Of a stretch of 44,757 nucleotides of DNA, positions 1 to 44,757 are shown piece after piece. The position numbers and the translations under genes were made by a program. The notes under the pieces are model-generated. The model was not told the origin of the DNA and made no database searches. It saw only the letters and a program-made list of their open reading frames with translations. The stretch spans positions 1 through 44,757 of IMG/VR virus record IMGVR_UViG_3300048121_000408; one strand, written 5' to 3'. The stretch is from a virus. Numbering within the stretch: position 1 is the stretch's first letter; each line of letters opens with the position of its first letter.

Positions 1-111
1 GCGAACGTCGCCAAATTCACGAAGGCTACCGTGCGTGACCTGATCGCGTCACGTCGCATCCTCACGAAGGCCGAGAAAGCGGGCATCGCAGCGTTCCTTG
101 AGCGCATCTAA
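1..111 (+). CDS. C-terminal end of an unknown protein (5' truncated by window edge)
   Basis: Frame 1 is open from the first base to a TAA stop and gives the last 36 residues of a protein that begins outside the window. The tail is rich in Ala, Lys and Arg and looks helical (it ends AAFLERI). An intrinsic terminator follows 35 bases after the stop, so this is probably the last gene of an upstream + strand unit. No family can be recognised from so short a piece. That it is coding is inferred from the open frame and the terminator placement. Confidence 0.55.
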   Translation, partial: ANVAKFTKATVRDLIASRRILTKAEKAGIAAFLERI

Positions 112-145
112 CGCGCAAGCGTAACACACAAGAGCATACGACAGG

Positions 146-171
146 AACCGCCCCAACGTGGGCGGTTTTTT
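146..171 (+). terminator. Rho-independent terminator
   Basis: An 8-bp perfect stem (AACCGCCC with GGGCGGTT, loop CAACGT) runs into six T residues, which is the classic intrinsic terminator form. It closes the unit that ends at base 111. A second hairpin (TCGTGC/GCACGA at 171-188) begins at its last T and may belong to the leader of the next gene. Confidence 0.9.
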
Positions 172-218
172 CGTGCGCTTTTGCACGACACGCATGTCAA
201 CCACGGAAGGAGAACAAC

Positions 219-419
219 ATGCAAAGCAAACAATCACACGCACCTGTCACGCCATCACACGTCGACGATCCATGCGACGACTGGGTCCACGTCAACACGG
301 CAGCGCAACGCGTCATCGACGACTACGCAACCACACAACACGACGTGCATCAGGAACGCGAATACGACGACGCTCTGTTCGCACGCTCGTTCACAACGTT
401 CGCGGGGTTCAAGTCATGA
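219..419 (+). CDS. Small hypothetical phage protein (66 aa)
   Basis: First gene after the terminator, with a good Shine-Dalgarno (AAGGAG about 7 bases before ATG). The product is 66 residues, rich in His, Asp, Gln and Thr, with an acidic middle (DDPCDDW near residues 17-23) and no membrane segment or known motif. Its stop codon overlaps the next start as ATGA, a sign of translational coupling. The start was chosen by the ribosome site; a longer reading in another frame lacks one. No function can be given. Small proteins at this place in phage operons are often host-takeover factors, but nothing here shows that. Confidence 0.6.
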   Translation: MQSKQSHAPVTPSHVDDPCDDWVHVNTAAQRVIDDYATTQHDVHQEREYDDALFARSFTTFAGFKS

Positions 420-547
420 CGCGCTTACAAGAGTTCTGCCTCTGCCTCGCGTACGCAGTCATCACAGCCGTGTGCATCATCGAGTGGATTAGCGGCTGCG
501 GCACCAACACAGGCGAATGCCTGATCTTCACGTCACTCAACCCGTAG
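416..547 (+). CDS. Tiny cysteine-rich membrane protein (43 aa)
   Basis: The ATG overlaps the preceding stop (ATGA), so translation is probably coupled. The 43-residue product has one hydrophobic segment at about residues 9-26 (around LAYAVITAVCII) and five cysteines (8, 10, 20, 28, 35). This predicts a single-pass inner-membrane peptide with a short tail. It is the only frame that fills the space before the well-marked start at 559. Function unknown; a membrane-acting host-modulating peptide is possible but unproven. Confidence 0.45.
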   Translation: MTRLQEFCLCLAYAVITAVCIIEWISGCGTNTGECLIFTSLNP

Positions 548-558
548 GAGGAAACATC

Positions 559-825
559 ATGTACTCAATCGTAGAAATCTTGCCCGCGCATTGGGCAACC
601 GCAATCGTGTATGGCGACGAAAGCGGACTGGAAGCCGACGACAGCAAAGCGTTCAACGCGTGGATCACGTGGTTTCAGCGCGAATGCGGCACGATCATCA
701 CGTGCAGCGTGTTCAGCGACGAACCGCAGTTCGTCAAATACCACGGCGCAACACGTCAAGGCGTGTTGGCTGCAATGTGTCACCAGTACGCATTCACCAC
801 GGACACAAGCGTGGAGGCAGCATGA
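559..825 (+). CDS. Hypothetical protein, possibly DUF6926-like (88 aa)
   Basis: A strong ribosome site (TAGGAGG) lies 6 bases before this ATG and decides it over an in-frame start 14 codons upstream. The 88-residue soluble protein carries a GDESGLE segment near residues 19-25, then AFNAWITWF and a hydrophobic Ala-rich helix (QGVLAAMC). The GD-SGL plus helix arrangement recalls the short phage family DUF6926; this is recall, not a search. The stop overlaps the next start by ATGA. It belongs to the tightly packed accessory gene run before the terminators at 2248-2316. Confidence 0.65.
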   Translation: MYSIVEILPAHWATAIVYGDESGLEADDSKAFNAWITWFQRECGTIITCSVFSDEPQFVKYHGATRQGVLAAMCHQYAFTTDTSVEAA

Positions 826-1370
826 ACCGTTTCATACTCGACCAAGACCCGTGGGATATACCCGCGCTTATGTGCGATCAACACATCGTCAAGATGATAA
901 CCGAAGAGGCGCAAATGCTGTGCCACGCCATACGGTTTCACATGCCACTGTACGCACGTGCAAACGACGACGGATTGTTCCAGCTTATGTCGGCTGGACA
1001 CGCAAATCATCCGTGTACGCTGTGGGTCATGTATTCACGCAGCAATTTCGATTGGGCAGTCGATCTGTTCCATTTCATGTGCATCGAATACACGTCGCGC
1101 TTTCACAAGACGCACGGCACAGAAGACCGCGTTGGTGCTGCGATCAATCTCGCCATGACACACAAAGATTACGAGGACTGGCCCGACGTGGGCCTGTCAC
1201 GTCATCCGCAGTGTTTCGGTGACATGCAGCAGCAATGCGAGACGGACGAGTGGTGGCCCGTCAACGCGTACCGTGCGTACTACCGCACAAAATTAACCAC
1301 ATTCACACGTCCCATGCGCTTCAAGCATGGGGTTCCCACATTCATGCAAACACAGGAGGACGCAGCATGA
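822..1370 (+). CDS. Conserved phage protein, possible pyrimidine-dimer glycosylase-like (182 aa)
   Basis: The start overlaps the previous stop (ATGA), with GGAGG 6 bases upstream. The protein opens MNRFILDQDPW, then CDQHIVKMITEEAQML, HPCTLWV with an S-R-N-W-like run, and near the end VNAYRAYYRTK. This pattern matches a phage family often annotated pyrimidine dimer DNA glycosylase/endonuclease V-like, recognised from memory. If correct it would act in excision of UV lesions, useful to a surface-water phage. I see no proven active site, so the enzyme name is tentative. It overlaps the next gene by four bases and has no sign of damage. Confidence 0.65.
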   Translation: MNRFILDQDPWDIPALMCDQHIVKMITEEAQMLCHAIRFHMPLYARANDDGLFQLMSAGHANHPCTLWVMYSRSNFDWAVDLFHFMCIEYTSRFHKTHGTEDRVGAAINLAMTHKDYEDWPDVGLSRHPQCFGDMQQQCETDEWWPVNAYRAYYRTKLTTFTRPMRFKHGVPTFMQTQEDAA

Positions 1371-1786
1371 ACAAATACAAACAAACGCCCATAGGCGACA
1401 ACAGTCAGCACGCACTGGCTGTGTTCGAGTGGAATGTCACGCGCTACGGCGCGGACAAGTCCATGATTGATTTCAACGTACGCAAGAACGGCGCACCTTT
1501 CACGTCCGTGACGGGAGCAACTGTCCACGACGTGGAGAAGGGCGAAAAGCATGGCGTGGAGTTTTCAGGCGAAGCGTACATCGAGGGCTTGAACGCGTGG
1601 GAGGACGGCAAGAACCCGATAGACGCGCACGTCAAAGTGTACCGTACGCGGACGCGTGGTGACTATCGTGTCAACATCAACGTCGCGGGTATGTCGTTTC
1701 GTTCGTACGCAATTAACAGGTCAAGCACTTTATTTGAGCTTCACGTGCCTATTGTGGACGACGACGTGCTTGACGACGTGCAATGA
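1367..1786 (+). CDS. Hypothetical protein (139 aa)
   Basis: Starts inside the previous stop (ATGA) with AGGAGG a few bases before. The 139-residue protein is soluble and looks mainly beta: it has alternating polar and hydrophobic stretches such as FEWNVTRYG, VKVYRTRTRGDYRVNINVAGM, and an acidic C-terminus (VDDDVLDDVQ). No motif or family was recognised. Acidic tails of this type occur in proteins that touch DNA-binding partners, but this is only a general remark. It is followed by a few bases carrying the ribosome site of the next gene. Confidence 0.65.
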   Translation: MNKYKQTPIGDNSQHALAVFEWNVTRYGADKSMIDFNVRKNGAPFTSVTGATVHDVEKGEKHGVEFSGEAYIEGLNAWEDGKNPIDAHVKVYRTRTRGDYRVNINVAGMSFRSYAINRSSTLFELHVPIVDDDVLDDVQ

Positions 1787-1815
1787 TAGGAGGCACGCAA
1801 GATGGAGGGCATGAC

Positions 1816-2178
1816 ATGGACGAAGCGTCCCTATTCGTGTTCGTGGACGACGACACAACATCGTGCATCATCGTCACGAACTGCGACAACGACAAAGCGA
1901 GAACCATGGTCGGGCGAGCGTTGGCACATGCCAGCGCACCACCGATCAAGTACTACAATGCAGACGAGTACGCAGCAGCATTCGTTGCCGCCAACAAACG
2001 CAGGCCATTCGACATGCTGTTCGTCGGACCTTACGACGACGTGGAAGGTGACATCGAGGACATCGGCACGATCTACGAAATCGCGAGGCGCAACAACTCG
2101 ATTTGCGTGTTGCCTGTCAATGCAAACGGTGACGTCGATCAGGAAATCTGGGAATTTCGCAGCCAAGTTTTGCACTGA
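1816..2178 (+). CDS. Hypothetical protein (120 aa)
   Basis: The chosen ATG has GGAGG 7-8 bases upstream; a start at 1783 in the same frame lacks a site, and the ATG at 1802 reads a Ser/Thr/Arg-rich frame that looks like a shadow. The product alternates beta strands and helices (LFVFVDDD, SCIIVTNC, FDMLFVGPYDD, ICVLPVN), which resembles a Rossmann-like or receiver-like fold, though no catalytic motif is present. It is the last gene of this unit; two intrinsic terminators follow. Function unknown. Confidence 0.6.
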   Translation: MDEASLFVFVDDDTTSCIIVTNCDNDKARTMVGRALAHASAPPIKYYNADEYAAAFVAANKRRPFDMLFVGPYDDVEGDIEDIGTIYEIARRNNSICVLPVNANGDVDQEIWEFRSQVLH

Positions 2179-2247
2179 ATATAATGCACGCACGTGTAGG
2201 CGTAAACGCACGCAGGTGTTACGCACACACACACCCTAAAAGTTTTC

Positions 2248-2268
2248 AAGAACCCTAAAGGGTTCTTT
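2248..2268 (+). terminator. Intrinsic terminator (first of two)
   Basis: A perfect 8-bp stem AAGAACCC/GGGTTCTT with a TAAA loop ends in a short T run. It lies 70 bases after the stop of the last small gene and is backed up by a stronger hairpin 16 bases on. Confidence 0.75.
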
Positions 2269-2283
2269 GGATCAAAGAGCATC

Positions 2284-2316
2284 GGTCACTGAAGCCAAAA
2301 GCTTTGGTGGCCTTTT
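2284..2316 (+). terminator. Intrinsic terminator (second of two)
   Basis: A 12-bp stem (GGTCACTGAAGC with GCTTTGGTGGCC, three G-T pairs, loop CAAAA) is followed by TTTT. With the hairpin before it, this makes a tandem terminator that isolates the CobS/CobT-like unit from the small genes upstream. Confidence 0.8.
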
Positions 2317-2336
2317 CTGTGTCTGCTAGGCACAAC

Positions 2337-2365
2337 TTGACACAACTTTGGTTGTGTCGTATACG
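2337..2365 (+). promoter_or_regulatory. Sigma70-type promoter with palindromic operator
   Basis: TTGACA (2337-2342), a 17-base spacer and TATACG (2360-2365) form a near-consensus promoter for the CobS/CobT-like genes. The spacer and -35 are overlaid by a perfect palindrome GACACAAC-TTTG-GTTGTGTC (2339-2358), the right size and place for a dimeric repressor. A direct repeat CACAACTT starts at 2331 and again at 2341. The best local candidate for the binding protein is the small HTH protein at 15557, since its own promoter carries a similar half-site; this is inference. Confidence 0.75.
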
Positions 2366-2394
2366 CAACTTGTCATATCAATGTGAGGTATCAA

Positions 2395-4014
2395 ATGACA
2401 ACTATTAACAACATCATCGACAACTACACTGCACGCGAAGCGCAAGCGATCTTTGGCGACATCATCAAGGCGAACACCACGGACGATAAGTGGGCGTCAA
2501 TCATAGGTGCTGCGCATCACAGTGACATCGTGAACAACGACGAAAACCCCGACAGCAAGAAGATCGGCAAGATGGCACCGTCGCAGATATTGCGTGCCAT
2601 GAACGCAAACGCCATGGGTTACTGGGTACGCATGATTGCGCTGCAAGACGGTGACTACGCAGCGACAGAGGTGCATGACAACCTGCTTGCTACGCACACC
2701 ATGTCCGTGGAAGCGTGGCCTTTCGCATCCGAGGCGGGTCGTGGATTACTCGACGTCGTCATTGCGGACTTGGTCGATCTCGACGAAACCGAGGACGAAA
2801 CCGAGGACGAAGTGTACGAGGTTTTCCCGACAGAGACAGCCAACGTGTCCACTCCGAAGCAGGTGTCGTGGGACGAGAGCATGGTCGACATCGCGAACAT
2901 GGCAGCAGCCAAGGCGTCGGGCGGTGTCATCACGGACTTGCGTACCGTACTCAACGACATGTTCCAACTTGAGAACGAGCGTCAGACATTGGCGACGCAG
3001 CTTGCGGAAGCAGAAGCCAACGTCGTGTATGCTGCGCCAACGTCCGAGGGCGATGCGCCAGAGGCAACGGCAATGACGCCCAAGGTGTCCATGCAGAATG
3101 CGCAGCGTGTGTTCGGGATCAACAGCAAGTACTTGGATTTCACGATCGCCACGTACACATGGCCTACGAAGAACAACAACGTGCCTGACGTCGATCAGCA
3201 CTACAAGTTCGACACGGAAGCGTTGTCGTCGCTGTTGTTCTCGTGGGGTGAGAACGTGCGGTCATGGATCGGTGGCCCGACAGGTTCAGGCAAGTCGACA
3301 CTCGTTGAGCAAGCGTGTGCGCGTACTGGCACTGAACTGTTCCGCTTCAACTGTCACAAGGAAACGTCCACGTACAACCTGATCGGCAAGGTGGATGTGA
3401 AGGACGGTGAAACGTTCTTCAAGGACGGTGTGTTGCCACGTGCGATGCAGCGTCCAAGCGTGTTGTTGTTGGACGAAGCGGACGCGGCTTTGGGTGACAT
3501 CACGATGGCCTTGCAGCCTGTGTTGGAAGGCAAGTCGCTGATGATCGGTGAGGACGGTGCGCGTATCGTCAAACCGCATCCCAAGTTCCGCATCACAGCG
3601 ACAGGCAACACGTACGGTGGCGGCGATAGTACTGGCATGTATGCGGCAGGTGTGAAGATGCAGTCACGTGCAAGCATGAACCGTTACGGCGTGTTCATCA
3701 ACGTCGATTACATGGCACCTGCAACGGAGATGAAGGTGGTGCGTAGCGTCGTACCGTCGATGTCTGATGAAGCGGCAACGCGTTTGGGTGATTTCCTGAA
3801 AGCGTACCGTCAGTCGTACCGCAACGGTGCTGTGCAAACGCCGATTTCGCCTCGCAACACCATCACGATGGCACGCATGGCGGTGTTCTACGAACCGATT
3901 GTCGGGGCTGTGGACGCCGTTGGTCGTGCGATCAATTCGAACGTCGTCTTGTCTGCGGACGAGGCGGATGCGGATGTCATCAAGGGCATCGCGGACAAGG
4001 CACTCGCGTTTTGA
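2395..4014 (+). CDS. MoxR/CobS-like AAA+ ATPase (539 aa)
   Basis: The C-terminal half is an AAA+ ATPase of the MoxR/CobS class: Walker A GPTGSGKST (about residues 294-302), Walker B VLLLDEAD (356-363), a sensor-1-like TATGN and an NRYG segment. The first 270 residues are family-poor, with an acidic tandem repeat (DETEDETEDE) and a coiled-coil-like stretch (about 190-215). GTGAGG precedes the ATG and fixes the start. CobS normally works with CobT and CobN in cobalt insertion; phages carry CobS/CobT-like pairs without CobN, as here, so a MoxR-VWA chaperone or remodelling role is more likely than vitamin B12 synthesis. It is followed 48 bases later by the VWA partner and driven by the operator-bearing promoter. 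Confidence 0.85.
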   Translation: MTTINNIIDNYTAREAQAIFGDIIKANTTDDKWASIIGAAHHSDIVNNDENPDSKKIGKMAPSQILRAMNANAMGYWVRMIALQDGDYAATEVHDNLLATHTMSVEAWPFASEAGRGLLDVVIADLVDLDETEDETEDEVYEVFPTETANVSTPKQVSWDESMVDIANMAAAKASGGVITDLRTVLNDMFQLENERQTLATQLAEAEANVVYAAPTSEGDAPEATAMTPKVSMQNAQRVFGINSKYLDFTIATYTWPTKNNNVPDVDQHYKFDTEALSSLLFSWGENVRSWIGGPTGSGKSTLVEQACARTGTELFRFNCHKETSTYNLIGKVDVKDGETFFKDGVLPRAMQRPSVLLLDEADAALGDITMALQPVLEGKSLMIGEDGARIVKPHPKFRITATGNTYGGGDSTGMYAAGVKMQSRASMNRYGVFINVDYMAPATEMKVVRSVVPSMSDEAATRLGDFLKAYRQSYRNGAVQTPISPRNTITMARMAVFYEPIVGAVDAVGRAINSNVVLSADEADADVIKGIADKALAF

Positions 4015-4062
4015 GTGCCTTGCCACAATCACACACACAATCCCTCAACCACAAGGAACTGA

Positions 4063-5802
4063 ATGATGATTTTCAATAACAACAACCCACGCTCGTTGCA
4101 ACGTGAACTTCAAGGCGTGTCCAAGGGATTGGGCAACGCCGAGGTCGAGACAATCTTTTCGGGATCAGGTGCGAGTGCCGCACGCTCTACGATCTGGTTG
4201 CCTACCATGCCCGCTGACGCAACGCTGACGGACGAACAGATGCGTGTGTTTCGTGGGTATCACATCCACGAGGTCGGTCACATCTTGTACACGGACGATA
4301 GCGCATGGGAGAATGCCGTGCGTAACTACCAGTTCGAGAACATGGTGTGGAAGAAGAACGTACTCAATGCGCTTGAGGACGTGTTCATCGAACGCAAGAT
4401 CAACGAAGCGTACGCAGGTGCTAAGCACAATCTTGAAGAGACGGTTGAGCGTGTGTTGGCGAAGAACTTGCAGCAGATCAACGACGCGGGACACAAGACG
4501 TCGCCCGACGAATTGCCGTACGTGATCTTGCAGATGTGCCGCAAGCGTATGGGGTACAGGTCACAAGCTTTGGATGATTACTTGGATCAGGTGAGCGTCG
4601 ACATGCGTGGCATTGCGTCAACGTGGGTGCCGCATGTTCTGGCGGCGGACAGTACGTCACGCTGTGTCGAGTTGACCGAAGAGATCGTTGACGTGATCGA
4701 GCAGATGGAGCAGCAGCCAGAGAGCGATCAACCCGAAGAGGGCGACGGTCCTGGGAATGGAACAGGTCAGGACGAGGGTCGCGAACGCAAGGGCATCAAC
4801 GAGAGCGAAGAAGAGGACAGTACGCAAGAAGACGAAGAGGGTACGCAGTCGAACAATGCGACGAGCAACCGTGCGGATGGCGAACTGAAGCTTGACGATC
4901 TGATTAACAACACGCTTGAGGACATCGTCGAAGAAGAGGCGAAGACGGTTTCGTCAACGTCCGACGACCCGTCGTACGAGTTGCCGCACAGATCGCCTGA
5001 TATTGTGGATACGATCTACCGTGCGGGTATTCATGAGGATCACATGGATCGACTTGGCAAGGTGTACGACGATCACAAGGCGAAGCTTGGCAAGCAGTTG
5101 CGCAAGCGTTCGTCGTCACTCGCACGTGTGTTGTCCGCACAGGAGAACGAGTTCTGGTTCGGTGGCAAAACGCATGGGCGTCTGGATCGCAACCGCATGG
5201 TTGGCGTGGTGACTGGCGAAGAGAACATCTTTGCAGAGCGTATCACGCAGCAGACAGCGTCGACGAGCGTGATGGTCATGATGGACCAGTCGGGCAGCAT
5301 GAACTTCAATCATGCGAAGCGTGCGTTGATCGTGTTGAACGAAACGCTTGCGCGTTCTGGCGTGCCGTACTCGGTGATCGGGTGGTCAACGGACACGATG
5401 CAGATGCTCAAGAGCTTCAAGCAGAAGGGTTTGAACGAGAGTGTGCGTCGGCACATCGGTGGGTTCGGTGACTTCTCTGGCGGCACTGATCCGTTCCCCA
5501 GCTTGATACGTGGTTACGAGGCGTTCAACGAGGGTTCGCAAGCAGCGCGTCGTATCATGCTGTTCTGTTCGGATGCCGAGTTCTACCTGACGTGTTCGCA
5601 TCGCATGGCGAAGCTCAATGCAGAGATGGAACAGCATGGGTTCGAGGCGTACGGCATGTTGATCGGCAACGGCAACCCGCATTCGCTTGAATTAGCGTTC
5701 CCACGTGGGATTGTGGTGACGGACTTCCGTCGCATGGCAGAGACGCTGTTGAAGCAGCTTGAGCAGTTGCTTGCGAAAGGTGCGCAGCGTGCAGTTGCCT
5801 GA
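4063..5802 (+). CDS. CobT-like VWA-domain protein with HEXXH motif (579 aa)
   Basis: This is the partner of the preceding AAA+ gene. Near the N-terminus is HEVGH (residues 69-73), a zinc-metallopeptidase-type HEXXH seen in phage CobT-like proteins. Residues about 213-275 are a very acidic low-complexity linker, usual in CobT. The C-terminus is a von Willebrand factor A domain with the metal-site motif DQSGS (408-412) and a later GGTDP (T of the MIDAS). In chelatases the VWA subunit docks on the AAA+ ring through Mg2+. Whether HEVGH is catalytic is not known. AAGGA lies just upstream; two adjacent ATGs (4063, 4066) are possible. No other cobalamin gene is in view. Confidence 0.85.
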   Translation: MMIFNNNNPRSLQRELQGVSKGLGNAEVETIFSGSGASAARSTIWLPTMPADATLTDEQMRVFRGYHIHEVGHILYTDDSAWENAVRNYQFENMVWKKNVLNALEDVFIERKINEAYAGAKHNLEETVERVLAKNLQQINDAGHKTSPDELPYVILQMCRKRMGYRSQALDDYLDQVSVDMRGIASTWVPHVLAADSTSRCVELTEEIVDVIEQMEQQPESDQPEEGDGPGNGTGQDEGRERKGINESEEEDSTQEDEEGTQSNNATSNRADGELKLDDLINNTLEDIVEEEAKTVSSTSDDPSYELPHRSPDIVDTIYRAGIHEDHMDRLGKVYDDHKAKLGKQLRKRSSSLARVLSAQENEFWFGGKTHGRLDRNRMVGVVTGEENIFAERITQQTASTSVMVMMDQSGSMNFNHAKRALIVLNETLARSGVPYSVIGWSTDTMQMLKSFKQKGLNESVRRHIGGFGDFSGGTDPFPSLIRGYEAFNEGSQAARRIMLFCSDAEFYLTCSHRMAKLNAEMEQHGFEAYGMLIGNGNPHSLELAFPRGIVVTDFRRMAETLLKQLEQLLAKGAQRAVA

Positions 5803-6034
5803 GTTCGATAGAACGATGAAGCCAACGATACGGCGTGAGTGGATGGAGCTTATGCCGCGTCGGTCAATGGGGTTCTGGTGGCGCGTCGGATGCGTCGTAC
5901 GCATTCGACGTGTGCGTCACAAGGACCACGAAAAAATCAGAGAGATATGTGCGGCTGTGGATGCAGCGCACCCCGAACACAGGAGGTTTTCAACATGTTG
6001 GTTGGATCAGCAGGTTTGTTTTGTCTTGCGTTGA
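5789..6034 (+). CDS. Hypothetical protein (81 aa)
   Basis: This frame fills the otherwise empty 190 bases between the VWA gene and the hydrolase. The GTG start has AAAGG eight bases upstream and overlaps the VWA gene by 14 bases; an ATG at 5816 is an alternative with a weaker site. The product is basic, with MKPTIRREWMELM, a short hydrophobic patch (MGFWWRVGCVV) and then a charged helix (HKDHEKIREICAAV). It overlaps the hydrolase start by 40 bases. No family recognised. A chance open frame cannot be excluded. Confidence 0.4.
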   Translation: MQLPEFDRTMKPTIRREWMELMPRRSMGFWWRVGCVVRIRRVRHKDHEKIREICAAVDAAHPEHRRFSTCWLDQQVCFVLR

Positions 6035-6375
6035 ACGTGTACTTTGAGGCGCGGAGCGAGGACGTTATAGGTCAGTACGCAGTTGCAGAGGTCACGCTTA
6101 ATCGTGTGGCCTCTGATCGTTTCCCCGATACGATATGCGAGGTCGTGTGGCAGCGGAAACAGTTCTCGTGGACACACGATGGGAAGAGCGACAGGCCACG
6201 AGATCAGAAGGCGTGGCGTCGTGCCGTGGCGGTTGCTGCGTACGCACTTGAAGATGATGGGCATGAGGTCGTGGGTGATGCGCTGTACTATCACGCCGAT
6301 TATGTGCGTCCGTACTGGGCGTCGTCATACGACGTCGTCGGTAAGGTAGGGCGTCACATATTTTACAGAGGGTGA
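5995..6375 (+). CDS. SleB-like cell-wall hydrolase (126 aa)
   Basis: A consensus AGGAGG 8 bases before the ATG fixes the start inside a longer open frame. The sequence begins with a short hydrophobic run and LNVYFEARSE, the signature of the Hydrolase_2/SleB family (PF07486), where the Glu of the EARSE segment is the expected catalytic acid. Later QYAVAEVTLNRV, CEVVWQRKQFSW and GDALYYHADYV also match the family. SleB proteins cut peptidoglycan glycan strands as lytic transglycosylases. In phages they act in lysis or entry. The phage also has an amidase in the separate lysis cassette, so this one may serve entry or act under different timing. Last gene of its unit. Confidence 0.88.
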   Translation: MLVGSAGLFCLALNVYFEARSEDVIGQYAVAEVTLNRVASDRFPDTICEVVWQRKQFSWTHDGKSDRPRDQKAWRRAVAVAAYALEDDGHEVVGDALYYHADYVRPYWASSYDVVGKVGRHIFYRG

Positions 6376-6383
6376 GGTGAAAA

Positions 6384-6409
6384 GGGACAAGCAAAGCGTT
6401 GCTTGTCCC
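6384..6409. terminator. Perfect hairpin at the convergence of two units
   Basis: An 11-bp perfect stem GGGACAAGCAA/TTGCTTGTCCC with loop AGCG sits eight bases after the hydrolase stop and before the end of the opposite-strand unit. Neither side has a T run, so it is not a textbook intrinsic terminator; it could be a Rho-assisted or bidirectional stop, or an mRNA 3' stabiliser. The rest of 6410-6521 shows nothing else. Confidence 0.55.
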
Positions 6410-6521
6410 ACGCACAGTCACGAACAAGAGGTTACAGAACGCCTGTGCTGCCATGGTTAGGGTTATGTATGCCTTAAAGGTCACCCAGACGCACTCATGG
6501 CTTACGCCGCACTCGTCAAAA

Positions 6522-6692
6522 CTATAAGTCGAGTGCGTATTGTTTCAGCTTGTCGAGGTATGTTTTTAAATCCTCGCAGTCTTGCTTGCGTGTGTTGCGT
6601 CCCATAGCCTTGGCTTCGAGACGCATGTTATCAATCTTGCGTGACATGCGTTCGCAGATTTTTGTGAAGTGTATGCGTTGATCGTCGTTCAT
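6522..6692 (-). CDS. Small helical protein (56 aa)
   Basis: A short gene at the end of a five-gene minus-strand run. The ATG overlaps the stop of the gene before it (ATGA) and GAGGTGAGCGG lies upstream. The product is highly charged and helical (ICERMSRKIDNMRLEAKAMG, then CEDLKTYLDKLKQYALDL), probably a coiled-coil or helical hairpin. No family recognised. Coupling and codon pattern support that it is real. Confidence 0.65.
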   Translation of the reverse strand: MNDDQRIHFTKICERMSRKIDNMRLEAKAMGRNTRKQDCEDLKTYLDKLKQYALDL

Positions 6693-6895
6693 CCGCTCAC
6701 CTCTAAATCAACGACGCGTACGGATGATAGGTCCGCGTCCTCAAGTTTCCCGTACCACGTCTCGACTTCTGTCCACGCTTCCTCTCGCGTACTGTAAGCT
6801 GACGTGCGTGGTTCTTCGTTCGGCAAGCGTATGAAGTTGAACATTGGCTTCCATTCGCCCTGCTGAAGAGTTTGTATTTCGTATCTGTATTTCAT
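6689..6895 (-). CDS. Hypothetical protein (68 aa)
   Basis: Coupled by four-base overlaps at both ends. The 68-residue product opens MKYRYEIQTLQQGEWKPMF, with STREEAWTEVETW in the middle, a layout common in small phage proteins that form a strand-strand-helix-strand fold. It ends with DLEVSG. No known motif. Function unknown; it belongs to the short-gene run that lies on the far side of the attachment site from the integrase. Confidence 0.65.
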   Translation of the reverse strand: MKYRYEIQTLQQGEWKPMFNFIRLPNEEPRTSAYSTREEAWTEVETWYGKLEDADLSSVRVVDLEVSG

Positions 6896-7167
6896 TCTTT
6901 TTTCCCTGATAACATTTCCATTGCGCGTGAGATGCGTGACGTGGGTGTCGTTGCGCCGACCATCTTTTCACGTGCGCGTGATATGATTTTGTCCCGCCAT
7001 TCGTGGTTCTTGAGAGAGAGTACGAGGCCAAGTACAAGAAGGTCGTTGTCGTCCATGTCTTTGGTAAGACCTGCCTTCACGTATAGGTCGTCCTCGATTG
7101 CAAGTGCGGGTGTTTGGTCAGTGACGTACAGTTGTTTTCGGACGTACTTGAGTGGTGTACTTGCCAA
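6892..7167 (-). CDS. Hypothetical protein (91 aa)
   Basis: The stop overlaps the next start (ATGA). The start lies inside the 3' end of the gene before it, a 50-base overlap. The sequence has an acidic centre (TKDMDDNDLLVLGLVLSL) followed by a basic C-terminal half (WRDKIISRAREKMVG, SRAMEMLSGKKE). No family recognised. A DNA- or protein-binding role is possible from the charge split but cannot be shown. Confidence 0.6.
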   Translation of the reverse strand: MASTPLKYVRKQLYVTDQTPALAIEDDLYVKAGLTKDMDDNDLLVLGLVLSLKNHEWRDKIISRAREKMVGATTPTSRISRAMEMLSGKKE

Positions 7168-7408
7168 TGCTGCTCTCCCATTTCTCTTGTTGTTGGTTGG
7201 TTGACCAAAGCACTTTCACCTTGAAGGTTGATTTACTTCTGTCGCCACCACGCTTGCACTTGCGTGTGAACTTGATGTCGTATCTTAGTGCTTGGTCGTG
7301 TACGCATTGGGGGCTGACCCCCAATGCGCGTGCTGTCTCTGCCTTCGTGTAGCCCTGATTAGCGTACGCTTGGTAGATGTTGACGTCGTGCCCCTTGTGA
7401 TGCTTCAT
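7118..7408 (-). CDS. Small helix-turn-helix protein (96 aa)
   Basis: Residues about 10-40 read as a helix-turn-helix: YANQGYTKAETARALGVS followed by a recognition-helix-like CVHDQALRYDIKF. This is the Trp/Sigma70-r4-like HTH found in many small phage DNA-binding proteins. The C-terminal half is basic (KCKRGGDRSKSTFKVK). It is coupled by ATGA to the 230-residue gene upstream. A regulator of the early or lysogenic genes is the natural guess, given the integrase on the other side of attP. The target site is unknown. Confidence 0.65.
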   Translation of the reverse strand: MKHHKGHDVNIYQAYANQGYTKAETARALGVSPQCVHDQALRYDIKFTRKCKRGGDRSKSTFKVKVLWSTNQQQEKWESSIGKYTTQVRPKTTVRH

Positions 7409-8097
7409 AGGTCTTCGATCTTCAAAGCGTATACACGTTTGGATATACTTGCTGTCTCGGACTTACGAAATTCAGCGCAAGCCAAAGCACCATTCTTGTG
7501 AAGCTGTGAGCAGCGCACGGATACACGGTCATAGCCCGAACGTTGCACTAGAGACATCTCGCGGAGCTTCATCTTGGGGTAACCAGATATAATCCAAAAC
7601 ACCTCTGCGTACGTCAAACGTGGTAGCTCTTCGAACGCTGTTAGGATAAGCTCGTCCAAGTCTTTGACTGTCATGTCAGTCAAGTTGAATGGTGCGAGGT
7701 CTGTGGATGTAGACGTGGATGTATCTTGTACTTCAATCACCTTCATTGGCGACTTGTTCGTGATCTCCACGACGTTAGCCAATGGTTTGGTGGCTGGCAC
7801 TTCTAGGGTTAGGTCTACGATGTCCATTTCGTTTACCTCTATTCGACGCCAGTTGTGATTGGGTTTGTCGTCGACTAGGGACTTGACCATGTTGGGGCAG
7901 ACATTCATCATCTGCGGGTAGTTTGGTCCGACATTGCAGTGAAGCGTGTCGTTGACCTGAAGACTTTCTTGGCGAACAACCCACTTAGGGATGTAAGCTT
8001 TGAAGTCGTGGTCTTCTGGGTCGTATCCGTATGCACCACCTTGGCGCGTTACGAAGTTTACTTTAAGGGTTTTCTCAACAATATTAGTTTGTAGCAT
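7405..8097 (-). CDS. Hypothetical protein with possible OB-fold N-terminus (230 aa)
   Basis: First gene of the short-gene run. The N-terminal 55 residues (VNFVTRQGGAYGYDPEDHDF, then AYIPKWVV and NDTLHCNVGPN) have the spacing of a cold-shock-like OB fold. A Ser/Thr linker (STSTSTD, about 135) leads to a C-terminal helical domain (VKDLDELILTAFEELP...) that resembles a winged helix. A nucleic-acid-binding role is likely from these features, but no family name is certain. AGTAGG precedes the ATG by a few bases. The promoter must lie in or just before the attachment-site region. Confidence 0.6.
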   Translation of the reverse strand: MLQTNIVEKTLKVNFVTRQGGAYGYDPEDHDFKAYIPKWVVRQESLQVNDTLHCNVGPNYPQMMNVCPNMVKSLVDDKPNHNWRRIEVNEMDIVDLTLEVPATKPLANVVEITNKSPMKVIEVQDTSTSTSTDLAPFNLTDMTVKDLDELILTAFEELPRLTYAEVFWIISGYPKMKLREMSLVQRSGYDRVSVRCSQLHKNGALACAEFRKSETASISKRVYALKIEDL

Positions 8098-8176
8098 GAG
8101 CCTACTCGTTGTCTGACATTTGAACTTGAAACGATCCGCCTCGCCTGTGAGGACGTCACGTCGTGGTTATGTTTTT

Positions 8177-8293
8177 GGACAACGAAAGGTTTTGGCTTGG
8201 GATAACCCCACACTTAGGAGGGGGCCGCTCTATCCAGTTGAGCCACTGAGCCGTATGGAAATCGTTGTATTTACACGAAAACCTTCGTTGTCC
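8177..8293. other. Candidate phage attachment site (attP) region
   Basis: This stretch begins 38 bases past the 3' end of the integrase. It is bounded by an imperfect inverted repeat, GGACAACGAAAGGTTTT (8177-8193) against AAAACCTTCGTTGTCC (8278-8293), differing by one inserted A. Between the arms lies a tRNA-like segment on the minus strand. Integrase gene plus tRNA fragment plus arm repeats is the standard layout of attP; the repeats may be integrase arm sites or part of the core surroundings. No gene is seen in 8098-8331. Confidence 0.7.
8213..8252 (-). tRNA. 5' half of a tRNA-Arg(CCU), likely the att core
   Basis: Read on the minus strand: acceptor 5' strand GGCTCAG, TG, a D-arm GCTC-AACTGGATA-GAGC, then a stem strand GCCCC and an anticodon loop CTCCTAA with anticodon CCT. 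After the loop the expected pairing strand (GGGGC) is absent and the sequence diverges, so this is half a gene, not an expressed tRNA. This fits crossover in the anticodon loop of a host tRNA-Arg(CCU) gene. Unusually, the phage holds the 5' half. Confidence 0.65.
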
Positions 8294-8331
8294 TTTGCGA
8301 TGTTCGCCCGACTGGGTAGTCGGAAGGCATC

Positions 8332-9348
8332 TTATAAAGCTGCAACAGCCTTGATATGATCGTCGAGAGTTGTGTTCATGTAGCGCACAACCATCTTCAA
8401 ATCTGTGTGTCCCAGAAGGTCGGCAACGACTTTGACTGGAACGTTCTTGCGGCACAGGTTCGTAGCGAACGTGTGGCGCAATGCGTACATCCCAACATCG
8501 TCAGGGATGCTCGTCTTTTCTCTGGCTTTGGACCAGTGCTTTGACAGTTGATTGCTGTCGATTATTGGTCTTCCGTTGAGCGTAAACACTGCGGTCTGTT
8601 GCGGTGGTTCGCTCCACGGTATCACCATCTTAGCGTTGGGATGCAGAGGTATTGTGCGGGAACGTGTGCCGCCGCCTCTGCCCTTCTTGCTGTGAAGGGT
8701 GACCAGATCACGATGCCAATCAATGTCCGTGAACTGAAGGTTGATAGTCTCGACTGGACGTGCGCCACTGTACCGTAAGAAGGTACAGAAGCGTCGTACG
8801 TCGGGATGGAGTTCTTCGAATATTGCGGCGATCTCCTCGTCCGTCAGTGTGTCCGTGCGGTGTGGATTGTCTGCGGGTTTGTCGAGACGAATATATTCAC
8901 AGTGTCCTAGCTTCGCACCAAAGTTGATGATGCTTTGTAGGGATGTGAGCGTACGTCGTATCGTACCGTTAGAATGTCCACGTGCTATGTGGTAGTCAGC
9001 AATGTAGTCTTCGATTGCCTCGACTGTTAGTGAGCGTATTGGCATGTCACCAAATTCGTCGATGAAACGTGAGACGTTTTGCTGTGTGGTCTTTCCTGAT
9101 CCAGTTGACCGTGAGCGTAGGTATTTCTTCGCTACGGTAGAGAAGGTTGTCTGTGCTGCTGAACCCTTGAGTTTAGAAGCAAGACTTACTTCACCAGACA
9201 GGATGCCCATTTCGTATTCGCTAAGTCGTTGCTTGGCTAGGGATCGGTCTTTGGTATGTAGGCTGTGACGAATACGCATTCCTTGGAACGCACCTTCGGT
9301 ACGGTACATGCCGTTAGACTTTTCCTTTACGAGTTTCAGGAAGCCCAA
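8332..9348 (-). CDS. int: Tyrosine site-specific integrase (338 aa)
   Basis: The enzyme integrates and excises the phage. The catalytic set is visible: Arg197 in SGARPVE, Lys221/222 in HSKKGRGG, Y-x-x-R-H at 288-292 (ALRHTFAT), His314 in LLGHTD and the nucleophile Tyr323 (VVRYMNT). The first residue of the usual H-x-x-R box is Tyr288, as in many relatives. Residues about 70-150 form the SAM-like core-binding domain; the first 60 are an arm-binding-type region. The start is TTG preceded by GGGGGGTC, overlapping the regulator gene by 13 bases. attP lies just downstream. This makes the phage temperate. Confidence 0.96.
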   Translation of the reverse strand: MGFLKLVKEKSNGMYRTEGAFQGMRIRHSLHTKDRSLAKQRLSEYEMGILSGEVSLASKLKGSAAQTTFSTVAKKYLRSRSTGSGKTTQQNVSRFIDEFGDMPIRSLTVEAIEDYIADYHIARGHSNGTIRRTLTSLQSIINFGAKLGHCEYIRLDKPADNPHRTDTLTDEEIAAIFEELHPDVRRFCTFLRYSGARPVETINLQFTDIDWHRDLVTLHSKKGRGGGTRSRTIPLHPNAKMVIPWSEPPQQTAVFTLNGRPIIDSNQLSKHWSKAREKTSIPDDVGMYALRHTFATNLCRKNVPVKVVADLLGHTDLKMVVRYMNTTLDDHIKAVAAL

Positions 9349-9920
9349 TTTTCGACCCCCCTTTCTGTCTGTGCTGCGTACAGAGGTGCATATTGATCTG
9401 GGCTGCTAAAGGTAGTCGCCCATTCTAGGGGGATGCCGCCGCTTAGTTTTTGGTACTCGTCGGGGTCAGCCCTATTTAATATGTCACCGCCGTGCATCGC
9501 TGCTTGGCCTCGTGTTTTTACGCCAATCTTTTTACAGACTGATCGGACGTGCAGCTTAACTGTGTTCTCGCCAATCCCCATGATGGGGGCGATGTCTTGG
9601 TTCCGCAAACCTTGAATAAGAAGCTGCAAGACGACATGTTGTTTCGTCGTCATGTTTCGCAACAGAGATAGTTCTGCTGCATTTAAATCGTCCGACTGGA
9701 CAACCTTGTTCGCGGAACCACTACTCATGCTGATTATGTGTTGCAGTACGATGTCGACCTTGGCTTCAAGCCTTGCGACGTCGAACCGCAAACTTTCGTT
9801 TAGATTGGGCATTTGAGTTTGATCCTTGATGTTAAAGTTGTTGCCCTCGATCTTCGGGGGTGCCTTATACTTGCGCAGACGCAAACCATTTGTCAAGTTA
9901 GTTGTGTTAAAGTTGTTCAA
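9336..9920 (-). CDS. LuxR/NarL-type transcription regulator (194 aa)
   Basis: A LuxR_C/GerE helix-turn-helix lies at about residues 90-145: LTTKQ-type opening (MTTKQHVVLQLLIQGL), NQDIAPIMGIGENTVKLHV and VCKKIGVKTRGQA. No autoinducer-binding or receiver domain is present; the N-terminus is a 36-residue basic piece and a predicted coiled coil (LRFDVARLEAKVDIVLQHI). The TTG start has GGGGGGAC upstream; an ATG at 9812 with AAGGAT is the alternative. It is co-transcribed with the integrase from a strong promoter, so it likely controls integration or lysogeny. Whether it senses a host signal is unknown. Confidence 0.85.
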   Translation of the reverse strand: MNNFNTTNLTNGLRLRKYKAPPKIEGNNFNIKDQTQMPNLNESLRFDVARLEAKVDIVLQHIISMSSGSANKVVQSDDLNAAELSLLRNMTTKQHVVLQLLIQGLRNQDIAPIMGIGENTVKLHVRSVCKKIGVKTRGQAAMHGGDILNRADPDEYQKLSGGIPLEWATTFSSPDQYAPLYAAQTERGVENWAS

Positions 9921-9967
9921 GAAATTGTCCCCCCAGGTGTTAAGCTATTGTTGTTGTTGCAAACAAT

Positions 9968-9995
9968 ATTATAGTTGCTTGGGCGCAAGTATCAA
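9968..9995 (-). promoter_or_regulatory. Promoter of the regulator-integrase unit
   Basis: On the minus strand TTGATA (9995-9990), a 16-base spacer and a perfect TATAAT (9973-9968) face the LuxR-type gene, leaving a leader of about 40 bases. The spacer contains CTTG-CGCC-CAAG, a small inverted repeat that could be an operator, perhaps for the regulator itself. Confidence 0.75.
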
Positions 9996-10009
9996 GACAG
10001 GACTTTATA

Positions 10010-10192
10010 TTATGTCTTTTGGGCAGGTAAAGGTAAGCAAAGTACGCGGAGGGGGGACGCCTTTTCGATAGCACCGATGTTAAATTCAAGGGCTGCTTCG
10101 AGGCACCTGTCTTTATCTATCTCGACAGGTGCTTGTGCCATAGAGTAAACGTTGGGGCCGTTTACTATAAAGAGAACCATAAGGACTTTCAT
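10010..10192 (-). CDS. Small exported protein at the end of the lysis cassette (60 aa)
   Basis: Coupled to the Rz1-like gene by ATGA. The first 20 residues (MKVLMVLFIVNGPNVYSMAQ) are hydrophobic after a Lys and may be a signal peptide or membrane anchor; the rest contains two Cys (CLEAALEF and RVLCLPL), which could form a disulfide in the periplasm. Short proteins of this pattern occur beside tail or lysis genes in marine phages, from memory. Function unknown. Confidence 0.6.
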   Translation of the reverse strand: MKVLMVLFIVNGPNVYSMAQAPVEIDKDRCLEAALEFNIGAIEKASPLRVLCLPLPAQKT

Positions 10193-10404
10193 GGGTCTAT
10201 ACCACAGATGCGCTCATAACTTTCATTGTGGATAAGGATGTCTGTAAGAAGGTGACGGTCTTCGTTCATGAGCATGTCGACGACAGCGTCGTCTTCAAAG
10301 TACATGGGGCTTGTGATGTCGCAGTAACTATTCCCGCTTATCTTTGCGCACCCACCGAGTAGCCCTATCGACAAGATAAGGGTCATCAAGTTGGTTGATC
10401 TCAT
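10189..10404 (-). CDS. Rz1-like outer-membrane spanin lipoprotein (71 aa)
   Basis: The N-terminus MRSTNLMTLILSIGLLGGCAK is a lipoprotein signal with lipobox LGGC, so the mature protein would begin at Cys and be lipidated. It starts out of frame inside the Rz-like gene, the hallmark of the Rz/Rz1 pair. After removal of the signal it is about 53 residues, acidic, with a second Cys pair (YCDITS, RICGIDP). Unlike classical Rz1 it is not proline-rich. It should join with the Rz-like protein to disrupt the outer membrane at lysis. Confidence 0.75.
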   Translation of the reverse strand: MRSTNLMTLILSIGLLGGCAKISGNSYCDITSPMYFEDDAVVDMLMNEDRHLLTDILIHNESYERICGIDP

Positions 10405-10561
10405 CTGTGATTTCCTTGTGTGTCTTCAGATTTTTGAGGCGGTCTTCGTCTAGCTTCCGTTTTACTTTGTCTTGACCGCGCATGATGCCTGCGGAGTAGA
10501 TGCCTAGTAGTCCAAGTACAAAACCTGCTGCGATTAGTGCGTAGAGTTGTAGTCGTGCCAT
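10328..10561 (-). CDS. Rz-like inner-membrane spanin (77 aa)
   Basis: One N-terminal membrane segment (about residues 6-26, LYALIAAGFVLGLLGIYSAGI) is followed by a charged helix (KVKRKLDEDRLKNLKTHKEI...), the plan of an i-spanin with a periplasmic coiled coil. It is shorter than lambda Rz (153 aa). It lies directly after the amidase (TAAATG) and contains the start of the lipoprotein gene in another frame. Position, topology and nested partner together support the call. Confidence 0.75.
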   Translation of the reverse strand: MARLQLYALIAAGFVLGLLGIYSAGIMRGQDKVKRKLDEDRLKNLKTHKEITDEINQLDDPYLVDRATRWVRKDKRE

Positions 10562-11233
10562 TTAACGCCACCCATTTGCCCATGCTTTTAATCTCTCTTT
10601 CATGATGTAGATTGCCAGTAGAACTGTTAACCCTGCGAACGCTAGTACGATGTACTGTGCCGTACTATCGAGGCGAGAAAGAGATGTGACCGTTGTGCCT
10701 GCGGACGCCGCAATCGTTGCGGCGGAAGCCTTGACGGTCTTCGATTGTGTTGGCTTAACCCGTTCGGGTTGCGTACGGTTGCGGGCAACCTCTTCACCAG
10801 CAAGCCACTTCTGGACGCGGAACCCAGGACATGCTTTTGAGGATACGCGGTTATGCCCAATGATTTTGTCGACCTTGATGTCGTACCGTTCTTGGTACTC
10901 CTTTATAAGCTCGTAAAGTTTTGCAAGCTGGGGTGCTGTGAAATGGTCTGATGCTATGTCGTCAGCGTCGGAGCCGAATCCCCCCACGAGTGCAATGCCG
11001 ATGTCTTGGTTGTGTCCTTTGGCGTGTGCGCCAGTTGTGCCGAAAGGTCTGCCGTACTCAACGTCACCGTTGCGTCCGATGATTACGTGGTAGCCGATGT
11101 CCCGCCAATTTCTTGGGGGTGTTGTGTGCCACTTGCGTATCTCGTCGACCTGCCGTTCTAGGCTGTCGTCTGACATCCAGTCAGGTTGCGTAGCTGTGCA
11201 GTGGACTATGATGCCTTTGTGGTGAATGGTCAT
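10562..11233 (-). CDS. Endolysin: N-acetylmuramoyl-L-alanine amidase with C-terminal membrane anchor (223 aa)
   Basis: The N-terminal 140 residues are a T7-lysozyme/PGRP-type zinc amidase (Amidase_2): IIVHCTAT (first His ligand), RDIGYHVIIGRNG, GAHAKGHN and IIGHNRVSSKACPGF (second His and the Cys/His ligand set). It cuts the amide between muramic acid and the stem peptide. A low-complexity linker (about 145-175) leads to one transmembrane helix (YIVLAFAGLTVLLAIYIM, about 190-207). A C-terminal membrane anchor on a phage amidase is unusual and may tether it to the inner membrane or add pore function. It overlaps the nuclease-like gene by ATGA. Confidence 0.9.
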   Translation of the reverse strand: MTIHHKGIIVHCTATQPDWMSDDSLERQVDEIRKWHTTPPRNWRDIGYHVIIGRNGDVEYGRPFGTTGAHAKGHNQDIGIALVGGFGSDADDIASDHFTAPQLAKLYELIKEYQERYDIKVDKIIGHNRVSSKACPGFRVQKWLAGEEVARNRTQPERVKPTQSKTVKASAATIAASAGTTVTSLSRLDSTAQYIVLAFAGLTVLLAIYIMKERLKAWANGWR

Positions 11234-11622
11234 AAATTAAACTCTCGTTTGATACTGTCACTCTCGCCTTCTGCAATGAAGCGAGTAGGTGTAATCTTAA
11301 ATGTGGTGGGAGGTTTGTCGTCCCACGTACGAGCAATGCACTTCTGAATGTCGAGGGCTACGAAGATAAAGATACCTTCATAGGGTTCTTTCCTGTCGAT
11401 CTTGAAGTTGTATACGAGGCTTTGTTTCTTATGGTCTTTGCGAGCGTGCGGCTTCGCAGCCGACTTAACTTGTACGCGCTTTATGGATTGGTCGGGTGCG
11501 CGTACCCAAAGATCATCGTAGGGAAGGTCTACGTGTGTGGTTCGTAGTCCCATTATTTCTAGGGTGTATGCTGCGTAGAATTCAGCAGCGCGTCCTGAAT
11601 AGATAGAATGTTGGCTAGGCAA
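11230..11622 (-). CDS. PD-(D/E)XK-like protein in the lysis cassette (130 aa)
   Basis: Residues 10-56 carry a PD-(D/E)XK layout: GRAAEFYAAYTLEIMG (Glu14), YDDLWVRAP (Asp36/37), then RVQVKSA with Gln51-Lys53. The Gln in place of Glu occurs in several group-I-homing and Hjc-like nucleases. A nuclease is expected, of the kind that trims or resolves DNA or degrades host DNA. The TTG start follows directly on the previous TGA. Its place between the membrane protein and the endolysin is odd for a nuclease. Activity is not proven. Confidence 0.65.
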   Translation of the reverse strand: MPSQHSIYSGRAAEFYAAYTLEIMGLRTTHVDLPYDDLWVRAPDQSIKRVQVKSAAKPHARKDHKKQSLVYNFKIDRKEPYEGIFIFVALDIQKCIARTWDDKPPTTFKITPTRFIAEGESDSIKREFNL

Positions 11623-11898
11623 TCATCTACTGCGCAGAAGTGTCTCCAGATGTGTGATGGTGGCTTTTGCTGTTGAGAGGTCAGAGCGTAGTTCCGCGAT
11701 CTCCTTTAGTAATTCCTCGATCTGGATTGTCTTGTCATCCAGTTTGTCAGCCAACCTGTCTACTTGTGCTTTTAATGTTTGTTGGTATTCGGCGTTCGCA
11801 TCACGTCGCTGCTTCTCCCGCATTGACACGAACGACCAGAAACCTGCGGAGCCGACCAGTGCTACCACTATAGTAATGATATGTTCGATCCCCACCAC
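11623..11898 (-). CDS. Holin-like single-span membrane protein with coiled coil (91 aa)
   Basis: One membrane helix (about residues 6-24, HIITIVVALVGSAGFWSFV) is followed by a long charged coiled coil (DANAEYQQTLKAQVDRLADK...). The start is GTG with AAGGAAG upstream. Single-span coiled-coil proteins of this size next to an amidase are common as holins or holin partners in phages; the assignment rests on topology and place. The 100 bases before it (11899-11999) hold only a weak hairpin and a 17-codon open frame. Confidence 0.65.
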   Translation of the reverse strand: MVGIEHIITIVVALVGSAGFWSFVSMREKQRRDANAEYQQTLKAQVDRLADKLDDKTIQIEELLKEIAELRSDLSTAKATITHLETLLRSR

Positions 11899-11999
11899 TT
11901 CACTTCCTTCTGCTGGCTACGTTCAAGATATCTATGTAAGACAAGTTCGTCATCCCTAAAACCTAGTTCAGCGGCGTAGCCCCAGCGGAGCCGCAACCA

Positions 12000-12572
12000 C
12001 TACCATTTGCCCAATGATTTACCCAAGAAATATATGCCAGCTACACAAACAATGGCTGCAAAAAGCACGCCGCCTGCTGTCTGAATTGCTTCGATCTTTT
12101 CTTGCCTTGCTTTCTCTGCCTCTCTCTTTGCAGCTTGCCTACGCTTACGCGCTTCGTTTTGAAAAGATTGCCAGCGTCCCCAGCTTCCTGGGGGACCGTA
12201 CAATTTGCACCAGCTTTCTAATTCCCTGCGTTGTTCTTTGATTTTTTCGAGAGCCTGAAACTCTTCCCAGTCACCTTCAGCACCACCAGCTATTGCTGTT
12301 ATAGGTGATGTCTTCTTCTTGCGTACCGCTTCTTTTAACTCTTCTTCAGCCGTCAAGAACTTACCGACATGGCTCGCCATGTCAGTAACTTCGCGCCCGT
12401 TTTCGAGGCACTTTCTTATGATACCGTAGGCTGCATTTGCTGCGGCGATTGTTTCCAGAATAGCGATGGTATTACCCTCATGTCTTTGTGAGATATGAAG
12501 GTGATTTTGAGTGTAAGTTTTTTGTATATTATACCGTACGCAACTATTCGATGTCGTCCCGAAGATAGCCAT
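12000..12572 (-). CDS. C-terminal membrane-anchored protein of unknown role (up to 190 aa)
   Basis: The protein from about residue 36 on (IAILETIAAANAAYG) looks real: a helical body with AGGAEGDWEEFQALEKI, LYGPPGSWGRWQ and a long basic coiled coil, then a C-terminal membrane helix (GVLFAAIVCVAGIYFLGKSL). The only ATG in frame is at 12572, inside the preceding gene, and the first 35 residues look non-protein-like. GAGGGTAA sits just before an ATC at 12467, so a rare start is possible. Conserved proteins with this GDWEEF/PPGSW core occur in phages near lysis genes, from memory; role unknown. Confidence 0.6.
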   Translation of the reverse strand: MAIFGTTSNSCVRYNIQKTYTQNHLHISQRHEGNTIAILETIAAANAAYGIIRKCLENGREVTDMASHVGKFLTAEEELKEAVRKKKTSPITAIAGGAEGDWEEFQALEKIKEQRRELESWCKLYGPPGSWGRWQSFQNEARKRRQAAKREAEKARQEKIEAIQTAGGVLFAAIVCVAGIYFLGKSLGKW

Positions 12573-12936
12573 TTGATTTCAGGTGGGCGATGTAAAACTC
12601 TTTCCAGTCTTTTAATCGCATGACGACAAGACTGTCTTCCAAGCTCTCTCTATTTCTTCGGGTGATAACGGTTGCGTACTCTGGGCTTTTTGTTGCCTCA
12701 ATATTTCTTTCAGCTTGGTGTACTGCTTCACGAAAGTTGAGCCTTTCGACCCTCTTGGCTTCGACGAATACGTCAGGTGTGCCGAGGATGTCGGCACCGC
12801 CAGCATGAAGCCCGACCCTGCCGCCACCACTAAGAGGTGCGCGTTGGCATTGTTCTTTCTTGAACACATGTTCGTTAAGGTACTTTGCTAGGTCTACTTC
12901 GTACTTATCGCCTTTGGCCTTTTGGGGGTTACCCAT
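12544..12936 (-). CDS. Holliday-junction-resolvase-like PD-(D/E)XK nuclease (131 aa)
   Basis: The chosen ATG (MGNPQKAKGDKYE) begins the conserved region; a longer frame upstream is a shadow. The catalytic set is clear: Glu13 in GDKYEVDLAKYL, Asp49 and Asp55 in GGADILGTPDVF, and Glu59-x-Lys61 in VEAKR. The GD-E, GADI, D-ExK order matches archaeal-Hjc-like and phage resolvases that cut branched DNA, useful before packaging. It overlaps the zinc-ribbon gene by eight bases. The alternative is a general endonuclease of the same fold. Confidence 0.75.
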   Translation of the reverse strand: MGNPQKAKGDKYEVDLAKYLNEHVFKKEQCQRAPLSGGGRVGLHAGGADILGTPDVFVEAKRVERLNFREAVHQAERNIEATKSPEYATVITRRNRESLEDSLVVMRLKDWKEFYIAHLKSNGYLRDDIE

Positions 12937-13240
12937 AATGCTCTTCCCACATATAGTCAGAAGCCGCCTCACGTTCGTGACACGGCGTACATCTGTATTG
13001 ATTGATTGGTCGTGACTTATTGCAGCCACATATCATACAAGGTCGAGACCAGACCTTTGGCTTTGATCGGTAATGGTACTTGGCTCCTGGAAAGTACGCT
13101 AGTTCCATCTTCATCATGATCCGTTTAAGAGTGTCTACGCAGCAACCTAGTTGGCGAGCTAAATGTGCGTTTGTGAAATTTGAATGGTTGTCCTTTAGCC
13201 AATGCTCTTGCTCTGTAGACAGCGCAAATTTCTTAGACAT
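12929..13240 (-). CDS. HTH protein with C-terminal zinc ribbon (103 aa)
   Basis: The start MSKKFALS is chosen because coding-like sequence begins there. Residues about 8-45 form a helix-turn-helix (NAHLARQLGCCVDTLKRIM), and about 75-95 carry CMICGCNKSRP with YRCTPCHE, a CxxC...CxxC zinc-ribbon. DNA binding is very likely. It is the first gene after the minus-strand promoter of the lysis-side unit, so it may be an activator or a terminase- or homing-related DNA binder; no nuclease residues are seen. Confidence 0.7.
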   Translation of the reverse strand: MSKKFALSTEQEHWLKDNHSNFTNAHLARQLGCCVDTLKRIMMKMELAYFPGAKYHYRSKPKVWSRPCMICGCNKSRPINQYRCTPCHEREAASDYMWEEHYG

Positions 13241-13268
13241 GCTGTCACCGTTAACCGTTGTACTGTTT

Positions 13269-13297
13269 TCTATACGCAACACATAACACGATAACAA
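13269..13297 (-). promoter_or_regulatory. Promoter of the lysis-side unit
   Basis: Minus-strand TTGTTA (13297-13292), 17-base spacer, TATAGA (13274-13269). The spacer ends in ATGTGTTGCG, and the GTGTTGCGTATA run closely resembles the promoters at 2337 and 15814. GTTGTAC and GTACAAC flank the site about 45 bases apart. Confidence 0.6.
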
Positions 13298-13317
13298 CTT
13301 TTGTACAACTAAGGGTG

Positions 13318-13345
13318 TTGACTTTTTCGACAAAGACGATAAAAT
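13318..13345 (+). promoter_or_regulatory. Plus-strand promoter into the non-coding region
   Basis: TTGACT, 16-base spacer, TAAAAT. Back to back with the minus-strand promoter. No protein gene lies downstream before the terminator at 13625, so a transcript from here would be non-coding and would cross the repeat region and the RNA candidate. Confidence 0.5.
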
Positions 13346-13500
13346 CGCAAGCGACTTGCAAGCGAAGGTAAGCGAGATCGCCCCGAAGGGACTTCGGGTC
13401 GATTGAGCGAGACAAGCGGTAAGCAAAGGCGGGCAGCGATTTTATCGAAATCGGTACGCAAAAAAGTACGCAAAAAAAGTTTGCCAAATAACTCTCAAGG
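13337..13500. repeat. Repeat-rich non-coding region, possible replication origin
   Basis: A perfect 12-bp inverted repeat (CGATAAAATCGC at 13337-13348, GCGATTTTATCG at 13436-13447) encloses three AAGCGA copies spaced 11 and 10 bases apart (13349, 13360, 13370), variants GAGCGA, AAGCGG and AAGCAA (13405, 13414, 13421), and a hairpin CCCGAAG/CTTCGGG (13382-13398). An AT-rich tract with two GTACGCAAAAAA copies follows (13454-13478). Iteron-like spacing, dyads and AT-rich DNA near the primase-helicase gene fit an origin; the same bases could also fold as RNA. Confidence 0.5.
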
Positions 13501-13514
13501 AAGTGTAAAAAAGG

Positions 13515-13543
13515 TTGTGCAATAGTTGTCTATGCGCTACATT
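13515..13543 (+). promoter_or_regulatory. Promoter of the structured RNA candidate
   Basis: TTGTGC (13515-13520), 17-base spacer, TACATT (13538-13543). The expected start falls around 13549-13551, at the base of the closing stem of the RNA candidate. Confidence 0.45.
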
Positions 13544-13652
13544 TAAGGAGCAGAGATATCCTCCCAGTACGCTCTGCCATCTCCCAATGGTAGCATGTTC
13601 ACCTCACAACAAGCTCCTTACACTAAGCCCCGCTAACGCGGGGCTTTTTTTT
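13544..13652 (+). ncRNA. Candidate small structured RNA
   Basis: An 8-bp closing stem TAAGGAGC (13544-13551) with GCTCCTTA (13613-13620) encloses three small hairpins: AGAG/CTCT (13552-13575), CCAT/ATGG (13577-13590) and TGTT/AACA (13596-13611). This gives a four-way, cloverleaf-like shape. A strong intrinsic terminator follows at once and a promoter precedes it. The region lacks a credible open frame. The lengths do not fit a tRNA: no T-loop consensus, no D-loop GG, an 8-base last loop. It is therefore an unassigned small RNA, possibly regulatory and convergent with the primase-helicase gene. Folding was done by eye. Confidence 0.45.
13625..13652 (+). terminator. Strong intrinsic terminator
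   Basis: AAGCCCCGC-TAAC-GCGGGGCTT followed by eight T residues. It faces the + strand although the only gene near it is on the minus strand, which is the main argument that a + strand RNA is made upstream. Its T run touches the stop codon of the primase-helicase gene. Confidence 0.92.
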
Positions 13653-15597
13653 ACAGGTTTGCTTTTGCATTTGATACGTGGCTTTCTATATGCTCTTGCC
13701 TCAAGTGCTTAGTCCAGTCAGCCACCACGCTTACAGGCTTACCAACCTTGTTAGATATTTCCCTGTCAGACAGGGGTGGCATGGTTATACCCTCGCTGTT
13801 CGTCCAAGGCTGCGCAGCTTTGATAGCACGCTGCTTGGCTGTGCTTTCCGAAACGACACGTACCTTCTCTGTGTTCTCGTCTTCTAGGAAAGCGATGTAC
13901 ATGACTGGCTCGTGGGCGTCGCTCCACTCTCGAACCTTCCCGTAGCGAAGCTCCATGCAGACTTGCAGCCTCTCACTTGGTGTGCGTACTGGTGCAGTTC
14001 CCAACATCGTGTACGGCGTCCGTGGTATGTCCCCGTCGTAGATGCCAGCCTTTACGTCCGCTGTTTCCTTATCAGCATATACTTGCGTCACCTTGATCTG
14101 GGTTTCGAGTACGGTCAACTGGTTCGAGCTTCCCGCCTCACGACCAGACCTACCCCCATCTGCTGGTTTGTTGGAATGGTGTACAAGTATAACAGTCATA
14201 CCCGCATTACGGAGTGTAAGGGCAAGCTTGTTTATGTTGCCCCACTCTTCTGCGCTATTCTCTTGTAGGCCAGACCAAGCTGTACGGATCGTGTCGATCA
14301 CAACTATCTCTGGATTGTTGAAGTTAATCCAACTTTGCAGGTTGTTGATGCCAGCGTCTTCTTTCAGGTTCATCATCTTGTCGTCTATGAACGGCGTCCA
14401 TATCATAAAGCGACCCTCTGCGTCGCCAAATGAATTGCGTGACCTCGTAAGAAACTTGGATATGTTCTGCTTGCTGTTCTCGAAATCTAAATAGAGAACG
14501 CGTGGCTTCTTGTGGATATCGAACGGCCCGAACGAAGACACACCTGCCGACGCTGCATATAGTAAGTGACGTATGAACATCGACTTGCCGTGTCCAGAGT
14601 ATCCATGAACCTGAATGATCGTACCTGTGTCGGGTATGATCGGGTCGACAAAGTACTTTATCTTGCTCGCTTCCTCGGCAAGACGGTCAGCATCAAATGT
14701 TGTGATTGGCTTGAAGCTGTTTGGCTCTTGCTTCGGCTCTTCGACCTTTGGCTTTTTATCTTCCTTTGCGTACGCATGGTCGATTACGCTTTGGAACTCC
14801 TTACTGTCAACCTTATGCGGTTCGTAAAAGAACTCGGCAACGTACTCGATCATGGAAACTTCGCAGACTTCTCGCGTGTGTCCCTGCGCTGCCAATTCAC
14901 CAGCCAAGCTCACAAGCATCTGATGACGATTGTCACCAACACCTGCCATAAGTTTGCGGCCTGTCTTCTCGACAAGCTCTCTCGTTGTTTCAACTACACC
15001 CTTCTTTATCTTGATGTGTGCCAAGGAAAGATTGCCGAACTTGAAGTCATCGAACGATACAACATTGCTTGGCTTATCTGTGCCGTAATTTTTGACTGGA
15101 TACACTGGGACATCATCCCAATCGTCGCCCCTTATCTGCGTATAGTTTGGGGTGGGTGGTACAAGTGCAATTCCCTTGTGGGCTTTGCGGTCCAATCCCT
15201 TTACTACATCTCTAGGCCACTCGACACCGTCTGCGTTGCTCCACGTCAGTGTCTTTATATGCCCCGCACCTTTGGGCCACTTAAAGTAGAAGTGCTTGCC
15301 TCGCTTTGTTTGAACAGCCCAAGGCGTCTGTGTCAGGCCAACTTCCCTAGCGTAAGCTTCGGCCTCCTCGTTATCACAGTCGACAACAAGGACGCCACTA
15401 AGCTCACCTGTCACAATCCCAACGTAGCTGTTCGGAAATGTTTCCCACCATTGTATTACTTGTTCTTCGGTAGGGAACTTCCCTTCGTCATAAAGTTCAC
15501 CCCACTTTACGACTGGCCTCTTTTCGTTTGGGTGGATTGGAACAACCCACCAACCTTCATCCAGCATCTCCAACGCTGTATTCAGATACTCGCTCAC
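13651..15597 (-). CDS. Primase-polymerase/helicase fusion (648 aa)
   Basis: The N-terminal domain is a Prim-Pol (bifunctional primase/polymerase, PF09250 type): GWWVVPIHPNEKRPVVKW, VLVVDCDN with Asp73 and Asp75, and RGKHFYFKWP with His102. The C-terminal half is a RepA/DnaB-like hexameric helicase ATPase (AAA_25): Walker A GYSGHGKS near residue 335, Walker B-like EIVVIDTI, and VILVHHSNK. The protein should prime and unwind at the fork. The start GTG with GGGAG six bases before is preferred to an upstream ATG lying deep inside the HTH gene; the two genes then overlap by 41 bases. A possible origin lies just past its 3' end. Confidence 0.9.
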   Translation of the reverse strand: MSEYLNTALEMLDEGWWVVPIHPNEKRPVVKWGELYDEGKFPTEEQVIQWWETFPNSYVGIVTGELSGVLVVDCDNEEAEAYAREVGLTQTPWAVQTKRGKHFYFKWPKGAGHIKTLTWSNADGVEWPRDVVKGLDRKAHKGIALVPPTPNYTQIRGDDWDDVPVYPVKNYGTDKPSNVVSFDDFKFGNLSLAHIKIKKGVVETTRELVEKTGRKLMAGVGDNRHQMLVSLAGELAAQGHTREVCEVSMIEYVAEFFYEPHKVDSKEFQSVIDHAYAKEDKKPKVEEPKQEPNSFKPITTFDADRLAEEASKIKYFVDPIIPDTGTIIQVHGYSGHGKSMFIRHLLYAASAGVSSFGPFDIHKKPRVLYLDFENSKQNISKFLTRSRNSFGDAEGRFMIWTPFIDDKMMNLKEDAGINNLQSWINFNNPEIVVIDTIRTAWSGLQENSAEEWGNINKLALTLRNAGMTVILVHHSNKPADGGRSGREAGSSNQLTVLETQIKVTQVYADKETADVKAGIYDGDIPRTPYTMLGTAPVRTPSERLQVCMELRYGKVREWSDAHEPVMYIAFLEDENTEKVRVVSESTAKQRAIKAAQPWTNSEGITMPPLSDREISNKVGKPVSVVADWTKHLRQEHIESHVSNAKANL

Positions 15598-15787
15598 TGT
15601 TTTCTCCCATGAAATATTGATCGAAGCTGACCCAAGGGAATGCTTCTTTGATACGTGATAGGTAAGCAGAAGACACACTGCCACGTCTTGCCCAACCATA
15701 TGGTACGGAACGTCCTGTATTTAGACGACGTGACACCTCCCTTGCGCCCCCCAAGTCGTTAATTAAACTTTCGATGTCAAAGGTCAT
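15557..15787 (-). CDS. Small Cro/CI-like HTH protein (76 aa)
   Basis: AGAGGA precedes this ATG by 8 bases. The sequence has a compact helix-turn-helix (LGGAREVSRRLNTGRSVPYGWARRGSV, residues about 12-38) with a YLSRIKEAFP helix, typical of a Cro-like or CI-type DNA-binding protein without a cleavage domain. It is the first gene under the divergent promoter at 15814, so it can control itself and the recombination operon opposite. It is the best local candidate to bind the GTTGTG/CACAAC-type operators. Its 3' end overlaps the primase-helicase start. Confidence 0.75.
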   Translation of the reverse strand: MTFDIESLINDLGGAREVSRRLNTGRSVPYGWARRGSVSSAYLSRIKEAFPWVSFDQYFMGENSERVSEYSVGDAG

Positions 15788-15799
15788 GTGTTTTTCCTC

Positions 15800-15828
15800 T
15801 TGCAATGCTGTTGCTTATACGCTAAACA
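15800..15828 (+). promoter_or_regulatory. Possible promoter of the recombination operon
   Basis: TTGCAA, 17-base spacer, TAAACA on the + strand, overlapping the divergent minus-strand promoter. The overlap would make the two units compete or share one operator. The -10 match is modest. Confidence 0.4.
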
Positions 15829-15842
15829 CAACTAATAAACAA
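15814..15842 (-). promoter_or_regulatory. Promoter of the HTH-primase unit
   Basis: Minus-strand TTGTTT (15842-15837), 17-base spacer, TATAAG (15819-15814). The segment GTTGTGTTTAGCGTATA echoes the promoters at 2337 and 13269, suggesting common control. Confidence 0.65.
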
Positions 15843-15868
15843 CCCTCAAACGTCAAGGATCAACTATC

Positions 15869-16288
15869 ATGGAAGACATTATATTTGGCGACAGCTATAT
15901 AAAGCTCCCCCCAGAAGTTCGTTTGAAAGAAAAAAGGTTGAAGGACTTAGGCTCGAAGTATGTCGAGGCTGAAGCTAAACTTCAGCTCTTTAAAGATACG
16001 CTCTCCTATTTAAAAGAGAGCATCTTAGCCGAACTTCCAGAAGAACCCGCCGAACACACACTTGCACTAGAAGACGGACGCACAATGTTGGTTCGCATTC
16101 CAGAGAAGTGGTCTTGGGACAAGAAGCGTCTCAAGGACATTTACGACAGCGCAGCAACACCAGACTGCGTTAACACAAGCTTCACAGTAGACCGCAAAAA
16201 GTTCGAGGCCGCACCAGAAGAAGTGCGCAACGTTTTATCTGAAGCGTTGACCATCGAATGCGGAGCAGCAACAATCAAGGTATCATAA
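15869..16288 (+). CDS. Hypothetical protein of the recombination operon (139 aa)
   Basis: First gene of the + operon, with AAGGA about 9 bases before the ATG. The N-terminal half is a charged helix (LKEKRLKDLGSKYVEAEAKLQLF) and the C-terminal half is likely beta-helical (WSWDKKRLKDIYDSA, then TIECGAATIKVS). No catalytic motif. Its position ahead of the Sak4-like ATPase and DUF669 protein points to a helper in phage recombination or replication. Stop and next start share one base (TAATG). Confidence 0.7.
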   Translation: MEDIIFGDSYIKLPPEVRLKEKRLKDLGSKYVEAEAKLQLFKDTLSYLKESILAELPEEPAEHTLALEDGRTMLVRIPEKWSWDKKRLKDIYDSAATPDCVNTSFTVDRKKFEAAPEEVRNVLSEALTIECGAATIKVS

Positions 16289-17073
16289 TGAAAATACAAC
16301 CGTTAAAAACAAACGACGTTTCTGTTAAGGGATCGTCAAAGGTTCTGGTGTACGCACACCATGGAGCAGGTAAAACAACACAAGCAGCCAACTACCATGA
16401 TCGGTACGGCAAGGGTCTTGTGATTAGTGGTGAAAGCGGATTGTCTTCTATCGCTGACAGAGAGATCGACTACCTACCGTTCACAACTTTTGATCGCCCC
16501 GCCAAGAATGGTTATTCGTTCAAAGACATTGTTGGATACGTCAGTTCCGATGACTTCAAAGAAGCAGGGTACAAGTGGATTTGCATAGACAGTGCAACAG
16601 AACTTTCGCAGCGTTGCTTTGCTGACGTCGAAGCTGAACTATCGGGTTCGAACAACGGCTTCGAGAAGTGGGGTCTTTACGAACGTAAGATCACAGCAGC
16701 ATTGAAGTGGGTACGCGACCTACCAATGCACGTACTAATAACCGCGCTTGCAGCAGAGGAAAGTGACGACAATGGCGTCGTTAACTTCTGGCCCATGCTT
16801 GTACAGAAAAAGGTACAGAAACTTGTACCTGCGCTGTATGACCACGTGTTCTGCTTGGTACGCAAGACAACAGACAACAACGGCAAGATGGACGTACGCC
16901 GTTACATTATCACCGAGCAAGTTCATGGATGGCATGGCAAGTCTCGTGATCCACACCGTCGGCTTTCAGCTATCGAGAACACCGACGACGTAACCCAACT
17001 CTTGCAACGTATTTACATGACCGAACAAGAGTACAACGATTATCTATCGAAAGGACCAAAAGACGATGTTTAA
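16288..17073 (+). CDS. Sak4-like RecA-family ATPase (261 aa)
   Basis: A P-loop ATPase of the AAA_24/Sak4 class: Walker A AHHGAGKTT (residues 23-31), Walker B KWICIDSATE near 92-101, and FWPMLVQKKVQKLVPALYD as the usual later conserved block. Sak4-type proteins are short RecA-like single-strand annealing recombinases that work with an SSB, here encoded next in the operon. The start is set by overlap with the previous stop; a longer reading starts inside that gene. It overlaps the next gene by eight bases. Confidence 0.88.
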   Translation: MKIQPLKTNDVSVKGSSKVLVYAHHGAGKTTQAANYHDRYGKGLVISGESGLSSIADREIDYLPFTTFDRPAKNGYSFKDIVGYVSSDDFKEAGYKWICIDSATELSQRCFADVEAELSGSNNGFEKWGLYERKITAALKWVRDLPMHVLITALAAEESDDNGVVNFWPMLVQKKVQKLVPALYDHVFCLVRKTTDNNGKMDVRRYIITEQVHGWHGKSRDPHRRLSAIENTDDVTQLLQRIYMTEQEYNDYLSKGPKDDV

Positions 17074-17497
17074 TGGTTTTGCAAACATTGACCTATCAAA
17101 CCTCAAAGATGACCGCCAAACAATGTTAGATGTCGGCAAGCACGAGGTTGTTATCAAAGACGCAAAGGTTGAAGCCAATGCGGACAAAGGTACGCACCAG
17201 TTGGTTTTGAATTACGAAAACAGCGACGGTGCAATTCGCCAGTGGATTTATCTAAACCATCCGACGAGCGAGAAGGCTACCGAGATTGGCTTGCTACAAG
17301 TCAAGAAGCTACTACTCGCAGTCGGTCACGATGGCGAAAGCACACCTGATGATGTCTCGTACCTACGTGGCAAAAAGGTGGGCATCAACATTGTAAACGA
17401 CGAGTATAACGGCAACGTGCGCAAGAAGGTCAACTATCACTTCAAGTTAGAAAAGAAGGCCGAAGGCGCAAAAATTGACGACGAGATACCATTCTAA
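17066..17497 (+). CDS. DUF669-type single-stranded DNA-binding protein (143 aa)
   Basis: Matches the phage DUF669 OB-fold family by pattern: FANIDLSNLKDDR at the start, GKHEVVIKDAKVEA, LNYENSDG, LRGKKVGINIV with N-x-K-V in the last strands. The C-terminus is acidic and ends DDEIPF, the tip seen in SSB proteins that recruit partners. It would coat single strands and stimulate the Sak4-like ATPase encoded just upstream, with which it overlaps by eight bases. Confidence 0.88.
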   Translation: MFNGFANIDLSNLKDDRQTMLDVGKHEVVIKDAKVEANADKGTHQLVLNYENSDGAIRQWIYLNHPTSEKATEIGLLQVKKLLLAVGHDGESTPDDVSYLRGKKVGINIVNDEYNGNVRKKVNYHFKLEKKAEGAKIDDEIPF

Positions 17498-17498
17498 A

Positions 17499-18329
17499 AT
17501 GCACCCAGTTCATCCGAAGGTAGCCAATGTCCTTGAGGCAATAGACAAAGGCTACGCTAAAGAAAATCGAGGAGACGCAAGACAGTACATTGGTGCGAGC
17601 ATGGCTGGCACCGATTGTATAGCACAACTCGCATTGTCTTTGCGTGGTTACCCAGACACATCCGTTGACCCACAGTTGCAGAGAATTTTCTTTGCTGGTC
17701 ACAAGATAGAAGACTGGGTTGTCTACGATTTAAGGAAGAGAGCCGACCTTCGGGTGTGGGAAAAAGACGACATGACTGGACGCCAACACAGGCGTGAATG
17801 GTTGAATGGTCACGTTGTTTGCAACGCTGACGGTATCGTTGATTTCGAGGATGGTACTGGGCAAGCAATTCTTGAAGTCAAGTCGATGAACGACAACAAC
17901 TTCAAGAACTTTCAAAGGAATGGTGTCAAAAGTTCGCATCGCAAATATTATCGGCAGATGACGATGATGATGGCGATGTTCGGTATCGAGCAAGCTTTTT
18001 TCATATCGTACAACAAAAACACAAGTGAATATCACGCTCAACTTGTTCCTTTTGACCAAGAGGAATGGGACGAAATGTACGTTAAGATACAAGCGGCACT
18101 CGATGGACAGGCGGGGCGAGTAGCTTCTGACCCTAATGATTGGCGATGTAAGTCGTGCTTCAAAAGGGAAAGCTGTTGGAGCCAAGAGGCAAACGTTAGC
18201 CCTGCCTGTCACTTCTGCAAACACTCTTTCGCAAACAAGAACGGTGGATGGACGTGCAAGCTAACCAACCAAGAGGTAAGTAGAGCTTGTGATAAATACG
18301 AACAATTCCGACCAGAGCCAAAGGTTTAG
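17499..18329 (+). CDS. Cas4/RecB-like PD-(D/E)XK exonuclease with Cys-rich C-terminus (276 aa)
   Basis: The nuclease core is visible: AGHKIED (His68, Glu71), ADGIVDFE (Asp111), ILEVKS (Glu126, Lys128) and YYRQMTMMMAMFG, the Q-motif region. This is the Cas4/RecB fold used by phage recombination exonucleases. After residue 205 are about nine cysteines (CKSC, CW, CHFC, C, CDKY), enough for an Fe-S cluster, a zinc ribbon, or both. It would resect ends for the SSB and Sak4-like pair; the three form a full annealing recombination set. Starts one base after the previous stop. Confidence 0.85.
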   Translation: MHPVHPKVANVLEAIDKGYAKENRGDARQYIGASMAGTDCIAQLALSLRGYPDTSVDPQLQRIFFAGHKIEDWVVYDLRKRADLRVWEKDDMTGRQHRREWLNGHVVCNADGIVDFEDGTGQAILEVKSMNDNNFKNFQRNGVKSSHRKYYRQMTMMMAMFGIEQAFFISYNKNTSEYHAQLVPFDQEEWDEMYVKIQAALDGQAGRVASDPNDWRCKSCFKRESCWSQEANVSPACHFCKHSFANKNGGWTCKLTNQEVSRACDKYEQFRPEPKV

Positions 18330-18331
18330 AG

Positions 18332-18583
18332 ATGACAGTTTCTAAAGACACGCTGGAAGCCTTAAAGGAAGTGCGAACCAGTATAATAAAAAAAGAAGCA
18401 GAGATCGAAAGTGTCGCTGAAAGACTTGAAGCGTTGGACGACAAGTCTGGCGATGATGCGCATAGAGCGCGTACTAAATTAAGACACGAGCGTGAACGCC
18501 TTGTCGAAATGAAGTGCCGTGCTGCTGAACTTGAAGTAGATGCTATTGAGATGGGGTACGCGAGGTTTACTGTAAATGGGTAA
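18332..18583 (+). CDS. Coiled-coil protein (83 aa)
   Basis: Starts three bases after the exonuclease stop. Almost the whole 83 residues are charged heptad-like helix (LEALKEVRTSIIKKEAEIESVAERL at the start; LRHERERLVEMK later), then AARFTVNG-type tail. A dimeric coiled coil is expected, perhaps a scaffold for the nuclease or SSB. No motif or family name. Overlaps the next gene by eight bases. Confidence 0.65.
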   Translation: MTVSKDTLEALKEVRTSIIKKEAEIESVAERLEALDDKSGDDAHRARTKLRHERERLVEMKCRAAELEVDAIEMGYARFTVNG

Positions 18584-18896
18584 GATACGTGACGTACCTC
18601 TGCAAGAGGCGATGCGCCTTATCAATGCAGATCGCAACCAAGATTACGGCGAACCATATGATAACTTTCGTGACATATCCGAGATGCTAACTGTGATGTT
18701 GCGGCCCATCCTAAAGGACGGGACGAAAATTCAGTGCCACCACGTTAGTATGATGATGATAGCTGTAAAGTTATCGCGCATGACAACAAGCCCATCGAAG
18801 CTCGATAGCTGGGTAGACATAGCTGGTTATATCGGTGCGGGATGGGAAGCTACAGAAATGGAGCAAGAACATGACGCCAGAGAGAAACGAAGTTGA
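18576..18896 (+). CDS. DUF6378-like phage protein (106 aa)
   Basis: The pattern ADRNQDYGEPYDNF, HHVSMMMIAVKLSRM, SWVDIAGYIGAGWEA matches the phage family DUF6378, recalled from memory. Members are small, widespread in phages of Actinobacteria and Proteobacteria and lie in replication or nucleotide-metabolism operons; their layout resembles all-alpha nucleotide pyrophosphohydrolases, but function is not settled. Length is typical. Translation is coupled at both ends by overlap. Confidence 0.8.
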   Translation: MGKIRDVPLQEAMRLINADRNQDYGEPYDNFRDISEMLTVMLRPILKDGTKIQCHHVSMMMIAVKLSRMTTSPSKLDSWVDIAGYIGAGWEATEMEQEHDAREKRS

Positions 18897-19050
18897 CGTA
18901 AGTATCGACCTTTTATTCAAGGCGATCAAGCAGTCGAGGACCGCAGAGACAAGAGCGATCTTATCTCGTGCGGTTTTTTACTTGAAGCAGAAACAGGCCA
19001 AGATGACCGAGGTGCCGATTGAAGAAATCGACCCTCGACCTTTTGACTAG
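18871..19050 (+). CDS. Small hypothetical protein (59 aa)
   Basis: GGAGC lies 7 bases before this ATG, inside the end of the DUF6378-like gene, and fixes the start over one 12 codons upstream. The product is a helical, charged peptide (IDLLFKAIKQSRTAETRAIL), ending PIEEIDPRPFD. It is the last gene of the recombination operon. Its TAG stop shares the CTAG with the stop of the giant late gene coming the other way. Function unknown. Confidence 0.6.
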   Translation: MTPERNEVDVSIDLLFKAIKQSRTAETRAILSRAVFYLKQKQAKMTEVPIEEIDPRPFD

Positions 19051-22000
19051 CGTTTAGGCTCACCTGCGAGCGTATCAACAATCGTCTCGCGTACACCACT
19101 CGTCTGACCGATAAGTGGTACACGGCTAACGATCTCGCGTACTGCTGCGCGTGGCTTGCCATTTGACCCCTCGCCCATGATAGCATTCTCTCCAGCTTGC
19201 ATACCGCCAGCAAGAATTGTTTGTGCATCATGAAGTACGCCAAGTGATGGACCAAGCAACATTTCAGTAATACGCTGCGCACCATAAGCCCCATTGTCTA
19301 GTTGTGATGCAGTGTCGTACATAAGCGATCCTATCAAACCAAGACCACCCATTTGCATTAGACCGTCACGATACCAACCAAGTGCTAGTGCAACACCTTC
19401 GTCGTCGCTGATGCCGTAATCTTTTAAGAACTCAAGTCGTCTGTCGCGTACTGCGAACTCTCTGTTCTCTTCACCACCACGACCTTGAACCACGTCCTTT
19501 GCGCCGACAACGCCAGCACCAACAACAGGTGCGCCAGCGAAGTACATAAGAGGCATAAAGTTCTTGTGGTCTTTGGCTTCCTTATAAACGGTGTAACCCA
19601 TACGCGTCATCATCAGTGGGAAAGACTTCAACTGGAATATCATCTGACCAATTGGTGACTGCGCCCACAGTGGAATGTCTAGTGGGTTTGGCGTAAAGAT
19701 TGTTTCGTTTGCGAACCTGTGCATTGCACCTGCAACTTGGTAGTACATCTGATCCACGTCAGCAGATGACCCACTGCGTAAGATGCGCTCGATGTTCATT
19801 CCTGGTTGTTTGTACAAATCACCTAGACCGTACTCGTCAAGAACGCGACGGGCTTGGCGTCCAGCTTTTGTGTTTGGCTTGCGTACTGCAATCTCTTGCT
19901 GTGACTTGAACCACTCGTAAGATACCGCTGCCGATATATCACGCATTGTGTTTGTCCAGTCGGTCAAGCCGATTGCTGTAAAGAAGCCAGCAGAGAAGCG
20001 TGTCGTGTCCATACCGAATGCGCGAGACATACGCTCTTGTACAATGTTCTGCGTAGATGCGCCGACGTTGCGTATCATTTCGCGATACGCTGGTCCTACA
20101 TCTGGGTCGACCATCCACTTGCGGTATGCCTCTGTAGATGAACGCAAGCTACCACTTCTGATAAGCGGCAAGACAACGTCACCCAATGACGATAGCGTCA
20201 CGAATGGAAGAAGCGTCACACTGTTGAAAGATCGCAGCCAAGATGATGGTTTCTCAAGGTGCTTCTCGAAACTTGCATTGTAGACAGGTTTGCGAGCAAC
20301 GGCCTTGAACAAGTTGTCAGCTTCCTCAACCATATGAGATTGAGGCATGTAATCTTTGTCCAGACCTTTGGTGTCCGTTAATGCCTCCGCAATAGCACGT
20401 GCGCGGAAAGAGAAGTTCTTGCGCATCTGGTCAGCACCAGAACTCAAACTGTCTGGTTCGACCATAGACATGATGTCTTCGTGGATTTCATCTACCGATG
20501 CACCATCATGCGCTTTCTGTGCTAACTCTTTTGCTTTTTTCTCTGCAATCATCTGTCCTTCTGGACCACCTTTTTGGATTGGTGCCATGAAGACATTTGA
20601 TTGGAAGATGGCATGTGCGCCTTCGCCAGCAACTTCATCTTGCGTATTAGATGGGTCTATGAACAGCTTGTAATCCTTGCGCAGAACCTTGTTTGAACGC
20701 AACAATCTTGCGATAGCGTCTGTGCCGCCATTCATTACAGATAGATAGTCGAAGTACCCAAAACCACCTACGCCAAATCTATCAGCAATGTCGATGCGTT
20801 GCTCCACACTGTCTGCGTACTTGGCACCGATAACCATAAGATCGTTCTCTAAGAACTTAGCAAGGTTGTTATCTGGATTGCGCATATCTGTGAACTGTGC
20901 AGCCCAACTTTCGTCAAGACGAATTAGACGCTGGTAGTCGACATGATCTACGCCACGCTCACCACTTCTGTTGAACGCATGTGCGTCACCAACCCATACA
21001 CCGTCTTCGTGAATGAGACGGTCAGCTATACCTTCAGCTTTCAAACGTGCTTGCTGTGGTTTCAGCACGGCCCCTCGCTCTGCGTGTTCTGCTGTGAAGT
21101 ACTTGGATAAAATATCCACAAACCCCTCACGGTCAGCCTCGATCAAATCGCGACGCCAGACTTGCGGGACATAGTTCTTTCGAATGTTCCCCACGTCATA
21201 GCCAGAAGAGACAAGTCTATCGCGAGCCTCCTTGAAGTAAGTACGCATGTACTCGTGAATTTCACGCTCTTGCGATGTAAGCTCTGAAACTCTGCCCTCA
21301 TTGCGGAGCGCACCGATAATCCTCAAATGACTACCAATAGGCATTTTGCGTGTGGGTGGTGGGATGCGAAGCATAGAGCCTATGCTTTCTCCGACATTGT
21401 ACGCATACAACATCTCACCAAGACCGTTTTGAAGCCAACGTTTCATCCCGTTTCCGCTGTCAGGTAGCTTGATAAGCATACGTTGAAGGGGTCCAAGGAA
21501 CTGACCAGTACGCAAGGCATAACGCTCAAAGTGGCCTGCGCCCGCATCGCTTGGCTCGAAGAACTCGGCTATCGAACGCATTCCAGAACGGGCTAGACGT
21601 TGAGCATTGTTGCGTACCAAGCCAAACTTGGCGACACGGCGTATCTCTCTTCCTTCATTCGGAGTGATCTCTTTCTTACGCTTGATCTTTGCAAGTATGT
21701 CAGTTGTTTTCTTAGGCATACCAGCAATTTCAAGTGCAGAAAGAACGTCCTCGAACGCTTGGTCCCCATTGTCGTTTGCAATTTCCATGGCGTCAATCAC
21801 ATGTGGTACTGGATCGCTTGGCATGTTTTCGTTAAATGCCATTTCTGGTTCATCGAACAAGGCAGCGCGAAGGTCACGCACATCGGTGTCATTGAGCATG
21901 GTTTTCTGCCCATTGATATTAATGCTTGTGAAGCCCATGTCACGCATAATTGAAGTCAGCTTTTGCTCACCACCTGCTGCGTCCTGTAATAGACTTAGCA

Positions 22001-25000
22001 TTTCAGATGGCTTGTACGAACCACGCATAGCATCAAGGATCGCAGCAGATTGTGACATTCCTACAGTCATGTCATCTGCCTCGCGAATTGCACGAGAGAG
22101 AACCTTAACAATGCCATCTGATGGTATCATATCGCGTTTGAAGTTGGCGGGCTTTGTATCCCTGATAAGAACAGGTGTAGACATGTACTTGTCTGGCACA
22201 CCCATTTCAGCAAGCTCTAAACGAAGTGCTTCTTCTTCGTAGTATAACTGCTGAATGCTGTTGCGAGAGCCTTGGCGTGCGCGAAGTGTGTTAATGTTTG
22301 AACGAACAGTACGAAGTTCATCAAGCACGTCACGCACTTCGTCACTTAAATCGTTCATAGGCATTCTTGAGATTTTATTAAGTGGTGTTGCGTCCACCCT
22401 TATACCAGAACGCAACGGCCCTACATTGCTTACGTCCACATAGTACGGGACAATGTCGCCGTCCTTCACAAAGTCTTGCATTGCGCGGATTGTGTTAGGT
22501 GACGCTTGCTGTATGTAGTCAGCCGCGAAGTCTTCTGCAAACTCTGCTGGAACGTCGTCTATGAACTTGTTCTTTGGTGACGTTGGATCAAATCTGGATG
22601 TATCTGCCAACATGTTTCCGTATGTCATTAGAGGAGCAAAGTTTCTACGAGCATTTGGCTTTGCAATAAGACCATTTAACACATACGCAACGCCCTCTCT
22701 CATGGATGTGCGTACATCGTTTAGAACATCGAACATATGCTCTTTCGCGAAGTCCTCGTCCACAGTATCCAAAACCGACGCGGCTCTCTTTGGAACTTTC
22801 ACACCTGCATCTTCCGCAACCAAGCGAGCAAGAACTTCAGATGGATCATACCCCACCGCACCAGTGGCACGACGAAGTGTTTCCTTTTGCGCTGCTGGCA
22901 AAATGTTTGAGTTATAAACATATCTGCTGACAGTTTCTAAAGAGTTCATAATGTCGTCAGACTTTGTGACTTCACCTGCAATTTTGCGTACGTCATTCCG
23001 TAGGTTTTTGAAACTTTCGGAGGTGACCTTGGGGGACACTTCCGCACCAATGTACATAAGTCTTGCAGCAATCTTACGTGCTGTTGACTGTAGTTCGCTA
23101 GTGCGGTGTGTAATCGCACGCAATGCGTTTCTAGCTGTGTAAGGCAGGGAAGACGGAATGCTTGGGTCTTCCCCAATATCTGCATCCATCATCTTTTCTG
23201 TTTCGATAGCCCTAAAGACTAGGCTGTTTGTAACAACGTTCTTCTCACCACGACGCTGTAGTTCCCACTCGATTGCACGTGCAATGTCTGCTGCGAACTC
23301 ATACACAGGGGTTTCGTTAGAAAGCGTATCGGGCGCATTACGCGTCATTGTGATCGCTTTCGTGTAGTTCTGAATAAGCTCTGGCGTACGCATTGCCTTT
23401 ACTTCGTTCGTGATGTTCTTGTCAGCAACAGGTGTTGCGTTAGGCATCGAACGAATAAGGCCAACAATGTGACTGCGAAGCTTTTTAGATTGCTTTGTTT
23501 CAGCACCATTGTTCAAGCTTCGCTCGTACGCCTCGATTGATGCGTTAATATCAAGCTCGTTTATGCGTACCTTTGGCGCGTCCTTGATGTCTGGTGCTGC
23601 TGTTGTATCCTTAACTTTCTGGCTGTTCTTGATGTTACGACCAGTAGCAGCACGCTTGCGCTTCGCTGCGTTTGCTCTGCCTTTAACACGTTTAAAACGC
23701 TGTGCGCGTTTGATAGTCTCGACGCCGTTAGGAAGTGCTTCACGCCGTGCGATCTCTGTAGATGTAGCCTTAAATTCTGGGATGTCGCCACCCTCTACGT
23801 CCTCGTAGGCTCTGTTCATTGTGGCCTGAACTTCTTTGACAAACTCGTCTAATTGTTCCTTCTCAAAGATGTCAGCGATGCCATCATATACTTCTGGGCC
23901 AAACCCAATTCCGTCGAAGTCCTCTCCGTCTTTGGTTTTGACATCCATCTTAAACTTGCGTGTGACGCTTTCGATGGCCTGTGCTGCCTTTTTCATCTTT
24001 GTATGATGGCGTCCAACTACCGCAAACGCGCCAGAGTACGGACGTAGCGGCTCGTCGTTTTTACGTGCGATGATTGCAGCTTCTTTCTTCGTGGTAGACA
24101 TACCGCGAAGTTCCTTGGCGAAGTCAGCTAAACGTTCGGCTGCTCTGTCTAGGTCTTTGTCATCGTATGCCGCACGTGCTTCGTAGAATGAGTTGCTCAT
24201 TTCTGTGAAGCGAATGCGTATTGCCTTGCCCTTGTTTGTTGTTGGCTCGACTGGGTTCATCACGCTTACGCGTTCTGCTTGAACATCGTCGATGATTAAC
24301 TTTTGGAAAAGTGGGACAAAGTCTTGGTCGATGATCTCTTTGCCCTGTATCTTTTGTACGAAGTACTTGACCAAAGCTGTGACTTTTTCCCAAATGCTTT
24401 GATCTGGTACTGACAGCATGTCGTACTTTTGTGTAATGAATAAGGCAAACTGGTTCGCAAAATACTCGTTAAAGTTTTCAGCAAAGTTTGATGCACCAAT
24501 CATGACTTCGCCAGTCTTGGGATCAACAACCGCTGGAGACTTCTCGATTATGTCTAAAGCTGCATCCTTGTAAAGAACGCCGTTCTCGTCATAAAACTTC
24601 TCGAAACCTTTCAAGAAGTCCAACTTGGTTTGCGTGTCTAAGGCGTTGACCCACATCCAGTGGCCCATCTCGTGTGCCAATACAAATTCTGGATTAAATC
24701 CTGTTTCGCCAGTAATGCTCTCATTTGCAAAGTTGACGTTCAACATTATGGCATTTGACTGGCCTCTATGGAACTTGCCTGTTGATGCCACAAAAGCATT
24801 AGTGTTTGTGGTTGGCACGAACTTTGGCGCATTGCCATCGTCTGGTATAACCGCACGCAAAAGCTTTTCAAAGTTTGCTTTTGCGTTTGCTGGCGCACTG
24901 TTCCAAGTAACATCTTTTACAAGGCGGATACTGTCTTCAAGATTTGTGCCGTTAAAACGAATGCCGTCAGGAGCAAATATGTCCTGAACTGCAAGAGCAT

Positions 25001-28000
25001 TCTTCATGACTGCCGTGCGGTGAGCAAACGAAAGGTCTTTGTTTCTTACTTTTGCGTTGCTCCCAAAGTTTTGACGCGCATCAAATGGCAGATCAAACAA
25101 GCTACGGTTCAGGATGTGCAGATCATAAACAGTCATTGTGTTGTTTTTGAACGCATCCTTCATACGTGCTGATGCGTCCGCCACGTCGAGCGCAAGCTCT
25201 ACACCTTCGCGCATCATCGCATCTAAGTCATTCAGTTCGATACGCATGTCGCGAGCTTCTTGCTCTGACAATGGGTACTTAATGACTTCAACATCTTTCT
25301 CTAGCGGATTTTCATATGGGTCGTTGCCCTCCCCAAATGGCTCAAAGTCAGCAAGTAGCTTCTTGCGATCTTTGGCTGTCATGTTCGGAGAAACGTACCC
25401 AAGATAGTAGTCGTCTAGGTTTGCACGTGCGATAACTTGGCGTGGGTCTGTCTGCTTCGGTGATATCTTACGGAACCACGTGCCTTTTTTACCAACCTCG
25501 CGTGGGATCATTGCAAAGATTTTGCCGTTGTCGCGTTCGCGTGGGATGTCAGGGATGTCGTCACGCTTGACCTCGCCACCCTGCTTTACGGTCTTCTCTG
25601 CTTTCTGTGCGGTTTGACCTGTTGCAGCGTCTACGGTCTCGATATCTTTTTCTAAATCTTCTAGCGAGCCAGTCTTCTTAAACTTCTCGAACGCGCCATC
25701 ACGAGCCTCGACTGCCTCCGTAGACGTCATTGGCTCTGGCTCTGCTTTGCTTACAGTTGTCTTTGCTGTCTTGCTGCCAACCTTCAGACCCATGGCCTTC
25801 ATAGCCATTTCTTCTGATGAGTATACTTTATCTAGGCGAGGGGAGTAGAAGACTGTTTCACCTTTTGCAGCTTTACCAGCACGTTTGTTTACGCCCTTCT
25901 TCCCGATTACAGTCTCACCGCCGACAGCACGATATGCGTACACATTACGTGCTTTTGTGCCTTCTTTTTTTGCAAGCTCGCGAAGTATGTCTAGCGTCAG
26001 TCTTTGTTTTGGGAACCTATCTTTAGCGTTGATGACAGTGTATCCGTCACCAATTTCAAAACCTCTACGCAAAAACGATTGAGGCACAGACTTAACGATA
26101 CGTTCGCCCGTCTTCTTGTCGAACGTTACAACATCTGTTGTACCAGCAGTCTTAACGCCCTTTTCAAGTGCGTCTTGAGCCTTTGCTGTGCTTCCAGCAG
26201 AACGCTTGGCTGTGGCGTCATCTGTTGACGCATCTACTGTAACTTTTGCCCCACCACTTGTGCGGCCCTCAATGGTTTTTGTTTCGCCCTTGATGTCTGG
26301 TAGAGTTTCCTCGCGATCCAAAAACTCACGGCGCATCTTTACAACTTCGTCAGCGTTGGCAACGTTGATGCCTCTGCTGTCTGCGTCTGCGTGCATTCCT
26401 AGAAGCTGCCTTAGATAGCGGAATACTTGACTATCAATCTGGCCTTCTTCCAACATGCCACGAATGATGGCATCCATGTTATCCAGAAACTCGCTAGAGC
26501 CTTTGGACATATCCATGATCTTCTCGTACTTGCGTACAGCTTCATCGAATGCGGCTGTGTTGCCGTCAGTACTTTGTGCTGCGTCAGCTACATCTTCTTC
26601 TTGGACGGCGGGTTGTTCAGGTAAGGCTTCGTCGACCTGTTGATCTACCTCGGCTTCCACCTCTGGCTCGGATACTTCATCTGCCGCCTTCGCAGACTTT
26701 GTTAGTTTAGCGTAGGTATCGCGATATAGCTTGCCGCCCTTAGTAACCTTGAGCGATCCATCGTTTACACGTCGTTGCATCTCTGCATCTAGCTCGTCGC
26801 CATCAAGACCTAGCTGCTCTCCAACCCTAGCTTTTTGCTCGTCGTTGACCCAGTCCCACTCTATGGTTTCTTCAGGAACATTTTGTGGGGCGTTACCATT
26901 CGGCTCTAAATCTGTTGAGCCAGTATCTTCGGTGTCAGTCTCTACTTGCGTACTTTCTTGCGTACCCTCTACTTCTTGGGTTGTTTCTCCCTGGGAGCCT
27001 GTTTGACCAGTTGGCTCCTGGGTTGCAGTACCTTGCGTACTCTCTGCTGGTTGCGTATCTGCCCGCTGCTGAAGCTGTAACTCACCACTTGCGAACAGTT
27101 CGTCTGGCTCCATCTCCAGTACTCTTGCCCGCTTTTGTGCAAGGGCGTCGAACTGCTGTTTGACTTGGGATGCGGCTGATGCGTTGCCGTTTGTTGTTTC
27201 GTCTTGGAAACGCTTGGCTAGATCATCTAGCTCAAGGTCCATGTTGTTGACGTACTGTTGGACGGCGGCAATATTTTGCTCGTCTATAGTAAGGTCTGCA
27301 AGTGCTGCCTGACCTGTGTCGATTTCGTTCTGGTCTGTAACGCCAGATAGAGATGAGCTAATCGCTTCGCGTTCACGAGTTATGTAGCCTTGCTCTTGTA
27401 CCAGCATAGAGCCAAGACGTGTATTGTCCCAGTCGCCCAAGCTACCGACACCCTTGGCGACTTCGCCTATGCCTAGCATTGAGCCGCCTTTTACGAGAAG
27501 GCCAGCAGCTAAACCAGAAACGCCAGCGTCTATGATGCCAGCACCCGCCAAACGTGCTACGTCGAAGTCTTCTGATACGCCTTGCGCAATTTCCATACCT
27601 TGCTGTGCTGCATCGAACGCAAGCCCAGTGCCAGCACCGATTGCGGCTTCGCCCGCCGCTGCCTTTTGTATACCTGCTTTCGTAGCTGCTTTAGTCGCTT
27701 GCTCTAGTGTCTTGCCCGCAAGCCTTGCCCCTTGGCCCGCTTTTACAGCAGCACCACCAGCACCAACACCGATAAGGTTAATTGGGTCAGCAACACCAGC
27801 AACACCGTAGTCGATTACCTTATCAAGTACGCCGCCACGAGACGGTGCCTGCGCCCATAGTTTTGAAAGTCTTGATAGCTTCTCTCTACCGCTATCTCCA
27901 GCCGTCGCAAACTCAACTGCATCAAGGCCCATAGATAGAGAGTTGACATCGCTCCAGCGTTTGTCTGTGTAGAACTTGTCCCACATCTCGCTGGTGTTAT

Positions 28001-28160
28001 TAAAGTATACCCCGTTGGCTGCGTAATAGTCGCGAACCTCGGCTATCGCATCTTGGTCAGATAGTAGCTCGTAGCCACTCTTAGAAAGATAGTCGGGTGT
28101 GTTGTTGTCTTGTTGGTTGCGAAACGAACCACTAAGGATACTGCGTGCATTGTCAGCCAT
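19047..28160 (-). CDS. Giant virion-associated multidomain protein with metallopeptidase motif (3037 aa)
   Basis: The start MADNARS has GGAG six bases upstream and is preferred to an ATG four codons earlier. The 3037-residue protein is the largest in the window and the last gene of the late operon. Near the N-terminus is an Ala/Gly-rich region (about 80-220). A Gln/Thr/Glu-rich linker spans about 370-430. HEMGH at residues 1163-1167, with a downstream NFNEYFANQF (Glu1232), is a zinc-peptidase HEXXH...E layout. Long helical parts and an aromatic, hydrophobic C-terminal 600 residues (LLPFVTLSSLGDVVLPLI) follow. Such large polyvalent proteins in podoviruses are thought to be ejected with the DNA; I saw no clear RNA-polymerase or transglycosylase motif. 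Many opposite-strand frames across it are shadows. Confidence 0.8.
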   Translation of the reverse strand: MADNARSILSGSFRNQQDNNTPDYLSKSGYELLSDQDAIAEVRDYYAANGVYFNNTSEMWDKFYTDKRWSDVNSLSMGLDAVEFATAGDSGREKLSRLSKLWAQAPSRGGVLDKVIDYGVAGVADPINLIGVGAGGAAVKAGQGARLAGKTLEQATKAATKAGIQKAAAGEAAIGAGTGLAFDAAQQGMEIAQGVSEDFDVARLAGAGIIDAGVSGLAAGLLVKGGSMLGIGEVAKGVGSLGDWDNTRLGSMLVQEQGYITREREAISSSLSGVTDQNEIDTGQAALADLTIDEQNIAAVQQYVNNMDLELDDLAKRFQDETTNGNASAASQVKQQFDALAQKRARVLEMEPDELFASGELQLQQRADTQPAESTQGTATQEPTGQTGSQGETTQEVEGTQESTQVETDTEDTGSTDLEPNGNAPQNVPEETIEWDWVNDEQKARVGEQLGLDGDELDAEMQRRVNDGSLKVTKGGKLYRDTYAKLTKSAKAADEVSEPEVEAEVDQQVDEALPEQPAVQEEDVADAAQSTDGNTAAFDEAVRKYEKIMDMSKGSSEFLDNMDAIIRGMLEEGQIDSQVFRYLRQLLGMHADADSRGINVANADEVVKMRREFLDREETLPDIKGETKTIEGRTSGGAKVTVDASTDDATAKRSAGSTAKAQDALEKGVKTAGTTDVVTFDKKTGERIVKSVPQSFLRRGFEIGDGYTVINAKDRFPKQRLTLDILRELAKKEGTKARNVYAYRAVGGETVIGKKGVNKRAGKAAKGETVFYSPRLDKVYSSEEMAMKAMGLKVGSKTAKTTVSKAEPEPMTSTEAVEARDGAFEKFKKTGSLEDLEKDIETVDAATGQTAQKAEKTVKQGGEVKRDDIPDIPRERDNGKIFAMIPREVGKKGTWFRKISPKQTDPRQVIARANLDDYYLGYVSPNMTAKDRKKLLADFEPFGEGNDPYENPLEKDVEVIKYPLSEQEARDMRIELNDLDAMMREGVELALDVADASARMKDAFKNNTMTVYDLHILNRSLFDLPFDARQNFGSNAKVRNKDLSFAHRTAVMKNALAVQDIFAPDGIRFNGTNLEDSIRLVKDVTWNSAPANAKANFEKLLRAVIPDDGNAPKFVPTTNTNAFVASTGKFHRGQSNAIMLNVNFANESITGETGFNPEFVLAHEMGHWMWVNALDTQTKLDFLKGFEKFYDENGVLYKDAALDIIEKSPAVVDPKTGEVMIGASNFAENFNEYFANQFALFITQKYDMLSVPDQSIWEKVTALVKYFVQKIQGKEIIDQDFVPLFQKLIIDDVQAERVSVMNPVEPTTNKGKAIRIRFTEMSNSFYEARAAYDDKDLDRAAERLADFAKELRGMSTTKKEAAIIARKNDEPLRPYSGAFAVVGRHHTKMKKAAQAIESVTRKFKMDVKTKDGEDFDGIGFGPEVYDGIADIFEKEQLDEFVKEVQATMNRAYEDVEGGDIPEFKATSTEIARREALPNGVETIKRAQRFKRVKGRANAAKRKRAATGRNIKNSQKVKDTTAAPDIKDAPKVRINELDINASIEAYERSLNNGAETKQSKKLRSHIVGLIRSMPNATPVADKNITNEVKAMRTPELIQNYTKAITMTRNAPDTLSNETPVYEFAADIARAIEWELQRRGEKNVVTNSLVFRAIETEKMMDADIGEDPSIPSSLPYTARNALRAITHRTSELQSTARKIAARLMYIGAEVSPKVTSESFKNLRNDVRKIAGEVTKSDDIMNSLETVSRYVYNSNILPAAQKETLRRATGAVGYDPSEVLARLVAEDAGVKVPKRAASVLDTVDEDFAKEHMFDVLNDVRTSMREGVAYVLNGLIAKPNARRNFAPLMTYGNMLADTSRFDPTSPKNKFIDDVPAEFAEDFAADYIQQASPNTIRAMQDFVKDGDIVPYYVDVSNVGPLRSGIRVDATPLNKISRMPMNDLSDEVRDVLDELRTVRSNINTLRARQGSRNSIQQLYYEEEALRLELAEMGVPDKYMSTPVLIRDTKPANFKRDMIPSDGIVKVLSRAIREADDMTVGMSQSAAILDAMRGSYKPSEMLSLLQDAAGGEQKLTSIMRDMGFTSININGQKTMLNDTDVRDLRAALFDEPEMAFNENMPSDPVPHVIDAMEIANDNGDQAFEDVLSALEIAGMPKKTTDILAKIKRKKEITPNEGREIRRVAKFGLVRNNAQRLARSGMRSIAEFFEPSDAGAGHFERYALRTGQFLGPLQRMLIKLPDSGNGMKRWLQNGLGEMLYAYNVGESIGSMLRIPPPTRKMPIGSHLRIIGALRNEGRVSELTSQEREIHEYMRTYFKEARDRLVSSGYDVGNIRKNYVPQVWRRDLIEADREGFVDILSKYFTAEHAERGAVLKPQQARLKAEGIADRLIHEDGVWVGDAHAFNRSGERGVDHVDYQRLIRLDESWAAQFTDMRNPDNNLAKFLENDLMVIGAKYADSVEQRIDIADRFGVGGFGYFDYLSVMNGGTDAIARLLRSNKVLRKDYKLFIDPSNTQDEVAGEGAHAIFQSNVFMAPIQKGGPEGQMIAEKKAKELAQKAHDGASVDEIHEDIMSMVEPDSLSSGADQMRKNFSFRARAIAEALTDTKGLDKDYMPQSHMVEEADNLFKAVARKPVYNASFEKHLEKPSSWLRSFNSVTLLPFVTLSSLGDVVLPLIRSGSLRSSTEAYRKWMVDPDVGPAYREMIRNVGASTQNIVQERMSRAFGMDTTRFSAGFFTAIGLTDWTNTMRDISAAVSYEWFKSQQEIAVRKPNTKAGRQARRVLDEYGLGDLYKQPGMNIERILRSGSSADVDQMYYQVAGAMHRFANETIFTPNPLDIPLWAQSPIGQMIFQLKSFPLMMTRMGYTVYKEAKDHKNFMPLMYFAGAPVVGAGVVGAKDVVQGRGGEENREFAVRDRRLEFLKDYGISDDEGVALALGWYRDGLMQMGGLGLIGSLMYDTASQLDNGAYGAQRITEMLLGPSLGVLHDAQTILAGGMQAGENAIMGEGSNGKPRAAVREIVSRVPLIGQTSGVRETIVDTLAGEPKR

Positions 28161-28219
28161 CGGGTACTCCATTTAACCTGATGGTCACAGATTAAACGGA
28201 GAGCCGACTTTTATCGTCC

Positions 28220-30433
28220 CTATTGACTACCTATTGCGTCACGTATTTGCTTCGCAACTTCTGCCACTTGTGCATCACGGCGACGTGCGGCTATGATGCC
28301 AGAGCCAAGCCCCATTCCAGCGTACACGCCAGCCGTACGATCTGTAGAGTTTACGATCTCGTTAGCTACGCGCATAATTTCAGCCTCGATAGCCTCTGGC
28401 GTGCTGTTTGCTTGGCTTAGTCCGATCTTGACTGCTGCGTCTTGTACCAGCGTGTCAGACTGCGAACCGTCGCCGTTGTTTTCTATGGCCTGCTCTTTAG
28501 ATGCCATGATACGCTGCTGGATCGTGTTGTATTGTTGAGAAACAGTATTAAGCTGACCCTCTAGGTTAGATCGCAACTCTCTCACTTTTCCTATCTGTTC
28601 TCTGATCTTGCCAACTTGATCTATTGTATCTGGGCTTGCAAAGCCGCCTTTGTCTACAGACTGCAAGTAGCTTCTTTCTGTTGCTTCAAGGCGAGCAAGT
28701 GCTTGGTCGAGTTCGTACACCTCGTTGTAAATTGATATACGAGCATTCCAATGGTCGAGAATTGTTGGGTCACCAATGACGTTCTCAACAGGGATTTCCA
28801 AGATTTTCTGGTTTTGTATTGCAACAGAGTTGTCACCGTCAAATATCTTACCAAGCTCTTTCTCAATGCGAGAAACTTCGCTCTCGATTGTTGTGCTAAG
28901 TTGGTTAAGGTTGGCGATAGAAGGATCAACGCTGTCGAACATTTCAGTGTACAAGCCTTGACGGTTGTTCTTGAATTTCTCACGAAACTCTGTACGTCTG
29001 CCCGCTGGTATTTCTTCCAGATTATTTACGCCAAACTCGTCAAGCGTGTACTGGTACGCAACACTCTCAAGACCCTGAAGATTGTCACCAGCACTTGGTG
29101 ACGACATTACCTCGTGAACTGCACGAGCGACGTCGCGTGGGTCTACAACATTTGAACCCATGAAGCCACTTGCGTTTTTAGCTCTGTCGATTGCGTCGAT
29201 AAGAGTAGCCGCAACGTTTGGATCATTTACGTTGACCCCGTAAGTCGTGACAGCTTCGCCTACGGCTTTTCTTAACGCAGCCTCATATGCAGCCTTTGCA
29301 GCCTTGTTTTCTTTTTCATCCGCGCCAGCGTCAACTACTGTGGATGATGCTGCATCAAACGCGTTATTGATAACCTTCTGGTCTTTTTCATCCATAGAAA
29401 GGTTACGATTGCGTTCGTTCTCTGTACGCATCTTTTGGATGTTTTGTTCTTCAGCAGCGTCTAGCATTTGAACGCGGAACTTTTGGTTGTTCTCGACAAT
29501 CTTTGCAATGTCAGCTTCTTCGATTGGACGCTCTATTTTATTTTGTTTGTACAGGCTGTCTACAAACTTACGCACTTCATCTTCTGAAACGATCTTGTTT
29601 TCACGCATGGCTGTTTCAGCCTGTTGCATGATTGCACTTATTTTAGCGTCTTCTTCTCTTGTCTTAACTGCAAGCCTTTCCGTCAGTAATGACTGGTTGT
29701 TCGCAATTATTGACTGCTTGTCTTCTGGCGTCAGGAATGGGTTGTTCTGCTCTGACTTCTCGATGACATTGTTGTACAGGTCTTCGTCGCCAGCATTGGC
29801 AGCATTTTTAAGCGTGTTCTCGAACTGTGTGGCTGCGTCTGTGCGCTTGGCTTTCACGATGCCATTAGCTTTTAGACGTGCAGTGCTTGTCATGCTTTCG
29901 TCAAAGCCTGAGAACAATCCTTCTACGTCGTTAGGGTTTGCGCCAGCTAGTTGCCATGTTGTGATGCGCTCACCCAAAATGCGATCAACTTCTGTCTGCG
30001 CTTTGTTCTTTGCCACGTTCTGTATATACGGTGCCATTTGGTCAGTAATCATACCGCCAAATTGTTCTGTCAGGAATGACATGCCTTCGTCAGCGTTGCC
30101 AGATAAGTAGTAAGGCGTAAGAAGTTCTGCGCCCTTTGACATGATTGTCATTTGGTCAAGCATGGCGCGTTGCTTCTTTTGCTGTTCTGCTTCCGCAAGT
30201 TCTTTTTGGCGACGATCTACGTTCGTCTTCATTGTCTCTTGCGTTGGCAGTATCGAACGGAAGTACTCGCTTCCGCCAGCTAGATCGGATGCGTACTTTT
30301 CTCGCTGATCGAGCGTGGCGTCTGGGTTGTTACGAACAAAGTCGTTGTACAACTGCGCGTTCTTCGCACGCTTATTCTCATGCCGTTCTTCTGCTTGGAC
30401 ATAGCCTTTGCGGAACGCACCAAATTCAAACAT
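28220..30433 (-). CDS. Internal virion/ejection-type coiled-coil protein (737 aa)
   Basis: AGGAGA lies just before the ATG. Nearly the whole 737 residues are charged helix with long coiled coils (for example KELAEAEQQKKQRAMLD, about 75-95, and several blocks to residue 650) and no membrane segment or enzyme motif. Between the tail genes and the giant protein, this position and composition fit an internal core or DNA-ejection protein like the T7 gp14-gp16 group, by analogy rather than sequence match. The TAG stop forms the first G of a GGGACGAT motif in the following gap. Confidence 0.7.
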   Translation of the reverse strand: MFEFGAFRKGYVQAEERHENKRAKNAQLYNDFVRNNPDATLDQREKYASDLAGGSEYFRSILPTQETMKTNVDRRQKELAEAEQQKKQRAMLDQMTIMSKGAELLTPYYLSGNADEGMSFLTEQFGGMITDQMAPYIQNVAKNKAQTEVDRILGERITTWQLAGANPNDVEGLFSGFDESMTSTARLKANGIVKAKRTDAATQFENTLKNAANAGDEDLYNNVIEKSEQNNPFLTPEDKQSIIANNQSLLTERLAVKTREEDAKISAIMQQAETAMRENKIVSEDEVRKFVDSLYKQNKIERPIEEADIAKIVENNQKFRVQMLDAAEEQNIQKMRTENERNRNLSMDEKDQKVINNAFDAASSTVVDAGADEKENKAAKAAYEAALRKAVGEAVTTYGVNVNDPNVAATLIDAIDRAKNASGFMGSNVVDPRDVARAVHEVMSSPSAGDNLQGLESVAYQYTLDEFGVNNLEEIPAGRRTEFREKFKNNRQGLYTEMFDSVDPSIANLNQLSTTIESEVSRIEKELGKIFDGDNSVAIQNQKILEIPVENVIGDPTILDHWNARISIYNEVYELDQALARLEATERSYLQSVDKGGFASPDTIDQVGKIREQIGKVRELRSNLEGQLNTVSQQYNTIQQRIMASKEQAIENNGDGSQSDTLVQDAAVKIGLSQANSTPEAIEAEIMRVANEIVNSTDRTAGVYAGMGLGSGIIAARRRDAQVAEVAKQIRDAIGSQ

Positions 30434-30442
30434 CTGTGTCTC

Positions 30443-31603
30443 CTAGACTTTTAGGCTCGATAGCCAATCACCTGCTCCGCCCATGTTAGAGCTTGCTATT
30501 TTTGCGTACTGGTTCGTTAAGTTTGTTAGTGCAGATAATGATGCTCCTGGGTTTATAGTGTTCGTCATACCACCTGCTGCGTACGTGTATGGAGACGTAG
30601 AGATTTGACCCACTTGTGTCAGGTAGTCGTTCGCAAGTGTGTTTTGAGCAGATGTAGCATTTAGACCTGTCAGGTAATCACTAATAGCTGTGTTGTTTCT
30701 CATGCCTTGCAATGCACCTAACTCACCGATAGCGACACCGCGCTGGGAGTTGATGTTGCTTGCAAAGTCTTGACCATACGCGCCACCAGTAAGTTCAATG
30801 TTTGCTTCTGTAGCTGCATTGTTAAGTACGTCTGCGAGTAGGTTACGCTGCATGTTACGTTCAGCGTTGGTCATGTTTTGCTGGTTAGATGCAGCATTTT
30901 GTAAGCCAGAGATATAATTCTGTGCGTCGCCTATCGCCGCCATTAGGTTTTGGCCTTCTTGCTCGGATGCAAGGTCAGCCATGGAGCGTGCCGCCTGCAC
31001 CGCGAGCGTACTGTTCTCCAAGCCAGCAGGCAAAGAGGCAGTGACTTTTGATTGCTGTACTGCTAGAGCGCGGTCTGACATTTGCTTACGAAGTCCGTAG
31101 AACTTCATTGTCAGATCGTCTTGCAACTGTGCGTAGTCTAGCGTGTCGGGTGCAGTAGATTTGCCGTAACGGTCTGCTGCGTACACGTCTGTTTCCGAAC
31201 CGCCGATGATGCCCTGCATGTAGTCGCGGTACGCATCTTCAAAGCCAGTTAAGCGTGCTTTGTCTTCTGCCGTCATTTGGTCGACGGTAAGTTTGTTACT
31301 CGCTTCTTCTGCTGCGCGTTGGTTAGCAAAGTATTCTGTAAATGCGTCGACGACGTCAGGTGTTACTTGTCCAAAGCTGCCGTAATCTGCGAGAAGGTTT
31401 TTTATGTTCTCACGAAGTACGTCACCGCCCTCTGTGTAGAGGGCGGATATTTGGTTTTGTCGGTCAATTTGGTCTTGTGTAAGACCTTCAAGGCTACCTG
31501 CGGCTGCGTTGGCATTTGTGACGCTGTCATAAATGCCGTATATGGACATAAGACCTTGAATGGTATCGCTGCTACCACCAAGCAGGTCCAGTATTTCATC
31601 CAT
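30443..31603 (-). CDS. Putative internal virion protein (386 aa)
   Basis: AGGAGA is placed seven bases before the ATG. The protein is Ala/Asn/Gln-rich and mostly helical, with a Gly-rich start (LDLLGGSSDTIQGLMSIYGIYDSV) and a C-terminal half full of Asn, Ala and Gly (NAASNQQNMTNAERNM, AAGGMTNTINPGAS). Such low-charge, small-residue-rich proteins next to a long coiled-coil protein are typical of small ejection proteins (T7 gp14-like role). No family can be named. Its stop lies within the ribosome site region of the next gene. Confidence 0.65.
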   Translation of the reverse strand: MDEILDLLGGSSDTIQGLMSIYGIYDSVTNANAAAGSLEGLTQDQIDRQNQISALYTEGGDVLRENIKNLLADYGSFGQVTPDVVDAFTEYFANQRAAEEASNKLTVDQMTAEDKARLTGFEDAYRDYMQGIIGGSETDVYAADRYGKSTAPDTLDYAQLQDDLTMKFYGLRKQMSDRALAVQQSKVTASLPAGLENSTLAVQAARSMADLASEQEGQNLMAAIGDAQNYISGLQNAASNQQNMTNAERNMQRNLLADVLNNAATEANIELTGGAYGQDFASNINSQRGVAIGELGALQGMRNNTAISDYLTGLNATSAQNTLANDYLTQVGQISTSPYTYAAGGMTNTINPGASLSALTNLTNQYAKIASSNMGGAGDWLSSLKV

Positions 31604-31613
31604 GACTTATCTC

Positions 31614-33704
31614 CTAGAAGTTAATCGTAGTGCCAAATCCGCGACGTCTCTGCATACGCTGGTTGTCAGACATTGTACTAAATGCTCCACCGATTGGGAC
31701 GTCGATGTAACGCCATTCGCCAGTGTCACGGTCTTTCACTAGACGGCGCATATAGACGCCGCTATCACCAGACATGAACGATGGTATTACAGCACCAGAG
31801 AAGTTCGGGTCTAGCGCAAAGCCGAAGGCATTCATAAACGCGGCTGGGTCGTAGTTCGCGCTGTTGAAGCTGCTCATATACTCTTCGATAAGAGCGATGA
31901 TTTCAGCACGGCTCATGCCCGCTGTACTTTGACCTGTCGCACTTTCTAGGTTTTCAGCAAGGGTTTCAGTGTCGGTCTGGTAGCCATCTTCGTAGCCAAT
32001 GATGTTTCCGTTTGCGTCGTAAATGACGCCATTGGAAATCGTAAAGCCAGTGTCAACGGTTCCTGTTGCTTCAGTTGTTGTAGTTCCATCTGAACCCGCT
32101 GGAACAAACTGACCTTGGTCATTGATTGAACCGATAACGTTACCATTTCCATCGACGACGTTACCGTTTCCATCTAGGAATGCACTTACTGTGCTGCCGT
32201 CGTTCATGCTGATGGTGACTGACTGCAAAGAGCCTTCCACAGTGGTCCCGTCGCTGCGTGTGAATGAGGTTCCATCCCACGTACCGATTTGGTTTCCATC
32301 TGCATCGAACACGTTTCCGTTCGCATCAACCGTACCAGTAACTATTGTTCCATCTGGGTACTGAACTGTAATGCTTTGGTTTCCAGCAGTTGCAGTATCA
32401 CCGTCAGGTGTGGGGTCTGGCGTTGGATCGGGATTGGGGTCAGGGTTAGGATCAGGGTTAGGATCAGGGAATGGGTTGGATGTTGGGTCAGACGACGACA
32501 CTGGGTCAGCCCCAGGTGTTGGGTCTGTGAACGGAGTTACTTCACTACTTGCGTCGTAGTCTGGCTCTGTAACAGAGGAAGTTGTACTTGTCGCTCCAGT
32601 ATCGTCAACAACTGGCACACCGTTCACGTACTGCGTACCTTCAAACTCACCAGTAAATGGCGAACCTGTTGCGGTCTTTAGTATGTCTCCGTCTGTCATG
32701 TCGAAGAACGGTCCAGCAGTAAGGTCATCTACTGTAACGCCACTCGCACTTGCGATGCCTTCAAGTGTTGAGGTATCGGTTGTCGATGCTGTCGATACTT
32801 CGCCAGTGTCGGCGTCTACTGTAGACGTTAACTCGTTAACTGTAGTGCCAGAAGCGTTAGCTACCCCAGCAAGAGAAGACGTGTCTGTAATGTCGGTGTT
32901 AACGTCTGTGTTGGTCGTTGTAGTTGTCGTATCGCTTTCTGGTGCATTAGGGTTAGGCTCTAGCGTACCATTTGCGAAGATGAAATTTGGGTTATTTTTC
33001 AGAACCAAGTTTTGACCGTCGCTTTCGTAAAGACCCCCTTCAAGGATTTGTTTTACTGCGGCCTCACTCACGCCAGCATTTTCAGCTACTATCATGGTTT
33101 CCGTGACAGCTTCACTGGTGTCTGTCATTGGACTTGAACTAGGCGCAGGGTCGTCACTTGGATCAGGTGTAGGTGTTACGTTGTTTGTGTTTTCGTTGAA
33201 GAACGTTGTGCTTTCTGGAGACGCTGTACCTGTGACCAAAGAGTTTGTACTTGGCGCAGGTGTAAACGTCGACGGGTCGTTCATGTCGAAGTCAGGATAT
33301 GGCGCAACATATGGCTCTGGAGATGGAGATGGTGCGGGCGCAGGCGCAGGGTTGAATGTTGGAGTTGGCGATGGGTCATCATCAGGCCAATCCCAAGCTG
33401 CTGGGTCTGCTGTTACTTCGCTACTTGCGTTCCAATTAGGGCTTGGGTCATCGTCAGGAAAGCTATAACTTGGCGTCGTATTGTTAAGAACGTCATCATT
33501 GAATACGTCAGAGTTGTCTGCTGGTTGGTTCCAAGTAGACTGGTCGTTAATGTCAAATGGTACGGGCGATGGTGACGGCGCAGGCGCAGGGCTGGGCGGA
33601 TCGTCATTGCCTCCGCCCCCACCAGAAGGTGGGTCATCCCACACAACAGCTTGGCGTACAGAAAGTACGGGCATAAAAGGGTTAAGAAGGCTGAAGCGGT
33701 TCAT
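31614..33704 (-). CDS. Pro/Asp/Gly-rich structural protein with tandem repeats (696 aa)
   Basis: AAGGA sits 7 bases before MNRFSLLNP, and ATGA couples it to the HlyC-like gene. Most of the protein is low-complexity and acidic: PSPAPAPSPSP near residue 40, Thr/Asp/Val repeats (about 250-330), a PDPN repeat (about 415-430) and then DGNGNV-type turns (DANGNVFDADGNQIG, LDGNGNVVDGNGNVIG) that resemble calcium-binding Gly/Asp repeats. The last 80 residues (YMRRLVKDRDTGEWRYIDVPIGG) look ordered and basic and probably attach to the virion. A flexible fibre or tail-associated protein is likely. The adjacent HlyC-like protein makes it a candidate acylation substrate. Confidence 0.65.
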   Translation of the reverse strand: MNRFSLLNPFMPVLSVRQAVVWDDPPSGGGGGNDDPPSPAPAPSPSPVPFDINDQSTWNQPADNSDVFNDDVLNNTTPSYSFPDDDPSPNWNASSEVTADPAAWDWPDDDPSPTPTFNPAPAPAPSPSPEPYVAPYPDFDMNDPSTFTPAPSTNSLVTGTASPESTTFFNENTNNVTPTPDPSDDPAPSSSPMTDTSEAVTETMIVAENAGVSEAAVKQILEGGLYESDGQNLVLKNNPNFIFANGTLEPNPNAPESDTTTTTTNTDVNTDITDTSSLAGVANASGTTVNELTSTVDADTGEVSTASTTDTSTLEGIASASGVTVDDLTAGPFFDMTDGDILKTATGSPFTGEFEGTQYVNGVPVVDDTGATSTTSSVTEPDYDASSEVTPFTDPTPGADPVSSSDPTSNPFPDPNPDPNPDPNPDPTPDPTPDGDTATAGNQSITVQYPDGTIVTGTVDANGNVFDADGNQIGTWDGTSFTRSDGTTVEGSLQSVTISMNDGSTVSAFLDGNGNVVDGNGNVIGSINDQGQFVPAGSDGTTTTEATGTVDTGFTISNGVIYDANGNIIGYEDGYQTDTETLAENLESATGQSTAGMSRAEIIALIEEYMSSFNSANYDPAAFMNAFGFALDPNFSGAVIPSFMSGDSGVYMRRLVKDRDTGEWRYIDVPIGGAFSTMSDNQRMQRRRGFGTTINF
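32411..32470 (-). repeat. 12-base tandem repeat encoding Pro-Asp-Pro-Asn/Thr
   Basis: Within the structural gene a 12-base unit (minus strand CCTGATCCTAAC and variants) is repeated about five times, giving the peptide PDPN/PDPT run. Copies nearest the centre are identical, the outer ones drift. Slippage could change its length between isolates. Confidence 0.75.
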
Positions 33705-34126
33705 TGCGTTTCCTTTCTGTACCATTTGTGTGGGCGCACTGACCCATTCAGCTTACGTCTGTTCGCAGTTGCGAACTTTACCTGCGGGTACTGTGTGGAG
33801 AGTGTCCGTCTTATGTGGTTCACAAACAAAAGCGTTTCTCTCTTCCCGCCGTGGCACATGAAGTGGACGATACGTATTTCTTCCCCATCGTTTTTGGAAA
33901 GTAATTCTGCACCTGTCCAATCATCTGCTTCTATCTCTTTCTCTGTGGCAAATGCCCAAACGCAAAAGCCAATAAGTTTTTTGTCCTTGACCCAAACCTT
34001 GTATCGGTTGAGGGCCAGAGCAGGGATCGTAACGTCGGCAAGGAAGTTGATGCTTTTAGATTTATAGTAGGGGTCACTTGCGTATAGCTGTGTGACCGCC
34101 CCGACCATCTCATTCCATTTGCCCAA
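33701..34126 (-). CDS. HlyC/ToxC-like lysine acyltransferase family protein (141 aa)
   Basis: The order of motifs matches RTX toxin-activating acyltransferases (HlyC family, PF02794): VGAVTQLYASDPYYKSKSI, VTIPALALNRYKVW, KLIGFCVWAFATEKEIEADDWTGAE, then IRIVHFMCHGG. Family members move a fatty acyl group from acyl-ACP to toxin lysines. In HlyC the residues are His23 and Asp92; by my alignment from memory the Asp is kept (ADDW) but the His position is Tyr (DPYY), so activity is uncertain. The start is TTG; an ATG at 34108 is possible. Phage homologues exist next to tail genes. It ends on the start of the repeat-rich structural gene. Confidence 0.75.
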   Translation of the reverse strand: MGKWNEMVGAVTQLYASDPYYKSKSINFLADVTIPALALNRYKVWVKDKKLIGFCVWAFATEKEIEADDWTGAELLSKNDGEEIRIVHFMCHGGKRETLLFVNHIRRTLSTQYPQVKFATANRRKLNGSVRPHKWYRKETQ

Positions 34127-34129
34127 GCG

Positions 34130-34378
34130 TTAGTAGCCCATCTTCTTTTTGACTACGTCGTCTAGGTTGTAGAACTCAAGCATACCTGTTTCTGGGTTGA
34201 ATGAGCCTGCACCGCCAATGTCTGACAGTAGTTTAATTGTGAATGGCGATGCGTGGATAACCATGCTGTCACCGTTACGGCCTTGATCTGCGATCTTTCC
34301 GCCTATAGCAGCCGCTTCTTTTCGCTTCGCGATTGAAGTTCCTGTGTTCGGTCCGAAAACCTCGTTTGAAAAAGCCAT
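34130..34378 (-). CDS. Small structural protein sharing a domain with the next gene upstream (82 aa)
   Basis: AGGAGT lies just before the ATG. Residues about 30-75 read GRNGDSMVIHASPFTIKLLSDIGG...FNPETGMLEFYNLDD, which parallels the first 60 residues of the 551-residue protein at 34437 (GRFGDTQLVHVTPEEVDLLKKVG...RNPATGLLEFNDFD). Small proteins with this GD-H-P...NP-TG-EF module recur among phage tail genes, from memory. It may be a free copy of a virion-binding module. The 58-base gap upstream contains a GGGACGAC motif. Confidence 0.65.
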   Translation of the reverse strand: MAFSNEVFGPNTGTSIAKRKEAAAIGGKIADQGRNGDSMVIHASPFTIKLLSDIGGAGSFNPETGMLEFYNLDDVVKKKMGY

Positions 34379-34436
34379 GTCTTACTCCTGTTTCTTATCC
34401 GATAATCTACAACGATAGTTGTGGTTAAGTCGTCCC

Positions 34437-36092
34437 TTATGCTGAATTGACAAGCTGTGCAGCCGTTTGACCAACAACTGTTGTCACGCCAGCTTCAGAA
34501 TACTCTGCTGTTGATGTCGCTGCGTCTCCGCTGCGACGTGCTATTTCGCGCTCGACTTCGTCTTTGCGCTCCATTGCCATGCGGTAGGATGATGAGCCGA
34601 CCTCATACATTTCTAGTTCTTGATTGATGCTTGAAAGAAGCATTTGCAGGTCTGCTAGTTTGTAGCCTGAAAAGCGTTCGGCAGATGCCATTCGGCCCAT
34701 AAAGCCTGCATCTACTTTTGTGTCTCCTGTTGCCTCTATATACGCAAGCATGTTCGCAATGTCGTTCATTGCGTTCTTTGCACCGTCTTGCGTACCTGCG
34801 TAAGTCGCCTCGACGTATCCCGTTTCGTCCGTACCTAAGATCACCGCAACGTTTCCGTCTTTTGTAAGGTAGGTGTGGATAGAGCCTTCAAGACTGTCAG
34901 ATATTTCTGCTGGCATCATGGACATCATCTGGTCGATAGAGTTTGCAGCTTGCTCGGAGAAGGCAAATGCTTTTGCATCCTCCATAGAGTGTACGATTTG
35001 GAAGGGCTTTACGTTGCCAGTATAGCTTCCAGCTACGTCCGCTACGCCGCCTTTGTAGTCGTAGTTCAAGAACTGCATACCATCGGCGCGTGTGTTAAAT
35101 CGGTTCTGGTTGTACTGGAAGTTGCCAACTACGTCTGAGTACGTTGAACCGTCGGCTGCTGTGTCGTCTGCTCCTTCAGCCGATGTTTCTTCTTGGCTTT
35201 GTGTATTGCTAGAAGAGCCACCACCGCCACCCCCAGTGATAGTAGTAGTGCTGCTGACAGATTTTGTTGCATTCTCGCCTCCATCTAATGGATTGTTAAA
35301 GACGCCGCCTCTTGTGAACATGCTACCATCTCCGTCTTTATCGAAGATGTTGTTGATTGCTTTTGCGCCTAAATACCCTACTGGATTGGAGACGAGAGCC
35401 GCGACATTTGCTATCGTCGAAAATGTGCTATCGCCTTGTACGAGAGCGTTTGTGCCGTAACTGTTGTTGTTGGCAGTTAGAAAGCTGCCATCGCCATCAG
35501 CATCAAGTGCATTCCAAATGTAACCACTGTCATTTTGCGAGGTAATGTTCATTTGTTGACCAAAGATGTTTTTGGTTGCACCAAATCTATCTGTGGTAGT
35601 CCACATTGATCCGTCGCCGTCACGGTCAAATGGGTTACGCTTTCTGTTCGCTTCTCGCTGGGCCTCGCTTAGTACGCCACGACCAGCAATGCCTGCTTCG
35701 CCGCCATTAGCCGCTTCAGAAACTCCAACAGTCTTACCTGTCTCTGGGTCTGTAGTAAGTAACGAACCGCTACCGTTACGCCAGTCATCGTCTGTATCGT
35801 TGTTGCCGCCGAAGGTGTTAGTTGTACCGTCTGTATTAGTTGTGGTTACACTTGAGCTAGAGTTACTTGTGTCTACTGCGTAGTCTGGATTGGCTTCATT
35901 CCAATCCGACCAGTCGAAGTCGTTAAACTCAAGGAGACCAGTGGCAGGGTTTCGCGTACCGTTGCCTACCTTCTTCAGTAGATCGACTTCTTCTGGTGTT
36001 ACGTGAACAAGTTGCGTATCCCCAAACCGACCCATGTCAGAAAGGGCTTGCGCCATTGCACGCATTTGGACTGGGGATAGATCATTAGACAT
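34437..36092 (-). CDS. Structural protein with N-terminal NPxTG-LEF module (551 aa)
   Basis: The first 60 residues repeat the module of the 82-residue gene downstream. Then come Asp/Gly/Ser-rich stretches with repeated DRDGDGSMW-type and DGDGSF segments (about 135-280), each a possible EF-hand-like or dockerin-like calcium loop (DxDGDGS). A Gly/Ser-rich linker (about 290-310) leads to a globular C-terminal part. Four DxDGDGS copies are visible. A tail-associated calcium-stabilised protein is the best guess. It overlaps the fibre gene by eight bases. Confidence 0.65.
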   Translation of the reverse strand: MSNDLSPVQMRAMAQALSDMGRFGDTQLVHVTPEEVDLLKKVGNGTRNPATGLLEFNDFDWSDWNEANPDYAVDTSNSSSSVTTTNTDGTTNTFGGNNDTDDDWRNGSGSLLTTDPETGKTVGVSEAANGGEAGIAGRGVLSEAQREANRKRNPFDRDGDGSMWTTTDRFGATKNIFGQQMNITSQNDSGYIWNALDADGDGSFLTANNNSYGTNALVQGDSTFSTIANVAALVSNPVGYLGAKAINNIFDKDGDGSMFTRGGVFNNPLDGGENATKSVSSTTTITGGGGGGSSSNTQSQEETSAEGADDTAADGSTYSDVVGNFQYNQNRFNTRADGMQFLNYDYKGGVADVAGSYTGNVKPFQIVHSMEDAKAFAFSEQAANSIDQMMSMMPAEISDSLEGSIHTYLTKDGNVAVILGTDETGYVEATYAGTQDGAKNAMNDIANMLAYIEATGDTKVDAGFMGRMASAERFSGYKLADLQMLLSSINQELEMYEVGSSSYRMAMERKDEVEREIARRSGDAATSTAEYSEAGVTTVVGQTAAQLVNSA

Positions 36093-37653
36093 TCGTAATT
36101 ACCGCCGCTAGTGTTACTTCGATGTCAGTAAGGTTGCTCGCTGATGAAACAGTGAAGCCGATCACCTTAGATGTTGTAGACGCGTTGATTGCGATTGAAG
36201 CTGTAAGGTTCGTTTCGTTTAGAGAAGAACTTACCGCTGCAACGTCACCTGCTGTGAAGCCGTCGATTGATAGCTGAATGTTGCACGATCCAGATGTACA
36301 CTTCACTGCAATAGCGTCGATACGCACGTTCTGCTTAAATGCGCGAGTGATTGTGTAGTTGCCGTTTGAAATTGAACCTTCTTTTGCGAAGAAGTACGAG
36401 CGTGTCGCGAAGGTGTCTGGTAGCTGCGCAATTGGTAGCTTACCTGTAGCATCTAGGCCCGCAACACCATCGGCTGCGCCGATGTATGTTTTTGGAACGA
36501 GCGATGTAAAGTCAACGTTCGCAAATTCCAAGCCACCACCAGTAGAGTTCACACGAAGAAACTGTAGAGCGTTTGTCGTAGCGAACGCAGGGATACCTGT
36601 GTCTGGTGATGTTAGTAGCCAGCCAGTACCGTTGTAGAACTTCAGAACGTTTGGCGATGCACCTGTGTCGACCCACATGTCACCAGCATTTGCCGATATA
36701 GGCTCTGAAGAGCTAACGTAAACACGACCACGGTTTGCAAGAAGCGTAGACAATCCGCTGATTTTGTTTGTCGGTACTTGGTCGTCAGCAATCGCTAGTT
36801 TGTTGTATGGGATAAATCCATCTTCGTTTGTGTACTTGTCTTCAGTCATAAGGCCAGACACACGAACCTGCGAAGTGTCTTCTACAATGATGAATGTCAC
36901 AAGGTCACCTGCTGTTAGAGCAGATGTAAATGTGATTGTAGAGTTTGCAGGCTGTTGCGTGTAGTCGTTTGTACCGCCCTGCCTTTGTAGAACGCCGTTA
37001 CGGTAAACTAGAACTTTTTGGTCTTCGTTGTGGACAAATGGGAACACGGCCTGTGAAATGCCAGCACCAACATCCTCGCGGACAAAGCCACTATCGTTAG
37101 CTGACTGAACCTTGTAGATCGTAACAAGGTCGTCAGCTTGTGTAGCGTCGTTTAGAGACACTGTGTTTGTTGCTGGATCGTTTGTGTAGTCATCCTCTGC
37201 AAGCAATGCACCGTTGAGGTAAATTACAATAGCGTCAGCTTCTTCGTGGATGTACGTGAATGCTTGCGTCCCCGTTGGGTGAGCAATGTTTCCATCTCCG
37301 TCTGCTTCGTTAATAACTAGATCAAGACGAGCCGAGAACAGTGGCGCACCGATTGTACCAACGTCCGAACCAGCAGCACCGCGAATGTCTGCGATTGTTG
37401 CAAGTTCGCGCCAACCTGTTTCGCTGTCTGCGTACTCTCCAACTCGGTACTGTAGACCTTCTGTTGTATCGTTACGAAGTTCGACAGGAGCCTTCAAAAT
37501 ACCTTCTGCGTCAAACAGAACTTTGATTAACTCTGCTAGTGTTTGGTCACCAACTTCAGCCGAGTTCAAATAGCGCACAATGTTCTCAATATCGGCACCA
37601 ATGTTTCCGCTAGAAGTGTGGTTCCCAGGATATAAAACCTTTAGGCGTGCCAT
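36085..37653 (-). CDS. Tail fibre protein (522 aa)
   Basis: AAGGAGA precedes the ATG. The N-terminus (MARLKVLYPGNHTSSGNI...YLNSAEVG) resembles particle-anchoring ends of podoviral fibres. Two copies of an 60-residue beta module follow: IVIYLNGALLAEDDYTND (about 145) and VLVYRNGVLQRQGGTNDY (about 215), each ending in a GDLVT-type strand. Then AGDMWVDTGASPNVLKFYNGTGW and a C-terminal beta-rich binding domain. It probably recognises the host surface. No chaperone or peptidase domain seen. Confidence 0.75.
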   Translation of the reverse strand: MARLKVLYPGNHTSSGNIGADIENIVRYLNSAEVGDQTLAELIKVLFDAEGILKAPVELRNDTTEGLQYRVGEYADSETGWRELATIADIRGAAGSDVGTIGAPLFSARLDLVINEADGDGNIAHPTGTQAFTYIHEEADAIVIYLNGALLAEDDYTNDPATNTVSLNDATQADDLVTIYKVQSANDSGFVREDVGAGISQAVFPFVHNEDQKVLVYRNGVLQRQGGTNDYTQQPANSTITFTSALTAGDLVTFIIVEDTSQVRVSGLMTEDKYTNEDGFIPYNKLAIADDQVPTNKISGLSTLLANRGRVYVSSSEPISANAGDMWVDTGASPNVLKFYNGTGWLLTSPDTGIPAFATTNALQFLRVNSTGGGLEFANVDFTSLVPKTYIGAADGVAGLDATGKLPIAQLPDTFATRSYFFAKEGSISNGNYTITRAFKQNVRIDAIAVKCTSGSCNIQLSIDGFTAGDVAAVSSSLNETNLTASIAINASTTSKVIGFTVSSASNLTDIEVTLAAVITNV

Positions 37654-37655
37654 AC

Positions 37656-39176
37656 TTATTTCTCCTTGTGCATCAAAAAGGCAAAGCTGATGATCGTGAC
37701 TTCACTGTCGACGTCCTGATCGTCAGTTCTGAAACGGAGGCGGACCCCCCGAAATACGTGGTTAAAAGGAAACGAGAAGTCGTTGCGTAAGGGGCTGTCA
37801 CCCCAATGCGGATCGCCTTCAAGTTTATCTAGGTTAACCTCAAGAGAGGCCATCATTCTGTCTTGGTCGTCCAATGCTTCGATAAAGAAGCGTCCCTTTC
37901 CACTGGCTTGTACGAGAAGTGTGTGCGTACGCTTTGAACTTATGAAATCACCAAGCCAGAGAACTGGCGTCTCCGCTACCATAGGTGAACGGCGAAGGTC
38001 TGCTAGGCCAGTGTCTTGGTCAAACGTACGATCTGTACTCTCGTACACTCCGTCGGCGGTTCCGAACATCAGGCGTCCGCCCAAGAACGTCCCAGCGCGT
38101 GGTAAGAGGGTGTCGCCTAGCTGGAAGTTTACAAGTTCGTAACCAGCACGGAAGTTCATAGATAGTCGTTGAGACTGCTGCCCTCCTGGTCTTGGGAAGA
38201 ACACGTGGTAGGTTTGCGTATCAGGGTCGTACACCGACGAGATTTGTCGAGGGTCTGGTGTGGTCTTTACAAGCTCTTGATACAGCGGTTCGATCTCGTC
38301 AGAAAGCGAGGCTTCCGCAATCGTGATACCGTTCTGCTCTGAACGCATGATAGAGTGAATACCGCGACGTGAGCAGAAGATAAGGTCGGAACCAGCGTTC
38401 ACGATTGTGTTGTGAGAGATACATCCAATACGCAAGTTCGCACGACTGTCTAGCTGCCACTGCTCAAAGTCTGGGTCGATGATGTAAACAAGGGTCTGGT
38501 CACGAGTGAAAACCGCAAGTCGGTTTGCCTCGAATGATCCAAGGCCAATGATCTCGTCGGCAGTACCGATAAGGTTAGAGATGTCGATAAACGCTGCACG
38601 CGTCACTTCTTCTGTGATCGCTTCTTCCTCTAAGAAGATGTCAGGATTATCAACGCGGCTAAACTCTACAACGGTTGGTCGATCCTTGAAGCCAGAGACC
38701 GCAAGACGACGCTGAATAGGTACACCAAATGCTGGCTTTATAGATGCAGTAGCATTGGAAAACTGGAAGCCGTCATATCTATACATGCGTGTGTCGTCAC
38801 AGAAGATATGCACCTTACCTTGGAAGTTTGTCATCGAGACAATAGCGTCCTTTGGGAAAGCACTATCTACTCTATGACCGCGATCTGATGCGAGGTGAGT
38901 GTTTGCTGCATCTTCTTCAGCGTAGCAAACACCCTCGCGGTTGTAAAAGCGAAGAGCCTTTACGGGGAAGCGGTTGGAGCCACTATGTAAAAAGAATTTT
39001 GGGTCGCGGATTAACTGACCGCGATAGTCAACGTAACAGTTATCTAGTAGCCAGAAGTTCTGTTCCTCTTGTGTCTCCATAGCTGCGATGTCACGCGAAC
39101 GGTCAATGCCACGAAAACCGTAATAGGTCGTGGCATTACTGTTTATAGCTATGGGAGCGTAAGATAATCTTGCCAT
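37656..39176 (-). CDS. T7 gp12-like tail tube nozzle protein (506 aa)
   Basis: Beta-rich throughout with repeated VHIFCDDTRMYRYDG, LAVFTRDQTLVYIID, DLIFCSRRGIHSIM and YHVFFPRPGG strands, as in tail tubular protein B of podoviruses. Order in the operon (capsid, small connector, tube A-like, tube B-like, fibre) matches T7 gp10-gp11-gp12-gp17. It would form the distal tube through which DNA leaves. The start overlaps the previous stop by TAATG. Confidence 0.75.
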   Translation of the reverse strand: MARLSYAPIAINSNATTYYGFRGIDRSRDIAAMETQEEQNFWLLDNCYVDYRGQLIRDPKFFLHSGSNRFPVKALRFYNREGVCYAEEDAANTHLASDRGHRVDSAFPKDAIVSMTNFQGKVHIFCDDTRMYRYDGFQFSNATASIKPAFGVPIQRRLAVSGFKDRPTVVEFSRVDNPDIFLEEEAITEEVTRAAFIDISNLIGTADEIIGLGSFEANRLAVFTRDQTLVYIIDPDFEQWQLDSRANLRIGCISHNTIVNAGSDLIFCSRRGIHSIMRSEQNGITIAEASLSDEIEPLYQELVKTTPDPRQISSVYDPDTQTYHVFFPRPGGQQSQRLSMNFRAGYELVNFQLGDTLLPRAGTFLGGRLMFGTADGVYESTDRTFDQDTGLADLRRSPMVAETPVLWLGDFISSKRTHTLLVQASGKGRFFIEALDDQDRMMASLEVNLDKLEGDPHWGDSPLRNDFSFPFNHVFRGVRLRFRTDDQDVDSEVTIISFAFLMHKEK

Positions 39177-39607
39177 TATTTATATCGCTTATTACTGCCG
39201 CCGTCCTTGATATTGATTTCGAGCTTCTTGTTGCCGACGTCTCGTTCAAGGAGTGTGTCTGTAAGGTTGGCTTGGTATAGCTGCAAAAAGACCATGGCCT
39301 TCTCGCTGCCCTGCTGGATAAAGTAGTGGGCTGTCAGGCCGTCGATCATTACGAGGTCATTGATTGGACGCCACTCTGTTGGGTCGTTGTAGTAATCAAT
39401 ATCGCCTTGCGTCCAGTATGGGTGCCTGCGTACTTCTTCGACTATCCTGTTCGCAAGCTCAATGAACATCATCATCACTTCGCCGTCGATACGAGAAGGC
39501 GAATAGTTTCCAGCCCTAGTCAGCGCGGAGCGCACCAAGTCTTCAAGCGGAGAGTAATTGTTTTTACCCGCCGCATAGGGCTTTTGTACGCTCTTCTGCT
39601 CTACCAT
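39176..39607 (-). CDS. T7 gp11-like tail adaptor protein (143 aa)
   Basis: A 143-residue, mostly helical protein with SPLEDLVRSALTRAG near the start, MMFIELANRIVEEVRRHPYW and DYYNDPTEWRPINDLVM, the pattern of gp11-like adaptors that bridge portal and nozzle (longer in T7, 196 aa). Located between the small linker gene and the nozzle gene, joined to both by TAATG. Confidence 0.65.
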   Translation of the reverse strand: MVEQKSVQKPYAAGKNNYSPLEDLVRSALTRAGNYSPSRIDGEVMMMFIELANRIVEEVRRHPYWTQGDIDYYNDPTEWRPINDLVMIDGLTAHYFIQQGSEKAMVFLQLYQANLTDTLLERDVGNKKLEINIKDGGSNKRYK

Positions 39608-39960
39608 TAGTCTTCCTCGTCATACTCTACGATACGTCCTGACCATACGTGGTGGTGCTTCTTGACCATGTCCAAAAGGTCCGATGGAACGCGCCAAGTT
39701 ACGAATGCACGTTGAATGTCCCATGCGCCTTTGATCTTGATGTCGTCACCTATACGAATGTCGAATGCGCCGTTCTCTGGCTCTGACGAAATGTACATTG
39801 TGTACGCAGGCTCGGCAGGCTTTGGTGCAGCCTTCTTCGGTGCCGCTTTACGTGTTGTTTTCTTTGGTGCTTCGTCCTCTACCCACGCTTCGTTTTCTGG
39901 TGTGCTTGGATCGTCAGCTATGAAATGTCCGTCTTTTGTGCGGGCGCGTTTGCGTGCCAT
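39607..39960 (-). CDS. Small head-tail or decoration protein with basic linker (117 aa)
   Basis: AAGGAG lies eight bases before the ATG. Residues about 32-50 are a Lys/Ala/Pro tract (KKTTRKAAPKKAAPKPAEPA), then a compact domain with YTMYISSEPENGAFDIRIGD and WDIQRAFVTWRVP. The acidic end is EYDEED. A flexible basic arm followed by a small fold suits a head-completion or capsid-binding protein. No family name. Confidence 0.6.
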   Translation of the reverse strand: MARKRARTKDGHFIADDPSTPENEAWVEDEAPKKTTRKAAPKKAAPKPAEPAYTMYISSEPENGAFDIRIGDDIKIKGAWDIQRAFVTWRVPSDLLDMVKKHHHVWSGRIVEYDEED

Positions 39961-40011
39961 GTGAAGCTCCTTGTGTGTCCTACATTATTTATGAGGGTTC
40001 TGGGCTAAACT

Positions 40012-40019
40012 GTCGTCCC
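40012..40019 (-). promoter_or_regulatory. GGGACGAC motif in the gap after the capsid gene
   Basis: Minus-strand GGGACGAC lies seven bases past the capsid terminator and about 50 bases before the next start, preceded by CTTAT. The same motif sits in each of the other late-region gaps (28213-28220, 34429-34436, 41396-41403). Its place suggests the start of a new transcript. Confidence 0.4.
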
Positions 40020-40025
40020 ATAAGA

Positions 40026-40048
40026 AAAGGGCGGCACTGCCGCCCTTT
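40026..40048 (-). terminator. Intrinsic terminator after the capsid gene
   Basis: A 10-bp perfect stem AAAGGGCGGC/GCCGCCCTTT with a three-base loop, followed on the minus strand by TTTTCTTA-type sequence. It lies 22 bases past the capsid stop and would set a high capsid-only transcript, as in T7 after gene 10. Confidence 0.85.
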
Positions 40049-40070
40049 AGGTTTTCGATCAAAGCTGGGC

Positions 40071-41234
40071 TTACGCTAGGTTTGTCCAGTTTTTGATGTA
40101 TGTGTGTACTTTGTCTTGCATCAACTCTAGGCCGCACTCGGTCAAGTACTCGTGTTTGACGCTATCAGCGTCAGGAGACTGACGATCACGTAGAAGTTGC
40201 GTATCGCGACCTTCCATGTGACGGTACTTCAAGTACGGGAAGTCGATGATGACAGCCGCGTTATCCATTCCTGGGATTTGGCGGAACTGTGGGTGTAGGT
40301 GGACCATCAAATCACCAGCAAATGTAGTGTATTGAGTTAGGTTCACGCCGTACGCACCTTCGACAGCAGTTGGTTGCCAACGGTCTTTACCCATCTTTTG
40401 TAGGTGACCTGCAACTTTTGCACCGCAGAACATGATTTTCTGCTTTGAGCCGAACGCAAATACGTCTTCGATCAATGCGCGGTCAAACTGGTCTTCAGTC
40501 ATGGCATTAGACGCTGTTGAACGGTCAATCACGTTCGACATTGTGTTAATTAGACCACCAGTGTAGCGCAATGGCTGTGAAGTCGTACCGTTTGCTTCGT
40601 GCTTTTTACCAAAGAACATGGCACGCTCGATGTCTTGCATGTGCAATTTAAGAGCTTTTGTTGCCATCTCGTCTTCTTTGTCACCTGTGCGCAGGTTCGT
40701 TGCACGCAACGTTTCTGTCACAGTGAATGACGTACGGAAGATTTGTGTAAAGTTCGAAGCAACTGATGCGTCGAAGCTTACGCCTGTAGGTGAGTTCGCA
40801 CCTTCTTCGTAAGCTGTACCAGCGATGAACAAACGATCACCGTCAGTAATGGTGTGTGACGTACCACCGATGTTACGCTCAACAGTCAAGCCAGTCGCAC
40901 TGCTGTCAGCAGTAGCACGCATAACTTCGCCTGTTGCGGCGTTAACGATGATTGTACCAGACACAGCGAATAGGTTGTCGCCGCTTGCGCCAATTGTCAC
41001 AGAAGTCGCTGTGGCAGTTGCCGCACCGTCTGCTGTCAATGCACGCTCTGGTAGTTCGTCGCGAAAGTTCTTAAATTCAGGGTCATCTGTGGCTTCCGAG
41101 GAAGTCATTGATAACAAAGCATTTAATGGAGCATTACCGTTTGGCTCAAGTAGAGTAAACAACTCACGGTAGTTTTTGGGGCGAAAGTCCGTATCAAACT
41201 GACCTGTTCCCCGCAATCCTTGTAAAGCAGCCAT
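40071..41234 (-). CDS. Major capsid protein, SU10/DUF5309 type (387 aa)
   Basis: AAAGGATAACAG precedes the ATG. The start MAALQGLRGTGQFDTDFRPKNYRELFTLLEPN and later SFTVTETLRATN, HMQDIERAMFFGKK, YTGGLINT and C-terminal LLRDRQSPDADSVKHEYLTECGLE match the DUF5309/SU10 major capsid family (HK97 fold), recalled by pattern. Length is usual. It is flanked by a T7-like promoter with a leader hairpin upstream and a strong terminator downstream, so it should be the most highly expressed late gene. Confidence 0.85.
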   Translation of the reverse strand: MAALQGLRGTGQFDTDFRPKNYRELFTLLEPNGNAPLNALLSMTSSEATDDPEFKNFRDELPERALTADGAATATATSVTIGASGDNLFAVSGTIIVNAATGEVMRATADSSATGLTVERNIGGTSHTITDGDRLFIAGTAYEEGANSPTGVSFDASVASNFTQIFRTSFTVTETLRATNLRTGDKEDEMATKALKLHMQDIERAMFFGKKHEANGTTSQPLRYTGGLINTMSNVIDRSTASNAMTEDQFDRALIEDVFAFGSKQKIMFCGAKVAGHLQKMGKDRWQPTAVEGAYGVNLTQYTTFAGDLMVHLHPQFRQIPGMDNAAVIIDFPYLKYRHMEGRDTQLLRDRQSPDADSVKHEYLTECGLELMQDKVHTYIKNWTNLA

Positions 41235-41288
41235 AGCTGTTATCCTTTCTAAGCAAGGGGTTTCATTTTATGTGCGAGGTACGCCAGA

Positions 41289-41314
41289 TAAGACGCGGAA
41301 ATCACGTCGTCTTA
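41289..41314 (-). promoter_or_regulatory. Stem-loop in the capsid mRNA leader
   Basis: TAAGACG/CGTCTTA, 7 bp with a 12-base loop, begins about ten bases from the predicted start of the T7-like promoter. A 5' hairpin at this place would protect the capsid mRNA, as the gene 10 leader does in T7. Confidence 0.5.
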
Positions 41315-41318
41315 CTTT

Positions 41319-41342
41319 TGTCCCTATAGTGTTCGGTATAAT
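41319..41342 (-). promoter_or_regulatory. T7-like phage RNA polymerase promoter before the capsid gene
   Basis: Minus-strand ATTATACCGAACACTATAGG followed by GACA. Compared with the T7 class III promoter, 12 of the 17 bases from -17 to -1 match, including all of CACTATA, and GGGA from +1 matches. The -11 to -8 specificity block differs, as it does between T7-like phages. The needed single-subunit polymerase is not in the window. Confidence 0.65.
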
Positions 41343-41353
41343 GGAGCCGTAGC

Positions 41354-41384
41354 GCCTGCCGTACGCGAGTATTGTACGGCAGGC
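41354..41384 (-). terminator. 11-bp hairpin between scaffold-like and capsid genes
   Basis: Perfect stem GCCTGCCGTAC/GTACGGCAGGC with a nine-base loop. It lies after the scaffold-like gene and before the capsid promoter but has no T run, so it may slow or end read-through or act as an RNA-processing site. Confidence 0.45.
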
Positions 41385-41402
41385 TGAATAGGTGTGTCGT
41401 CC

Positions 41403-42449
41403 CTATTTTCTGTTCAAGCGTCCTTGTTGCATCGCTTGCCCCATAGCACGCGCTGATAAGCGTGCCATGCTATCGTCTTTTACGTTAGCAGACTGACCAA
41501 CTGCTGGCCCACGGTTAGGAGCCTGCATGAACGCTTGGCGTCGTTGCTGCATCTCTTGTAGACGTGCAAGCTCTGGGCCGTTCTTTGCGTTCTTGAAGTC
41601 TTGCATGACTTTGTTTGTTAGACCCTTGTCTGCAAAGTCTTCTGCCGTGTAGCCGCGTTCACCCGCGAATGCCATAAACAACTTCGCGTCTTCATCTGGT
41701 AGGCCGTTAGCCTGCTGTGCGCTGTCTAGGTTGTTTGAGATCGCTTGGCGTACCATGCCTGCTCTATCTTGACCTGCTTGTTGCGCAGCGTTTACGCCTG
41801 TCTGGGCGTTTTGCTTACTAGCTTGTAGAACTTGTGCCATTTGCGCTGTCTGTTGCTGTAACATACCACGCATACGCTGAATTTCATCAAGACCTTCTCT
41901 ATATCCTGGGGGAAGGCTGATTGCGTTATCGTCTTCGTACTTCTTGAACTCTGCCGCCATTCTTTCGGAAATGTTGGCGTTGCCGTTCTGGGGTTGCTGT
42001 GGTGCTGCCGTACCTGCTGGTTGTGGGTTTTGTGCGCGTCCCATCTTAGCGTTCTTTGTCATGGCTTGCGCTGCTGCGCCCATGAACTTAGCAACTTGCT
42101 CTGGCGTTGCGTTGCCTGCTTGCATCATCTTTTCCGCAAGCTCCATTACAGGCTTCATCTGTGCCTGCTTGTAGTTGAGGTCACGATACCGTTCGAACGT
42201 GCCAGCAATTTGTTGTGGAGTAAGATCGCGTTCGTTGTCGCCAATCTTTACTTTATACACCACTGGGTCTTGGGACGACTTGTCGCCCTCTGTCTTGGGT
42301 GATCCAGCTTCAGCAGCCTTCTCTTGCACTGTTGTAGGTGCTTCCTGTGGTTTAGGTGCGGGTGCAGGTGCTTGCGGTGCAGGTGCTTCTGCACCTAGTT
42401 GCTTTGCCGCAATACGTGCGACTTGGTCCATTTCTTGTGGGTTTGCCAT
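41403..42449 (-). CDS. Scaffold-like protein (348 aa)
   Basis: Located directly before the capsid gene, Gln/Ala/Met-rich and helical, with Pro/Ala linker (PAPQAPAPAPKPQ, about 22-35) and coiled segments (MRGMLQQQTAQMAQVLQ). The VVYKVKIGDNERDLT segment (about 65-80) is the only ordered-looking patch. Composition, size and place fit a capsid scaffolding protein. Its TAG stop is the first G of a GGGACGAC motif. The start overlaps the previous stop (ATGA). Confidence 0.75.
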   Translation of the reverse strand: MANPQEMDQVARIAAKQLGAEAPAPQAPAPAPKPQEAPTTVQEKAAEAGSPKTEGDKSSQDPVVYKVKIGDNERDLTPQQIAGTFERYRDLNYKQAQMKPVMELAEKMMQAGNATPEQVAKFMGAAAQAMTKNAKMGRAQNPQPAGTAAPQQPQNGNANISERMAAEFKKYEDDNAISLPPGYREGLDEIQRMRGMLQQQTAQMAQVLQASKQNAQTGVNAAQQAGQDRAGMVRQAISNNLDSAQQANGLPDEDAKLFMAFAGERGYTAEDFADKGLTNKVMQDFKNAKNGPELARLQEMQQRRQAFMQAPNRGPAVGQSANVKDDSMARLSARAMGQAMQQGRLNRK

Positions 42450-42733
42450 CAGTCTGTCCTTTCATTTCGGCCTTGGCGGAAATCTGTTGTTTCATCAAGT
42501 GAAAGATCGCCCTCCAACTTGTGGATAAGGCGAGCAGGTAAGTTTAACATTTGTTCAGCAGCCCATATTGCCCCTCGGTTGAAGTCCATCTCTTGCTGGG
42601 ACATCTCTTTGGAGCGAGCCATTAAAAGGGCGAGCTGGAGTATCTCGTCCTTCATTACTTCGTTAACAGTGGCCCATCCGTTGCTTTCTGAAAGCTGGAT
42701 AAGGGTTTTAATTTGTTGCTTTACGCTTTGCAT
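42449..42733 (-). CDS. Hypothetical helical protein (94 aa)
   Basis: The ATG at the AATGCAAAGC site is chosen over a TTG seven codons earlier because of the AGG site before it. The product is helical (QSVKQQIKTLIQLSES, then LQLALLMARSKEMSQQ), ending with charged DETTDFRQGRNERTD. It overlaps the oxygenase by 26 bases and the scaffold gene by four. Possibly a head-assembly helper; no family name. Confidence 0.6.
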   Translation of the reverse strand: MQSVKQQIKTLIQLSESNGWATVNEVMKDEILQLALLMARSKEMSQQEMDFNRGAIWAAEQMLNLPARLIHKLEGDLSLDETTDFRQGRNERTD

Positions 42734-43298
42734 TATCTGCCTGTTTCTTTGCAATGTCGTCCCTGAACTGGCCCCAGAAGACCAGACTGTTACGCGTACC
42801 CCACCAAACCGTCTTCGCTTTGTGCCGCATCAGGCTAGGGAAGACGACGGCAGTACCGCGCTCTGTTTTGACATGTTTTGCGTTGGCTGCGTCGAGCCAT
42901 AGGCCACCGCCACGGTATGAGCCTTTGGGAGAAAGCTCTATCGTGGCAGAGATAATTCTGTGGTGTCTGCTCATACCCACGTCCATGTGAGACTTGTAAT
43001 GCCCAAGGATAGGGTATTCTGTGAACTGCACATGTTCGAACCAGTTAACAGCAACTTTATGCTGTTTCATGGCGATCTGAACAATTGAACGCTTTGCTTT
43101 GTTAAGTAATGCGTCCACCTTCGGGTCGTCGTTTGGCTTTAGCCACGAAACAAGCGAACGGCGTGTGAGGCTTGGTATGCGCTTGTTCTCGTAGTTTCCG
43201 AACTTGGCTGTCTGCAAATTCATACGCCCGACGTCGATAAGCATATCGCACTCTTCGGGCGTAAATAGTTGGGGGATTATGTCTACTCTAGGTCTCAA
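42708..43298 (-). CDS. 2OG-Fe(II) oxygenase, prolyl-4-hydroxylase-like (196 aa)
   Basis: The iron triad and cosubstrate residue are visible: HMD (His104, Asp106) in GHYKSHMDVG, His159 in LMRHKAKTVW and Arg169 in WGTRNSLVFW. This is the P4Hc fold of 2-oxoglutarate dioxygenases, common in marine phages. The substrate is unknown: a host or virion protein, or a nucleic-acid base, are options. The start is TTG with AGGACGAT upstream. It lies among head genes, with a second oxygenase 0.6 kb upstream. Confidence 0.85.
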   Translation of the reverse strand: MRPRVDIIPQLFTPEECDMLIDVGRMNLQTAKFGNYENKRIPSLTRRSLVSWLKPNDDPKVDALLNKAKRSIVQIAMKQHKVAVNWFEHVQFTEYPILGHYKSHMDVGMSRHHRIISATIELSPKGSYRGGGLWLDAANAKHVKTERGTAVVFPSLMRHKAKTVWWGTRNSLVFWGQFRDDIAKKQADNAKRKATN

Positions 43299-43331
43299 TG
43301 TGATCGTCCTGTTGAGGGTGAGGGAGGGGGA

Positions 43332-43406
43332 TTACTTCTTTTTAATTGGCTTGCCTGCCATTACTGGAGAGCAACCTTTTTTCTTCAGTGTATTCTTAGC
43401 CATCAT
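43332..43406 (-). CDS. Tiny basic protein (24 aa)
   Basis: Two ATGs in tandem after AAGGAAAG; the first overlaps the previous stop (ATGA). The 24-residue product is Lys-rich with one Cys (KKKGCSPVMAGKPIKKK). Tight coupling and RBS support translation. It continues a run of four tiny basic genes. Function unknown; binding to nucleic acid or to the acidic capsid interior is possible. Confidence 0.5.
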   Translation of the reverse strand: MMAKNTLKKKGCSPVMAGKPIKKK

Positions 43407-43555
43407 GCTTTCCTTTTCTTCTTAGCTTTGTTCTTCTTGGAGTTCGGGAAACCAGCTTTCATATTTGCGTACGCCTTGTCGCTAATTGTGGACTTACTCT
43501 TGGAGCGTGACGTGCCAGCTTTCTTGCGCTTGTTGATGTTACGATACAGGCTCAT
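43403..43555 (-). CDS. Small basic conserved phage protein (50 aa)
   Basis: AAGGA lies eight bases before MSLYRNINKRKKAG. The sequence KAGTSRSKSKSTISDKAYANMK ending KKNKAKKKRKA matches, from memory, a small conserved protein seen in many phages as DUF-type. It is very basic and probably a structural or DNA-binding peptide. Follows the 30-residue gene by four bases. Confidence 0.65.
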   Translation of the reverse strand: MSLYRNINKRKKAGTSRSKSKSTISDKAYANMKAGFPNSKKNKAKKKRKA

Positions 43556-43559
43556 GCGA

Positions 43560-43652
43560 TTATCCTTGCGTACACGGGCAGTCTTTGTGCTGCATGTTTC
43601 CAGACTGCGTTTTCTTGCCGAGCTTTTTGACTTCTTTAGACGTCTTAGCCAT
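43560..43652 (-). CDS. Tiny Cys-containing basic protein (30 aa)
   Basis: The frame gives MAKTSKEVKKLGKKTQSG and ends CPCTQG, with a CPC motif. GAGGAAGG lies about 14 bases upstream and GAGAG nearer, so initiation is plausible. It occupies exactly the space between two better-marked small genes. Metal binding through Cys and His (HKDCPC) is possible. Chance cannot be excluded. Confidence 0.45.
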   Translation of the reverse strand: MAKTSKEVKKLGKKTQSGNMQHKDCPCTQG

Positions 43653-43671
43653 CTCTCGATGTCCTTCCTCG

Positions 43672-43929
43672 TTAGCAGTTCCACGCTCTACGTGACCAAT
43701 AGTTCGCGGACATCTTGCTGCTCTTGCCTTTGATGCCGCCGCTGCGTGCGCAGTAAGACTTTTTGCGGGCAGGTTGATCTTTCTTGATGGACATGTTGGC
43801 GTCCCCGAAGCGTATGATCTTTTCTTTCCCGCCCTCACAGGCTTTCACAACAAACTTCTTCCCACCGCTTTTCTCGCGGCGAGGCTTGTTGCATGGCATG
43901 TCTTTTTTACTAGCTCTCTTCGCTGGCAT
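43672..43929 (-). CDS. Small Lys/Cys-rich conserved phage protein (85 aa)
   Basis: Product of 85 residues: MPAKRASKKDMPCNKPRR, GGKKFVVKACEGGKEKIIRFGD, KKSYCARSGGIKGKSSKMSANYW. The KKFVVKAC...IRFGD...SYCARS pattern recalls a small phage family (DUF5872-type) thought to bind metal or nucleic acid; this is from memory. Four Cys in all. It overlaps the oxygenase gene by 20 bases. Confidence 0.7.
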   Translation of the reverse strand: MPAKRASKKDMPCNKPRREKSGGKKFVVKACEGGKEKIIRFGDANMSIKKDQPARKKSYCARSGGIKGKSSKMSANYWSRRAWNC

Positions 43930-44659
43930 CGACTAACTCCTTTTGCCCATTATGGTCGGGGAAAAGTAACTTGTCGTCCTCAAGTCCAGAAATAGCTTTG
44001 CCTTTATCGCTTTGATCTATTGATGGCTTGTAACGAGACACCATTGAGTTTGTTATGCAGGCGTTGCAGCTAAATATAACGCGCTCTTGTTCGCCCATGT
44101 GGGGGCGAGTGCGATGCGGCATGAATGAGGGGAACACGATCATCCGCCCAATCTTAGGTGGTATCTCCCAAGTATCGTTCCACATCTGCGCGGAGCGTTC
44201 TGACATTTGCTGATATACGGGAAGCGCAGGGTTCTTAAATATTATCTGCCCCGTTTCTTCTTCAGCAGCAGCATAAAACACCATGCTCAAATGTGCGTTA
44301 GGATGTGTGTGCTCTGGGACGTAGCACTCCTTGTCATATGTAGCTACCCAAGAAGTGTCGATGTAGAAATGATGGTGTGCGCCTATTCTGGTAAAATATT
44401 CTTGGAAGCCAACACAAGCCGCTTCGTGCATCATCGGTATAGCGCGAGTTGCTGCCAAGTTGTAATTTGTAAAAGACGTGTATCCGTATTTGGCATAGTC
44501 TTCTGGGTTTTTCTTTCTGGTGCCAAACTCTCCAGAAATCAATCCGCCTTCTGTGTCACGTTCGCGCATGGCAAATGCAAAATTGCAGACTTCTTCAGCT
44601 ATCTCTTCGCCGTTTGGTAGGTCGATTGTCAAAATAGGAAAAGTAAAAGGTGTTTCCAT
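43910..44659 (-). CDS. 2OG-Fe(II) oxygenase family protein (249 aa)
   Basis: AAGGACAAC precedes the ATG. The sequence fits the phage/cyanophage putative 2OG-Fe(II) oxygenase family (PF13759): SWVATYDKECYVPEHTHPNAHLSMVFYA with HTH (His117, His119) and His123, GRMIVFPSFMPHRTRP (His182) and a later ERVIFSCN (Arg193). In this family HxH/HxD and a distal His bind iron and Arg binds 2-oxoglutarate. Substrate unknown. First complete gene of the late part in view; a terminator separates it from the gene upstream. Confidence 0.85.
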   Translation of the reverse strand: METPFTFPILTIDLPNGEEIAEEVCNFAFAMRERDTEGGLISGEFGTRKKNPEDYAKYGYTSFTNYNLAATRAIPMMHEAACVGFQEYFTRIGAHHHFYIDTSWVATYDKECYVPEHTHPNAHLSMVFYAAAEEETGQIIFKNPALPVYQQMSERSAQMWNDTWEIPPKIGRMIVFPSFMPHRTRPHMGEQERVIFSCNACITNSMVSRYKPSIDQSDKGKAISGLEDDKLLFPDHNGQKELVDASEES

Positions 44660-44687
44660 GATGTTGTCCTTGTGTGTGAAAGTAAAA

Positions 44688-44705
44688 AGAGGCGCGTACG
44701 CCTCT
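44688..44705 (-). terminator. Intrinsic terminator of the upstream late gene
   Basis: Minus-strand stem AGAGGCG/CGCCTCT with a four-base loop, followed by five T residues. It begins at the stop codon of the partial gene at the window edge. Confidence 0.85.
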
Positions 44706-44757
44706 TAGTCTGTTATGCCGTTGGCTTCTTTGACCCTTTTGATTAAGCTCTCTGGAG
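44705..44757 (-). CDS. C-terminal end of an upstream late gene (3' end only)
   Basis: One minus-strand frame is open from the window edge to TAA and ends in IKRVKEANGITD, directly followed by a terminator. Only 16 residues are visible. By order it could be the portal protein, which usually sits before the scaffold and capsid genes, but the sequence itself does not show it. Confidence 0.5.
   Translation of the reverse strand, partial: PESLIKRVKEANGITD

Follow-up and report, generated by a model that had tools for sequence, protein, structure and literature searches.

Among the small RNAs of alphaproteobacteria near Roseobacter are the CcsR1-4 "cuckoo" RNAs of Rhodobacter sphaeroides and its relatives, the loops of which carry a motif of the CUCCUCCC type. 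The CcsR RNAs are transcribed together with a DUF1127 gene, under the control of RpoH promoters (PMC10253847). In the AbcR1 and AbcR2 RNAs (alpha-r15), the CUCCUCCC motif is located in the loop of a 5' hairpin, as proven by mutation and compensation, and a second anti-Shine-Dalgarno (aSD) motif is single-stranded (PMC8844928). The NfeR1 RNA (alpha-r14) of Sinorhizobium meliloti and other alpha-rhizobia consists of three hairpins that each carry an aSD motif, has variable stems and silences ntrB (PMC10746234); it represses its targets by base-pairing to their translation initiation regions (PMC10746234, PMC8844928). Phages also have genes for trans-acting regulatory RNAs, such as VpdS of phage VP882, which competes for Hfq, and none of the phage small RNAs considered here from a review of them is described as having aSD hairpin arrays (PMC12197685).

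Few regulatory RNAs are known in phages of abundant marine bacteria. Here, we describe a predicted small RNA gene in a virus record from IMG/VR, which encodes an integrase, an amidase, a major head protein and a prim-pol/helicase. The window, by which we mean the whole stretch of DNA analysed, covers the record at its full length of 44,757 nucleotides (44.8 kb), one fifth of which is taken up by a single ORF for 3041 aa on the - strand (19047-28172). Judging from sequence comparisons, the gene probably encodes a Rho-independently terminated, trans-acting small RNA of the phage, with aSD seeds that would block the initiation of translation on selected mRNAs.

The predicted transcription unit and its surroundings

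A promoter-like pair, TTGTGC and TACATT with a spacer of 17 nucleotides, had been proposed on the + strand in an earlier sequence-only reading. The pair is present at 13515-13543, with TTGTGC at 13515-13520 and TACATT at 13538-13543; it is weak compared with the E. coli consensus and was missed by a simple scan, but it is conserved in the relatives all the same. The block TTGTRC...ATGCGCTACATT precedes the unit also in the related loci L002-L004 and L006-L008, and variants of the promoter are found before the unit in L005, L019 and L021. Within the window the motif is unique, also when up to 3 mismatches are allowed. Given the usual spacing of 6-8 nt after the -10 box, transcription would start at 13549-13551 and yield a predicted RNA of ~103 nt (13550-13652, + strand), which is syntenic in the relatives. 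The strong terminator of the earlier reading corresponds to an intrinsic terminator (13625-13652, + strand), where a stem-loop with a 9-bp stem and a 4-nt loop (13625-13646) is followed by a run of eight U residues, and 17 distinct loci have a terminator in this position.

The unit had also been described as free of protein genes, as different from a tRNA and as convergent with the primase-helicase gene. In agreement with this, we observed no convincing + strand ORF, ARAGORN found no tRNA or tmRNA gene in the window, and the unit lies opposite the end of the prim-pol/helicase gene (13651-15597, - strand), the identity and extent of which are based on primase/polymerase matches in PHROGs, the alignment of the relatives and the position of the Shine-Dalgarno (SD) sequence. 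The start of this gene is probably GTG at 15597, and the listed start, ATG at 15699, probably makes the gene too long: the GTG is conserved and preceded by UGGGAG, and the upstream reading (15597-15699) contains stops in several relatives. Taken together, the sequence data argue that the discrete unit, with a promoter, an RNA of ~103 nt and a terminator, is real.

Next to the unit is an origin-like element (13318-13447) with the sequence TTGACT-N16-TAAAAT. Its -10 box falls within an outer stem of 12 bp, CGATAAAATCGC/GCGATTTTATCG, and between the two arms of this stem is a long structured stretch. The outer stems in the relatives have changed and still pair, for example GTTACCCTCGG, GGTACAAACGC and GATACAACCGTC. 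This architecture is found downstream of most of the primase relatives searched, including Roseobacter phage CRP-810, and is far more widespread than the small RNA. The element could be either an origin or a structured RNA.

Exposed C-rich motifs and changing stems

The fold of the segment 13545-13655 has a z-score of -5.3 compared with shuffled sequences, and -2.9 without the terminator. When folded from the predicted transcription start, the corresponding values are -4.53, with 0 of 200 shuffles as good, and -2.4, so that the thermodynamic support for the RNA body minus the terminator is modest. The sequence-only reading had envisaged three inner hairpins in a four-way junction, closed by a stem of 8 bp. 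This closing stem is absent from the minimum free energy (MFE) structure computed from the predicted start, its 5' arm (13544-13551) is mostly placed between the -10 box and that start, and in the relatives it retains 6/8 (L002), 7/8 (L003) and 6/8 (L004) standard pairs with no two-sided change. As the closing arm is mostly upstream of the predicted start and decays uncompensated, we have dropped the four-way junction.

In a better model, the 5' hairpin is followed by a segment that is either exposed or weakly hairpinned, then by a third hairpin and finally by the terminator, and the aSD motifs are predicted to be in the unpaired parts. The first hairpin, H1 (13550-13577, GCAGAG/CUCUGC), is present in both the MFE and the centroid structure and has a large loop with the motif aSD1, UCCUCCC (13559-13565), the CCUCCC of which has a mean unpaired probability of 0.87. 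The second motif, aSD2, CUCCC (13581-13585), has an unpaired probability of 1.0 and would be displayed either by a weak hairpin, H2 (13577-13590, CCAU/AUGG), or by a single-stranded segment: H2 has 4/4 pairs in the window and L003, 3/4 in L002, and CUCU/AGAG instead in L004, and it competes with an extension of H3 in the MFE structure, where the CUCCCA stretch is open when folding begins at the predicted start. The third hairpin, H3 (13592-13615, AGC-N-UGUU/AACA-N-GCU), is part of the MFE structure and has the loop CACCUCAC. Before the terminator is CUCCUU (13614-13619), the first two bases of which are inside H3; it is kept in L002-L004 and might be another aSD-like stretch.

Relatives were collected with a primase search (L002-L010), a promoter-plus-CCTCCC pattern (L012-L021) and a primase profile (80 loci). 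The unit follows the primase stop codon on the opposite strand in L002-L004, the primases of which are 91-95% identical to that of the window. Shorter or different units, the loop of which carries CCUCCC or CUCCC, come after the primase gene in L005-L008 (77-78% identity), L019 and L021 (67%), and L036, L038, L042, L040, L047, L051, L054 and L058 (42-49%), and the loops of L006-L008 carry the octamer CUCCUCCC. In L032, L034, L039, L044 and L045, the same place is occupied by folded units of a different build, in which CUCCC is rare or absent; this would look like a replacement of the RNA gene or a divergence past recognition. No unit was seen beside primases of ~40% identity, nor in CRP-810, the closest isolate, which belongs to a type of phages reported to be mostly integrase-bearing and to have alphaproteobacterial hosts (PMC11288001). 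Short ORFs for small lysine-rich proteins follow the primase stop in L049 and L053, where the small RNA is missing. The pattern matches in L013, L016 and L017 were due to chance, and the unit is absent from these loci. In other searches, an exact 18-mer of the unit had no match in viral contigs, a 19-mer had one match in genome contigs (257 Gb), to an Acidobacteria MAG and about at chance level, DNA searches of phage isolates gave two weak matches, both at the terminator area, and a 3'-end pattern and the neighbouring HTH gene revealed no members beyond the contigs already known.

The C-rich loops, which were not mentioned in the earlier reading, are the most conserved feature. While the stems vary, AUCCUCCC (aSD1), UCUCCCAA (aSD2) and CCUCAC (the H3 loop) are invariant in the window and L002-L004. 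For a broader census, we considered all loci retrieved by their primase, rather than by motif, and removed near-duplicates. An opposite-strand terminator was scored within 170 nt of the primase stop, and occurrences of CUCCC/CCUCC were tallied over the 110 nt preceding the terminator. Among distinct loci, the motif was present in 16 of the 17 that have a terminator versus 2 of the 27 that lack one (Fisher 6e-9), and its 35 occurrences in the 17 loci compare with a mean of 3.2 and a maximum of 11 in 2000 dinucleotide shuffles; these loci share ancestry, so the numbers overstate independence and show conservation rather than 17 separate origins. The reverse complement was found in 0/17 of the terminator loci. 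Furthermore, the mean unpaired probability of the motif in 13 units is 0.95 versus 0.47 for other positions in the body, a value reached in 0 of 2000 random placements, even though a G-poor and C-rich motif would tend to be unpaired anyway.

A lack of compensatory changes in the stems of the relatives had been named as evidence against the RNA, and such changes are present in both H1 and H3. Pair 6 of H1 is G-C in the window and L003 and A-U in L004, H1 also grows, another G-C to A-U change in H1 separates L054 from L058, and a U-A pair in H3 is replaced on both sides by C-G in L002. In the lineages examined, the H1 stem changes in sequence yet still pairs. The pairs were counted on arms set by hand from the folds, since MAFFT misaligned the H1 arm of L004, and hence do not provide an independent test.

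These patterns also bear on the possibility that the locus is no regulator, but only a terminator and a promoter that mark the 3' end of the primase unit, or an antisense RNA to that end. The U-run of the terminator overlaps the primase stop codon and the -35 box is weak, as might then be expected. However, the terminator acts in the + direction and not on the primase transcript, and conserved loops on changing stems would need another reason, which makes this explanation very improbable.

The primase mRNA as a candidate target

The SD sequence of the primase gene, UGGGAG (15604-15609, - strand), is complementary to both aSD2 (UCUCCCA/UGGGAGA) and aSD1. The pairing of UCUCCCA in the open segment with UGGGAGA comprises 7 bp at -12.1 kcal/mol, which is tied best for the H2 segment among 50 ribosome-binding sites in the window, where the gene starts were taken from a crude caller and the tied site, at 4318, is an internal GTG. 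A feedback on replication could be imagined, in which the primase-helicase mRNA is the main target and its SD is occluded so that replication is limited, much like the action of plasmid counter-transcribed RNAs. Both the location of the unit, adjoining the primase gene and the origin-like element, and the tied-best pairing are in line with such a control, as is the finding that both loops in L019 pair over 7 bp with their own AAGGGAGAA site. However, across 12 lineages the pairing of the small RNA with the primase site of its own lineage does not exceed that with the sites of the other lineages (permutation p = 0.57), and a specificity for the cognate replication gene, which characterizes plasmid-type control RNAs, was not seen in these lineages. 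Because SD sequences are alike, pairing with the primase SD is expected of any aSD RNA. A role in replication control, as suggested earlier, is conceivable, since the RNA could pair well with the ribosome-binding site of the primase, but the test for co-evolution was negative; feedback through the primase appears unlikely, and we retain the primase mRNA as a candidate target rather than as a conclusion, with its role as a specific target unsupported in the permutation test.

We also observed that positions 54-66 of the small RNA in L047, GUGGUUCUCCAUA, can form 13 pairs, counting G-U, with the SD region of the primase gene in that locus, but this segment is on average only 37% unpaired. Likewise, the G runs AAGGGGGGU and CUGGGGGGACAA, located upstream of uncertain TTG starts of the integrase gene (9348) and the next ORF (9920), pair well with the H1 loop (ORFs 8332-9348 and 9336-9920).

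A putative translational repressor compared with known RNAs

Comparison with the relatives lends good support to the earlier notion that this is an unassigned small RNA, equipped with a promoter and a terminator of its own and possibly acting on other RNAs: the predicted transcription unit is discrete, the exposed seeds are conserved, and the stems vary but pair. We hypothesize that the RNA is transcribed from its own promoter and ended by the intrinsic terminator, that the hairpin loops and single-stranded segments present the seeds UCCUCCC, CUCCC and CCUC, and that through these seeds the RNA would pair with the purine-rich ribosome-binding sites on selected mRNAs and thereby block translation initiation. 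Hfq would probably be bound at the U-rich 3' end. The targets are most likely mRNAs of the host along with some of the phage, the primase mRNA being one candidate. The complementarity of the loops to SD sequences accounts directly for the aSD motif, and nothing in the sequence indicates a particular protein. Since the motifs are complementary to SD sequences and alphaproteobacterial small RNAs of like design are known, a block of ribosome binding is the most likely mode of action.

More tentatively, this may be a family of phage-borne aSD-loop RNAs with fast-evolving stems and hairpin numbers. Temperate phages that infect marine alphaproteobacteria would use such RNAs to mimic host regulators of the NfeR1, AbcR and CcsR type and to reprogram the translation of the host, with transport genes as one example, in infection or lysogeny. 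An RNA that is kept beside the primase gene in the design of a host repressor would offer a handle on changes in host metabolism or the timing of replication, and the loops of the predicted small RNA are seeds that can be tested directly.

An Rfam search, as had been suggested with the first reading, assigned no family: the window had no match at the gathering score, and five relatives (L003, L021, L040, L047 and L051) had none up to E = 1. A relaxed threshold for 13250-13660 yielded OmrA-B at 24 bits versus a gathering score of 40, plus others, all far below gathering and mostly overlapping the terminator. The alpha-r14 family is included in Rfam, and its covariance model had no match in 13250-13660 at the gathering score and up to E = 10.

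The phage RNA is about the same size as NfeR1 (~103 and 115 nt), and both have variable stems and aSD motifs in unpaired regions. However, NfeR1 contains three identical copies of CCUCCUCCC, whereas the phage RNA has three shorter motifs that differ from each other, UCCUCCC, CUCCC and CCUC, and, unlike NfeR1, it is phage-encoded beside a primase gene and has no match in Rfam. The 5' hairpin with a CUCCUCCC loop in the AbcR RNAs resembles that in the phage locus L006, but the window lacks CUCCUCCC, and the second motif of the AbcR RNAs, UUCCCCUC, was not seen in the units examined; the AbcR genes are in tandem on the chromosome, and the phage RNA has no sequence-structure match to them. Co-transcription as in the CcsR RNAs is not indicated, there being no gene between the phage promoter and the RNA. 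A phage-borne aSD array was not found in searches of open-access literature, which is weak evidence given that scope. Considering this along with the lack of Rfam matches for the window and the five relatives, we regard the phage RNA, on present evidence, as a new family of a known kind of RNA.
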